Below, one piece after another: positions 1-47,194 of a stretch of 47,194 nt of DNA. This DNA comes from Phycisphaeraceae bacterium. GTDB lineage: Bacteria > Planctomycetota > Phycisphaerae > Phycisphaerales > Zrk34. The DNA is taken from assembly GCA_028277685.1 (NCBI GenBank), contig JANQFT010000499.1:1-47194 (forward strand), in the 5' to 3' direction. A model generated the notes under the pieces. That model did no database searches. It had not been told where the DNA came from and saw only the letters and a program-made list of their open reading frames with translations. A program made the position numbers and the translations under genes. How positions within the stretch are numbered: the stretch's first letter is position 1; the number at the start of each line of letters is the position of its first letter.

Positions 1-387
1 GACTTCCACCGAATGCGAAGTGTTGACCGGCATTTCCGGTACGTCGATCAATTGATCCATCACCAGCCAGACGGTAAGCGCCAGCAGAATCGCGGCCGCG
101 GCCGACATGGGTGAACCGACGACAGCGGACCAATCAATGCGACGCTTGCCCTGCGGGGGCGCTTTGCCTTCGGTGAACACCAGATGACTGGGTTTGCCCG
201 GCTCCAGCGCGATCTGCAGGGTGGCGATCGCCAGTTCATCGTTCGCTTTGTATTGATCCATCATTCGACGCGCGACGGGATTGCGCAACAATTCACGATC
301 AAGTTCGAGCTGCGCCTCTTCATCCAGTTCGCCGTCGAGGCTGCGACAGATCAAAGCTTCGTATTTTGGATCGAGATTCGATGCCAT
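1..387 (-). CDS. Anti-sigma factor-like membrane protein (partial, C-terminus off the left edge)
   Basis: Only the first 129 codons are present. The start ATG lies 3 bases after the stop of the ECF sigma gene, so the two are almost certainly co-transcribed and translationally coupled, the usual arrangement for a sigma factor and its membrane-bound anti-sigma partner. About 90 soluble, charged residues come first. They include an early acidic segment (SLDGELDEEAQ, about 16-26) like that opening many short anti-sigma domains. One hydrophobic helix follows at about 90-110, and the chain then continues outside the membrane. No HxxxCxxC zinc-binding motif is visible, so it is not a classical ZAS-domain protein. 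The role is inferred mainly from position and topology. Confidence 0.6.
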   Translation of the reverse strand, partial: MASNLDPKYEALICRSLDGELDEEAQLELDRELLRNPVARRMMDQYKANDELAIATLQIALEPGKPSHLVFTEGKAPPQGKRRIDWSAVVGSPMSAAAAILLALTVWLVMDQLIDVPEMPVNTSHSVEV

Positions 388-390
388 GGT

Positions 391-963
391 TTACTCTGTA
401 CTTTCCAGCGCTTCGGCCAGAAGCCGTCGTGCCCGGACCAACCGGGTACCGACGGTGTCCACCGGAAGATCTAATGTTTCGGCGATCTGCCGGTACGTCC
501 AATTCTGAACGTGCCGCATCACGAACGGTTCGCGGTAGATCGCCGGCATGTTTTCTATCGCCACCATCACTTTGCCGTGCTGCTCGCGGATGGTTGCTTC
601 GCGAGCGGGGGTGGCCTGGATGGCGGTGGCGTCCGTTGCCATTTCGGTCAGTTTCTGACGCAAGTTCCGTTTGCGTTTAATTTTTCGCCCGGCGTCAATG
701 GCGGCATTGCGCGCCATGCGATACACCCAGTGCTTCCACCGGCGCGGATCGTCCAACTGGTCGATGCGTTGCCAGGCCCGCATCCACACGCGCTGCACGA
801 CATCTTCCACCTGGTCGCTGTTGCCAAGCACTGCGTATACCGCGCCACGTACCCATCGTTCGTGTCGGTCGATCAACTCCGACATGGCAGCGGTATCGCC
901 CTGCTTCAGCGCTTCGACCAGGAGGACATCAGCGTCGAATTCATCCGGCAAGGGCATGCCCAT
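391..963 (-). CDS. RNA polymerase ECF-type sigma-70 factor
   Basis: A 190-residue protein with the two-domain plan of ECF sigma factors. Region 2 spans about residues 10-90 and contains DQVEDVVQRVWMRAWQ (core binding) and RRWKHWVYRMARNAAID (-10 recognition). Region 4 spans about 130-185 and contains YREPFVMRHVQNWTYRQIAE followed by LPVDTVGTRLVRARRLL, the -35-binding helix-turn-helix. It would direct RNA polymerase to a small regulon under control of the membrane protein encoded just downstream. The first ATG (963) has no good ribosome site. The third codon, also ATG (957), has GGA six bases upstream and may be the true start. A short ORF with a much stronger ribosome site overlaps the start (see 941-1003). 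The target promoters cannot be told from this window. Confidence 0.9.
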   Translation of the reverse strand: MGMPLPDEFDADVLLVEALKQGDTAAMSELIDRHERWVRGAVYAVLGNSDQVEDVVQRVWMRAWQRIDQLDDPRRWKHWVYRMARNAAIDAGRKIKRKRNLRQKLTEMATDATAIQATPAREATIREQHGKVMVAIENMPAIYREPFVMRHVQNWTYRQIAETLDLPVDTVGTRLVRARRLLAEALESTE

Positions 964-1003
964 TCCAAAGCAATAGACGTCGGACCCGTAACTTTGCTTT
1001 CAC
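941..1003 (-). other. Possible 20-codon leader ORF overlapping the sigma-factor start
   Basis: On the minus strand a strong Shine-Dalgarno run (GGGGGAGG, plus positions 1009-1016) is followed five bases later by GTG. This opens a 20-codon ORF ending in TGA at 941-943, inside the sigma gene and out of frame with it. The same ribosome site also sits before an ATG directly followed by TGA (ATGTGA, 1005-1000), which lies in the sigma reading frame. Ribosomes loading here would terminate just past the weak sigma start, which suggests translational coupling or attenuation. Whether the peptide is made is unknown. A sequencing error shortening a longer sigma N-terminus is the main alternative. Confidence 0.35.
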
Positions 1004-1084
1004 ATTATCCTCCCCCTGGTGGCGTGTTAATCATAAACAAGGCATTCGGCTTGGTTTACAAAAATTAACAACTGCATTTTCACC

Positions 1085-1348
1085 TCAACGATCTCGCATG
1101 GTCCATCGCAGCCAACGCCAAAACGGACTTAGCCAAAGATTTACCGTCGCGGCAAAAAAAACGCCCAACGCTACGCCACCAATCAACGGTGGGGCCAGAT
1201 ATCGGTACGTCAGCCACCATGCAAGCAGCCAGCCAATAAATAACAGGACTACCGAAAAGATAAGCCGACGCACGACTCCGGAGCGTGTTATCTGGTTCGA
1301 TTCGATCATTTTCGGCAGAGGTATTGTATCAGAATCGACCTGCTTCAC
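1085..1348 (-). CDS. Small two-helix membrane protein, unknown function
   Basis: An 87-residue protein starting with GTG three bases after the stop of the beta-glucosidase gene, so it is probably translated by coupling. A soluble N-terminus of about 27 residues is followed by two predicted transmembrane helices: about 28-48 (RLIFSVVLLFIGWLLAWWL) and about 53-73 (PPLIGGVALGVFFAATVNLWL). It ends in a basic, Trp-rich tail (FWRWLRWTMRDR). I do not recognise the family. It could be an accessory of the neighbouring sugar hydrolase or simply ride in the same transcript. A later ATG at codon 14 is an alternative start and would still keep both helices. Confidence 0.6.
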   Translation of the reverse strand: MKQVDSDTIPLPKMIESNQITRSGVVRRLIFSVVLLFIGWLLAWWLTYRYLAPPLIGGVALGVFFAATVNLWLSPFWRWLRWTMRDR

Positions 1349-1351
1349 ACC

Positions 1352-2695
1352 TTAGAGATTGACTCCGTTCGACTCGATCACCGTTTTGTACCACTCAGCG
1401 GATTTCTTGGGTGTGCGTTTGAGAGATTGGAAGTCGATGTGCACCAGACCGAACCGGTGGCGGTAGCCGTGGTGCCACTCGAAGTTGTCCATCAGCGACC
1501 AGTGAAAGTAGCCGTTGATGCCCACGCCGTCGGCCGCGGCATCGCGCAGGCGGCGGATGTAACGGGTGAGAAAATCGATGCGGTACTCATCGTGCACCTG
1601 GCCGTCTTCCGCCACCCAATCCGTGCCCGACATACCGTTCTCGGTGATCACGATGGGCAGTTGATATCGCTCAAACAGGAAGCGTGGCCCCCAGTAGAGG
1701 GAATCGGGTTCGACCGGCCAGTGATACAACGTCTGCGGATAGCCCGCCGGACGAAGGCTTGCCTGAGTATCTGGCATGCCCACCGGATAACCGTTGTAGA
1801 TGTTCGCTCCGAAGAAATCGAGCGGCTGGCAGATCGTCTTCATGTCAGCATCGGTGAAGTCTGGAACTGCGTGACCGAACACGCGTAAGCCGTCCTCGGG
1901 ATAATGGCCGCGCACCACCGGATCGCTGAACCACGTGTTATTCCAAAGCGACCCGCCTTCCACGCGGAACATGGCAGTGCGGGCGGCTTCGATGTGTTCA
2001 TCACGGTTTTCGTAGGGATACGCTACCGAACCCACCGGCGCCCAGCCGACTACTGGTGTCTGCTTAGCGTGCTCGCGAATTTCACACACTGCCCGGCCAT
2101 GCGCCATCAGACAATGGTGTGCCGCTCGCAGTACATCGTCCATGCCCAGTTGAATACCTGGTGCATGGTTGCCATCAAGATGACCCATGCCGATGAAACA
2201 CTGCGGTTCATTCAACGTCATCCAGTTGGTGATGCGGTCGGAATAGCGATCGACCAGGACGCGCGTGTAGGCGGCAAACCAATCGGGTGACTTCGCATTC
2301 AGCCAGCCGCCGCGGTGATACAGTGCCAGCGGGTAGTCCCAATGGAACAGTGTGGCCCATGGCTGAATGCCCGCCTCCAGCAACGCATCGATCAGACGAT
2401 CATAAAACGTCAGCCCCACTTCGTTCAACTTCCCCTCACCTTCGGGCAGGATGCGTGGCCAACTGAATGAAAAGCGATATGCCCGCAGCCCCAACTGCTT
2501 CATCAGGGCAACATCTTCTTTGTAACGGTGGTAGTGATCACTTGCGACATTGCCGTGGTTGGCATCGAACACCTGGCCGGGACGCTGGCACATCGCATCC
2601 CAGACGCTGGGGCCTTTGCCATCGGCATCGTGCGCACCTTCCACCTGATAAGAAGCTGTGGCCGCACCCCACACAAAATCACGGGAAAAACCCAT
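1352..2695 (-). CDS. Glycoside hydrolase family 1 beta-glucosidase
   Basis: A GH1 (beta/alpha)8-barrel enzyme of about 447 residues, the usual length of bacterial family members, expected to hydrolyse beta-linked glucosides or related disaccharides in the cytoplasm. It has the N-terminal GH1 signature (FVWGAATASYQVEG), the acid/base glutamate in TLNEP (about residue 163), the nucleophile glutamate in ITENG (about 352) and the aglycone/glucose-site sequence DNFEW near the C-terminus. No signal peptide is visible. The ATG at 2695 is preferred over the GTG one codon earlier because AAAGG lies six bases ahead of it. It is followed at 3 bases by the small membrane protein and preceded by two REP-like hairpins and the DUF4380 lipoprotein gene. 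Together these suggest a small carbohydrate-use group. Confidence 0.95.
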   Translation of the reverse strand: MGFSRDFVWGAATASYQVEGAHDADGKGPSVWDAMCQRPGQVFDANHGNVASDHYHRYKEDVALMKQLGLRAYRFSFSWPRILPEGEGKLNEVGLTFYDRLIDALLEAGIQPWATLFHWDYPLALYHRGGWLNAKSPDWFAAYTRVLVDRYSDRITNWMTLNEPQCFIGMGHLDGNHAPGIQLGMDDVLRAAHHCLMAHGRAVCEIREHAKQTPVVGWAPVGSVAYPYENRDEHIEAARTAMFRVEGGSLWNNTWFSDPVVRGHYPEDGLRVFGHAVPDFTDADMKTICQPLDFFGANIYNGYPVGMPDTQASLRPAGYPQTLYHWPVEPDSLYWGPRFLFERYQLPIVITENGMSGTDWVAEDGQVHDEYRIDFLTRYIRRLRDAAADGVGINGYFHWSLMDNFEWHHGYRHRFGLVHIDFQSLKRTPKKSAEWYKTVIESNGVNL

Positions 2696-2724
2696 CACGA
2701 ACCTTTCTGAATGTCACTCAGAAG

Positions 2725-2793
2725 TCCCAGGCTGAAGCCTGAGGCTAAACGGGCATAGCATATCGTTTCTGGCCCCGGGCTTCCGCCTGGGGC
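2725..2793. repeat. Pair of REP-like hairpins
   Basis: Two similar GC-rich stem-loops lie between the DUF4380 gene and the GH1 gene. The first pairs CAGGCT (2728-2733) with AGCCTG (2736-2741). The second pairs GCCCCGGGC (2772-2780) with GCCTGGGGC (2785-2793), with one mismatch. Both share the core 'CCCAGGC..GCCTGGG' seen in dispersed extragenic palindromes of planctomycete genomes. They could stabilise or end the upstream transcript; there is no T run typical of a factor-independent terminator. Confidence 0.6.
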
Positions 2794-2808
2794 TTCCACC
2801 ATATGTGT

Positions 2809-3849
2809 TTAGTTTGCAGCGTGGATTGCCTTTAACGCAGCGGCGGCCTCACCGGCGGGTCGCGTGATGACCTGCCACTGAACTGTATTGGTCAGTGACT
2901 GGCCTGGCTGCAGGTGCACCTGCGGACTGAGCGTCTCCAGTTCCGAGTTCGCACGACTGGTATAGACCTGCATGTTGGATGCGTCGGGGTAGGCGGCAGT
3001 CGGGTCGTAGTCGGTGCGCTGAATGAACACGTAGTCCGACCAGACACCCGCAATCCACCGGCCGAACGTGCCCACCTTCGTTCGTCTCGTATAATCCGGC
3101 TGGTGCAGCAAGGCACCGGGCAGCTTATCGATCCATGCCGACTGCCACTGCTTAGCTGGACTCATTCGAATCCACGCACGATCCGGGTCAGCCACATCCC
3201 TGGCCATGTCCAGCAGTGTGAACTCAGGGTTATGCACCTGCGTCACACACCAGATCTGCACCGGGAATGGGCTAGGTTTGATGCGGGTGAGTGTGTTGGT
3301 GATGGTAATTTTCGCCGCATATGGCGCGAGCACAATCTTCCGCCGGGCCTGGATATTCAGTTCCGGGTCGATCGGGCTTTGAATAGTCACGCTTAGTTTC
3401 GATTGACTCATCAACGTCCACGCGGTACTGCTGATGCCGGTGGGCGGCGGCCACGTGCGACCGCTGATGTGGGGCCAAAGCGATTGCACGGCAGGCCAAA
3501 TCTTATCGCCGCCGTAGTTGAGGTACTTACGTTTGGGGTTGACCTTGGCCTTTTCAACACTCGCTGCATCACCCACCCACAAGAGGTTGCGACCCCCAGC
3601 CGGAACCAGCGAAAAGATGCGGCCAGCTTCGGGACTGATGCTTATCGCCAGTTGGCCATTGTCCAACGTGATGGCATCACGAAATTGCACCACACCTATG
3701 GGAGCAATTGGTTCTGGTTTCTCAGGATTTTTGGCTGGGATCGGCTTGGGTTCATCGGGACCGACCGCCCTCAACTTGGACGGCGTACAACCGATGAGGA
3801 TGAAGGAACAATAGGCCAAACAGGCAATCAAACGCAGGTAGATACCCAA
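2809..3849 (-). CDS. DUF4380-type secreted lipoprotein
   Basis: A protein of about 346 residues with a lipoprotein signal: a hydrophobic stretch followed by the lipobox LIGC, whose cysteine is residue 21 from the start used here. A Pro/Lys-rich linker (about 30-55) leads to a beta-rich domain. In it, GGDKIWPAVQSLWP and the opening LDNGQLAISISPEAGRIFSL match the DUF4380 family, whose fold is related to galactose mutarotase-like sugar-binding domains. The TTG at 3849 is chosen because GGAGG sits seven bases upstream. An ATG ten codons earlier (3879) lacks such a site. It is probably anchored in a membrane and may bind or process carbohydrate, in keeping with the neighbouring GH1 enzyme. The enzymatic activity of the family is not established to my knowledge. 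Confidence 0.75.
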   Translation of the reverse strand: MGIYLRLIACLAYCSFILIGCTPSKLRAVGPDEPKPIPAKNPEKPEPIAPIGVVQFRDAITLDNGQLAISISPEAGRIFSLVPAGGRNLLWVGDAASVEKAKVNPKRKYLNYGGDKIWPAVQSLWPHISGRTWPPPTGISSTAWTLMSQSKLSVTIQSPIDPELNIQARRKIVLAPYAAKITITNTLTRIKPSPFPVQIWCVTQVHNPEFTLLDMARDVADPDRAWIRMSPAKQWQSAWIDKLPGALLHQPDYTRRTKVGTFGRWIAGVWSDYVFIQRTDYDPTAAYPDASNMQVYTSRANSELETLSPQVHLQPGQSLTNTVQWQVITRPAGEAAAALKAIHAAN

Positions 3850-3987
3850 GATCGCGCCTCCGAATACCGGGGATGGCATGTATCAGGGAGATTAGCTTGC
3901 TCAGCCTCGCCCGTAAAGCACGGTAGTGGTTCACTTTGAATTTGGGAATCTTTCCGGCCACCGTCATCGCTGCGGTACAATGAGTAC

Positions 3988-4215
3988 ATGAACAAGCACG
4001 ATACAGACGCTAACCAAGACGCTGCCCGCGTGGTGGCACAGTCCACGGCTCAGGATGAACAGCTACCCTGCGATCTGGAAGCCGCATGGTCTGAGTGGTC
4101 CAAGGGCATTCAGAACGTAGACGAGCGGGGTATGACGCTGCTTAGGGCGGCGTTTGAGGCAGGGTGTAAGTGGGCAATCACTCTCCCGATGGATCATCCT
4201 CATAGGCGATTTTAA
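3988..4215 (+). CDS. Small hypothetical protein
   Basis: A 75-residue acidic protein. Its centre (LEAAWSEWSKGIQNVDERG, then MTLLRAAFEAG, about residues 31-59) resembles short conserved planctomycete hypothetical proteins that end soon after an 'LLRAAFEAG' helix. Its last 12 codons overlap the 3' end of the Fic gene on the opposite strand by 38 bases. The tail (ITLPMDHPHRRF) therefore reads Fic-gene DNA and may not be original, suggesting that arrival of the Fic module replaced the C-terminus. The function is unknown. No domain beyond the helical segment can be recognised. Confidence 0.5.
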   Translation: MNKHDTDANQDAARVVAQSTAQDEQLPCDLEAAWSEWSKGIQNVDERGMTLLRAAFEAGCKWAITLPMDHPHRRF

Positions 4216-5356
4216 ATATGCGTGGCGCGTAGTAAACCTTGGGCTTTCTTTCTTCCGGCAGGACTTCAAGAATGCCAGTCGAAACGAGTGCGTCAATGTC
4301 AGATTTAGCAGTTGGCCAAGAGACGCCGTATTTCTTCGATACCTCAGGCACAGTCAAAACGGGCCGCATAAAAAGATTTTCAACGATCATATGAAAACGC
4401 TGGCCCTTTGCGTCAGCCTCGTTGTGGAATTCATTTTGTAGCGCCATGAGCGCATCCAGCCGCCGAACGGAATCGGTCGCTTGAGTGACCGTTCCGCGAA
4501 GGCAAAACTCAATCCACTGCGACCAATTTCCGTTGCTACTGCACTCAAAGAGATAATTTTTGTACTCATCTTTGTATCGGTCGTAATAGGAACTCATGTA
4601 TAACCAGGGGAGTTGTAGCCCCATATGCTTGTACGTCATTAGGGACAGCAACACCCTGCCAATACGCCCATTGCCATCACGAAACGGATGGATTGTCTCA
4701 AACTGATAATGCGCAAGGTAGCACCACACCAAAGGATGAATCGGCGGCTCCAACTCTTGCGGATTCCATGTTAATGCTTCATCGAAAGCGGCTAGGCAAT
4801 CTATCATGTCATCTGCTGGCGGCGGAACAAAGCGAGCGTTGGAATCAATTTGTACCGGTACTGTTCTAAATTCACCGGGCTGCTTGTCTTTGCCGCGAAC
4901 ACCTGTCATCAGCGTTTTGTGAAGTTGTCGAACCATCTCACAAGAGACAGGCTCGTCAACGCGAAGCATTTCAAAGCCTTGCCGTAGTGCTCGCCCGTAG
5001 TTGGATACCTCAAGCCAGTCGTTGGCTTCATCGTTTTCCGACTTCGGTGATCGTGGGTTCATTTCATACAACATCACCGCTTCCGGTTCAGCAAATGTCC
5101 CCTCAAGATTCGAGGACCTAACAGCTTCACGCATCTGCAACGGATGCATCAAAAGTGATGGGTTCATAAGATGCTTGCCCGCGCCATCGAGTCGCGCTAA
5201 CTCGCTTGTCGCCCGATCCAGCAGCGGCCAAAGCTCAGCGGGAAAACTCCACAAAGGCGGCAAGCTGTCTGGCACAAAAGTCCAATCGCGTCCAAACACC
5301 CCATGTAGTTCCAGCAGCTTTCCTGTTTTGTTGTCTGTGAACTTGGTGTGGTCCAT
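4178..5356 (-). CDS. Fic family AMP-transferase with N-terminal inhibitory motif and C-terminal HTH
   Basis: A 392-residue Fic protein. The catalytic motif HPFRDGNGR is at about residues 223-231; in this family the His deprotonates a target hydroxyl and the following loop holds ATP phosphates for AMP transfer. An N-terminal SSNLEG (about 81-86) fits the inhibitory (S/T)xxxE(G/N) helix of class II Fic enzymes, so the protein should be self-inhibited. The C-terminal ~70 residues (TVPEVSKKYGVSWPTAKSDI) form a winged HTH. The ATG at 5356 has GAGAGG upstream and is preferred to a start five codons earlier. It diverges from the transposase gene across a perfect AT-rich palindrome (5423-5448), a plausible operator for its own HTH. 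Its base composition is lower in GC than its surroundings, so transfer is likely. Confidence 0.93.
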   Translation of the reverse strand: MDHTKFTDNKTGKLLELHGVFGRDWTFVPDSLPPLWSFPAELWPLLDRATSELARLDGAGKHLMNPSLLMHPLQMREAVRSSNLEGTFAEPEAVMLYEMNPRSPKSENDEANDWLEVSNYGRALRQGFEMLRVDEPVSCEMVRQLHKTLMTGVRGKDKQPGEFRTVPVQIDSNARFVPPPADDMIDCLAAFDEALTWNPQELEPPIHPLVWCYLAHYQFETIHPFRDGNGRIGRVLLSLMTYKHMGLQLPWLYMSSYYDRYKDEYKNYLFECSSNGNWSQWIEFCLRGTVTQATDSVRRLDALMALQNEFHNEADAKGQRFHMIVENLFMRPVLTVPEVSKKYGVSWPTAKSDIDALVSTGILEVLPEERKPKVYYAPRIFKIAYEDDPSGE

Positions 5357-5422
5357 TTTGATGCCTCTCACGGTTTCAAAATATCCACACCTAGTATCGT
5401 GCTAACATCCAATGCAATCAAC

Positions 5423-5448
5423 TTTTTATCAAAGTTTTTTGATAAAAA
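5423..5448. promoter_or_regulatory. Perfect AT-rich palindrome, possible operator
   Basis: TTTTTATCAAA (5423-5433) and TTTGATAAAAA (5438-5448) are exact inverted copies with 11-bp arms around a 4-base centre. A further TTGATAA half-site follows at 5451-5457. It lies in the short divergent region between the Fic gene and the transposase gene. It could be an operator for the Fic wHTH, a transposase-binding end, or a stem-loop. No matching copy was seen on the far side of the transposase, which favours an operator. Confidence 0.5.
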
Positions 5449-5502
5449 TATTGATAACGGTTGCTGTATCAAGTATTTTGGGGCTTGCGAGAGGATTCAT
5501 CA

Positions 5503-6381
5503 ATGCGAAAACTCAGCACCGAAAAACGAGCCATGATCCTCACCGCACTGGTGGAGGGGAATAGCATTAACGCCACTGCCCGCATGACTGGGGCGTCCAA
5601 GGTAACGATCCTGCGGCTATTGGCGGATGCTGGTCGTCTGGCTGCTGACTATCACGATCTGACCGTGCGCAACCTGCAATCCAAGCGGGTGCAGATGGAT
5701 GAGCTTTGGTCCTTTGTGGGCTGCAAAGATAGAACTAAAGACAGGGGTGGATCGGGTGAGGGCAGCGTGTGGACGTGGACAGCTTTGGATTCTGATTCCA
5801 AGCTGATCGTGTCTTACCTCGTCGGCCTGCGTGATTCGGGCTACGCCACCGAGTTCATCTATGACGTAGCGGACAGGATCGACACGCGCATGCAGCTTAC
5901 GAGTGATGGGCACAAGCCGTACCTGGACGCGGTTGAGGATGCGTTCGGCGATAACATTGACTATGCCATGCTTATCAAGCTATACGGTGCAACGAACCCT
6001 GAGCATGCCCGCTACAGCCCTGCGGAATGCACCGGCTGCCGCAAGACGCCCATCATCGGCAACCCGGACCGGAAACACATATCCACCAGCCATGTTGAGA
6101 GGCAGAACCTTACGGTGCGGATGAGCATTCGGCGCTTTACGCGATTGACCAACGCCTTTTCAAAGAAGCTGGCGAATCACGAACACGCGGTAGCCTTGCA
6201 CTATTTCCATTACAACTTCATCCGCAAGCATCAGACACTAAAGACCACACCCGCAGTGGCGGCAGGGATCGCAAACAAGGCGTGGACGATGCTGGACTTC
6301 GTGAAGCTGTTAGAGAATGAAGAAAAGCTGGTGGGCGGACGGCTGACCAATTACCTGCCTGCTGCCAAATCTTCAAAGTGA
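5503..6381 (+). CDS. IS1-family-like DDE transposase
   Basis: A 292-residue single-ORF transposase of the IS1-like group. The N-terminal ~50 residues form a helix-turn-helix (STEKRAMILTALVEGNSI, then ATARMTGASKVTILRLL). The catalytic triad is visible as Asp66 in QMDELWSFVG, Asp135 in LTSDGHKPY and Glu199 in SHVERQN. The ATG at 5503 begins the conserved MRKLS sequence; an upstream TTG extension is not needed. By eye there are no convincing terminal inverted repeats or target-site duplications around it. It may therefore be an immobile or domesticated copy, or a member with short ends. It lies divergently beside the Fic gene, and the pair looks like an acquired insert between the lipoprotein gene and the ATP sulfurylase gene. 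Confidence 0.88.
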   Translation: MRKLSTEKRAMILTALVEGNSINATARMTGASKVTILRLLADAGRLAADYHDLTVRNLQSKRVQMDELWSFVGCKDRTKDRGGSGEGSVWTWTALDSDSKLIVSYLVGLRDSGYATEFIYDVADRIDTRMQLTSDGHKPYLDAVEDAFGDNIDYAMLIKLYGATNPEHARYSPAECTGCRKTPIIGNPDRKHISTSHVERQNLTVRMSIRRFTRLTNAFSKKLANHEHAVALHYFHYNFIRKHQTLKTTPAVAAGIANKAWTMLDFVKLLENEEKLVGGRLTNYLPAAKSSK

Positions 6382-6442
6382 ACTACTACCTAAAGCACCC
6401 CTGGGCGGCTTGAAGGTCGGCTATCCCTTTTGCCCATCAGCT

Positions 6443-6470
6443 TTGCCCGGGCGAGTCTGCTGCGTATACT
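6443..6470 (+). promoter_or_regulatory. Predicted sigma-70 promoter of the ATP sulfurylase gene
   Basis: TTGCCC (6443-6448) and TATACT (6465-6470) match four and five bases of the -35 and -10 consensus with a 16-bp spacer. They end about 51 bases before the sat start. The location after the transposase stop supports independent transcription of sat. Confidence 0.42.
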
Positions 6471-6521
6471 CTTGCCCGAAACAACAAACGAAACCTAATT
6501 GCACTGAAAGTAGGAATGCTT

Positions 6522-7772
6522 ATGTCCGGACTCGTCCAGCCCCACGGTGGCAGCCTCGTCAATCGCACCGTCGATGCCGATCGCGCCGAGCAACTTCGCA
6601 CCAAAGCCGCGGAACTCACCAAGGTTCCGGTCAGCGCGGCCGATGTTTCGACCGTCTTCCGCATCGGCGACGGTACGCTCAGCCCCCTGGTTGGCCCCAT
6701 GAACCAGGATGTCTATCAGCGGGTGCTGGACCAGAAGAACATCGAAGCGAACGGCAAGAAGCTGGCTTGGACCATTCCGCTAGCGTTGCCCGTCACCGAA
6801 GAACTGGCCGGTCAGCTTTCTGCCGGTCAATCGGTGGCGCTGGTTGATCCGCAGGAGCAAGTGATCGCGGTGCTGGCCGTGGAATCGGTGTTCCCCTGGG
6901 ATAAGCCGGCCTACCTCAAGAGCGTCTACGGCACTGAGCGCACCGATCACCCCGGAGCGGACATGGTCCTTAAGGGTGACGCCGACAAGACCCACCTGAT
7001 CGGCGGCTCCCTCGACGTGCTTCCCCAGCCGAAGAATCCGGCGTTTGGTCAGTATGTGCTTACCCCGGCGCAAGTTCGTGCCCAACTGGCGGAAAAAGGA
7101 TGGAATGCGGTGGTCGCCTTCCAGACCCGCAACCCGCTGCACCGTGCCCACGAATACGCGCTGGTATACGGCCTGGAAGCGTTGCTGCGTGAAGACAAGA
7201 ACGCCGGTGCCGTGCTCAACCCGTTGATCGGCGAAACCAAAAGCGATGATGTCAGCGCTGAAATTCGCATGCAGACCTACGAACGCCTGATCGCCAACCG
7301 CGAAATGGGCGATGGCGACAGCGACCCCAAACTGTGGGAAAAAGTGGGCGGCAGTGTGCCCGATCGCGTGTTGCTGATGGGCCTGGATATCAAGATGTTC
7401 TACGGCGGCCCCAGCGAAGCGGTGATGCACGCGATCTACCGCCAGAACCTGGGCTTCACGCACATCATCATCGGCCGCAAGCATGCCGACGCCCCGTTCG
7501 CTGACGGCACCGCCATCTGGGGCGATTTCGACGCGCAGGAAATCTTCGACGACCTGCCGGGCGAACTGGAGATTCAACCGTTGAAAGTAGGCTTTGCTGC
7601 GTACTACGAATCGATGGGTCGGGTCGACCTGATGAGTAACCACGAAGGCGAAAAACCCGTGTTTATCAGCGGCAAGGAAGTGCGCGCCACGCTGCAAAAG
7701 GGTGAGCAGGTCGACCCCCGCATCATGCGCCCCAGCACCAGCGAAATTCTCGCCGCTGCGATGAAGCAGTAG
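6522..7772 (+). CDS. sat: Sulfate adenylyltransferase (ATP sulfurylase)
   Basis: A 416-residue single-chain ATP sulfurylase that forms adenosine 5'-phosphosulfate from sulfate and ATP in the cytoplasm. It has an N-terminal PUA-like domain (about 1-170) and a nucleotidyltransferase domain. The latter carries the family motif [12 protein letters not shown] (about 205) and [10 protein letters not shown] (about 320), the counterpart of GRDHAG. It belongs to the homo-oligomeric Sat type rather than the CysD/CysN pair and has no fused APS kinase. The ATG at 6522 is chosen because AGGA lies six bases before it; an ATG two codons earlier overlaps that site. It could serve assimilation or supply activated sulfate for polysaccharide sulfation, but no APS kinase or sulfotransferase is in the window. 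Confidence 0.96.
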
Positions 7773-7861
7773 CCTGATTAAACGGAGTGAGAGCGGGTCA
7801 AGCCGGCCTTACCAACTGACCGATACCGGATAGGCGATTGTCTTGCCTCCGGAGTATTGTC

Positions 7862-9271
7862 TTGACCGACCACGCCCAAAAACCTGCTGTATCCACCGAT
7901 TTTGGAAGGTTTTGTGCCAATTGGCGCATCCGGGTGAAAGATCGGCGTGCTCACCCATATGCCAAAGAGTTTTGGCCAGAGTGTCTGGCGGTAGATCAGC
8001 TATCACGTGAACAATTGCTCGAATTGAGACAGTCTAGACTGACTGAGTTAGTTAATCACGCGGTGCAGCATGTGCCTTTTTATAAACGTTGGGCAAAGAC
8101 AAACGGCTTCAGTGTGGGTGATCCTGTCCAGATTGACACCCTGCCTATCGTGACCAAAGCCGACTTTCGCGAGGACATCGATCAGTTTCAGTCTGATGCA
8201 TTTGACCTGGCCACAATGGGTTTGTCAAAAACCAGTGGCAGCAGTGGGGAACCATTTCGTTTCCGGACACATCGCCGGGCACACGATTACAGTTACTGCT
8301 GTCTTTGGCGTGCCCTGAGTCGCGCGGGGCTTCGCCCGGGAATGCGGCGGGCTTACATCTGGGGAACCAGTTGGCAGTTCATCACCAAAGGCCTCAACGT
8401 CCCCCTCACTCGACTACGCTTGAAACTGCGCGACTGGTTCAACGATACCTGTTCCATCAACGCATACACCTTGACCGACGAGAATGTCTCAGCAGCCGTC
8501 GCTCAACTGGAGCGTTTCCGCCCGCGTTACTTGCATGGTTATGTCTCGGCGTTGTACACGATTGCTCGCCATCTGCTCGAACGAGGCAAGCCGCTAAAGC
8601 AAGTTAACCTGCTGGCAGTAGTTACCGAAAGTGAAAAAGTTTACGGCTTCCAGCATGAGGCCATGCGCGAAGCCTTCAACTGTTCCGTGCTCGAACATTA
8701 TGGATCAGTCGAATTCGGTAATTTGGCAGAGCGGGATGTGGAAGGCCATATGCGTGTCAATGACGACATGTTCTGGGTCGAAGCAAATGAGCGTGGTGAA
8801 GCCATCATCACAAACCTCATGCAACCAGCTTATCCGTTTATTCGATACAAACTGGGGGATCTGATCGAGTTCGCACCAGAAGTTGCCCCGGGCTTGCCCT
8901 ACACTTGCTTAAAACAAATTGTCGGACGTACCGTAGATCTCATTCCCGTACCTGCGGGGGGGTATGTACATGGAGTGGCGCTGGCGCATGTCATCGATCC
9001 ACACTTGCAGGTTGTTTCAAAATATCAGATTCACCAGCAGGCAATTGATTGTGTGGTGGTACGCCTGATCACCCATGAGCAACTCATGCCTGAAGCACAA
9101 CAGAAAATTGTTGCCGATCTGAAAAACCTTTTGGGTGAAGTGGTAGATGTGAAGGTGGAATTGGTTGATCACATCGCCCCGGCAAAGAGCGGTAAGTACC
9201 GCTGGGTGATCAGTGATGTTTCCGATGTCGCACAGCGCACATTTGCCAGCTACAATCCTGAAGAAAAGTAA
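7862..9271 (+). CDS. CapK/PaaK-like adenylate-forming enzyme of a polysaccharide locus
   Basis: A protein of about 469 residues related to phenylacetate-CoA ligase and to CapK-type proteins found in capsule and exopolysaccharide loci. The ATP-binding P-loop appears as KTSGSSGEPFRF (about 125). Later come EHYGSVEFGNLA (about 280) and the RYKLGDL motif (about 330) typical of the superfamily. The TTG at 7862 has GGAG seven bases upstream and is the best start; a TTG eight codons earlier is possible. It is the first gene of the polysaccharide locus and converges on the GT4 gene with a 15-base gap. Members of this group probably activate a carboxylic acid for attachment to a glycan, but the substrate here is unknown. 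Confidence 0.85.
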   Translation: MTDHAQKPAVSTDFGRFCANWRIRVKDRRAHPYAKEFWPECLAVDQLSREQLLELRQSRLTELVNHAVQHVPFYKRWAKTNGFSVGDPVQIDTLPIVTKADFREDIDQFQSDAFDLATMGLSKTSGSSGEPFRFRTHRRAHDYSYCCLWRALSRAGLRPGMRRAYIWGTSWQFITKGLNVPLTRLRLKLRDWFNDTCSINAYTLTDENVSAAVAQLERFRPRYLHGYVSALYTIARHLLERGKPLKQVNLLAVVTESEKVYGFQHEAMREAFNCSVLEHYGSVEFGNLAERDVEGHMRVNDDMFWVEANERGEAIITNLMQPAYPFIRYKLGDLIEFAPEVAPGLPYTCLKQIVGRTVDLIPVPAGGYVHGVALAHVIDPHLQVVSKYQIHQQAIDCVVVRLITHEQLMPEAQQKIVADLKNLLGEVVDVKVELVDHIAPAKSGKYRWVISDVSDVAQRTFASYNPEEK

Positions 9272-9286
9272 GTCAACACAGATTTG

Positions 9287-10522
9287 TTATTTGAACGACG
9301 ATTGCCATGCAGCATGCGCAGCGGCACGGGCTTCGTCGCCACGCCATGGAGGAACGGGGCGCAGGCTGGTGTTACCGCAGACGTAGTGCAGGATGTTGAA
9401 CAGGTAACGCGCTGCGGTCGCATTGGAAATGTATGGGCTGTACGCCTTTGCCGCACGCTTCGCGCCAACCAGACGACGCGGGTCGGAAAGCAGTTCATAC
9501 AGGCACTGGGCCAGTTCACCTTCATCGCTACAGCGGAACAAATGACCGGCTCCACTTGCATCGATCAGGTCGGCTGCACCAAGCCGATCACTGGTCACCG
9601 TGGCCGAGTGCGCCTGAATCGATTCGTTGATACGCACACCCCACGGTTCAGCTAGGCCGGGGCACACCTGCACATCGGTGTCGCCGATCATTTCATTGAG
9701 TACGTCGTAATCGATAAAGCCGTGAAAGTGTACGCTGTCGGTCAGTTTCAATTCGCGATTGAGCTGCTCTAGGTCCGGACGACAAGGTCCCTCACCGGTA
9801 ATATTACACTCGAAATCCAAACCCCACTTGCGGATCAGTGACAGTGCTTTCAACAGCACATGCACGCCCTTGTAAGGCTTGAGGTAACCCACGGTGGTGA
9901 TACGTGCCTTACCGTCTTCATGCAGTGCATCTTTGGCATATACACCGCGATCAGGCATGAAGTAACCGAAGGGAAAAATCTTTTCGGGTGGCCAGCCAAT
10001 CATGGTCAGTAAATCAAAACGCTGGCCGGACATCGACGCAATGAACTCCGCTGTGCTGGTCACGTGTTGAACGCGCCCTGGCAGCACTTTTTGCAGATAC
10101 AAATCCTTCAGCGGTTTTCGCCAGCCAACGCTCATGTTCAATGGCGCTTCAGAGATGATACCGTAGCGGATCTTACGTTGTATGACATGCTTGAGCGTTG
10201 CTTCTAGTCGTGGCATACCCCGTTGATACCCGCCGAACAGGTGCAGTGCATTGGGGTGTTCATCAAGCACGCGCAGGGCGTCGGCTTGCCAATTGTCATC
10301 TGAAAGAATCACCGTGTCAGCGCGACCTGTGCTTTCGGCATCCCACCCGAACTGCGGGCGTGAACTGGTGGCGTTGGCGAACACCATCGTCGATTCAATA
10401 CCCGGCAGCTCCGCCAGCTCGCGCATGGTGGGTACAGTAGTGCGGCAACGCCAGTACCACCAACTGACAATATGCGGCAACTTCCCGGGGGTAGTGATGA
10501 AGGTGTCAACCTGCTCAGACAT
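9287..10522 (-). CDS. Glycosyltransferase family 4
   Basis: A GT-B fold glycosyltransferase of about 411 residues. The C-terminal nucleotide-sugar domain (about 205-370) is clear: GYLKPYKGVHVLLKAL, then CNITGEGPCRPDLE, then the EX7E element EPWGVRINE. It should transfer a sugar from a nucleotide donor, retaining the anomeric configuration, at the cytoplasmic face. The ATG at 10522 is preceded by AGGAG at six bases. The ORF also has a TTG ten codons upstream that ignores this site. Its start overlaps the stop of the upstream GT2 gene by eight bases, so the two are translationally coupled and probably act on the same glycan. Donor and acceptor cannot be inferred. Confidence 0.93.
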   Translation of the reverse strand: MSEQVDTFITTPGKLPHIVSWWYWRCRTTVPTMRELAELPGIESTMVFANATSSRPQFGWDAESTGRADTVILSDDNWQADALRVLDEHPNALHLFGGYQRGMPRLEATLKHVIQRKIRYGIISEAPLNMSVGWRKPLKDLYLQKVLPGRVQHVTSTAEFIASMSGQRFDLLTMIGWPPEKIFPFGYFMPDRGVYAKDALHEDGKARITTVGYLKPYKGVHVLLKALSLIRKWGLDFECNITGEGPCRPDLEQLNRELKLTDSVHFHGFIDYDVLNEMIGDTDVQVCPGLAEPWGVRINESIQAHSATVTSDRLGAADLIDASGAGHLFRCSDEGELAQCLYELLSDPRRLVGAKRAAKAYSPYISNATAARYLFNILHYVCGNTSLRPVPPWRGDEARAAAHAAWQSSFK

Positions 10523-11399
10523 CACGATCTCCTGGCACGGATGCGCCAGCAAAGCATTTGCTCCAATGTTGACCCCGAAACTTCAAACGATCAAGCATAG
10601 CGAGTGGCGTAGCCAAACTGACCATACGTAACACACGCGACAGTTTTGCCGCTTTGGCCCGACTTGCAGGTGTTATGTCGTGCCGCTGTTCGATCTTCGT
10701 CCATTGTTCACGTCGCGCCACCCGCGCCGGGTGGTTCGGATCGGCAGTAGGACTGTCGGCAAAGTTATGCCCGCTCATCTTTGCTTCCGAATGCAACCGT
10801 AACGCCCACAGATAACGATGCACACGCTCATACTTGTAGCCCGCCCGTGCAAAGCGAATCCACAATTCTGTGTCCATCGCGTAATGCAAGTCTTCATCAA
10901 TGGGGCCAAGCTCTTGCAGCAACCTTGGGCTGAAGAATGAAGTCGGCCCGCTGATGCCCACCAATCCGAGGTTCGACAGTTTCTGTGACCAATTCATTCC
11001 CTTGGCACAACGAATCACATGACCTTCCGGATCAGTCCACACACAGTTTCCCGCCACCCACTTCGGCTGATTATGTTTCTGCCATACTGTCGCTACTGCA
11101 GCCAACGCGCCGGGTAGCAGCACATCATCACTGTTCAGCCAGGTGAGCAGATCACCCTTGGCTTTGGCGAATCCTTTATTGAATGCATGACTCTGACCAC
11201 GGTCTTTCTCGCTGACCCAGTACGCCAGACGCGATTCATGCCGCCTGATCACTTCCACAGCATTGTCCGTACTGCCCCCGTCAATCACGATCAACTCCCA
11301 ATGGGGATAGTCCTGGGCCAACACCGACTGAATGGCTTCATCGATGTACTTACCCTGGTTGTAGCTGGCCATGACGATGGAAATCAAAGGCTGGGTCAT
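10515..11399 (-). CDS. Glycosyltransferase family 2
   Basis: A 294-residue GT-A glycosyltransferase. The N-terminus is the usual GT2 opening (PLISIVMASYNQGKYIDEAI), followed by ELIVIDGGSTDN and the metal-binding WLNSDDV around residue 95. ISGPTSFF and AMDTELWIRFA mark the acceptor half. The reading frame is open for another 112 codons upstream, but that stretch has no domain character, and the ATG at 11399 starts the conserved domain with GGAG upstream. Its 3' end overlaps the GT4 gene by eight bases. The pair is divergent from the SGNH hydrolase gene. The added sugar is unknown. Confidence 0.93.
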   Translation of the reverse strand: MTQPLISIVMASYNQGKYIDEAIQSVLAQDYPHWELIVIDGGSTDNAVEVIRRHESRLAYWVSEKDRGQSHAFNKGFAKAKGDLLTWLNSDDVLLPGALAAVATVWQKHNQPKWVAGNCVWTDPEGHVIRCAKGMNWSQKLSNLGLVGISGPTSFFSPRLLQELGPIDEDLHYAMDTELWIRFARAGYKYERVHRYLWALRLHSEAKMSGHNFADSPTADPNHPARVARREQWTKIEQRHDITPASRAKAAKLSRVLRMVSLATPLAMLDRLKFRGQHWSKCFAGASVPGDRDV

Positions 11400-11715
11400 C
11401 GGAAAGCAGTTCTCCGAACCGGAGCGATAGACGTCTGGTGCGAGGTGTCGCTGTGTGTTATCCCTTCGGACGAATCGGGGATTTCCTTTAGTGGCAGGTG
11501 GTACTGCATCTCGATGCCGTGCGGGACAAGGCCATCGTTCTTGCACAAATATTCTATCAACGTACACCTGTTGGTGCATGTGCGTACTGGCGGAGCACGT
11601 GCCTAATAAACGCGGACAACAACAGGACACATTTGGGTTGTTCATGTCGTCTGTGTGAGGTTTACTTGCTACAACATTCCGGTGTGGGTGGTGTTGGAAC
11701 CGAAAAGGAGTTGAC
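11400..11715. other. Divergent intergenic region (316 bases)
   Basis: This spacer separates the minus-strand GT2/GT4 pair from the plus-strand SGNH hydrolase and should contain promoters for both. I found no strong consensus promoter. The clearest element is the AAGGAG ribosome site at 11705-11710 for the SGNH gene. The minus frame of the GT2 gene stays open through it, apparently by chance. Confidence 0.5.
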
Positions 11716-13056
11716 ATGCGCGGGTGCGTGGTCATCGTTATCGTTGTGGGGTTATTCTATTCCCTGATGCCGGAGATAGCTTGTGCGGATAACGCCAGGC
11801 CGTTGTTTGGGGGCAACCTGAGCATTGCGCATCGCTTGGTGCATGGCAACTCACATGTCATGGTGATTGGCGATTCTATTCACAACAACATGCTCGACAG
11901 CTACATGACACTGTGGCAACCGGTCGGTTGGAGTGGGCGATTCGTCTCGCCAAGTTTCTGTGATACATTCGGCCACGAGGACTCCGGTTCACGTGTTTGG
12001 CCATGGGACACACCTGGCTTCAAAGAAAGCTTCCTGCATGTCTCGCCGTACGATAACGCAACCGCGACATTGGGGTTGCCTATCTACATGGAAGCGATTT
12101 CGCCCGCAGCTTATGACTACATCGAATTTAATAACACACCGACTCGCCCACTGCATGGCGATGTTTTTAATCGGTTCTACGAAGCGATTGTTGGTAACGG
12201 TGATGATCAACCTTTACAATTTCCGGAAAGTGGCGATCGAAAGGTCGACGTAGATATCGCACTGTTCGCCCATCCAGGCGGGCAAACGGATCACTTGTTT
12301 GTTGACATTCGCAACGGTAAGCAAATTCTGCAGACGATTGACATCTCTACCTACGCAGACACGCCACAGTACCGCTTTTACCAAACCAGTCTTGTCTTAC
12401 CAGAGGGGGTAAACCATCTGGCTGCACGTTTTAGAGCAGATTCGGTTGTCACACTAACGGATGGTACGAGTTTTACATTCATTGGTATGAACGTGACGAC
12501 GGGTGTTCAAGGCATGGAAATTCAAAGCATCTCCGCTGGCGGGCGTGGTGTGGACCACTTCAGCGCAATGGACTCAGTCAGTGATGAGCACCTAGCAGAT
12601 TACCTTGCGTTCAGTGAGGTTGATACGGTCTACATCTGGATTGGACAGAACGATCTGACGGACAACTGGAAGCAGCGTGTGGCTGATTTACTTGACCGCT
12701 ATCGAGCTGCGAAGCCCGGTATCGACTTCGTGGTCGTGTCGTCATATCAGACAGGTGATGGGTCAAAACTCGACTTCATGGCAGACGCACTCTGGGAACT
12801 GACGCAGGAATCGGACGACACACTGTTTATCAATCTGTTTGATGCGGTGGGGGGTATGGATGCTGATCTTGCCGCTTATCTGAAAGATGGTGTGCACCCC
12901 AACGACGATGGTGACAATTTCTTTGCTCAAACGGTGTGGAACCTGATCGAGGCATCCGCTGCCGCAACCGTGCCGGAACCCGGTTGCCTGCTACTTTTGC
13001 TGTCCACCGGTGGTCTGATCTGTCTTCGCCGAAAATGCTCCGCATCCGCCAAGTAG
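11716..13056 (+). CDS. Secreted SGNH/GDSL-type hydrolase with PEP-CTERM tail
   Basis: A 446-residue protein. A signal peptide (residues 1-24) is followed by an SGNH-hydrolase core split by a long insertion. Block I is VIGDSIHNN (about 50), with Ser as nucleophile. Block III is WIGQND (about 312), and block V is DGVHPNDDG (about 390), giving the Asp/His pair. A beta-rich insert lies between blocks I and III (about 140-270). The C-terminus has the PEP-CTERM pattern: VPEP, a hydrophobic helix, then LRRK. This predicts export and processing by an exosortase. AAGGAG lies five bases before the ATG. Located among glycosyltransferases, it may deacetylate or otherwise edit the exported polysaccharide. 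That role is inferred from context. Confidence 0.88.
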   Translation: MRGCVVIVIVVGLFYSLMPEIACADNARPLFGGNLSIAHRLVHGNSHVMVIGDSIHNNMLDSYMTLWQPVGWSGRFVSPSFCDTFGHEDSGSRVWPWDTPGFKESFLHVSPYDNATATLGLPIYMEAISPAAYDYIEFNNTPTRPLHGDVFNRFYEAIVGNGDDQPLQFPESGDRKVDVDIALFAHPGGQTDHLFVDIRNGKQILQTIDISTYADTPQYRFYQTSLVLPEGVNHLAARFRADSVVTLTDGTSFTFIGMNVTTGVQGMEIQSISAGGRGVDHFSAMDSVSDEHLADYLAFSEVDTVYIWIGQNDLTDNWKQRVADLLDRYRAAKPGIDFVVVSSYQTGDGSKLDFMADALWELTQESDDTLFINLFDAVGGMDADLAAYLKDGVHPNDDGDNFFAQTVWNLIEASAAATVPEPGCLLLLLSTGGLICLRRKCSASAK

Positions 13057-13591
13057 CTTCACGCGCTCAAGCCGACTGATCGCGGGTTGGAAATAGGATC
13101 GGGTCGAAGTACTGTCTGGTTTGCCCGGCGGCGTGCATATGTCACCAGCGTGGAAACAAACGCCTTGTGGCATAAGCGTGTGATAGAAATTTTTCATGAA
13201 GAAGGTGTCAACGATAAGGTCGATCTTCGCCGGGTTGATACTCCCGCACCCGCGCAAGACCAAAAAGACCATCGATGTGTATCTAGGTATCATCGATGAA
13301 CAACCCGATGAATCGCTCGATTAGGTGCTGGTGGATGGTTTTATTCTGCGCGGCGAAAGCATCTTGCACGCCATCTCCAAACTAAAACGCGGCGGATTGG
13401 TCGTCTTCGATTACGCCAATAATTTCCTGCTGAACACGTTCGGTGGTAGTGTCCGTACAGTGGCTCACTATCGTACGGACTACCACACGGATGTGTGGCG
13501 GCAAGTGTATGAAGCGCTGAGAAACTGGCGCGGCATGACTGGTTCGAACGGAATCTTTGAAACCCGGTTCTGGTTCAAGCCCACCAGCTAG
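13057..13591 (+). pseudogene. Degraded class I SAM-dependent methyltransferase
   Basis: Two pieces of one methyltransferase are visible. The first (13060-13250, same frame as the preceding SGNH stop) encodes LEIGSGRSTVWFA, the SAM-binding motif I, then YVTSVETNALWHKRV. Homology then moves to another frame between about 13250 and 13290. This second frame is stopped by TAG at 13322-13324 in the middle of what should read D-x-VLVDGF, and continues as LKRGGLVVFDYANNF to a conserved Trp-rich end at 13591. One frameshift, one nonsense codon and the lack of a proper start mark it as broken. It probably once modified a sugar or lipid of this locus. Confidence 0.82.
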
Positions 13592-13672
13592 TTGGACGAT
13601 CCAGACCTCAAAAACGCCTGTGCATGCGCAATCGTGTGGACATTTTCACCGTAGCGTTGTATGACCACATGA

Positions 13673-14599
13673 ATGAGCGTTACTTTCATCATGCCTGCTT
13701 ACAACGCCCAGCAGTACTTAAAACTTACCGTCGAAAGTCTTCGTGCGCAGACCGTGACCGATTGGCAACTGCTGATTATGAACGATGGCTCGACCGATCG
13801 CACGGGTGAGATTGCCGATTCTCTGGCGCAACTCGATGATCGCATTCGCGTAATTCACCAAACCAACCAGGGCGCCAGCGCCACACGCAATAACGGCTTG
13901 GCCTTGTTGGGCTCAAGCGATGACCCTATCTGCTTCTTCGACGCCGATGATCTGGCTGAACCAGATCTGTTGGCCAGCCTGTTGGCGCTGACGGGGAAAC
14001 ATCCCGATGCCCCCGCCGTGTTCGGTTGGTCTTTTAAGATCGATGCTGATGGCCATCCACTATCCACCAATGAGCCCGTACAAACTGATGTTGTTGAAGG
14101 TTTGCGTACCTGGCAGGATTTCGTGGCTCGCAACTGGGTGCAGAGCAGTGGTTGCGCATTGGTCAAGGCAGATGCGCTGCGTGTAGTGGATGGGTACGAT
14201 TCACAAATCACCATTGGTGAGGATTGGGACCTTTGGTACCGCTTAGCACTGTTGGGCCCGCTGGGTTATACCTCGAAACACATCTACCGCTACCGGGTGC
14301 ATCCAACATGTATGAGTTTGTGCGTTCGTGGCCGCGATGGCTGGGATGATCGCCGTCGTCGGTTGGCGAAGTGGAAAAAACTGACGCCCAAAGAATGGCA
14401 AGATGACCTGCTGGATGGCTTGGCACGTTACCGACGTCGTGCAGTGGTGTTTGCACTTCAGCAATGCGGCGAAAGCCTCAGGCGGAGACAAGTCAAACGC
14501 TTCGTCCGATGCGCCGGCAGGACGATGCTTCATACAGCCACCATGTTTCCCCCCACACGCTGGTTGGAAGAACGCTTTCCCTACGCCAAAGCCCGCTGA
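13673..14599 (+). CDS. Glycosyltransferase family 2
   Basis: A 308-residue GT-A enzyme starting with VTFIMPAYNAQQYLKLTVES. It has LLIMNDGSTDRTGEI at about 33-47 and a DXD-type metal site in CFFDADDLAEPD (about 83). IGEDWDLWYRLA (about 182) corresponds to the ED motif that contains the catalytic base in this family. A basic C-terminal region of about 90 residues may sit on the membrane. It follows the broken methyltransferase by 81 bases and precedes the Wzy-like gene by 128 bases on the same strand. The donor sugar is not predictable. Confidence 0.93.
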   Translation: MSVTFIMPAYNAQQYLKLTVESLRAQTVTDWQLLIMNDGSTDRTGEIADSLAQLDDRIRVIHQTNQGASATRNNGLALLGSSDDPICFFDADDLAEPDLLASLLALTGKHPDAPAVFGWSFKIDADGHPLSTNEPVQTDVVEGLRTWQDFVARNWVQSSGCALVKADALRVVDGYDSQITIGEDWDLWYRLALLGPLGYTSKHIYRYRVHPTCMSLCVRGRDGWDDRRRRLAKWKKLTPKEWQDDLLDGLARYRRRAVVFALQQCGESLRRRQVKRFVRCAGRTMLHTATMFPPTRWLEERFPYAKAR

Positions 14600-14727
14600 G
14601 CAAGCAGAACGATGTTGTCGCGCAAGGCTGCGTTCACCACACTACAATGGGGCTTGAGAATGATGTGAGCACCATGCCCCACCAGACGACTCATGTGTCC
14701 GACTGGTGAATCACGGCGATCTGGCCG

Positions 14728-16065
14728 ATGAATACTGGGTTAGCCGTCGTCTCACCGGACACGAATCGACCGATGCTGAGAATCGTCGCTTTTCTTATCG
14801 GAACCTTGCAACGCACGTATGTGCAGTTGGTCGGCCAGTTGCCCATCGCGGAACTGCTGCATATTGTTGTCGGTCCGTTACTTGCCATGAGTCGGACCGA
14901 CGTCTTTCGTGTGCGTGGGGCCAAGACGACATTGTTCTTGGGTAGCTGCTGGTTTGGGTCGCTGATACTCAGTGACTTCCTCAACGGCACGGTACCCGAC
15001 GATTTTCTGCGGGGTTGGGCGAATGTGTTCATGATTCTGCTGGCCTTTGTTGCCTGGATGGCGTTGGCGGCACGTGAACCCAGTAAAGTGGCCATGTTCT
15101 ATCTTGCAGGGCTGTGCATCGCGGGGGCGGTGGCGGTGGTGCGTGGCCAAACGCGCGCGGAAGTTGGCGGTGAGTGGTGGGATACCTCTGTTCGGCTTTG
15201 GGCCAACCCGCTGACTATCCTCGGCATGTGGTGGGTCTATCGCTTTCGCCCAAGCCTGAGCATGGCCATCGCGCTTGGCTACGGACTGGCCAGTATTGCA
15301 TTCGGTTCACGTTCCAACGGCCTGCTGTTTCTCATGACCGCAGCCTTAATGTTTGCCAGCCGTGCCGTGGCCAGAAACCAGTACGCAGTTAACCGCGCTC
15401 AGATCCTCCGCGGGGCTCTCATTGCTGTGCCTGTGTTAGCGGTCATGTTCTGCACTTACGTGTTCCTTGGCACGCGCGGTGTTCTGGGAGCAAATGCACA
15501 AGCCCAGTTAGTCACGTTGCGTCAACCGTACAATCCTTTCCATGTGATCCTGTCTTCCCGCCCCGAGGGCTTGGCGGGCCTGCGCGCCATTATTGATCGC
15601 CCGCTGTTCGGCCACGGCTCTTGGGCAAGAAATGCCAGATACACGCGCTTCCAGGGAGATCTGATTGAGTCGATCAGCAAGCCTGGTGTGACGGTGAATA
15701 TACGTGTGAAAGAAGCCAACCCGATGATTCCTGCACACTCGGTTGTGTTGGCTTCATGGATATGGGGAGGACTAGCCGGTGGGCTATTCTGGATCTTTCA
15801 AATGTATTTGTTCTTTCAGTTGATGGTTTTCTTTTTTAAACGGCCCCATCTCCCTGTGGCCCCGCTGGCACTGTACGCAGGTTTATCGGTAGCATGGAAC
15901 GTCCCGTTCTCAGCATTCGGTTTTGCGCGCCTTGCCTGGCCAATCTACCTGGCGGTTCTGTTGGTCGAACGGTATCACGTGGAATGGCGAGAGCGTGAAT
16001 ATGCGCTGCAACAGATTACCCTACAGTCCGAACATAGCGTCGTAACACCTCAGAGTACGGGTTGA
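14728..16065 (+). CDS. Wzy/O-antigen-ligase-like polytopic membrane protein
   Basis: A 445-residue protein with about ten hydrophobic helices and one large non-membrane loop (about 255-340). The loop holds an RPEGLAGLRAIIDRPLFGHG segment and is followed by a conserved-type histidine in IPAHSVVLASWIWGGL. This organisation (a large periplasmic loop before the last helices, G-x-G at a repeat-like segment, H-S at a helix start) is that of the O-antigen polymerase/ligase superfamily. It should join lipid-linked oligosaccharide repeats or ligate the finished chain on the outer face of the membrane. A second ATG at 14773 is a possible start. It works naturally with the flippase at 17356. Confidence 0.82.
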   Translation: MNTGLAVVSPDTNRPMLRIVAFLIGTLQRTYVQLVGQLPIAELLHIVVGPLLAMSRTDVFRVRGAKTTLFLGSCWFGSLILSDFLNGTVPDDFLRGWANVFMILLAFVAWMALAAREPSKVAMFYLAGLCIAGAVAVVRGQTRAEVGGEWWDTSVRLWANPLTILGMWWVYRFRPSLSMAIALGYGLASIAFGSRSNGLLFLMTAALMFASRAVARNQYAVNRAQILRGALIAVPVLAVMFCTYVFLGTRGVLGANAQAQLVTLRQPYNPFHVILSSRPEGLAGLRAIIDRPLFGHGSWARNARYTRFQGDLIESISKPGVTVNIRVKEANPMIPAHSVVLASWIWGGLAGGLFWIFQMYLFFQLMVFFFKRPHLPVAPLALYAGLSVAWNVPFSAFGFARLAWPIYLAVLLVERYHVEWREREYALQQITLQSEHSVVTPQSTG

Positions 16066-16108
16066 TACGACCTAACCGTTGGGAACCAACCCATATCACT
16101 CTGCAGCG

Positions 16109-16124
16109 TCATCACGTGTGATGA
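16109..16124. other. Short perfect dyad between convergent genes
   Basis: TCATCAC (16109-16115) and GTGATGA (16118-16124) are inverted copies separated by two bases. They lie in the 67-base gap where the Wzy-like gene and a minus-strand GT2 gene converge. It may be a weak bidirectional stop signal or a protein site. No T run follows. Confidence 0.25.
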
Positions 16125-16132
16125 ATATCCAC

Positions 16133-17104
16133 TTACTTGGTGGATGCTTCTGTGTTTGTTTCTCGCAAACCAGGTGCGACAGAACCATCGCGCAATCGAC
16201 GGATTGCGCGACGACCTACACGTATTAAGCGAAAAAGAAACGGAAGCCGCCCCATGATGCTATACAGCAACTGGTGTTTCAATGAAAGGTATGGCCACGC
16301 CAATTCGCGCGCCTGACAGCGTGCGTCAGATGAGCCGTGAACCAACGCAATGTTTATGGCAAACAGACTGGCGTCACGAATGATCTTCAATTCCAGCGGG
16401 CTGCGAGGTTCAGGCATCGCATCAGTCAAAGCACGAATGTAATAGCGCGTGGCTTCGCAGACTTTACTGGAAATACTGCCGGGCGTATCACGCCGATACG
16501 TGCAACCCAGTCGCGGATCGAACGACCAAGTCTGACCCCGAATCACGCGTAACCACATATGAATATCATGACGGCGTCGAAAGCCAACATCCAACATACC
16601 TACCTCAAGCAGTCTTGAACGCCGGATGATGGTCGACGACATACTAAAAAATGCGCCTCGTGCAAAACGCTCAAGGAATCCCTCATACGTTAATCCCGTT
16701 TCCGGGGTATCATTAGGCACATCCGGAACATCCTCGATTTCGCCATCACCGTAGATACTTCGGCGATTTGTGGTATATGCGATGTCATCACTGTCGCTGA
16801 GCACTTCCATCGCGTGCATCAGGTGGTCGCTCATCCACGTGTCATCAGAATCAAGAAATGCGATCCAGTCGCCTGTTGCCTCCTTAATGCCTTCGTTACG
16901 TGTGGCTGCAGCGTTGTGGTGTTGCACCTGAATCACTTTTGTGGCGAAACCACACTGTTTGACCACCTCTACCGTATTGTCCTTTGAGTCGTCATCGACC
17001 ACGATTACTTCATGTGGAGAGGTGGATTGTGCAGCCACGCTAGCAAGTGCGTCGCCAACGTACGGTGCCGCATTGTGAGATGGAATTATGACAGAAAATT
17101 TCAT
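16133..17104 (-). CDS. Glycosyltransferase family 2
   Basis: A 323-residue GT2 enzyme. It opens with FSVIIPSHNAAPYVGDALAS, has VIVVDDDSKDNT at about 34-45 and the metal-binding FLDSDDTWMSDH at about 84-95. RRRHDIHMWLRVI (about 180) is the acceptor-side region. The C-terminal ~70 residues are rich in Arg and may contact the membrane. It is the only minus-strand gene between the Wzy-like and Wzx-like genes and is divergent from the latter across about 250 bases. Its sugar specificity is unknown. Confidence 0.92.
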   Translation of the reverse strand: MKFSVIIPSHNAAPYVGDALASVAAQSTSPHEVIVVDDDSKDNTVEVVKQCGFATKVIQVQHHNAAATRNEGIKEATGDWIAFLDSDDTWMSDHLMHAMEVLSDSDDIAYTTNRRSIYGDGEIEDVPDVPNDTPETGLTYEGFLERFARGAFFSMSSTIIRRSRLLEVGMLDVGFRRRHDIHMWLRVIRGQTWSFDPRLGCTYRRDTPGSISSKVCEATRYYIRALTDAMPEPRSPLELKIIRDASLFAINIALVHGSSDARCQARELAWPYLSLKHQLLYSIMGRLPFLFRLIRVGRRAIRRLRDGSVAPGLRETNTEASTK

Positions 17105-17355
17105 TTGGCTGAACCAGAAGTGCTTGCACTTGGCAAGCCGATATTGTGTAAGATCGGGTGTTTGCGTGATCAGTATATCGGCAAACCTATATGGTCGTCT
17201 GAACGTAGACCGAGCGTGGATGCATCAGAACTGTCGCACTGGCACGGCAGGTTCGTAACCAGTAATCTCTGGCGGTTTTGACCACTGAACCGCGATGTCA
17301 ACGAACGTTTGACATTTTCGCCGTCAACAACGGTGGACTAATCCGGATAAAACAC

Positions 17356-18957
17356 GTGAGTCGTCCCAAGAATTCTGAAGCACGTGTCAACGTCAGTAAA
17401 AAGTTGCTGGCAATCAATTCCGCGGGGACGGTGGTCGGGCGGCTATTCGACATTGCGGTGATGGTTTGGGTAATCCAACACCTGATCAACCGCATTGAAC
17501 CAGATGAATTTCAACTACTTCCGGTGGTACAAAGCATCTCTCTGGTGCTGCCGTTGCTGACGCGCATTTTGACCAATGGTCTGGTTCGTTATGTCACCGA
17601 TGCCTATGCACGCGATGAACACAAACGTATCACCACCATTGCCACGTCCATGGGTGTTCTCAACAGCATCGTGGCGGTGATCATGATCGTACCGGTCACA
17701 CTGCTTTGTTGGCACATCGATTCGGTATTGACGTTTCCCACTGACCGCATCAACGAAGCACGCCTGATGATGGCGGCGATGCTCGCGCCGGTACTGCTGT
17801 CCCTGCCGACGCTTACCCTTAGCGTGGGGCTTCAGACCACACAAAAATATGTGCTGCTCAGCATCCTCCATGCCATTGCAACGCTTGCCCGGGCCTTGCT
17901 GACATTGGCGCTCATTCTCGGGTTGGGGCCAAAGGTGATGTGGGTAGCCATCGCCATGGCAGCAGCACAATTGTTTGGGCATTTGCTGGTGATGATTTTC
18001 AGCCTGCGCGCCCTGCCAAGTTTGCGTTGGAAGAGAGGCTATTGGTCATGGTCAGTGGTAAAGGAAGTGGCGGTGTTCGGATTCTGGACTGCCTGTGGTG
18101 AAGCGGCAGGCGTCATCCGCAATGCTGCCGACCCAATCGTGCTCAATCGCCTTGCCAACGCGGTTGAAGTCAATTGTTTCCACGTTGCATCCATCATTGA
18201 CCGACAACTGCGAGCGCTAATGGTTGTTGTGCTTTCACCCATCGTACCAGTGCTGACTACGTTGCATGCCACCGACCGCGAAGATCAGATGCAGCGTGCG
18301 CTCATTCGCAGCACGCGCATCGTGCTATGGGCTGGTCTGTTTCCCGCTGTGCCATTATTGATCTACCGCAACGAATTATTACAATTGTACTTGGGTGACG
18401 CATTCAAGATTTACCCGCAAGCATCTTTAGTCGTGCTGCTGTTATCGTTGTGTTATCCCTGGACGTTCTCAGTCATGCTGTTCTATCGCATGGCCCTGGC
18501 GCGAGCGAATGTCCGCCCTTACACGATTCGCACGACGGTCATTCATGTGTTTAACCTGGCCCTAACGTTGGTGCTGGTAGGCCCTCTGCAATACGGAGCC
18601 GTGGGAAGTGCCGCGGCAACACTGATCTGCGAGTCATTGGGTTTTCAGTTACTCATATTTCCCCTCGGGCTGCAGTGTGCTAATTTAACATTGGCACGAT
18701 TTGCCCGCGAAGTGCTATTACCCGGTATAGCACCCGCTATTACTGTGGGTGCAATAATATGGGCGCTTTATTCCATTGGATTGGTCCCAGACAGCTGGAG
18801 CTTGATGCTTGGCGCGGGAACTGCCATCGCACTTCTTTACGCGCCTGCCTGTTGGGTCTGGATGGACCAAGCTGAACGCCGGGATGCGCTGCACTATGTC
18901 AATCGAATTCGTGAGCGTATTAGAAAACGAAACCAAGCCAAGAATAACATGTCTTGA
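17356..18957 (+). CDS. Wzx-like polysaccharide flippase (MOP superfamily)
   Basis: A protein of about 533 residues with 12-14 predicted transmembrane helices and the organisation of the polysaccharide-transport branch of the MOP superfamily. Paired helices start at about residue 20 (AINSAGTVVGRLFDIAVMVW), a long cytosolic-facing loop follows helix 6, and the C-terminal helices (about 330-520) include LLILSL-like and AAATLICESLGFQLL segments. It should translocate the lipid-linked oligosaccharide for the Wzy-like polymerase at 14728. The GTG at 17356 has GGAT eight bases upstream. A TTG at 17278 would add 26 residues without domain character. It is followed by the methyltransferase gene after 36 bases. 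Confidence 0.85.
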   Translation: MSRPKNSEARVNVSKKLLAINSAGTVVGRLFDIAVMVWVIQHLINRIEPDEFQLLPVVQSISLVLPLLTRILTNGLVRYVTDAYARDEHKRITTIATSMGVLNSIVAVIMIVPVTLLCWHIDSVLTFPTDRINEARLMMAAMLAPVLLSLPTLTLSVGLQTTQKYVLLSILHAIATLARALLTLALILGLGPKVMWVAIAMAAAQLFGHLLVMIFSLRALPSLRWKRGYWSWSVVKEVAVFGFWTACGEAAGVIRNAADPIVLNRLANAVEVNCFHVASIIDRQLRALMVVVLSPIVPVLTTLHATDREDQMQRALIRSTRIVLWAGLFPAVPLLIYRNELLQLYLGDAFKIYPQASLVVLLLSLCYPWTFSVMLFYRMALARANVRPYTIRTTVIHVFNLALTLVLVGPLQYGAVGSAAATLICESLGFQLLIFPLGLQCANLTLARFAREVLLPGIAPAITVGAIIWALYSIGLVPDSWSLMLGAGTAIALLYAPACWVWMDQAERRDALHYVNRIRERIRKRNQAKNNMS

Positions 18958-18993
18958 TGGGAAACGCTTCATTACCCAAGGGCATAGCTTCAC

Positions 18994-19674
18994 ATGATCA
19001 AACAACTGCTAAACGGCTTAACTGTTCGTTACGACGAACATTACATGCTCATGCGCATGCTCTCACTGACGGGACTGAAAAAAGACACTCGTATTCTTGA
19101 TGTGGGTTGTGGATATGGCGAGAAAATGGATTGGCTTGTGTCTGCTGGCTTTTCCCCGGAAGGTGTTGATATCCACCAGGCTCATGTCGACAGCAACAAA
19201 GAACGTGGCTTGTCCTGTCAGACGGTAGGAGAATTCCAGGCAACGCAGTCTAGTTACGACATGATGTTGATGTCGCACATCATTGAACACTTTACCCCGA
19301 ACGATCTGCTCCAGTTCATAGACAGTTATCTAGAACGACTTGAGCTTGGCGGCTACCTTATCATCATCACGCCACTCATGTGGCATAGATTTTATGATGA
19401 CTTCGACCATGTCCGCCCCTACCCCCCCGAATCGATACGCCGGGTATTCTGTGGCAACAAATTTCAGATGCAGTACCACTCGCGTCACAGATTGGAAGAG
19501 TGTCATATCATGGTACGCCGACGACGCTTTATTCCACAGCACTATCATCGGACGCCCGGGGCAAAGCTTCGGACCCGTGTCGTATCACGCATCGCTTCTT
19601 TGAGCTATCGTCTGTCGGCAGGGATGATCGGTGTCACCGATGGCTGGATGGGCTTGTTCCGCAGAATTGGATAA
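18994..19674 (+). CDS. Class I SAM-dependent methyltransferase
   Basis: A 226-residue protein with a Rossmann methyltransferase core. Motif I is RILDVGCGYGEKMDWL (about 33-48). The acidic ribose-binding residue is in EGVDIHQAH (about 57-65), motif II/III is in YDMMLMSHIIEHF (about 88-100), and GGYLIIITP follows at about 120. This is the Methyltransf_11/23 pattern common in glycan and lipid loci. It lies 36 bases after the flippase on the same strand and may methylate a sugar of the exported glycan. The C-terminal ~60 residues are basic. The acceptor is unknown. Confidence 0.9.
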   Translation: MIKQLLNGLTVRYDEHYMLMRMLSLTGLKKDTRILDVGCGYGEKMDWLVSAGFSPEGVDIHQAHVDSNKERGLSCQTVGEFQATQSSYDMMLMSHIIEHFTPNDLLQFIDSYLERLELGGYLIIITPLMWHRFYDDFDHVRPYPPESIRRVFCGNKFQMQYHSRHRLEECHIMVRRRRFIPQHYHRTPGAKLRTRVVSRIASLSYRLSAGMIGVTDGWMGLFRRIG

Positions 19675-19770
19675 CTCATTTCGTTACCTGCCGAAGCTGT
19701 TATGAAGAAGACCGCTGTTGGCAATGGACGAAACCTGGCGTTGAATGTGCGCTTGCCTGGTGGGGTTTAA

Positions 19771-20736
19771 TTACCGTCCGCCGTAGATGCGCTGGTCGTC
19801 GAAGTTTTCCAGGTCGTCAAAGTCGTTGATGGTACCACCCACGGCACTGGCTTCGGCGTAGACCTTGTTTTCGCCTGCGGACATGAGAACGAACTGGCCG
19901 CGAATCGGTTCGGTGGCATCGCGTGCCATGACGGTTTCATCGGCCAAGCGTGGGTCAGCTACCAGCCAGGCCATGTTGTCCATCGCATCGTTATTGTTTG
20001 ATGAACTCAGGCAGGTGTTATCTAGCTGATTCGTCTCAGTCCCGTCGGTCGTTTGAAGAGCAGCTGCCTCGGTATAGTTCGTATTCTGGCCGTAGGCGAA
20101 GATGTTGTTTCCGCCATCACCGAATCGATTGCTGGCCAGTTCAGTTTTTCCTTGACGCGCGCGGAAGTAGAGGACGGGTAGTTTGCTCAGTGCGCCTTCG
20201 ATCAGTTCGGGCATTTCATCAGGTGAAGCGGTCGTGGTAGAGCCGCTGATGACTTCAATCTCCCCGGTTTTGGGTTGGTAGAACGCGCCGTAGGTTCGGT
20301 TGCTGGTCCTCATCTGCGGGCCGTTGCCGATTTCATCAAGGTCGACGCGGTAACCACTGCTGGGTGAAACATCGCTCGGCCAATAGACATTGCTGCTGGC
20401 TGATGCAGTGGGCACCACGCGACCGAGCAGACTGATCACCAGGTTTTCCGTGCTGGTCAGGTTGTTGGAAGTGTTGCCGGTACCGATGTCTTCTTCACTG
20501 AAGTAACCGGGGAAGGCCTGGAATTGCAACTGGTAGGATTCACACGCTTTGGCGATGCCTTCCAGTTGCGTCTGGGCGCTCATTTCTTTGGCTTTGAGTC
20601 GCACCTGCCCCAGAGCTGGCAGCAGGATGCCCAGCAGCAATGCGATGATGGCCACCACCGCCAGAAGTTCTACCAAGGTAAAGCCCCTCGCCTCACGCCC
20701 GGGCAACAGCACGGAAGGTATCTTGGCTGACTGCAT
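19771..20736 (-). CDS. Type IV prepilin-like / pseudopilin protein
   Basis: A 321-residue protein with a class III (type IV prepilin) signal. A 17-residue leader is followed by the cleavage site G18-F19 in RGFTLVELLAVVAII, with the conserved Glu at mature position 5, and a hydrophobic helix to about residue 40. The rest is a large polar domain rich in Asn, Thr and Ser with no recognised enzyme motif. Planctomycetes encode many such proteins with large C-terminal domains. The start at 20736 is supported by AAGGA eight bases upstream. No pilus or type II secretion genes are nearby, so it stands alone inside the polysaccharide locus. Confidence 0.88.
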   Translation of the reverse strand: MQSAKIPSVLLPGREARGFTLVELLAVVAIIALLLGILLPALGQVRLKAKEMSAQTQLEGIAKACESYQLQFQAFPGYFSEEDIGTGNTSNNLTSTENLVISLLGRVVPTASASSNVYWPSDVSPSSGYRVDLDEIGNGPQMRTSNRTYGAFYQPKTGEIEVISGSTTTASPDEMPELIEGALSKLPVLYFRARQGKTELASNRFGDGGNNIFAYGQNTNYTEAAALQTTDGTETNQLDNTCLSSSNNNDAMDNMAWLVADPRLADETVMARDATEPIRGQFVLMSAGENKVYAEASAVGGTINDFDDLENFDDQRIYGGR

Positions 20737-21071
20737 GATCGTGTTCCTTCTCATGGTGGTGGTTGATGAACGCACCAAACGTGGCGTGCACCACAAGGGC
20801 ACTTACCCGCTGGCAGCATCCCTCCAAACTAATCTATTCTGTGCCAAACATGCTCATAACGCAACCATTTGCTGTGATATCAAGGCTTTAGCAACACTGT
20901 GCCCTGCCCCAAGTGGCTGCACCATGATTGTCTGGTTAATCGCCAGGAACAAACGACCGATATTGCACAAGAAGGCGATTGTGGTGAGGCTAGTCGCCCC
21001 TGCCGTTCAGCTCTGATACGATAAGCGAGCGCTTACCTGTCCGCTCCAAATGATTTCCGCCCTTGATACCA
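20737..21071. other. Divergent intergenic region (335 bases)
   Basis: This spacer lies between the prepilin-like gene (minus) and the GT4 gene (plus) and should hold both promoters. No near-consensus promoter, hairpin or conserved RNA could be recognised by eye. A few short ORFs are present but show no coding features. Confidence 0.4.
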
Positions 21072-22274
21072 ATGGATCTGAAAATCTGCCATGTTGTGCA
21101 ATCGCTTGATCCCGCTGCCGGAGGACCACCGGCGGTGGTACTGCATCTGACGCAAGCACAAATCACGCAAGGCACCGTGCCGCGGGTGGTGTACCAGTGT
21201 CCGTCCCATTTGGCTGAGCCGAGCAACCGGTTTATCACGGAAGTCGTGGGCGAAGACGTGGGGGATTTCTGTCCGATCGAGTCAGCCGGCGGTTGGAAGT
21301 CGTGGCAAGATCAGCGCCGGCAGGTGACCGAATATCTGGCCGACGCCGATATCGTGCACATGCACGGGTTGTGGTCGCTGGCGAGTTTGTTCGCCGCCAA
21401 AGCAGCGAAGCAGCGTGGTTGCCCCTACATCATGCGACCGGCAGGCATGCTTGAGCCATGGTCCCTCACGCAGAAGAAGTGGAAGAAGAAACTCGCGCTG
21501 TGTATGTCGTTCGGCAAACTGTTGCGTAACGCAGCTGTGTTACAGGGCACGGCCCTCAGCGAAGGTGAGCAGTTCCGCCGACTGGGTTACAAAAATCCAA
21601 TTACCATCATTCCCAACGGCGTAAACGTGTGCGACTACGACGTGGCATACAACGCTGACCTGGTGCTGGACCAGTGGCCGCAGTTACGTGACCGCAAGCG
21701 ATTGCTGTTCCTTTCACGGGTGCATCCAAAGAAAGCGCTGCCGAATCTGATCGGTGCTTTTGCACGCCTTGCCGATCGGTTTGCCGATTGGGATGTGGTG
21801 ATCGCCGGGCCCGATAGCGACGGTCACGGTGCAGAGATACTGACCCAGGCCGAACGGGAAGGCATCACCTCGCGCGTGCTGATGACCGGACCGGTCTATG
21901 GTGAAATGAAGATTCACCTGATGGTGGGTAGTGATTTATTCGTCCTGCCTACACACAGTGAAAATTTCGGGGTGGCGGTGGTTGAGGCGATGGCCGCGCA
22001 GATTCCCGTGATCACCACCAAAGGTACACCCTGGCAGGAACTAACCGAACACAACTGTGGCTGGTGGATCAACATTGGCCTGGATCCGCTGACCGAATCA
22101 TTGGAAGCGGCAATGTCGCTCAGTGATGATGAACGTGCGGCCATGGGCCGGCGCGGTCGCGAGCTGGCGATGAATCGTTACGCCTGGAGTGCCATCGCCA
22201 GTCAGTGCGATCAGATGTATCGGTGGATTCTCGGTCATCAACCGGCACCGGACTCCGTGCAACTGTCTGCTTGA
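21072..22274 (+). CDS. Glycosyltransferase family 4
   Basis: A 400-residue GT-B enzyme. The N-terminal acceptor domain starts KICHVVQSLDPAAGGPP, the typical opening with a glycine-rich loop, and includes DIVHMHGLWSLAS (about 95). The C-terminal donor domain has FLSRVHPKKALPNLIGAF (about 217) and the EX7E element ENFGVAVVE (about 300). It is a retaining transferase expected at the cytoplasmic membrane face. The ATG at 21072 is preferred to a TTG three codons earlier. It converges on the phosphodiester-glycosidase gene with a 10-base gap. Confidence 0.94.
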   Translation: MDLKICHVVQSLDPAAGGPPAVVLHLTQAQITQGTVPRVVYQCPSHLAEPSNRFITEVVGEDVGDFCPIESAGGWKSWQDQRRQVTEYLADADIVHMHGLWSLASLFAAKAAKQRGCPYIMRPAGMLEPWSLTQKKWKKKLALCMSFGKLLRNAAVLQGTALSEGEQFRRLGYKNPITIIPNGVNVCDYDVAYNADLVLDQWPQLRDRKRLLFLSRVHPKKALPNLIGAFARLADRFADWDVVIAGPDSDGHGAEILTQAEREGITSRVLMTGPVYGEMKIHLMVGSDLFVLPTHSENFGVAVVEAMAAQIPVITTKGTPWQELTEHNCGWWINIGLDPLTESLEAAMSLSDDERAAMGRRGRELAMNRYAWSAIASQCDQMYRWILGHQPAPDSVQLSA

Positions 22275-22284
22275 TGCGCTCACA

Positions 22285-23175
22285 TTAGTTGTCGGCCTGT
22301 ATACCGATTGTTTGGGCCACCGGTCGCCAACCGCGCAGGCGTACTCCAGGTGTGACGCCGCCTTCGTTTGCCCCCACCACAAAACAAGTGGAGCCACCAC
22401 CATCGAGGACAATCGCATCGGTTGCGCCTTCTTCAGCAAGCACCTGTCCGGCCAGTAGTTCATCCGCGCTTTCAAACACAGCAAGCCACACACGGTGTGA
22501 TTTCGTGTTCACGCCGATCGCCGCGCGCATGGTGGGCATCTCTTCACTGAGTTCCTGGCGGGGTACGCCGTTTTCTACGATGAACCGCCAGGCGCTGAGT
22601 ACGATCGACGCTCGGCCCATGATGTTGTTGCGATCGTTGGTGCGGGGGATAAGCCGCTCCGCGTGGGGCATGCCCTGCTGATCGAACCAGATCAGGCATG
22701 GTTGGCGCAGGCCGAACAGTGTTTGCCCGTCGGACACCGCGGTATAAACGATCTGCGCCGGCGCGTTGGGGGCATACAGTTCGCCGGCGGAAAGTTTATA
22801 CATCTTTGACTTGAAGAACGAACCGTTGATCGCTGCTGCCAACTTCTTGTGGCGCGCCTCTTGCCAAGGAAATCGCAAGCGATAGTCAAAGCCGGCTGGA
22901 TCATTGATGTAGTCCGGCGGGGTGACATAGAATCTCACCGCCGGATGCGTCATGTCGGCCATGGCCACGTATGCCAACCCGCCGCCATGCGAAGTGCCCG
23001 GCAGATCCAGCACGGTGTACGTTACCCCGTCGGCAATCTGCTGGGGTTCGGTTACGCCAACTTCTGTGATTGCCAACCAGAACCACACCGCGTTGATGAC
23101 CACGGTGATCGAAATCATACTGCGCATGGTTAGTCGCACAAACCATCGCAAGGCTGTTCGCCAGTGGAGTTTCAT
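22285..23175 (-). CDS. Membrane-anchored phosphodiester glycosidase (NAGPA) domain protein
   Basis: A 296-residue protein with one N-terminal membrane helix (about 15-37) and an extracytoplasmic domain of the NAGPA/DUF2233 type. Hallmarks are AAINGSFF (about 110), TMRAAIGVN (about 218) and the active-site-like DAIVLDGGGSTCFV (about 260). Characterised members cleave sugar phosphodiesters such as GlcNAc-1-phospho linkages. Similar proteins occur in bacterial exopolysaccharide loci, where they may trim phosphodiester-linked residues. GAGGT lies five bases ahead of the ATG. It is convergent with the GT4 gene and divergent from the acetyltransferase gene. The substrate is inferred only from the family. 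Confidence 0.88.
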   Translation of the reverse strand: MKLHWRTALRWFVRLTMRSMISITVVINAVWFWLAITEVGVTEPQQIADGVTYTVLDLPGTSHGGGLAYVAMADMTHPAVRFYVTPPDYINDPAGFDYRLRFPWQEARHKKLAAAINGSFFKSKMYKLSAGELYAPNAPAQIVYTAVSDGQTLFGLRQPCLIWFDQQGMPHAERLIPRTNDRNNIMGRASIVLSAWRFIVENGVPRQELSEEMPTMRAAIGVNTKSHRVWLAVFESADELLAGQVLAEEGATDAIVLDGGGSTCFVVGANEGGVTPGVRLRGWRPVAQTIGIQADN

Positions 23176-23262
23176 GGGTTACCTCGTCTATCCGGTATAT
23201 ACGATGCTCAGTCGCTCCGTTGATCAAGCTCCGCCTCACCTCAGTAACTTAGCCTGCTAGGC

Positions 23263-23292
23263 TTGAGCATCCACATATGTGTAGAATATATT
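23263..23292 (+). promoter_or_regulatory. Predicted promoter of the acyltransferase/GT2 pair
   Basis: TTGAGC (23263-23268) and TATATT (23287-23292) match four and five consensus bases with an 18-bp spacer. They end 48 bases before the acyltransferase ATG, in the divergent gap with the NAGPA-domain gene. Confidence 0.42.
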
Positions 23293-23340
23293 GGCATTTT
23301 AACTGCGACCGTCTAGCGACGATCCAGAAATCAACCGACG

Positions 23341-23928
23341 ATGGCCCGTACACCTATGACCAGCCAATCCAACGCCAAGGTTGATGTATCGGACTGCCCC
23401 AGCCCTCACTCGTTGGGCAACCGCATCAAGCGCGCGGTGTGGGGGTTAGTGTGGGCGGTGGCCTTTCGTCCCACGCCCAAAGTCATGCACGGCTGGCGAC
23501 GATGGTTGCTGCGTTGCTTCGGTGCGACCATTGCCCCCAATGCACATGTCCACCCCAGCGTGCAGATCTTCTTGCCCGATCACCTGACCATGGAAGCACA
23601 CAGTTGCTTAGCGCCCCACGTGGACTGCTACTGCGTCGCTCCGGTGAAACTTGGACCACATGCTACGGTCAGCCAGTACAGCTACCTTTGCACAGCCAGC
23701 CACGACTATGAACACCCGAAGATGCCATTAACCACGGCATCGATTACCATTGGTGAGGGGGCATGGGTGTGCGCGAATGTGTTTGTGGGGCCTGGCGTGA
23801 CCATTGAAGAAGGCGCGGTGGTCGGGGCTTGCAGTTGCGTCACGCGAGATGTGCCGGCGTGGATGGTGGTCGCGGGCAATCCCGCCAAGGTGATCAAGCC
23901 GCGCCGGATGGAGCAGGATTCAGCATGA
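23341..23928 (+). CDS. WcaF-like acyltransferase (left-handed beta-helix)
   Basis: A 195-residue acyltransferase of the hexapeptide-repeat family, close to the putative colanic-acid acetyltransferase WcaF. After a basic N-terminal region with LRCFGATIAPNAHVHPSVQI (about 58), imperfect hexapeptide turns form the left-handed beta-helix. The catalytic His is in TASHDYEHP (about 120), and GEGAWVCANVFVGPGVTIEE with GNPAKVIKPR ends the fold. It should acetylate a sugar of the glycan using acetyl-CoA. Its TGA overlaps the ATG of the following GT2 gene (ATGA, 23925-23928), so the two are coupled. Compare the second such enzyme at 25978. Confidence 0.92.
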   Translation: MARTPMTSQSNAKVDVSDCPSPHSLGNRIKRAVWGLVWAVAFRPTPKVMHGWRRWLLRCFGATIAPNAHVHPSVQIFLPDHLTMEAHSCLAPHVDCYCVAPVKLGPHATVSQYSYLCTASHDYEHPKMPLTTASITIGEGAWVCANVFVGPGVTIEEGAVVGACSCVTRDVPAWMVVAGNPAKVIKPRRMEQDSA

Positions 23929-24755
23929 TATCGGTGTTGATACTCACCTTGAACGAAGAACGTAATCTACCCCGTTGCCTGGAGGCCGTTTCTTGGAGTG
24001 ATGATGTTGTTGTGCTGGACTCCGGATCAACGGATCGCACGGTGGAGATTGCGGAGCAGGCCGGCGCTCGTGTGGTAATCCGTCCCTTTGATAACGAACG
24101 CGAACACCGTCTGTTTTCTATTCGCGAAATCAATTTCAAGTACCCTTGGGTATGTAATCCGGACGCCGATGAGGTGATCACCCCGGAACTGCGGGATGAA
24201 ATGCAACGACTGGTTGCTGATGAATCGCGTAATGAAGTGGCATATCGCTGCCGGTTCAAAAACATGTTTATGGGACGGTGGATTCGCCACTCAAGCATGT
24301 ATCCGGTGTGGGTGATGCGCCTGTTTCGTCCGGAATGCATTTCCTTTAAACGCGAGATCAACCTTGAGTACGTGGTCGATGGCAAACAAGGCTTTATGGA
24401 TGCCCACTTCAAGCACTACAGTTTCAACAACGGCCTGAACGCCTGGTTCGACAAACACAACCGGTATTCGTGGCACGAAGCAACTGAAACCCTGCAAGAC
24501 CTTGATGACGGCAAGATGGACTGGCGGGGCCTGATCTCAGGTGACCCGGTGCGCCGGCAAAAAGCGATCAAGCAGGCATCTTTCCGCGTGCCTTGTCGTC
24601 CGTTGATGCGGTTTATCTATATGTACTTCGTGAAGCTCGGGTTCCTTGACGGCATGCCGGGTTTTCACTATTGCCGTCTACTTTCGATTTACGAATACAT
24701 GATCACCATGAAGGTGGCCGAGCAACGCCGACGTGAAAAACAGTTGTCGATGTGA
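23925..24755 (+). CDS. WaaE/KdtX-like glycosyltransferase family 2
   Basis: A 276-residue GT2 enzyme. It starts ISVLILTLNEERNLPRCLEA, then VVVLDSGSTDRTVEIA at about 30, and the metal-binding site VCNPDADEVITPEL at about 75. The EERNLPRCL opening and the short C-terminal domain resemble the LPS-core beta-1,4-glucosyltransferase-like group (WaaE/KdtX). The start overlaps the stop of the acyltransferase gene by four bases, which fixes the ATG at 23925. It converges with the next minus-strand GT2 gene over a 17-base gap. Confidence 0.93.
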   Translation: MISVLILTLNEERNLPRCLEAVSWSDDVVVLDSGSTDRTVEIAEQAGARVVIRPFDNEREHRLFSIREINFKYPWVCNPDADEVITPELRDEMQRLVADESRNEVAYRCRFKNMFMGRWIRHSSMYPVWVMRLFRPECISFKREINLEYVVDGKQGFMDAHFKHYSFNNGLNAWFDKHNRYSWHEATETLQDLDDGKMDWRGLISGDPVRRQKAIKQASFRVPCRPLMRFIYMYFVKLGFLDGMPGFHYCRLLSIYEYMITMKVAEQRRREKQLSM

Positions 24756-24772
24756 CATACCCCGGATGTCCT

Positions 24773-25732
24773 TTAGGGCCATACCACCTCGCGCGGTGCG
24801 ACCGGATCCATGCCCGGGTGTCGCCGGTTTTTCAACCAACGCCAAAACAACCGCCACGCCTGACATCGCCAGCAACTGATCGCCAACGTGAATGCGTCCA
24901 GCCAACGACCGTCACGCAAACGCACCGTGGCCCGGATGAGTTTGAGTTGCTGCTTGGCAACAGACAGCGGAGGCACATCGGGCTGATCCGCGATGAGTCG
25001 ATGCAAATGCTCGCGCAGAATCATGTAGTCCTCGTCCAACTTGTCCGGTTGAGCCTGCATCTCTGCCGTGCCGGTCATATGCCCCAAATGCAGTTGGGCT
25101 TGAGATTCATTCAGCATCAGTAGATCACCATGCTCCAGAAGACGCACCAACCACCAAGTGTCGAACGCAGAATTCATGCCCTCGAGTTCTTCCCACCACA
25201 CGCCGGATTGAACCAGGTCGGCACGCACCATGCATTGCACAGGAGTGCCGATGTCAACATCCTGCAGGTAGGCCGCACGAAGCGCATCAGGACCGGTGAT
25301 CCGTTCCAACAAAGCGGCGGAACCGCGTTTGGCTGGTTTGCTCAACTCGCCGTCAACATATACATCAGCTAAGCAGCAGATCACCGCGGCGGTGTCTTGC
25401 CCATCAGTCGCCGCTTGATGGAAACGTGCCAGGCAATGCGTCGGCAACACATCATCGTCAAACAGCGGCTTGATCCATAGCCCGGTTGCTTTGCTCATGG
25501 CAAAGTTGTTATTGGGAATCTGCCCATTTTCACCTTCATGCTGATACACGCGAATGCGTGAATCCATTTGCGCCAGCTCTTGTAGGTAGGCCCAAGTTTC
25601 GCCGCCGGGCTTTTCATCATCGGAAATAATCAGTTCCCAATTCTGATAAGACTGAGCGATGACACTTTCAACGGCACGCCGCAACATCTCCGGCCGCTTG
25701 TAAGTCGGCATGATGACGCTGATGTGGGGCAT
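24773..25732 (-). CDS. Glycosyltransferase family 2
   Basis: A 319-residue GT2 enzyme opening with ISVIMPTYKRPEMLRRAVES. ELIISDDEKPGGETW follows at about 33, and the metal-binding region IKPLFDDDVLPTHC at about 86. FDTWWLVRLLEHGD (about 190) is in the acceptor half. The C-terminus (about 265-300) contains an amphipathic Trp-rich helix that may lie on the membrane. It stands alone on the minus strand between two acyltransferase units. The donor sugar is unknown. Confidence 0.92.
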   Translation of the reverse strand: MPHISVIMPTYKRPEMLRRAVESVIAQSYQNWELIISDDEKPGGETWAYLQELAQMDSRIRVYQHEGENGQIPNNNFAMSKATGLWIKPLFDDDVLPTHCLARFHQAATDGQDTAAVICCLADVYVDGELSKPAKRGSAALLERITGPDALRAAYLQDVDIGTPVQCMVRADLVQSGVWWEELEGMNSAFDTWWLVRLLEHGDLLMLNESQAQLHLGHMTGTAEMQAQPDKLDEDYMILREHLHRLIADQPDVPPLSVAKQQLKLIRATVRLRDGRWLDAFTLAISCWRCQAWRLFWRWLKNRRHPGMDPVAPREVVWP

Positions 25733-25848
25733 GCAGTTTCTCGGTGAAGAGGGGGCGATTTCTGGGCATATTAGCCGATATCCGTCCTAGCGTCGCGTGA
25801 ATAGGATATCTCATCAAAATGAGAGCGAATTTCATTTTCCGAAAGTGC

Positions 25849-25876
25849 TTGCATTCAGTTCATACGGGGTTACACT
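25849..25876 (+). promoter_or_regulatory. Weak candidate promoter of the second acyltransferase
   Basis: TTGCAT (25849-25854) and TACACT (25871-25876) each match four consensus bases with a 16-bp spacer, about 100 bases ahead of the likely start at 25978. A small hairpin (CTCAT with ATGAG, 25810-25823) lies just upstream. Confidence 0.28.
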
Positions 25877-25977
25877 TATTCGTAGAGAAGAGGCGATGTA
25901 CACATTAGCTTGTGCGCATCGCGATCCGTGCCCGAGGCTTGGCCGTCTCGGTCGCAGAATTGAGAGAGAGGGACAGC

Positions 25978-26724
25978 TTGTCAAGTACACATTCCAGTCA
26001 TTCAACGCAGCCCGTGGTGGTGGCGTCGGATGTGCCCCTGCGCCCTGGGAAGCGCCAAGCCCCCAAACTGAAACTAGGTAGCACAGCAGATCGCGGTAGT
26101 GTCGATCTGTCAGGCTATCAGAACACTTGGTACAACCCCGGCCGCAGTCGGGTCGTCCGCATCTTGTGGTACTTGCTGAACGCCATCATCTTCATCAATC
26201 CGCTGATGCCGCTGTACGGTCTGAAGCGCCGTGTGCTCCGCTTGTTTGGCGCGAAAATCGGTAAAGGTGTGGTCATTAAGCCCAATGTCAACATCAAGTA
26301 TCCATGGAATCTGGAAATCGGTGATCACACGTGGATCGGCGAACGCAGTTGGTTCGACAGTCTGGAAAAAATCAAGATCGGTGCCAACGTGTGCGTGTCA
26401 CAAGGCGTTTATCTCTGCACGGGCAGTCATGATTGGAAAGACCCGACTTTTAGTTTGATTATCAAGCCCATCGTCGTCGAAGACGGCGCTTGGCTTGGAT
26501 GCCAGAGCACGGTGACCGGCGGAGTGGTTGTGGGAAGTCACTCCGTCGTCGCCGCTGGCTCGGTTGCTTCACAAGATCTTCCGCGTTACATGATTTGCCG
26601 CGGTAATCCCGCCAAGGGTGTGAAGCCTCGCAACATTCATACCGAGAAGCCGAAAGCCACCAACTATCGCATGGTGTTCCCCGAAGCTGTGGGCGAGCAA
26701 TCAAAGAGAGTGGTTGCAGGCTGA
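25978..26724 (+). CDS. WcaF-like acyltransferase (left-handed beta-helix)
   Basis: A hexapeptide-repeat acyltransferase of about 248 residues. A disordered Ser/Thr-rich N-terminal ~45 residues leads to YQNTWYNPGRSRVVRILWYL, the opening seen in WcaF-like enzymes. RLFGAKIGKGVVIKPNVNIK follows, then the catalytic His in TGSHDWKDP (about 155) and beta-helix turns to GNPAKGVKPR. It probably O-acetylates a second position or a different sugar from the enzyme at 23341. The TTG at 25978 has GAGAGAGGG before it. A GTG at 25912 would add 22 Arg-rich residues and cannot be excluded. It is followed by convergent minus-strand genes. Confidence 0.9.
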   Translation: MSSTHSSHSTQPVVVASDVPLRPGKRQAPKLKLGSTADRGSVDLSGYQNTWYNPGRSRVVRILWYLLNAIIFINPLMPLYGLKRRVLRLFGAKIGKGVVIKPNVNIKYPWNLEIGDHTWIGERSWFDSLEKIKIGANVCVSQGVYLCTGSHDWKDPTFSLIIKPIVVEDGAWLGCQSTVTGGVVVGSHSVVAAGSVASQDLPRYMICRGNPAKGVKPRNIHTEKPKATNYRMVFPEAVGEQSKRVVAG

Positions 26725-26810
26725 AATCCTCATACTAATAAGTAAACCCTGGTATTGACTGAGGTTTGTTTATTGGATCACTTTTCCCATTGTACAAGTA
26801 TCAGTACCAG

Positions 26811-26829
26811 CGCCATTATTACAATGGCG
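26811..26829. terminator. Stem-loop at the 3' end of the minus-strand operon
   Basis: CGCCATT (26811-26817) and AATGGCG (26823-26829) pair around a 5-base loop, overlapping the stop codon of the gene ending at 26819. The site separates two convergent genes. There is no T run on either side, so it may protect the 3' end rather than terminate. Confidence 0.35.
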
Positions 26830-27328
26830 TCTCTACTTTCCTGAGTGCTTTACCGCGACGAATGATTTTGATCCCGAAGAAGACCGCGGTGGCCGTGGCC
26901 ATCACCAGCAGCGTCGGTGCACTGCCCTGCCCACTGAACAGACGCGGCTTACGCCAACTGTCAGCAATCAAATCCAGCTTCAAACCCCGATGAGCTTTTA
27001 CCACCGCATCCAGATCGGCGTAATTCTTTGCCGCCCACCGTGTTTCGGCGTGACGCGTTGCCACCGACACCGTGTCATCGGTCAGTTTCATGATGACCAT
27101 CTGTTCCGGACGATCGCTTTTCACGAACGCGGCGACGTTGTCCGCCAGCGTCGTGCGTGAAACATTACCCATGGGGCCTTCGCCTCGGAACACCTCGAAG
27201 ACCTCACCCGTTTTCTCCACCCAGATGCTTGCATAAAGCTGCTGCTTGAAGCGCCCGCTTGCGATCAGCAACGCGACCGCAACCGCTGCATACACCACGA
27301 ACAGTATCAGCAGACGACGAAGAACCAT
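26819..27328 (-). CDS. Hypothetical protein with two membrane helices
   Basis: A 169-residue protein. A membrane helix at about 5-24 is followed by an extracytoplasmic domain of about 110 residues, with charged sequence such as KLTDDTVSVATRHAETRWAA and ADLDAVVKAHRG. A second helix comes at about 137-156, and a basic tail ends the chain. I do not recognise the family. It is the last gene of the nucleotide-sugar operon, 86 bases after UDP-galactopyranose mutase, so it may be an accessory envelope protein. Confidence 0.6.
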   Translation of the reverse strand: MVLRRLLILFVVYAAVAVALLIASGRFKQQLYASIWVEKTGEVFEVFRGEGPMGNVSRTTLADNVAAFVKSDRPEQMVIMKLTDDTVSVATRHAETRWAAKNYADLDAVVKAHRGLKLDLIADSWRKPRLFSGQGSAPTLLVMATATAVFFGIKIIRRGKALRKVETPL

Positions 27329-27414
27329 GACCGCTATCCTCTGTGAATCATCTGATTGGGATCACCAGCATAGCACGATACGGTAAAGCATGAATGTGCC
27401 ACATGTGCGGTGCC

Positions 27415-28542
27415 TCACCCCAACTTCGGGCACGTGCCTTCAAGGACCTGGCCGGCCAGCATCATCGCGCGGCCGATTGCCTGATCCATATCAAAATACC
27501 TGTACTCTCCCAATCGGCCACAGATAAGCACATTCTCCAGTGCATCGGCGCGACGGCGATACTCAGCATAAAGCTGCCCGTTTACCGCATCGGGAAAGGG
27601 ATACTCAAAATTCGACGGATCATCCGGCGTATGCGGCGTTTCGGTGGTGATGACCGTGCCGCGCTGCACCCTCTCCTCCGAGGGCGGGGGGGCCATCTGC
27701 TTCCATTCCAGTATGCGGATGGCCGGGCCGTCGGCATGCTGCGGGGTGTTCACCTGACCACACGACTGATGCTGCTCGGCATTCGGCAGATAGGTGTGCT
27801 TGCGCTGTTGGCCGCGATAGACCAACGGGCCGGCATCGCCATCGAAGTACGAATCGATCGGGCCAGTGTAGATGAGCATCTTCCGGGCGGTCACTTCATG
27901 ACGAACATCGCAGTAATCGCAGTTCAGTTGACAGTCGATGCCAGCCAGCATCGCCTGCATCATCGCGGTGTAACCCTCGGTGGGTATGCCCTGGTGTTTC
28001 TTGTCGGGGGTGAGGCGTGGTTCGTCATCTTCGCGCACGTTGAATCGCTTGCAGAGGTCGGCCGCCAGTTGTGTCACCGGCACGCCCCACTGTTTCTCGT
28101 TGTATTCCTTGATGAATTTCTCGTACACCAGGCGGGGCATCAGCGACAGGGCCGCCTCTTCGAAGTTCGTTGGCGTGCCGGTGAACTCGGGCTTCCAGTT
28201 GTTGCCAACGTGCTCACGAATGTAACTGGCTGCGATGGGCCAATTGTGTTCTTCGCCATCCACCCGGCTTTTGATCGCCGCTTCATACGGCCAGAACGCG
28301 GCAAACCGATTGACGAATTCCCAGATGCGCGGACTGGACGTACGAAAGTAATGCGGACCATACGTGTGAATGCGAATGCCACTGGGCTGGTGCATATGGT
28401 CATGCACATTGCCACCCACATGATCGCGACGTTCGAGCACCAATACCTCACGGCCAGCATCCGCCAACGTGCGCGCGATCACGCTGCCGGTCAGTCCGCT
28501 GCCAATGATGATGTAATCTGCTTCGAGCTTAGTTAGCTGCAC
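27415..28542 (-). CDS. glf: UDP-galactopyranose mutase
   Basis: A 375-residue flavoenzyme that interconverts UDP-galactopyranose and UDP-galactofuranose, the donor for Galf residues. The FAD-binding Rossmann motif YIIIGSGLTGSVIA is at about 10-23, with LERRDHVGGNVHDH after it. GPHYFRTS (about 64), the EYNEKQWG helix (about 147) and ICGRLGEYRYFDMDQAI near the C-terminus, which covers the flavin, are all diagnostic. The start is GTG with GGGAG five bases upstream. It lies 27 bases after the UDP-glucose dehydrogenase gene. A strict Galf-transferase cannot be picked among the nearby GT2 enzymes, but this gene implies Galf, or a related furanose, in the glycan. Confidence 0.95.
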   Translation of the reverse strand: MQLTKLEADYIIIGSGLTGSVIARTLADAGREVLVLERRDHVGGNVHDHMHQPSGIRIHTYGPHYFRTSSPRIWEFVNRFAAFWPYEAAIKSRVDGEEHNWPIAASYIREHVGNNWKPEFTGTPTNFEEAALSLMPRLVYEKFIKEYNEKQWGVPVTQLAADLCKRFNVREDDEPRLTPDKKHQGIPTEGYTAMMQAMLAGIDCQLNCDYCDVRHEVTARKMLIYTGPIDSYFDGDAGPLVYRGQQRKHTYLPNAEQHQSCGQVNTPQHADGPAIRILEWKQMAPPPSEERVQRGTVITTETPHTPDDPSNFEYPFPDAVNGQLYAEYRRRADALENVLICGRLGEYRYFDMDQAIGRAMMLAGQVLEGTCPKLG

Positions 28543-28569
28543 GGCAACTCCCGGAACAACGCGCGTGAT

Positions 28570-29958
28570 CTACTTCATACCTACCGGAGCACGACCGACG
28601 GAGTAGTAAACAAAACCATGCTCAGCCATGCTCTCGCGGCGGTACAGGTTACGGCCGTCGAAAATCAAAGGCGTGTTCATACGCTGCTTCATGTCGTCGA
28701 AGTCCGGATGCAGGAACTCGCCCCAGTTGGTGCAGATGGCCAACGCATCCGCGCCGTCCAGCGCGCTCAGTTCATCCTCCGCATAAATGATGTCCGCACC
28801 AAACACCTTTGCGCAGTTCTCCAAAGCGACCTGGTCGAACACGGCAACCTTCGCGCCACGATCGATCAACTGCTGAATCAACGTGATGGACGGCGCTTCA
28901 CGAATGTCATCAGTGCCGGGCTTGAAAGCGATGCCCCACACGGCAATACGCTTACCATTCAAGCTGGCAGTTTTACTCTCACTTCCAGCGGCATCACTTC
29001 CGGGGGCGGCGCCGAAGTGTTTGTCGATCTTGGCAATGAAACGGTCGCGCTGCACCTGATTGACCTGATCTACCGCTTCGAGCAGCTTAGCCGGCTGGTC
29101 AACCTGTTGTCCCATCGAAATGCACGCCAACACATCCTTCGGGAAGCACGACCCGCCATAGCCCAGGCCGGGGTAGAGGAACTGGTTGCCGATGCGCTTG
29201 TCGCTGCACATGCCGCGACGCACTTCATCGATGTCAGCGTTGTATGCTTCGCACAGGTTCGCAATCTCGTTGATGAAACTGATCTTCGTGGCCAGCATCG
29301 TGTTGGCAGCGTACTTGACCATTTCGGCTGAGGGAATATCCATCACGAAAATCGGATTCCCCTGACGCACAAACGGTTCATAAAGTTCGCGCAGCATATC
29401 GCCGGTCTGCTTGCTGTCTGCCCCGATGACCACGCGGTCGGGGTGGGTGAAGTCGTGAATGGCATCGCCTTCTTTCAGGAACTCAGGGTTCGACGCCATA
29501 CTGAATGCTTTGGATGTGTGCCGAGCGATTTCATCCCGCACGCGGCGGTTGGTGCCCACCGGCACGGTGCTTTTCACGACGATGATCTTCGGCGTGCGCG
29601 CGGTCACGGTGTTGCCCGGACCTTCTTCGATCGCGGTGCCGATATCCTTCGCCGCCCCCAGCACATATTGCAAATCGGCGTGACCCGATTCATCCGGCGG
29701 GGTACCCACACAAATGAAGATGATTTCCGCTCCGCCGTAGGCCGCCACCTTATCGGTCGTGAAATGCAGACGACCAGCCTTGGTGTTCCGCTTGATCAGA
29801 TCGCTCAGTCCAGGCTCATAAATCGGTGATTCACCCCGATTCAGCATCTCAATTTTCGCCGGATCGATATCCAGGCACGTCACATCATTGCCGGTGTTGG
29901 CGAAACAGGTTCCCGTGACAAGACCCACATAACCGGTACCAACCATCGTGATACGCAT
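28570..29958 (-). CDS. ugd: UDP-glucose 6-dehydrogenase
   Basis: A 462-residue enzyme oxidising UDP-glucose to UDP-glucuronate with two NAD+. The N-terminal NAD-binding motif is MVGTGYVGLVTG. The catalytic cysteine is in LGYGGSCFPKDVLA at about residue 270, and the C-terminal UDP-binding domain includes WGIAFKPGTDDIREAPS (about 345). The ATG at 29958 has GAGGAG seven bases upstream; in-frame codons before it are not needed. Its product is the substrate of the two epimerase/decarboxylase genes upstream in the same operon, so the order makes biochemical sense. A 206-base gap separates it from the epimerase gene and may hold an internal promoter. Confidence 0.96.
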   Translation of the reverse strand: MRITMVGTGYVGLVTGTCFANTGNDVTCLDIDPAKIEMLNRGESPIYEPGLSDLIKRNTKAGRLHFTTDKVAAYGGAEIIFICVGTPPDESGHADLQYVLGAAKDIGTAIEEGPGNTVTARTPKIIVVKSTVPVGTNRRVRDEIARHTSKAFSMASNPEFLKEGDAIHDFTHPDRVVIGADSKQTGDMLRELYEPFVRQGNPIFVMDIPSAEMVKYAANTMLATKISFINEIANLCEAYNADIDEVRRGMCSDKRIGNQFLYPGLGYGGSCFPKDVLACISMGQQVDQPAKLLEAVDQVNQVQRDRFIAKIDKHFGAAPGSDAAGSESKTASLNGKRIAVWGIAFKPGTDDIREAPSITLIQQLIDRGAKVAVFDQVALENCAKVFGADIIYAEDELSALDGADALAICTNWGEFLHPDFDDMKQRMNTPLIFDGRNLYRRESMAEHGFVYYSVGRAPVGMK

Positions 29959-30164
29959 CGCGGCTCCTCTTCCCCCGCCCCCGAAAATGTGCGGGGAGAA
30001 CCCGGAAATGGTGTTTAGGTTGTCCACCCGGACCTTCCGGGGGATGCGAAGTATATCGGCAGTTATCGCCCCAATCTTGGCCGAAACCGCAACCAGAGCA
30101 TAGTTACGCCACCCAAACACAGTGGTTCAGGCGGAAACTGCAACTTGGCATTGATTCACCGAAA

Positions 30165-31121
30165 CTACCTCAACGTATCCCGATACCACGCCCAGAGATT
30201 GGCCAAGCCCTCGTCCACCGGGGTTTGGGGGTTGTAGTCAAGCAGTTGCCTGGCCTTGTCCACGTTGGCGAAGTTGATCTTCGGCTCGCTCGCCGGGGCG
30301 GGAACGTCTTCGATGTTCGCCTTCTTGCCCACGAGGTCTTCGACGATGCTCACGAAGTCGGCCATCAGTACCGGTTCACCCCGACCGAGGTTCACAACTT
30401 CATACCCCAGTGGCTTGTCCAGCGCCGCCACCACACCGCTGACGATGTCTTCCACGTAGGTCCAGTCGCGCTTCATCTGGCCGTTGTCGAACAACGTGAT
30501 CTTCTCGCCGGTCACCACGCGGTCGGTCACCATGAACGGCATCATGTCCGGTCGACCGCAAGGCCCATACACGCTGAAGAAGCGCACGGCCGTGAAGTTC
30601 ATATCGTGCAGGTTGTGATAGGTGTGCCCCATCATTTCGATGGCCTTCTTGCTCGCCGGGTACGGAGCCAGCGGCAGGTTGCATGGATCGGTTTCCACGA
30701 ACGGCAGCTGATCCGTGTTGCCATACACGCTGGACGTGGAAGCGAACACGAACTGGTTGCAGTCGTTCAGCCGCGCCGCTTCCAGCAGGTTCACCGAACC
30801 GACTACATTGACCTGGGTGTACAGACCGGCCTTGCCGATGGAGTAGCGCACATTCGCCATCGCCCCAAGGTGCGCCACGGCATTCGGTTTGTGCTCAGCG
30901 AAGATCGCATCCACTGCCGCACGATCACAGAAGTCGACCTCACACATCGTAAAACCATCGCACCCGATCAGGTTCGACGCGTTGCGCCGTTTCACCGCAG
31001 GGTCGTAGTAGTCGTTGAAGTTATCGATACCCACCACCTGCCGTCCCTCATCCAGCAGGCGTCGACAAAGATGCGAACCAATAAACCCCGCCGCACCGGT
31101 AACCAGAACCGTCGATGACAT
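30165..31121 (-). CDS. NAD-dependent epimerase, UDP-glucuronate 4-epimerase type
   Basis: A 318-residue extended SDR. The cofactor site is VLVTGAAGFIGSHLCRRL at the N-terminus. The catalytic Ser/Tyr/Lys set is in FASTSSVYG (about 122) and YPASKKAIEMM (about 145), and FFSVYGPCGRPDMMPF (about 175) carries the G-R-P-D-M sequence typical of UDP-glucuronate 4-epimerases. It would convert UDP-GlcA to UDP-GalA; UDP-glucose 4-epimerase activity is the alternative. The ATG at 31121 is set by GGAG upstream and begins 15 bases after the UDP-glucuronate decarboxylase stop, so the two are co-transcribed. Confidence 0.92.
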   Translation of the reverse strand: MSSTVLVTGAAGFIGSHLCRRLLDEGRQVVGIDNFNDYYDPAVKRRNASNLIGCDGFTMCEVDFCDRAAVDAIFAEHKPNAVAHLGAMANVRYSIGKAGLYTQVNVVGSVNLLEAARLNDCNQFVFASTSSVYGNTDQLPFVETDPCNLPLAPYPASKKAIEMMGHTYHNLHDMNFTAVRFFSVYGPCGRPDMMPFMVTDRVVTGEKITLFDNGQMKRDWTYVEDIVSGVVAALDKPLGYEVVNLGRGEPVLMADFVSIVEDLVGKKANIEDVPAPASEPKINFANVDKARQLLDYNPQTPVDEGLANLWAWYRDTLR

Positions 31122-31136
31122 ACAACTTCGCTCCAC

Positions 31137-32117
<981 letters not shown>

Positions 32118-32133
32118 ACATTTCTCCAAACCG

Positions 32134-32883
32134 TTACAACTTCGTCCGCCAGAACAATCTTTCCGGCACTGCACGAATAATCGTCATGATACACCGCCAG
32201 AACCATGGGGTGTAAATCGTGGGGCTGCCGCGGCGAATGGCGCGAACTACATCCTGTGCAATGCGGTCCGGTGTTGCCACCAACGGACTGTTACGATCCA
32301 CAACACCAAAGGTCATTGGTGTATCCACTATGCCGGGCTTGATGGTTATCACCTGCACGTTTTCATTCGCCATCCGATGCCGTAGACCTGCCAGATAGGT
32401 AGTCAGCGCCGCTTTGGTCGAGCCGTAGATGTAGTTGCTCTGTCGGCCGCGATCGCCCGCGACACTGCTGATACCGCAAATGTAACCTTGCTTTCGCGCC
32501 TGCATGTAGGTTGCCACCGGCTCCAGTATGCTGACGGCGCTGGTGTAGTTCGTCTGAATCATTTGTTGGGCCAGCGCGAAATCATTCTGCGCTTCGGCCT
32601 GATCAAACATGGTGCCATGGCAGAGGATCACCCCGTCGAGTTGGTCATCGAAGTGCGCGATGCATTGTTCGACGAATGCGGCATGCTCATCGGTCGCCAG
32701 CGCATCGAAACAAATTGTATCTGCACGGCACTCGGCGCGCACGTGCACATCGTTGGCGATGCGCTTCAGTTCTTCTTCGTTGCGGCCGGCCAGCAGTAAA
32801 CAATCGCCATCACGCGCGAGCCTCCGCACCACTGCCCGCGCGATGCCGCTGGTCGCCCCGAGGATCAGCACGTTCTGACTCAT
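32134..32883 (-). CDS. Short-chain dehydrogenase, DprE2-like
   Basis: A 249-residue classical SDR. The NAD(P) site is [19 protein letters not shown], and the catalytic Ser and Tyr/Lys are in [10 protein letters not shown] (about 137) and [10 protein letters not shown] (about 150). The C-terminus ([18 protein letters not shown]) is hydrophobic, as in membrane-associated DprE2-like proteins. Its ATG overlaps the TGA of the FAD oxidase gene (32880-32883), an arrangement also seen for dprE1-dprE2, where oxidation to a 2-keto sugar is followed by reduction with inverted configuration. Assignment as a DprE2 functional equivalent is inference from pairing and length. A long in-frame extension upstream lies inside the FAD gene and is not coding. 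Confidence 0.85.
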
Positions 32884-34253
32884 GCGATCGCCTCCGTGAT
32901 GCCAAGCCGCCGCGATTGGCTGCTGCTGAATTTTCCGCGCGGGTCGAGCTGACGACACAACTGTTTGAACTCCGCCAGCCTTGGATAACCCGCTTCGAAT
33001 GTCGCGCGACTCATGCAGGCATCTTTCGCCAGATAAAGTCTGCCCCCATGCTCCAGCACGATGCGGTCCATCGCTTCGATCAGTTCGAGTAACGCCCGAC
33101 CGGTATACGGCAAGTCGAGTGCCAGCGTGTGACCAGCCAACGGGAAGGATAGCATCCCATCGTTCTGCGGGCCGTAGCTTTTCAGCACGGCGAGGAATGA
33201 AGCACGCTTGCTCCTGGTCAGCAGTTCCAGCAAAGCCACCAACGCCGTGCGACTCGTTTCGCGGGGCAATACCGGTTGATACTGAATGAGCCCGCGCCTT
33301 CCGTACAACCGATTCCAATCGTTCACGCCATCCAGCGGATAGAAAAATGGATCGTAGTGTTCGACCTTTCGCCCGTTTTTGTGCTTGCGGTAGAACGCCG
33401 CGTTGAACAGCTTGACGCTCAATGGATTCAGCGCCCATCCCGGCGCGTGGCAAGGCATGGGCAGCGCGCGCCCACGGCGCGGTGCGAGTGGATTTTCGCG
33501 CTGACGTTCTGACAGGTCATTCATCGTGGCGTGATTGCCCTGCATGATCACGCTTCGGCCCATCGAGGCGCCCGATGCCAGACAATCAATCCACGCCACG
33601 GAGTATTGGTATTGCGCATCGCCGGTGTCGAATTGCTCAAGTGCTTCATCCAGGTTGGCTGCTTTGTGGTAATCGACTGTCACATATGCGGTGGCCACAG
33701 GCAACAGTTTCAGTCGCGCTGAAAGAATGATGCCCGTTAATCCCATGCCCCCCACCGTCGCCCAGAACACTTCACGGTTTTCGTCACGCGAACAAATCAG
33801 TACCTCGCCCGATGCGGTGAGTAATTGCAAATCGATGATGAAGGATACCATCGAGCCATCACGGTGATGGTTCTTGCCGTGCACATCTGCCGCGATCGCG
33901 CCGCCCAGGGTCACGAATTTGGTTCCGGGGGTGACGGGCAGAAAGTACCCGCGCGGCATGAACACATCGAGCAGCGTCTGCAAACTCACGCCCGCCTGGG
34001 CTTCGACGATGTGTGAATCACGATCGAAATGAATCAGGTTGTCCAGTGCATCAGTCAGCACCACATTGTGTGATGCGTTAATGGCCGGATCGCCGTAGCT
34101 GCGCCCCAGTCCCCGCGCGATCAGGTGACCATTTTCATGGAGGGGCGAAATTTTTTTCAGGGTAGCCAGCGTCCCCGGTCGATGTAGCCGGCATTCAGCG
34201 AGTGGGTAATTGCCCCATCCGCCCAGCAAAATGGTTGGGGCGTTTGTGCACAT
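32880..34253 (-). CDS. FAD-dependent oxidase, DprE1-like
   Basis: A 457-residue flavoprotein of the VAO/PCMH type. The FAD domain contains ARGLGRSYGD (about 47), VTLGGAIAADVHGKNHHRDG (about 115-134) and VGGMGLTGII (about 170). The C-terminal half contains LAVLKSYGPQNDGMLSFPLA, LALDLP and the lysine region LYLAKDACMSRATFEAGYP (about 415), all strongly reminiscent of decaprenylphosphoryl-beta-D-ribose oxidase. The position of the mycobacterial drug-target cysteine appears to be Ala here (HTLALD). It likely oxidises a polyprenyl-phosphate-linked or nucleotide-linked sugar for the partner SDR to reduce. It is the first gene of the nucleotide-sugar operon. Confidence 0.9.
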   Translation of the reverse strand: MCTNAPTILLGGWGNYPLAECRLHRPGTLATLKKISPLHENGHLIARGLGRSYGDPAINASHNVVLTDALDNLIHFDRDSHIVEAQAGVSLQTLLDVFMPRGYFLPVTPGTKFVTLGGAIAADVHGKNHHRDGSMVSFIIDLQLLTASGEVLICSRDENREVFWATVGGMGLTGIILSARLKLLPVATAYVTVDYHKAANLDEALEQFDTGDAQYQYSVAWIDCLASGASMGRSVIMQGNHATMNDLSERQRENPLAPRRGRALPMPCHAPGWALNPLSVKLFNAAFYRKHKNGRKVEHYDPFFYPLDGVNDWNRLYGRRGLIQYQPVLPRETSRTALVALLELLTRSKRASFLAVLKSYGPQNDGMLSFPLAGHTLALDLPYTGRALLELIEAMDRIVLEHGGRLYLAKDACMSRATFEAGYPRLAEFKQLCRQLDPRGKFSSSQSRRLGITEAIA

Positions 34254-34639
34254 GGATACTGAATAACCATCGTCGGCCTGGTAATTGTCCCAACATTAAC
34301 GCGAGACTGTTTGCCTGCCTGACCAAACCACAACTTTGTGCAGACATTGTGGGGATTGTTACGGACGTATTTGTGTTGTTATCGGCAGATTATGATTCAT
34401 AATGTGACTATTAATATGCCGCATCGGTCAATCAGGGGGACGGCAGCCAGCAGCACCCATTAGGAGGGTACTTCCGGGATGGGGCTGATTGGTGCTTCCG
34501 GGGACGGGGGTTTCCTAGAGAGCTTTGGGCAAGAGATTTGGGCGCTTTTTGTGCCTGGTTTGTGTGTTGGTTGATTGGCAACCCAGCACACAGGCGGGGA
34601 AATGTGACCTGGTGAATGCTCAAAGCAAGGAAAGAAAAG
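34254..34639. other. Divergent intergenic region upstream of the PEP-CTERM genes
   Basis: A 386-base spacer between the DprE1-like gene (minus) and the first PEP-CTERM gene (plus). It holds an AT-rich dyad, ATTATG (34389-34394) and CATAAT (34398-34403), and an imperfect direct repeat of the type GGTRCTTCCGGG at 34467-34484 and 34491-34509. The ribosome site AAGGAAAG just before 34640 belongs to the next gene. No clear gene is present; promoters for both operons are expected here. Confidence 0.45.
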
Positions 34640-35287
34640 ATGAAACGGTTGATGGTGATCTGTGCAGCATGTGCGCTGCTGTGTGTCAGTGGGCAGGCGT
34701 GGTCGGTCATTCTTACACCTGACTCCTTCGGCAATCTCGGTAACCTCCAGGCAGTGGGTAGCCCCACGGTCGATAATGTTTCGCACAGCAGTTCCGGCAC
34801 CACACTCAGTGCTACGGTGACCAGCCAGGCATTCGATGATCTGGATTCGGATGACTATGTCTATCTCTACCAGGTGGAAAACACCGGTGATCACGATATT
34901 CACCGCTTCACCATCTACCCGTTCGTCGGGGCCAACAGCAGTACCACCGTGGGCTACCTGACCGGAGGTGAACCGGCCGGTTTCGTGGCCGGCATCACGG
35001 CGCCGCTTGGAGCCAGCATTTCCACGACGCCGCCTCCAGGTGCAACGGTGGGCTTTCTGTATCTCGATCTCAGTTTCATGTCCGGCCCCAACGCCGTACT
35101 GTTGACCGGCCAGACCAGCAAGGTGATGTACATCATCAGCGATGCGCCGCCCACCATTGCCCAGGGTAATGTGATCAACGGCAACGTGGCCTACGGCGAT
35201 GTGGTCGCCCCGATTCCCGAGCCGGCCAGCTTGGTTCTGGTGAGTCTGGGTGCGGTGGCTGTCGTTCAACGCAAGCGTGGTGAATGA
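34640..35287 (+). CDS. PEP-CTERM secreted protein 1
   Basis: A 215-residue exported protein. A signal peptide (about 1-22, RLMVICAACALLCVSGQAWS) is followed by a beta-rich, Ser/Thr-rich domain with YLYQVENTGDHDIHRFTIY (about 76). The C-terminal sorting signal is IPEPASLVLVSL, a short hydrophobic helix and VVQRKRGE. The ATG at 34640 has AAGGAAAG before it; a start eight codons earlier lacks a signal-like N-terminus. No enzyme motif is visible. It is the first of four PEP-CTERM genes in a row. Confidence 0.87.
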   Translation: MKRLMVICAACALLCVSGQAWSVILTPDSFGNLGNLQAVGSPTVDNVSHSSSGTTLSATVTSQAFDDLDSDDYVYLYQVENTGDHDIHRFTIYPFVGANSSTTVGYLTGGEPAGFVAGITAPLGASISTTPPPGATVGFLYLDLSFMSGPNAVLLTGQTSKVMYIISDAPPTIAQGNVINGNVAYGDVVAPIPEPASLVLVSLGAVAVVQRKRGE

Positions 35288-35524
35288 GGAGGATCGATGG
35301 CATTATGGGAGGATATTCCGGGGACCTGCCATGGTCGCTTCACTGCGATCACGGCGGATTAAAGACAACCTGATCTAACGTCCGGCTGGTGTACGAGTAG
35401 AGATTGAAGACCACGGCGCACGGCAATGCGCCTATGGCCGGACGGTACGACATCAATATGAACCCGCATGGGTGCGCTACGAGCGCGCAAGGCGCCGCGC
35501 GATCATTGTGCTCACCATGCATGT

Positions 35525-35560
35525 AGATGGATTACCCAAACGATTGGGTAGCAGCCATCT
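35525..35560 (+). other. Two-part stem-loop upstream of PEP-CTERM gene 2
   Basis: An inner stem pairs TACCCAA (35533-35539) with TTGGGTA (35544-35550) around ACGA. An outer stem pairs AGATGG (35525-35530) with CCATCT (35555-35560), across a 2/4-base internal loop. Thirteen base pairs in 36 bases are unlikely by chance. It lies 86 bases before the start codon and could be a 5' leader structure or the end of the preceding transcript; no T run follows. The rest of the 359-base spacer (35288-35646) shows no gene. Confidence 0.45.
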
Positions 35561-35646
35561 GCTTTGTCCGAGGTGGGATCTGTAGCAGAGACAGGTGGGC
35601 TTCGTGGTGAGGCCCGACGGACATTCACCCTGGTTGGAGATCAGAC

Positions 35647-36741
35647 ATGACACGCAAGACTCATCTGCAAGTGATCGCAGGACTACTCGCCGCCTTAACA
35701 CTCAGCACCAGCGCTTTCGCCACGACACCCGCCCAGGCTGTACAGGCCGGGGCCGATCGCGTCGCGGAGGTGCAGCACACCGATGGAAAATGGGGTTGGC
35801 CACTGGTCGCTCCGCCCACATACAGCAATGTGGTTGGCCCGATCGGCCTGGGCCAAATTGATGCATACAAACTGACCAACGATGCAGACCATCTAGCCTC
35901 AGCAACCGCCGCGGGCGATGCACTGGTCGGGCTGACTGCCGACTGGGTAGGCTCGTACAACCCGCTGTTCCTCGTCGAGCTCAGTCAACTGACCGGCAAT
36001 AATGCTTACTTGAATCAAGCGCAGAATTTCTTCAGTCAACTCGACGCCGGCACGTACATGCGCAAGGGCACCCCCACCGACACTGCAGGTTTCATCAGCG
36101 CCGTTCAGGCCGGACGAAGTGGCACCTGGGTGAACCTGCTGCCATGGGATCTCGCTCCACTTGCCGCCGCTGCCGAAGTGGCCGGCACCACCGCACAGAA
36201 AGATGCTTTCGTGCAGGCGATGAAAGACGGCATCGATACGCTCGACAGCAGTTCCCCCTCATCCGTCTACAGCGACACACTCGGCCTGGCCGGTGGTGTG
36301 CTCGGACTGAATTGGCTGAACGAAGACCATGATCCGACCACCGGCAGTTTCGCCACCGCCAACAGCGTGGACGATATGGCCAACATGCTGGCTGCGCTTC
36401 AGAACGCCAACGGTTCGTGGAGCGGGCACAGCACAATCACCAACCCCTCCGCGGGTGATGAAGATTTGCAGATCACCGCTTACGCTGTCCTCGCGCTCGA
36501 CACTGCCAATGATGCCGGCCAGTATGACGATGAAATCATTTCCGCTCATCATTACCTGACCAGCATGCAGAACGTGGATGGCGGTTGGCCCTCCTACCCC
36601 GGTGGCGCGGAATACGCCGAGGTCGACGCCGAAGTGGTATGGGCACTCGCCGCCACGGCCGATGTCCCCGAACCGGCCACGCTTTCGGTGATGGCGCTGA
36701 TGGGACTGGCCACCCTGCGCCGGCGCTATCGCAGCATGTGA
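35647..36741 (+). CDS. PEP-CTERM secreted protein 2, alpha/alpha-toroid (prenyltransferase/squalene-cyclase-like)
   Basis: A 364-residue exported protein. The signal peptide spans about 1-25. The body is a series of helical repeats with the look of the terpenoid-cyclase/prenyltransferase toroid: VAEVQHTDGKWGWPL (about 40), AALQNANGSWSGHS (about 250) and SMQNVDGGWPSYPGG (about 310) are QW-like turns spaced through helical segments such as GQIDAYKLTNDADHL. The C-terminus is VPEPATLSVMAL, a hydrophobic helix and RRRYRSM. GGAGA lies six bases before the ATG. No cyclase DXDD motif is seen, so it more likely binds glycans or proteins at the cell surface than cyclises terpenes. Its tail is nearly identical in DNA to that of the gene at 37734. 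Confidence 0.87.
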   Translation: MTRKTHLQVIAGLLAALTLSTSAFATTPAQAVQAGADRVAEVQHTDGKWGWPLVAPPTYSNVVGPIGLGQIDAYKLTNDADHLASATAAGDALVGLTADWVGSYNPLFLVELSQLTGNNAYLNQAQNFFSQLDAGTYMRKGTPTDTAGFISAVQAGRSGTWVNLLPWDLAPLAAAAEVAGTTAQKDAFVQAMKDGIDTLDSSSPSSVYSDTLGLAGGVLGLNWLNEDHDPTTGSFATANSVDDMANMLAALQNANGSWSGHSTITNPSAGDEDLQITAYAVLALDTANDAGQYDDEIISAHHYLTSMQNVDGGWPSYPGGAEYAEVDAEVVWALAATADVPEPATLSVMALMGLATLRRRYRSM

Positions 36742-36782
36742 TTCAACAAACCGGCAGCACATCGCATCGGTGCGGTGTGCTG

Positions 36783-36803
36783 CTTTCTTTCTTTCTTTCT
36801 TTC
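36783..36803 (+). repeat. Tetranucleotide repeat (CTTT)5 in a 5' leader
   Basis: Five perfect CTTT units occupy 36783-36802, followed by one more C. They end 27 bases before the ATG of PEP-CTERM gene 3 and 12-18 bases before its ribosome site (AGGAG, 36819-36823). Repeats of this kind can slip in replication and alter promoter spacing or leader folding. Confidence 0.7.
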
Positions 36804-36830
36804 ACGACGCCTTGCAACAGGAGACTGAAC

Positions 36831-37667
36831 ATGAAGATGAACCAGAACAATGTCACGATTCTTGCCGTGGCCGGCATGCTGGTGCTGGTCTCCGGACTGA
36901 CCGTGGACGCATCCAACACCGTCTGGAATCAAGGTTTTGAGTCGGATACCAATGGTTGGCTCGATGAGAACAGCGGCTGGGCGGGCACGCTGACCCGTGT
37001 CGCTTCAGGAACTGGAACCCTTGGTGTGGTGTCCAAGTCAGGCTCGCACCACGCAGAGGCAACCCAGACGAACACCGTTGCAGTCGGGGGCACCAGAGGG
37101 CCATTCTCTCGTTTTGATGGTTACCGCGATACCTGGCCCGGTGGCATGACCGCCCAGATCGATGTGTATCTGGATACTTCGTGGGCGGCTGGTGAGGGAT
37201 TTGATTACAGCGTGGCCGCCAACGGGTCGGACAACAACCACGATCAGGATTTCATCTTCCACGTCACCCAGGACACTTCGACCGGCAGCCTGCTGGTCAG
37301 TGGAAGCAACAACACCAACTTCGATCCGCGTGAAGATCTGGAAAACCAGAATCACTATGTCGTCAACAGCAGTGGTTGGTACACCCTGCAACACGTGTTC
37401 ATGGAAGATGGCGATGGGTCGTTCTCCGTGGATATGAACCTGTTGGACAGCAGCGGTACCAAGGTGTTCACAGAGAATCGCCCGATTACCCACAACGGAA
37501 ACGATGTGACGCTCGCGCAACTGGGCGGCAACCGCTACGGCTGGTTCACGAACATCGATATCGCCAACGGTATCGCCATCGACAACCACACGCTGGAGGT
37601 CATCCCCGAACCGACGACGCTGGCGCTGCTGGCGGCGGGCGGCTTGGTGTGGTGGCGGAGACGGTAA
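36831..37667 (+). CDS. PEP-CTERM secreted protein 3
   Basis: A 278-residue exported protein. The N-terminus (about 1-28, ILAVAGMLVLVSGLTVDAS) is a signal peptide. The body begins TVWNQGFESDTNGWLDEN, the opening common to carbohydrate-binding-module-like jelly-roll domains in secreted proteins, and continues with GFDYSVAANGSDNNHDQDFI (about 123) and beta strands. It ends IPEPTTLALLAAGGLVWW and RRR. The ATG at 36831 is preceded by CAGGAG. It is downstream of a (CTTT)5 repeat. A role in binding surface glycan is plausible but not shown. Confidence 0.87.
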   Translation: MKMNQNNVTILAVAGMLVLVSGLTVDASNTVWNQGFESDTNGWLDENSGWAGTLTRVASGTGTLGVVSKSGSHHAEATQTNTVAVGGTRGPFSRFDGYRDTWPGGMTAQIDVYLDTSWAAGEGFDYSVAANGSDNNHDQDFIFHVTQDTSTGSLLVSGSNNTNFDPREDLENQNHYVVNSSGWYTLQHVFMEDGDGSFSVDMNLLDSSGTKVFTENRPITHNGNDVTLAQLGGNRYGWFTNIDIANGIAIDNHTLEVIPEPTTLALLAAGGLVWWRRR

Positions 37668-37733
37668 CGCCATCGAGAGAAGTGACTGAGGCAGCCTTCA
37701 CGATTCAGAAATTCACCATGAAGGAGAAACGCC

Positions 37734-38639
37734 ATGAAATGCTTCACGATAGCGCTGCTGCTGGTTCACGCCGCAGCCACAGCCGCCCTTGCGGCAAACG
37801 TAACGGGTGACCCGTCGGCCGATACCGGATGGGCGTTGGCCGGCCATTCCCTTGCCCAAGGCACCCACGCCAAGGGCAGCGCGAACTACGGCTACGACGC
37901 CTACGGCGCGGGCTTCGCGATCGCGGCCAACTCGAACCTGCAGATTACCGATACCAACGATACGTCACTGTCGTGGTTGGTCGGGGACACAGTCTTGGGT
38001 GTGGGGGGCAAATTTCGTTCCATCACCGCGGCCGAGGCTGGCTGGGCCAGCATCACGGGCGGCGCCATCAACGGCTTGTTGCCGACCACCTCGCCGCATA
38101 GCGGGCCGAAGCTGCAGGCCAAGTTCGGTACCAGTGATGCCACGTGGTACGCCAGCACGACCGCTCCCAACGGCGGCAACGGAAACAGCAGTTCCAGCAG
38201 TGGTGGTGGACGCGTGCAAGTGCGCAGTTCCGCCTACTTCCAGTCGGGCACACCTCACCCGGACCAGGAACTGAGCGCCCCGTGGACATGGGACGGCCAC
38301 TCCGGACAGGTGCTTGTTCTGGAAGAAGACGGGCACATCGCCTGGGACGGGCCCATCACACCGGACAAGCACGTGGCACGGATGATCTGGCAATGGGATA
38401 CCAACGCCAATCGCCTGTCCAGTTGGCAGCTGCTACTCAACGTATCGCTGCTAGAGCGGCTTGCCCCCGACAATTACAACGGGTTGTTCCCGGCGGTTGG
38501 CGATATGGCCGTGATGACCGTGCAGGACAACAACTCAAGCTACACCGATGCCCTGGTCACCACCGTCCCCGAACCGGCCACACTTTCGGTGATGGCGCTG
38601 ATGGGTCTGGCAACCCTGCGCCGACGCAAGCATCGCTGA
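37734..38639 (+). CDS. PEP-CTERM secreted protein 4
   Basis: A 301-residue exported protein. It has a signal peptide at about 1-20 (CFTIALLLVHAAATAALA) and a domain of unknown function rich in Gly, Ser and Thr, with a low-complexity NGGNGNSSSSSGGG stretch at about 144. TWDGHSGQVLVLEEDGHIAW follows at about 186. The sorting tail starts VPEPATLSVMAL and ends LRRRKHR. AAGGAG lies seven bases before the ATG. The tail coding DNA matches that of the gene at 35647 at 58 of 62 positions, with only synonymous changes. I do not recognise the body. Confidence 0.86.
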   Translation: MKCFTIALLLVHAAATAALAANVTGDPSADTGWALAGHSLAQGTHAKGSANYGYDAYGAGFAIAANSNLQITDTNDTSLSWLVGDTVLGVGGKFRSITAAEAGWASITGGAINGLLPTTSPHSGPKLQAKFGTSDATWYASTTAPNGGNGNSSSSSGGGRVQVRSSAYFQSGTPHPDQELSAPWTWDGHSGQVLVLEEDGHIAWDGPITPDKHVARMIWQWDTNANRLSSWQLLLNVSLLERLAPDNYNGLFPAVGDMAVMTVQDNNSSYTDALVTTVPEPATLSVMALMGLATLRRRKHR

Positions 38640-38663
38640 ATCCAAATGGGGACCTGCAACGCA

Positions 38664-38685
38664 ATGTGTCGGGAACCTGACACAT
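38664..38685 (+). other. Stem-loop between PEP-CTERM genes 4 and 5
   Basis: ATGTGTC (38664-38670) and GACACAT (38679-38685) pair around eight bases, 25 bases after the stop of the preceding gene. It could end or protect that transcript. No T run follows. Confidence 0.4.
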
Positions 38686-38738
38686 CAAGCCATATGCATA
38701 CGACATCCATCTGAACGGACGATGGAAGGAGAATTTCG

Positions 38739-39641
38739 ATGAAGGTCACAACCATCTCAATCGCGGCGCTAGCCTGCTTGGTGAGTACCGCATTCGCCAG
38801 TGAGTTCAACGGCCAATCAGACCATCAACGTGATGACCTGGGCTACTACTACATGATGACCGGTGGCCTGTTCCCTACCGGCACCACGCCCAACGGCGAC
38901 AACGCTTCCGGCGGCACGTTCCGTTTCCTCACCGATTCGCCCGATTGGGGTAGCTATCCCATGGGAACATGGAACAAGGACGACTGGTTCCCGGATAACG
39001 CCAGCTACGCCGTTACCCTCAAGAACAGCGGGAGCATTGTCTACGATAACAACGGCATCGAAACAGGCAACCACGGCACGTATTACGACGCTCAGGTCGA
39101 TCCCGGCCCAGCCACCAACGCCAACCCAAAAGATCAGGTTACCAGTGCCGATAAGCCCGGCCTCTACCGCGGCTACTCGATGTCCAACAACTTCGACTGG
39201 ATCTACGCCGGTTACTTCAAGCTGACTGAAGATACCACCATCGATACCGTCATCGGATACTACGATGAGAACTCAGGCTTCGATTCCAGTTCGCCGCTGA
39301 TCCAGTTCGATATGAACATCTGGTCCGCCGTGCAGGATAACCCCGCGGGCAATCCAAACAGTTGGATGCCTTCGGTGGCCAGTTTCACCGGCGACGTCTT
39401 GTCAGCCAAGTCCACCCCCGGCACGCTGGCATGGTCGGACACCGGCGTCGATCGCATTTTCGGTGATGACTTCAGCAACGCGCATGATGACATCTTCCGG
39501 CTGACCTTCGCGTTGGATACCCCGATGACCTTGCCTGCGGGAACCTACTTTTTCAGCCATGACGCGGAAATCATCCCCGAACCGGCCACCTGCACGCTGC
39601 TTGGTCTGGCGGGATTAGCCCTGCTGCATCGCAGGCGATAG
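38739..39641 (+). CDS. PEP-CTERM secreted protein 5
   Basis: A 300-residue exported protein. A signal peptide (about 1-20) is followed by a beta-rich domain abundant in Asp, Asn and aromatic residues, with GYYYMMTGGLFPTGTTPNGD (about 35) and FDWIYAGYFKLTEDTTIDTV (about 151). The tail is IPEPATCTLLGLAGLALL and HRRR. AAGGAG lies seven bases before the ATG. It is the last of the four-gene plus-strand run and is followed by an inverted repeat and the XylR-like regulator. The function is unknown; it is probably displayed or released at the cell surface. Confidence 0.87.
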   Translation: MKVTTISIAALACLVSTAFASEFNGQSDHQRDDLGYYYMMTGGLFPTGTTPNGDNASGGTFRFLTDSPDWGSYPMGTWNKDDWFPDNASYAVTLKNSGSIVYDNNGIETGNHGTYYDAQVDPGPATNANPKDQVTSADKPGLYRGYSMSNNFDWIYAGYFKLTEDTTIDTVIGYYDENSGFDSSSPLIQFDMNIWSAVQDNPAGNPNSWMPSVASFTGDVLSAKSTPGTLAWSDTGVDRIFGDDFSNAHDDIFRLTFALDTPMTLPAGTYFFSHDAEIIPEPATCTLLGLAGLALLHRRR

Positions 39642-39671
39642 ATTTTCGAAGGATGCACGAACAGGTTTTTG

Positions 39672-39704
39672 TGTCAAGCCTTGCAGATTAGCTCGGGCTT
39701 GACA
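39672..39704 (+). promoter_or_regulatory. Inverted repeat with -35-like TTGACA, possible operator
   Basis: TGTCAAGCC (39672-39680) and GGCTTGACA (39696-39704) are perfect 9-bp inverted copies with a 15-base centre, about two DNA turns apart centre to centre. The right arm contains a consensus -35 TTGACA at 39699-39704, but only a poor -10 follows 17 bases on. A second small dyad, CACTTG/CAAGTG, lies at 39777-39794. The position 157 bases before the regulator start suggests self-control, or a stem-loop ending the PEP-CTERM transcript. Confidence 0.45.
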
Positions 39705-39860
39705 GCATTTTCATAACGATTTAACGAATCTCACATTTGTTCATAATTCCCCCATTTACGTCCGCACACTGTTTTGCACTTGCCCGCTCAAGTGGGCCGA
39801 AGTAGCGTAACTTCAGAGTTGGAGCCGTTTCTGGGGCTTTTGAGTCGGGGGTGTTTCCCT

Positions 39861-41066
39861 GTGAAGTCTCCGTTAATCGGTGTGGGTTTACCGCGTTGGC
39901 GTGATGCAACCGTGCGGGTGTATGAAGGCATCATGGCTGCTGCAAGGCGGCACAATTGTCGTACACAATTACTGGGTTACTACCATCCTTCGCAGTTGCT
40001 GCAAAGGGTTGACGAAGTCGATCTGCAAGGCCTGATCCTCTTTGCTCCCCTTGAGATGGGCCAACGCATTGCCGAGAAGCTCAAACCTTCCTGTGCCACC
40101 GTCTCACTCACGCTGGAACTGGACCCACTCGGTTGGCCCACGGTTTGGCTGGATATCGATGCCGCGATGCGCGTGGCCGTGCGTCATCTGCGCCGTGTGG
40201 GATTTTCCCGCTTTGCCTTCGCCGGTTGGAGCGGCATACGCACCGGCGATCAATTCGCCAAAACATTCATTCAGGTCACGCATGACCAAGCGCCGATGTG
40301 GTCTGGCCCATATCCCTTCAACGCGGCCGACCTGGAAAACACCGAGCAAGCCATCCCCGTAGATCTGGCAAACTGGCTCAGCACGCTCGAACACCCGCTG
40401 GGTGTGGTGACTATGGATGAGCAGGTGTCCGCAAGCCTCACCCGGGCATGCGATCGTGCGGGCCTGAAGATTCCCCAAGATATCGGTGTGGTCAGCCTGT
40501 GTGACGACTTGCGTTGCGCCGCGGATGTGCCGCCGGTCACCGCGGTGGAGATGCCGTTCTTCGAGATGGGCGAGAACGCCGTCGAACAGATCGCGCGCAT
40601 GCTCAACGGCAACCAGCCTGATCGGATGACCACGTTGCCGGTGGACGATGTTATCGCACGCGCCTCCACCGGTATGGCCGACGATGAAGCCATCAGCCTG
40701 GCCGACGCCGTTCGCTTCATTAAGGAGCGCGCCTGCCACGGTGTCACCGTCGACGATGTGTTGCAACACGTGCACACCCTGTCGCGCACCAAACTGTACG
40801 AACTGTTCAATCAACGCGTGGGTCGATCACCCGCCACCGAAATTCGCCGTGTGCGGCTTGAACAGGCCTGCCGCCTGCTGCGCGAAACCCGCCACCCCGT
40901 TGCCGAAGTCGCCCGCCAAAGCGGCTTCGCCCATAGCCGACACTTCAGCACCATCTTCCATCACTACATGGGTATCACCCCCACCGCCTACCGCAGTCTT
41001 CCCGAGGATGAATGTGTTCACATCATGCCGCAGGTGGAGGCGAGCAAAATGTCGAATGACGAATAA
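39861..41066 (+). CDS. XylR-like transcriptional regulator (LacI-type sensor plus AraC HTH)
   Basis: A protein of about 401 residues with the XylR plan: an N-terminal periplasmic-binding-protein-like sugar sensor (about 1-270) fused to a C-terminal AraC-type double HTH (about 290-390). The sensor has IGVGLPRWRDATVRVYEGIM and IPQDIGVVSLCDD, the latter typical of LacI-type sensors. The HTH has RVRLEQACRLLRETRHPVAE and SGFAHSRHFSTIFHHYMG. The GTG at 39861 follows a G-rich ribosome site and gives the length of E. coli XylR. A TTG at 39774 would add 29 residues. With xylose-forming enzymes (UXS) and a beta-glucosidase in the window, a pentose or similar sugar is a likely ligand. Confidence 0.88.
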   Translation: MKSPLIGVGLPRWRDATVRVYEGIMAAARRHNCRTQLLGYYHPSQLLQRVDEVDLQGLILFAPLEMGQRIAEKLKPSCATVSLTLELDPLGWPTVWLDIDAAMRVAVRHLRRVGFSRFAFAGWSGIRTGDQFAKTFIQVTHDQAPMWSGPYPFNAADLENTEQAIPVDLANWLSTLEHPLGVVTMDEQVSASLTRACDRAGLKIPQDIGVVSLCDDLRCAADVPPVTAVEMPFFEMGENAVEQIARMLNGNQPDRMTTLPVDDVIARASTGMADDEAISLADAVRFIKERACHGVTVDDVLQHVHTLSRTKLYELFNQRVGRSPATEIRRVRLEQACRLLRETRHPVAEVARQSGFAHSRHFSTIFHHYMGITPTAYRSLPEDECVHIMPQVEASKMSNDE

Positions 41067-41070
41067 CAAC

Positions 41071-41106
41071 CCCTTCTCCCTCGAGGGAGAGGGCCGGGGT
41101 GAGGGT
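41071..41106. repeat. REP-type extragenic palindrome
   Basis: The 16-bp palindrome TCTCCCTCGAGGGAGA (41075-41090) sits in a CCCTTCTC... context followed by GGGGTGAGGGT (41096-41106). This is a widespread bacterial repetitive extragenic element. The same GGGGTGAGGGT tail recurs at 46675-46685. Confidence 0.65.
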
Positions 41107-41231
41107 GAATCTCCAGCCGCGATGTGCCATGCTCCGTGACCAGTTGTAGGTCATTAGACATTCCCCTCACATTCGTCGTTCTTCATCAATCATTCCACAC
41201 TACAATTGCTCCTTCAAGAGGAGCGAACCCC

Positions 41232-43034
41232 ATGCCGCCCGAAGCTTGGATGGCCATCAGCATTGTTGCCCTGGTTGTGATCGTTCTTGCGTTCACACGC
41301 TTCGCCGCCGATGTGGTGCTGACCGGCGCGCTCACGTTGCTGATGGTGGTTCCCATCCCCACCGACGATGGCTGGCGCATGGGCATCCTCACCATTGACC
41401 AGGCGCTGGCCGGATTGAGTAACCCCGCCATGGTGACCGTGGCTGTGCTGTTCGTCGTCGTCACCGGCATGCGCGACACCGGTGGCCTGCAGTGGGTGGT
41501 CCATCGCATTCTCGGCAGACCCAATTCCATCGCCATCGCCCAGGCGCGAGTGATTGGCCCGGTCCTCATCCTCTCCGCCTTTCTCAACAACACGCCCGTC
41601 GTCGCCATGATGATTCCCGCCATCCACGAATGGGCACGCAAACTCAAACTCAGCGTCAGCAAGTTCATGATCCCCCTCAGCTACGCCGCCATCCTCGGCG
41701 GACTCTGCACGCTCATCGGCACCAGCACCAACCTCGTCGTGAACGGCCTCATCACCGAAACGCTTGGCAAAGAACACGCGCTGGCCATGTTTGATATCGC
41801 ATGGGTGGGCCTGCCCTGCGCCGTCGCCGGGGTGATCTACCTGCTCATCTTCAGCCGATGGCTCCTGCCCGAGCGCCAAAGCGCTGCCGCCGCCATGAGC
41901 AATCCCCGTGAATACACCGTCGAAATGCTCGTCGAACCGGACGGCCCCCTCGTCGGCAAGAACATCGAACAAGCCGGCCTCCGCCATCTGCCCGGCATGT
42001 ACCTGATGGAAATCGAACGACACGGCGACCTCATCACTGCTGTCGGGCCGGACGAAACCTTGCGCAACAACGACCGACTCGTCTTCGTCGGCGTGGTCGA
42101 TTCCGTGGTCGACCTCCAGAAAATCCGTGGTCTCATCCCCGCCACCGAACAGGTGTTCAAGCTCCAGGGCCAACGTTCGCGACGTACTCTCATTGAGGCC
42201 GTGGTTTCCAACACCTGCCCGATGGTGGGCCAATCGATTCGCGATGGCCGCTTCCGCAGCACCTACGGCGCGGTCGTCATTGCCGTGGCCCGCAATGGTG
42301 AACGGCTCAACCAGAAAATCGGTGACATCGTCCTTCGCGCCGGCGACACCCTGCTGCTCGAAGCGATGCCCGCCTTCGCCGCACAACAACGCAACAGCCG
42401 CGACTTCTATCTGGTGAGTGAACTGTCCGATTCCGCGCCGCCGCGCCACGAAAAGGCGATCGTCGCCGTGATCATTCTCGCCGGCATGGTGATTACCGCC
42501 GCCATGGGTTGGCTCAGCATGCTCGTCGCTGCGCTGTTGGCCGGCGGGTTGATGATCTTCACGCGCTGCTGCAGCACCAGTGCCGCGCGGCGCAGTGTCG
42601 ATTGGTCGGTGCTCATCGTCATTGCCGCAGCGTTCGGGTTGGGTCGCGCGCTCGATGTCACCGGCGCCGCCAATGCCATTGCGCATCAACTGATCAACCT
42701 CGCCGGCGAACACCCCTGGCTCGTGCTCGCTGCGATTTACCTGCTGACCGCGCTGTTCACTGAACTCATCACCAACAACGCCGCCGCCGTGTTGATGTTC
42801 CCCATCGCTTTGGCTACCGCGACCGACCTGAACGTGCAGCCGATGCCGTTTGTCATCACCATCATGATCGCCGCCAGCGCCAGCTTCGCCACGCCTCTCG
42901 GCTACCAGACCAACCTCATGGTCTACGGCCCCGGCGGCTACCGCTACACCGATTACCTCCGCATCGGCCTGCCCCTCAACGCCATCATGGCCACCATCAC
43001 CATCACCCTCGTCCCCCACATCTGGCCCTTCTGA
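41232..43034 (+). CDS. SLC13/DASS-family anion permease with two RCK_C domains
   Basis: A 600-residue transporter. Two membrane halves (about 1-210 and about 395-600) flank two cytosolic TrkA-C (RCK_C) domains. The first RCK_C spans about 225-300 (EYTVEMLVEPDGPLVGKNIE) and the second about 312-385 (CPMVGQSIRDGRFRSTYGAV). Substrate-site signatures are FLNNTPVVAMMIPAIHEWA with GTSTNLVVNGL in the first half, and TELITNNAAAVLMFPIALA with ATPLGYQTNLMVYGPGGY in the second. This group includes sulfate and dicarboxylate carriers of cyanobacteria and algae, so sulfate is a reasonable guess beside the ATP sulfurylase of the window. The ATG at 41232 has GAGGAG upstream. Confidence 0.93.
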   Translation: MPPEAWMAISIVALVVIVLAFTRFAADVVLTGALTLLMVVPIPTDDGWRMGILTIDQALAGLSNPAMVTVAVLFVVVTGMRDTGGLQWVVHRILGRPNSIAIAQARVIGPVLILSAFLNNTPVVAMMIPAIHEWARKLKLSVSKFMIPLSYAAILGGLCTLIGTSTNLVVNGLITETLGKEHALAMFDIAWVGLPCAVAGVIYLLIFSRWLLPERQSAAAAMSNPREYTVEMLVEPDGPLVGKNIEQAGLRHLPGMYLMEIERHGDLITAVGPDETLRNNDRLVFVGVVDSVVDLQKIRGLIPATEQVFKLQGQRSRRTLIEAVVSNTCPMVGQSIRDGRFRSTYGAVVIAVARNGERLNQKIGDIVLRAGDTLLLEAMPAFAAQQRNSRDFYLVSELSDSAPPRHEKAIVAVIILAGMVITAAMGWLSMLVAALLAGGLMIFTRCCSTSAARRSVDWSVLIVIAAAFGLGRALDVTGAANAIAHQLINLAGEHPWLVLAAIYLLTALFTELITNNAAAVLMFPIALATATDLNVQPMPFVITIMIAASASFATPLGYQTNLMVYGPGGYRYTDYLRIGLPLNAIMATITITLVPHIWPF

Positions 43035-43046
43035 CTCATACGAAGT

Positions 43047-43065
43047 AACGCGACGAAGTCGCGTT
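43047..43065. terminator. Perfect hairpin after the permease gene
   Basis: AACGCGAC (43047-43054) and GTCGCGTT (43058-43065) pair with a GAA loop, 13 bases after the permease stop and just before the GNAT gene. It lacks a T run, so it may be a REP-type element or an mRNA-end stabiliser. Confidence 0.45.
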
Positions 43066-43081
43066 GCGCTTAGTGAACGAC

Positions 43082-43522
43082 ATGCCCCCCACCATCATCG
43101 AACGCAACACCACCGACGCCGAATACACCCGCATGATGCAGGGCTTCACCGAACACAGCCAACTGCACGGCAACCCTCCCGAAAAGTCAGAACGTTTCGG
43201 CTTCGTCGCCCTCGATGGCGACACCTTCATCGGCTGTTCCAGCGGAATGGCCTACCTCAACGCCGACCGATACTGCGATTGGTTCTACCTGTCCGACCTG
43301 TTCGTCGAGCAACCCCACCGAGGCGCCGGACTCGGCCGCACACTCCTGACCCAACTCGAACAACGCATCGCCGGCCTCGGCATCACCCACATCTGGACCT
43401 GGACCGCCGGCCACGAAGCCCCCGGCTTCTACCAGAAAATGGGCTACCAAACCTTCTTCGAAATGCCCAACTACTACACCAACCACCACCCCCGCATCGG
43501 CCTGTTCAAAAAATTTCCCTGA
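43082..43522 (+). CDS. GNAT family N-acetyltransferase
   Basis: A 146-residue acetyltransferase. The acetyl-CoA-binding motif A is QPHRGAGLGRTLLTQLEQRI (about 77-96). It is preceded by the strand YLSDLFV and followed by APGFYQKMGYQTFFEMP, motif B, where the family usually has a catalytic or CoA-stacking Tyr. The acceptor may be a small amine or a protein terminus and cannot be inferred. No ribosome site is visible. The ATG at 43082 is used; a GTG at 43073 and a TTG at 43064 are alternatives. It follows the permease by 47 bases across a hairpin. Confidence 0.9.
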   Translation: MPPTIIERNTTDAEYTRMMQGFTEHSQLHGNPPEKSERFGFVALDGDTFIGCSSGMAYLNADRYCDWFYLSDLFVEQPHRGAGLGRTLLTQLEQRIAGLGITHIWTWTAGHEAPGFYQKMGYQTFFEMPNYYTNHHPRIGLFKKFP

Positions 43523-43531
43523 CAAGCGTCG

Positions 43532-43572
43532 CAGGTCCGGGCCTGCTGTACAGACCGGGCAGACAGGACCTG
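43532..43572. terminator. Interrupted stem-loop after the GNAT gene
   Basis: CAGGTCC (43532-43538) pairs with GGACCTG (43566-43572), and inside it CTGC (43543-43546) pairs with GCAG (43559-43562). It lies 10 bases after the GNAT stop and before the promoter-like element of the next operon, as expected for a transcript boundary. There is no T run. Confidence 0.35.
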
Positions 43573-43613
43573 TACACACACATGGGTGCTGCCCCCCCGC
43601 TAGTACAATGCCG

Positions 43614-43619
43614 TATAAT
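43614..43619 (+). promoter_or_regulatory. Consensus -10 hexamer before the phospholipid operon
   Basis: TATAAT at 43614-43619 is a perfect -10 element, 34 bases before the start of the EamA/SMR-like gene. No good -35 hexamer lies 16-18 bases upstream, so activation or an extended element would be needed. Confidence 0.4.
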
Positions 43620-43652
43620 TCCATCGTGCAGGTTGCGTGATAGGGGTATGGC

Positions 43653-44018
43653 ATGACAACGCCGGTTGTTTCCATCGGCATGTTCGCGCTGGCGGCAATG
43701 CTTGGCGCGGTGGGGCAGTATCTTTACAAATCCGGGGCCGATGCTTCGGGGGGCACGGTGACCGGATACCTGTTGAACTGGCGGCTTGGGCTGGGCGTAA
43801 TATGCTACATCGCGGTGATGGTGTTGTTCGTCGCCGCGTTCCGCAAAGGTGGTGAGTTAGCGGTTCTTTATCCGATCTACGCCAGCACGTTCATCTGGGG
43901 CGCGCTGATTGCCATGTGGGCATACGGCACGCCGATCCGGCCGGTGAACATCCTCGGCATGTTCGTATTGGTGGTTGGCATGTACCTGATGGGCCTGCAG
44001 AGTGGGGCAGAGCAATGA
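43653..44018 (+). CDS. EamA/SMR-like four-helix membrane protein
   Basis: A 121-residue protein with four hydrophobic helices (about 4-22, 42-62, 68-90 and 97-115). GGELAVLYPIYASTFIWGAL resembles the small-multidrug-resistance/EamA-type half transporters, including the flippase subunits ArnE/ArnF. Such proteins act as dimers. The stop overlaps the start of the CDP-alcohol phosphatidyltransferase gene (ATGA), so it belongs to the phospholipid operon and may move a lipid-linked head group or related molecule. That link is inference. The ATG at 43653 has GGGG seven bases upstream. Confidence 0.78.
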   Translation: MTTPVVSIGMFALAAMLGAVGQYLYKSGADASGGTVTGYLLNWRLGLGVICYIAVMVLFVAAFRKGGELAVLYPIYASTFIWGALIAMWAYGTPIRPVNILGMFVLVVGMYLMGLQSGAEQ

Positions 44019-44707
44019 CCGGCCCGACGAAGGAATACGAAGCCCTCGACCGTCGCCCCATTCGCAGTCGAAGCACGGCATGGGCGCATGGAATCGCCGA
44101 TCTTGCGATGAAAGTCGGCCTGACGCCGAATCAGATTTCCATCCTCGGAATGCTCTTTGCCATCATCGCCGGGTTGTTGCTGGGCCTGACCGACCAAGTG
44201 GAAGCGGGTCCCCTGCAACGCGTGATGTGGATCATCGCGGCGGTCGGCATCCAACTGCGGCTGCTGTGCAACATGATCGACGGCATGGTGGCTCTGGCGA
44301 CCGGACGAGCTTCGCAGGTTGGTGAACTTTACAACGATGTGCCGGATCGCGTGGCGGATGTCGCGGTGCTCATCGGTGCGGGTTATGCCATTGGTGGTGA
44401 ACCGGCGCTGGGTTACCTTGCCGCAGTGTTGGCGGTCAGCACGGCTTATGTACGAACGCTTGGGCGGTCGCTCGGTGCGCCCAGTGATTTCTGCGGACCG
44501 CTCGCCAAGCCTCAGCGCATGTTCTGTGTGACAGTTGTTCTACTGTGGGTGGGGTTAACGCCATTCAGCTGGCAATTCACCTGGGGCCTGAATGATGATT
44601 GGGGGATCATGGCTGGCGTGTTGTTGATCATGATCATCGGTACCGCCATCACCATCGTGCGACGTTTGGCGCACTTGAGCCGGTCGCTGCGGAGTGATCC
44701 ATCATGA
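44015..44707 (+). CDS. CDP-alcohol phosphatidyltransferase-family protein with altered catalytic motif
   Basis: A 230-residue membrane protein with about six helices. The family motif DxxDGxxAR(x8)GxxxDxxxD aligns exactly with residues 86-111 (NMIDGMVAL at 86-94, then GELYNDVPD at 103-111). The first Asp is Asn86, the Arg is Leu94 and the third Asp is Asn107, while Asp89 and Asp111 are kept. In the classical family the four aspartates bind two metal ions and act in catalysis. This subgroup travels with CdsA- and PlsC-like genes, as here, suggesting a specialised phospholipid step. Start and stop overlap both neighbours by four bases. Confidence 0.85.
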   Translation: MTGPTKEYEALDRRPIRSRSTAWAHGIADLAMKVGLTPNQISILGMLFAIIAGLLLGLTDQVEAGPLQRVMWIIAAVGIQLRLLCNMIDGMVALATGRASQVGELYNDVPDRVADVAVLIGAGYAIGGEPALGYLAAVLAVSTAYVRTLGRSLGAPSDFCGPLAKPQRMFCVTVVLLWVGLTPFSWQFTWGLNDDWGIMAGVLLIMIIGTAITIVRRLAHLSRSLRSDPS

Positions 44708-45708
44708 TGATCACCTCGCGCCCCACACTCGATCCGTTGAATGCGTTCGATCATCCAGTCACGCTGATCACCACGATCGCCATCGTGGCAGTGCTGATCA
44801 TGGCCTGTTTCATCATCCTCGCGCTCGGTCGACGTGACCTGATCGATGACAAGCTGCGCCGTGAGCTTTGGCTGCGCACGATCTCGTGGGCGGTATTGGT
44901 GCCACTATTGTTGGGTCCGGTGTTGCTTGGACCGGTGGCGGTCATCGCGGGGGTGTGCCTGCTGAGCCTGGCCTGCTACCGCGAGTTCGCCCGAGCGACC
45001 GGGTTGTTCCGCGAAACACGCATCAGTCTGATGGTGGTGCTGGGTATCGCCGCCCTCACCTTTGCGGTGATCGATCATTGGTACGGTTTTTTCGTGGCCC
45101 TGCCGGCGCTGGTGATCAGCCTCATCGCTGCAGTGGCCGTCACCAGTGATAAACCCAACGGCTACATCCAGCGTGTGGGGCTGGGCGTGTTCGCATTCCT
45201 GCTGTTCGGCGTGTGCCTGGGGCATCTTGGGTACATGGCAAACGACGGACTGTTCCGACCCATGCTCATCTGGCTGGTGGTTTGTGTGGAAGCGAACGAT
45301 GTGTTCGCGTTCATCACCGGCAAGCTGTTTGGCCGTGCGAAGCTCGCCTCCAACACCAGCCCGGGCAAAACCATTGGTGGCGCAGTCGGGGCGCTCATCT
45401 GCACTACGGCTTTAGCCGCAATCATGGGACACTTCGTGTTTGCCGGTACGCCGATCGATCAAACAATGCATCTGATCGTGCTGGGCATCATCATCAGCGT
45501 GACCGGCCAACTGGGCGACCTGATGCTCTCCAGTGTGAAGCGCGACCTGGGCATCAAAGACACCGGCGTGATGATCCCCGGTCACGGCGGGTTGCTCGAT
45601 CGCTTTGACAGCCTGTTGCTCGTCACCCCTGCGGTGTTCCATTACGTCGGCTACCTGCGTGGGATCGGTCTCGATCGCCTGCCGCGCATCATCACCGGAG
45701 AGGGATAA
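44704..45708 (+). CDS. cdsA: Phosphatidate cytidylyltransferase
   Basis: A 334-residue polytopic enzyme that makes CDP-diacylglycerol from CTP and phosphatidate. About eight helices are present. The family signature is clear near residues 278-304: SVKRDLGIKDTG continues into MIPGHGGLLDRFD, with the paired aspartates and the H-G-G. NDVFAFITGKLFGRAKLA (about 198) is the usual preceding loop. The ATG overlaps the stop of the upstream gene by four bases. The stop (TAA, 45706-45708) is directly followed by the CTG-started PlsC frame. This is the central gene of a phospholipid synthesis operon. Confidence 0.94.
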   Translation: MMITSRPTLDPLNAFDHPVTLITTIAIVAVLIMACFIILALGRRDLIDDKLRRELWLRTISWAVLVPLLLGPVLLGPVAVIAGVCLLSLACYREFARATGLFRETRISLMVVLGIAALTFAVIDHWYGFFVALPALVISLIAAVAVTSDKPNGYIQRVGLGVFAFLLFGVCLGHLGYMANDGLFRPMLIWLVVCVEANDVFAFITGKLFGRAKLASNTSPGKTIGGAVGALICTTALAAIMGHFVFAGTPIDQTMHLIVLGIIISVTGQLGDLMLSSVKRDLGIKDTGVMIPGHGGLLDRFDSLLLVTPAVFHYVGYLRGIGLDRLPRIITGEG

Positions 45709-46425
45709 CTGGACGACTGGCAATACCAACCCGCACGCGATCTGCATCTGCCCCCGACCCAGCGCTGGCGCAGCCTTCAGCGTGAAAGCGGCCTGTTCAG
45801 TCGATGCAGTCAATCGCTCTGGTGGGCGACGACCCACGCGTACCTTTCGATCGCGCATCGCCTGAAGATCGACGGGCGACAACACATCCCGCTTGAGCCA
45901 CCGTTTGTGATGGTGGCCAATCACACCTCGCACCTGGATGTGTTCTGCCTCGCCGCCGTCGTGCCCATGCGCCTGCGACAACGTCTGCTGCCCATCGCCG
46001 CCGGCGACACCTTCTTCGAAACACATCTGCACGCCCGACTCGCCACGCTGCTGCTCAACGCCTTGCCCATGTGGCGACACAACTGTGGCCTGCATGCACT
46101 GAAAACATTGCGCAAACGACTCATCGATGATCGTTGCGTCTACATCCTCTTCCCCGAGGGAACACGCAGCCGCGATGGCACGATGGGCAGCTTCCGCGAT
46201 GGGTTGGGTATGTTGATCGCCGCCTCGCCGGTGCCGGTGGTGCCGTGCTATCTGGATGGCGCGTTCGACGCCCTGCCCCCCGGCGCACGATGGCCACGAC
46301 CCCGATCACTCACCCTGAGAATCGGCAAGCCCCTGCAGTTCGAACAAGTCACCAATCGCCGTGCAGGCTGGCAAACGGTATGCACCGAGCTGGAATCTGC
46401 CGTGCGCAGTATTGGTCCAACATAA
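45709..46425 (+). CDS. plsC: 1-acyl-sn-glycerol-3-phosphate acyltransferase, probably CTG-started
   Basis: A protein of about 238 residues with the PlsC/LPLAT motifs: NHTSHLD (about 68-74, HX4D catalytic pair), FPEGTRSRDGTMG (about 148) and PVPVVPCYLDGAFDALPPG (about 174). Family-like sequence (WWATTHAYLSIAHRLKIDG) extends upstream of the first ATG/GTG codons in the frame, which occur only at 45904-45907. The coding frame begins immediately after the CdsA stop. The only start-like codon with a ribosome site is CTG at 45709, eight bases after GGAG in GGAGAGGG. It acylates lysophosphatidate to phosphatidate, the substrate of CdsA. A CdsA-PlsC read-through or a sequence error are alternatives. 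Confidence 0.88.
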   Translation: MDDWQYQPARDLHLPPTQRWRSLQRESGLFSRCSQSLWWATTHAYLSIAHRLKIDGRQHIPLEPPFVMVANHTSHLDVFCLAAVVPMRLRQRLLPIAAGDTFFETHLHARLATLLLNALPMWRHNCGLHALKTLRKRLIDDRCVYILFPEGTRSRDGTMGSFRDGLGMLIAASPVPVVPCYLDGAFDALPPGARWPRPRSLTLRIGKPLQFEQVTNRRAGWQTVCTELESAVRSIGPT

Positions 46426-46895
46426 CAACATCGCTCCTAAGAACATGGAAGAAGCATCGCGGGATGCCACCACTTGCCCGTTCGCGGCAAGCGGAGATGG
46501 AGCTGAGTAGAATCATGGCTTATTGATTGCCACAGACAGCCGAGTGGAGCGCAGTCGTCTCGTTGGCCGCAGAGCACGGACGACTCCGGCGGACCTGCGC
46601 TCTCCGTGGCACCCGAGCATGGCGGCGATTCCGACCCCCTCTCCCCGCGGGCCTGGCCCGTTGGGCAGAGGGTTGGGGTGAGGGTTGAGCCATGTCATCA
46701 CGCAAACGTCCGAGCAGGTCACAGATGCCCCCGGTGTTCGGACCTAATGAATTACCAAACTTTTTTCTATAACTTTGATTAATAATTTAGCCTAAATTGT
46801 TAACTACAAAGAAGTCCTCACCAAACACACGGAACAGATACTGCGCCATCTAACAGCAATCAACGAGCTGGCGAACCATGCATCGCGGTCTGTGT
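46426..46895. other. Convergent intergenic region with a REP element
   Basis: A 470-base spacer. A REP-type repeat occupies about 46635-46686 (CCCCCTCTCCCC... to GGGGTGAGGGT), sharing its tail with the element at 41071. The stretch from about 46741 to 46805 is strikingly AT-rich and contains a 15-bp palindrome, AATTTAG (46784-46790), C, CTAAATT (46792-46798). No gene could be supported here; the two short minus-strand ORFs run through the repeat. Confidence 0.5.
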
Positions 46896-47194
46896 TCAAC
46901 TTGCCAGCCGTCCGCGCAGGCGTTGTTCGGCGGCCAGGATGCCTTCGGCGGTCAGGGCGAATTTTTTCTTTGGTGAGCCGGACTCGTTCCAGGCGAAGTG
47001 GCGCCATAGTGCCAGCACGACCGGGCCGTTGGCGATGCCTTTCAGGCGTTGAAGCAGGTCGTGGCCATACGCAACCAGTGCGGCGTCTTCACTTAGCGCA
47101 CGATCGTTGAGCATGTGCCTGGCTTCATCTTCACTTAGCGGCAGTTGATGTTGCGCAGCGATACCGCGCAGAGCATGCACCCGCTGACGTTCCG
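46896..47194 (-). CDS. Unrecognised protein (partial, N-terminus off the right edge)
   Basis: The last 99 codons of a gene entering from the right edge. The sequence is helical and charged, with a Trp-rich segment (VVLALWRHFAWNESGSPKKK) and an ending EQRLRGRLAS. The reading frame is open to the edge, so the GTG at 47180 need not be the start. I do not recognise the family. It converges on PlsC across a long repeat-containing gap. Confidence 0.55.
   Translation of the reverse strand, partial: ERQRVHALRGIAAQHQLPLSEDEARHMLNDRALSEDAALVAYGHDLLQRLKGIANGPVVLALWRHFAWNESGSPKKKFALTAEGILAAEQRLRGRLAS

Follow-up and report, generated by a model that had tools for sequence, protein, structure and literature searches.

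How do two neighbouring genes with unrelated bodies come to end in the same 21 residues, written in almost the same DNA? The question is raised by a tandem array in a window of 47,194 nucleotides from a Phycisphaeraceae bacterium, where two genes, here called A and C, end in PEP-CTERM sorting tails. The original prediction for this locus was that the tails had been swapped or converted between the genes, so that the signal could reach new proteins as a cassette.

Two unrelated genes share a 63-bp PEP-CTERM tail

Positions 34616-39641 hold five tandem PEP-CTERM genes beside a polysaccharide-type cluster of glycosyltransferases and sugar-nucleotide enzymes (Table 1). After the array comes a gene (39774-41066) that resembles, by eye, an AraC/XylR-type regulator, and a short (CTTT)n run, tgctttctttctttctttctttc, lies just 3' of gene A at 36785-36803 as a possible slippage site. 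The body of gene A carries a weak signature of a squalene-cyclase/prenyltransferase-like alpha/alpha-toroid (Pfam SQHop_cyclase_N 1.5e-4, Prenyltrans 1.3e-3, all under curated cut-offs). On comparison, gene D proved to be a paralogue of neither B nor C.

Table 1. Genes, shared tails and neighbouring tail pairs in this genome. Positions without a contig handle are those of the window.
Feature	Position	Strand	Description
Gene 0	34616..35287	+	223 aa PEP-CTERM protein, upstream; tail only 0.49 identical to those of A and C
Gene A	35647..36741	+	364 aa; signal peptide-like N-terminus, alpha/alpha-toroid-like body, PEP-CTERM tail; likely recipient
Tail A	36664..36726	+	VPEPATLSVMALMGLATLRRR; 59/63 identical to tail C
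Gene B	36831..37667	+	278 aa, between A and C; PEP-CTERM tail IPEPTTLALLAAGGLVWWRRR
Gene C	37734..38639	+	301 aa; body without known domain, PEP-CTERM tail; likely donor
Tail C	38565..38627	+	21 residues equal to those of tail A
Gene D	38739..39641	+	300 aa PEP-CTERM protein, downstream
Neighbour pair C533	464/1144		tail identity at least 0.80; tail-edged tandem duplication at L102:1-1910
Neighbour pair C8	8826/9694		tail identity at least 0.80; tail-edged tandem duplication at L098:8148-10652
Neighbour pair C563	725/2035		tail identity at least 0.80; tail-edged tandem duplication at L039/L040
Neighbour pair C388	3376/5749		tail identity at least 0.80; tail-only match at L159:2599-5817

The tails of A and C have the layout of a PEP-CTERM signal, VPEP-ATLSVMALMGLATL-RRR, ending 3 to 4 residues from the protein end. 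In a PF07589 profile search they scored 22.9 and 22.8 bits, over the cut-off of 20.7, and by hmmscan 17.8 and 19.9 bits, under it; the PF07589 match of tail A is therefore borderline. Against TIGR02595 (cut-off 16) tail A scored 15.3 bits and tail C 17.9. The genome has 150 scored PEP-CTERM matches, all over the cut-off, and we collected 162 tails in all from the PF07589 search and fetched genome stretches. The same genome yielded one exosortase (PF09721, 8.1e-49, on contig C567). We take the A and C tails to be predicted surface-sorting signals and putative substrates for exosortase cleavage.

Both tails translate to the same sequence, with all 21 residues in common. Between 36664-36725 and 38565-38626, 58 of 62 bases are identical (59/63 with the last codon base included), and the mismatches, at offsets 18, 42, 48 and 60, all fall on synonymous third codon positions (ACG/ACA, GGA/GGT, GCC/GCA and CGG/CGA). 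The original prediction of one protein tail with only four synonymous differences is thus borne out, as is its claim that the gene bodies are unrelated: the best E value between them was 0.33 in one comparison, and a second gave no match. The tail of gene B, which lies between them, is unrelated in DNA to either (0.60 identity).

The shared stretch has a sharp 5' edge at the codon preceding PEP. Its 3' edge lies in or just past the codon for the third Arg, and a short, gapped match may extend from there to the stop. Alignment of the flanks against 200 shuffles found no similarity beyond the tail on either side; 41/200 shuffles were as good upstream and 116/200 downstream. Simulated flanks diverged by up to 30% always scored above the observed flanks. 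Since flanks diverged by up to about 30% would have been detectable, the absence of flank similarity indicates that some 63 bp were copied alone. A short stretch far more alike than the DNA on both sides of it is also what marks a gene-conversion tract.

Convergence and old duplication fit the match poorly

If the same tail had been selected independently in both proteins, biased codon use could have made the DNA alike. The layout common to all tails is constrained, their codon use is biased and one exosortase turned up in the genome, all of which would favour such convergence. We therefore looked at how unusual the A/C match is among the 12,880 tail pairs of this genome (162 tails). It ranks first by DNA identity, with the runner-up at 54/63 and a mean over all pairs of 0.56, and in 1000 column-wise codon shuffles the maximum reached was 55/63. 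With the protein held fixed, 17 identical codons were observed against 8.3 expected (P ~4e-5), and when codons are weighted by rarity the pair scores 51.4 bits (mean 6.9, SD 3.9).

The tail that A and C share is moreover atypical, its SVMALMG segment being absent from all other collected tails. The assembly holds no third DNA copy of it. Many equally identical tails with saturated synonymous sites would have told against exchange; no other pair in the genome is identical over 21/21 residues. The search for further near-identical tail DNA left A/C at the top, and pairs that lie far apart and agree at 18/21 residues or more (n=32) share only 0.51 of their codons. Neighbouring pairs at the same protein threshold (n=4) share 0.73, and A/C share 0.81. 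Convergence would also give no reason for the best matches to lie next to each other. This reading is largely refuted by the tests on codons and on neighbours, and we regard it as very unlikely.

A second alternative is that A and C descend from one gene duplicated whole, whose bodies diverged past recognition while the tail was conserved. The two do lie in one tandem array, and such arrays elsewhere in the genome hold true paralogues. When tails are set against bodies, however, the 27 pairs with homologous bodies (mean body identity 33%) have a mean tail identity of only 0.58, with a maximum of 0.73, essentially the background of 0.56. With the tails of body paralogues at background, constraint does not keep tails alike for longer than bodies, which argues strongly against A/C being an old whole-gene duplicate. 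Nor is there any body similarity between A, which is of the toroid family, and C, which belongs to another family with orthologues of its own. We consider this origin extremely unlikely.

Neighbouring genes share tails at four other loci

Tail pairs with an identity of at least 0.80 number 21 in this genome. Five of these are same-strand neighbours less than 3 kb apart, all with unrelated bodies (Table 1). In 20,000 permutations of tails over loci, at most three such neighbour pairs arose and none of the 20,000 reached five. By rarity-weighted score, the top three pairs are all neighbours.

At three of the other four loci (C533, C8 and C563), the genes are ordered X (tail 1), Y (tail 1') and Y' (tail 2, or cut by the contig end). 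Y and Y' have paralogous bodies (55, 50 and 33% identity respectively), and the tail of Y matches that of the unrelated X. DNA similarity begins in the tail of X and continues downstream into Y versus Y', placing the left edge of each tandem duplication in the PEP-CTERM tail of the upstream, unrelated gene. Read from the sequence, this arrangement is what an unequal crossover of tail 1 with tail 2 would be expected to produce. With three tandem duplications bounded on their left side by a shared tail, tails appear to serve as recombination sites as well. The fourth pair, at C388, is tail-only like A/C, with an identity of 0.81 and the third-highest rarity-weighted score; a non-PEP reading frame lies in between.

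All the tails also have in common a short conserved DNA core at PEP-A, present as CCCGAGCCGGC in 37/162 and as CCCGAACCGGC in 32/162, which could seed pairing. Elsewhere, at C41:1771-4400 (L076), a single open frame of 805 residues joins two PEP-CTERM proteins in head-to-tail order: the tail of the first runs without a stop into an apparent signal peptide of the second, through stop loss or an assembly error.

Relatives of A and C suggest C as the likely donor

In eight genomes of the same family, no orthologues of A or C were found. A class-wide search recovered orthologues of gene C in five further genomes, at identities from 67 down to 38%. In four of these a PEP-CTERM follows immediately on the same linker, of TDALVT type, and the fifth ends in a PEP-like IPLPTP tail. 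For gene A, another 23 genomes within the class have homologues, none more than 45% identical, and a collection scan gave more. Only 3/70 homologues of A, in scattered lineages, have a PEP-CTERM end as classed by simple patterns, with 22/70 running off the fetched DNA so that their ends are unseen. The remainder have IPTL-type, PxP-type or dockerin-like ends, other domains or nothing, or run off in this way. Across the toroid family (L232-L307) the C-terminal end thus varies by lineage, and on a tree PEP-CTERM requires four changes counting A, not clustered.

Since the orthologues of C are nearly all natively PEP-CTERM and the homologues of A mostly are not, C is the likelier donor. By parsimony, then, C was probably the donor and A the recipient, the nearest homologues of A being only 45% identical to it. 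The ancestor of A may already have had another PEP tail, which counts against this explanation.

Local recombination as the probable route

The near-identity of A and C is confined to the tail and has a sharp 5' edge, the bodies and flanks are unrelated, and the neighbour effect recurs at four other loci. The swapping or conversion of tails named in the original prediction is therefore well supported for these unrelated neighbours, whose tail-only match ranks first of 12,880. We consider it probable that the two PEP-CTERM neighbours, 1.9 kb apart, recombined locally and that one recently received a copy of the other's 63-bp tail, with short-tract, non-crossover gene conversion or a template switch as the likeliest form of the event. 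For the molecular route and its direction we infer that the conserved core at the 5' side of the tail, CCCGARCCGGC, would have primed the conversion, or a template switch during replication, and that tail DNA would have passed from C to A. A tract of 63 bp with four mismatches is short for RecA-dependent conversion, a point against this reading.

The closest rival reaches the same net outcome by two crossovers. First, the tails of C and A would cross over unequally and so duplicate the segment from A to C; a second tail-to-tail crossover would then delete the extra copy, leaving C (or A) with the tail of the other. The first step has a precedent in the same genome, in the duplications at C533, C8 and C563. 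At A/C, by contrast, no tandem duplication is edged inside the shared tail, there is neither an extra copy of B or C nor a shared downstream flank, and two events are needed where conversion needs one. We think this route rather unlikely.

Gene conversion and unequal crossing-over in tandem gene arrays are known to copy locally and directionally, with duplications edged in repeats. The A/C case differs from these in that the bodies are unrelated and only a functional tail of 63 bp is held in common.

Tail exchange is local and shows at most weak signs in relatives

The original prediction is upheld in part. Copying is supported, but a cassette by which new proteins gain the signal goes too far, exchange being local and without sign of a mobile element. 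Exchange is confined to same-strand genes less than 2.4 kb apart and is clear only in this genome. An element inserting sorting tails genome-wide would be expected to leave many dispersed copies with element-like ends, and none of this was found; the genome has only two copies of the A/C tail, and its matches are local. What might favour such an element comes from a genome of the same family (G003), where ten or more contigs start a short way upstream of dockerin-like plus PEP tails that are near-identical to one another and are followed by differing 3' flanks. There, however, the similarity extends into the coding region upstream of the tail, so that ordinary paralogy is possible. We judge a mobile cassette highly unlikely.

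In the G003 assembly, the first ~200 bases of contigs C25, C12, C38, C37, C1, C8, C21, C45, C32, C3 and C4 (L206-L216) carry this near-identical dockerin-like plus PEP-CTERM end. The contigs start ~75-125 bases upstream of it, and the tail DNA falls into two subtypes. It looks as though the assembly breaks where a gene end is repeated at dispersed sites; as the bodies are cut off at the contig ends, these contigs are a lead rather than proof.

In the parts of three relatives that were sampled, near non-homologous pairs had slightly raised mean tail identities of 0.61 v 0.59 (G003), 0.60 v 0.56 (G007) and 0.60 v 0.54 (G008). One neighbour pair in G008 (1415021/1416128) is suggestive, with a tail identity of 0.77, and no tail-only pair as strong as A/C was found in these samples. 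The signs of tail exchange in the three relatives are at most weak. Among tandem paralogues in relatives, the codon identity of the tails mostly equals that of the bodies (12 pairs; lowest P 0.022, uncorrected), which argues against any general tail conversion between tandem paralogues there.

Discussion

That PEP-CTERM spreads as a module is known at the protein level. Haft et al. 2006 (PMC1569441) described it as a module of roughly 24 residues appended to unrelated proteins, with tails more alike within than between species and gene sets that evolve rapidly. As in A and C, unrelated proteins there have a common tail module, but the paper offers no evidence at the level of DNA, whether edges, a neighbour effect or a mechanism, and recombination goes unmentioned in the passages searched. 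For GlyGly-CTERM, tails on otherwise unrelated proteins of one genome were argued to be homologous rather than convergent (PMC3237569). The argument is the same as ours, made for another tail and protease and from protein identity rather than synonymous sites or flanks. DUF3494 ice-binding proteins show domain shuffling, some with a PEP C-terminus (PMC9957290), and resemble A/C in having C-terminal PEP domains variably joined, as judged from architecture and not from junction DNA. A search of literature mostly from outside subscription journals found no paper joining PEP-CTERM with gene conversion, and otherwise protein-level statements only; a local DNA-level mechanism was not found in the literature searched. 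What is new here is DNA-level evidence for copying of the signal alone between unrelated neighbours, together with tandem duplications edged in the tail.

The sharing of a short C-terminal sorting signal by unrelated proteins has so far been argued from protein similarity only. The DNA at this locus appears to catch the step itself, a signal-only copy with its edges at the signal, and at three further loci a tandem duplication has its left edge inside the signal. More tentatively, and as a doubtful generalization, PEP-CTERM tail DNA may be a local recombination hot spot, whose core would let unrelated neighbours swap tails, seed tail-edged duplications and drive the turnover of exosortase substrates. 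Copying between A and C points to a route by which a new protein can acquire an export label. If general, this route would explain the quick turnover of sorting-signal gene sets, and synonymous sites together with neighbour flanks would offer a test for LPXTG, GlyGly-CTERM, MYXO-CTERM and similar tails.
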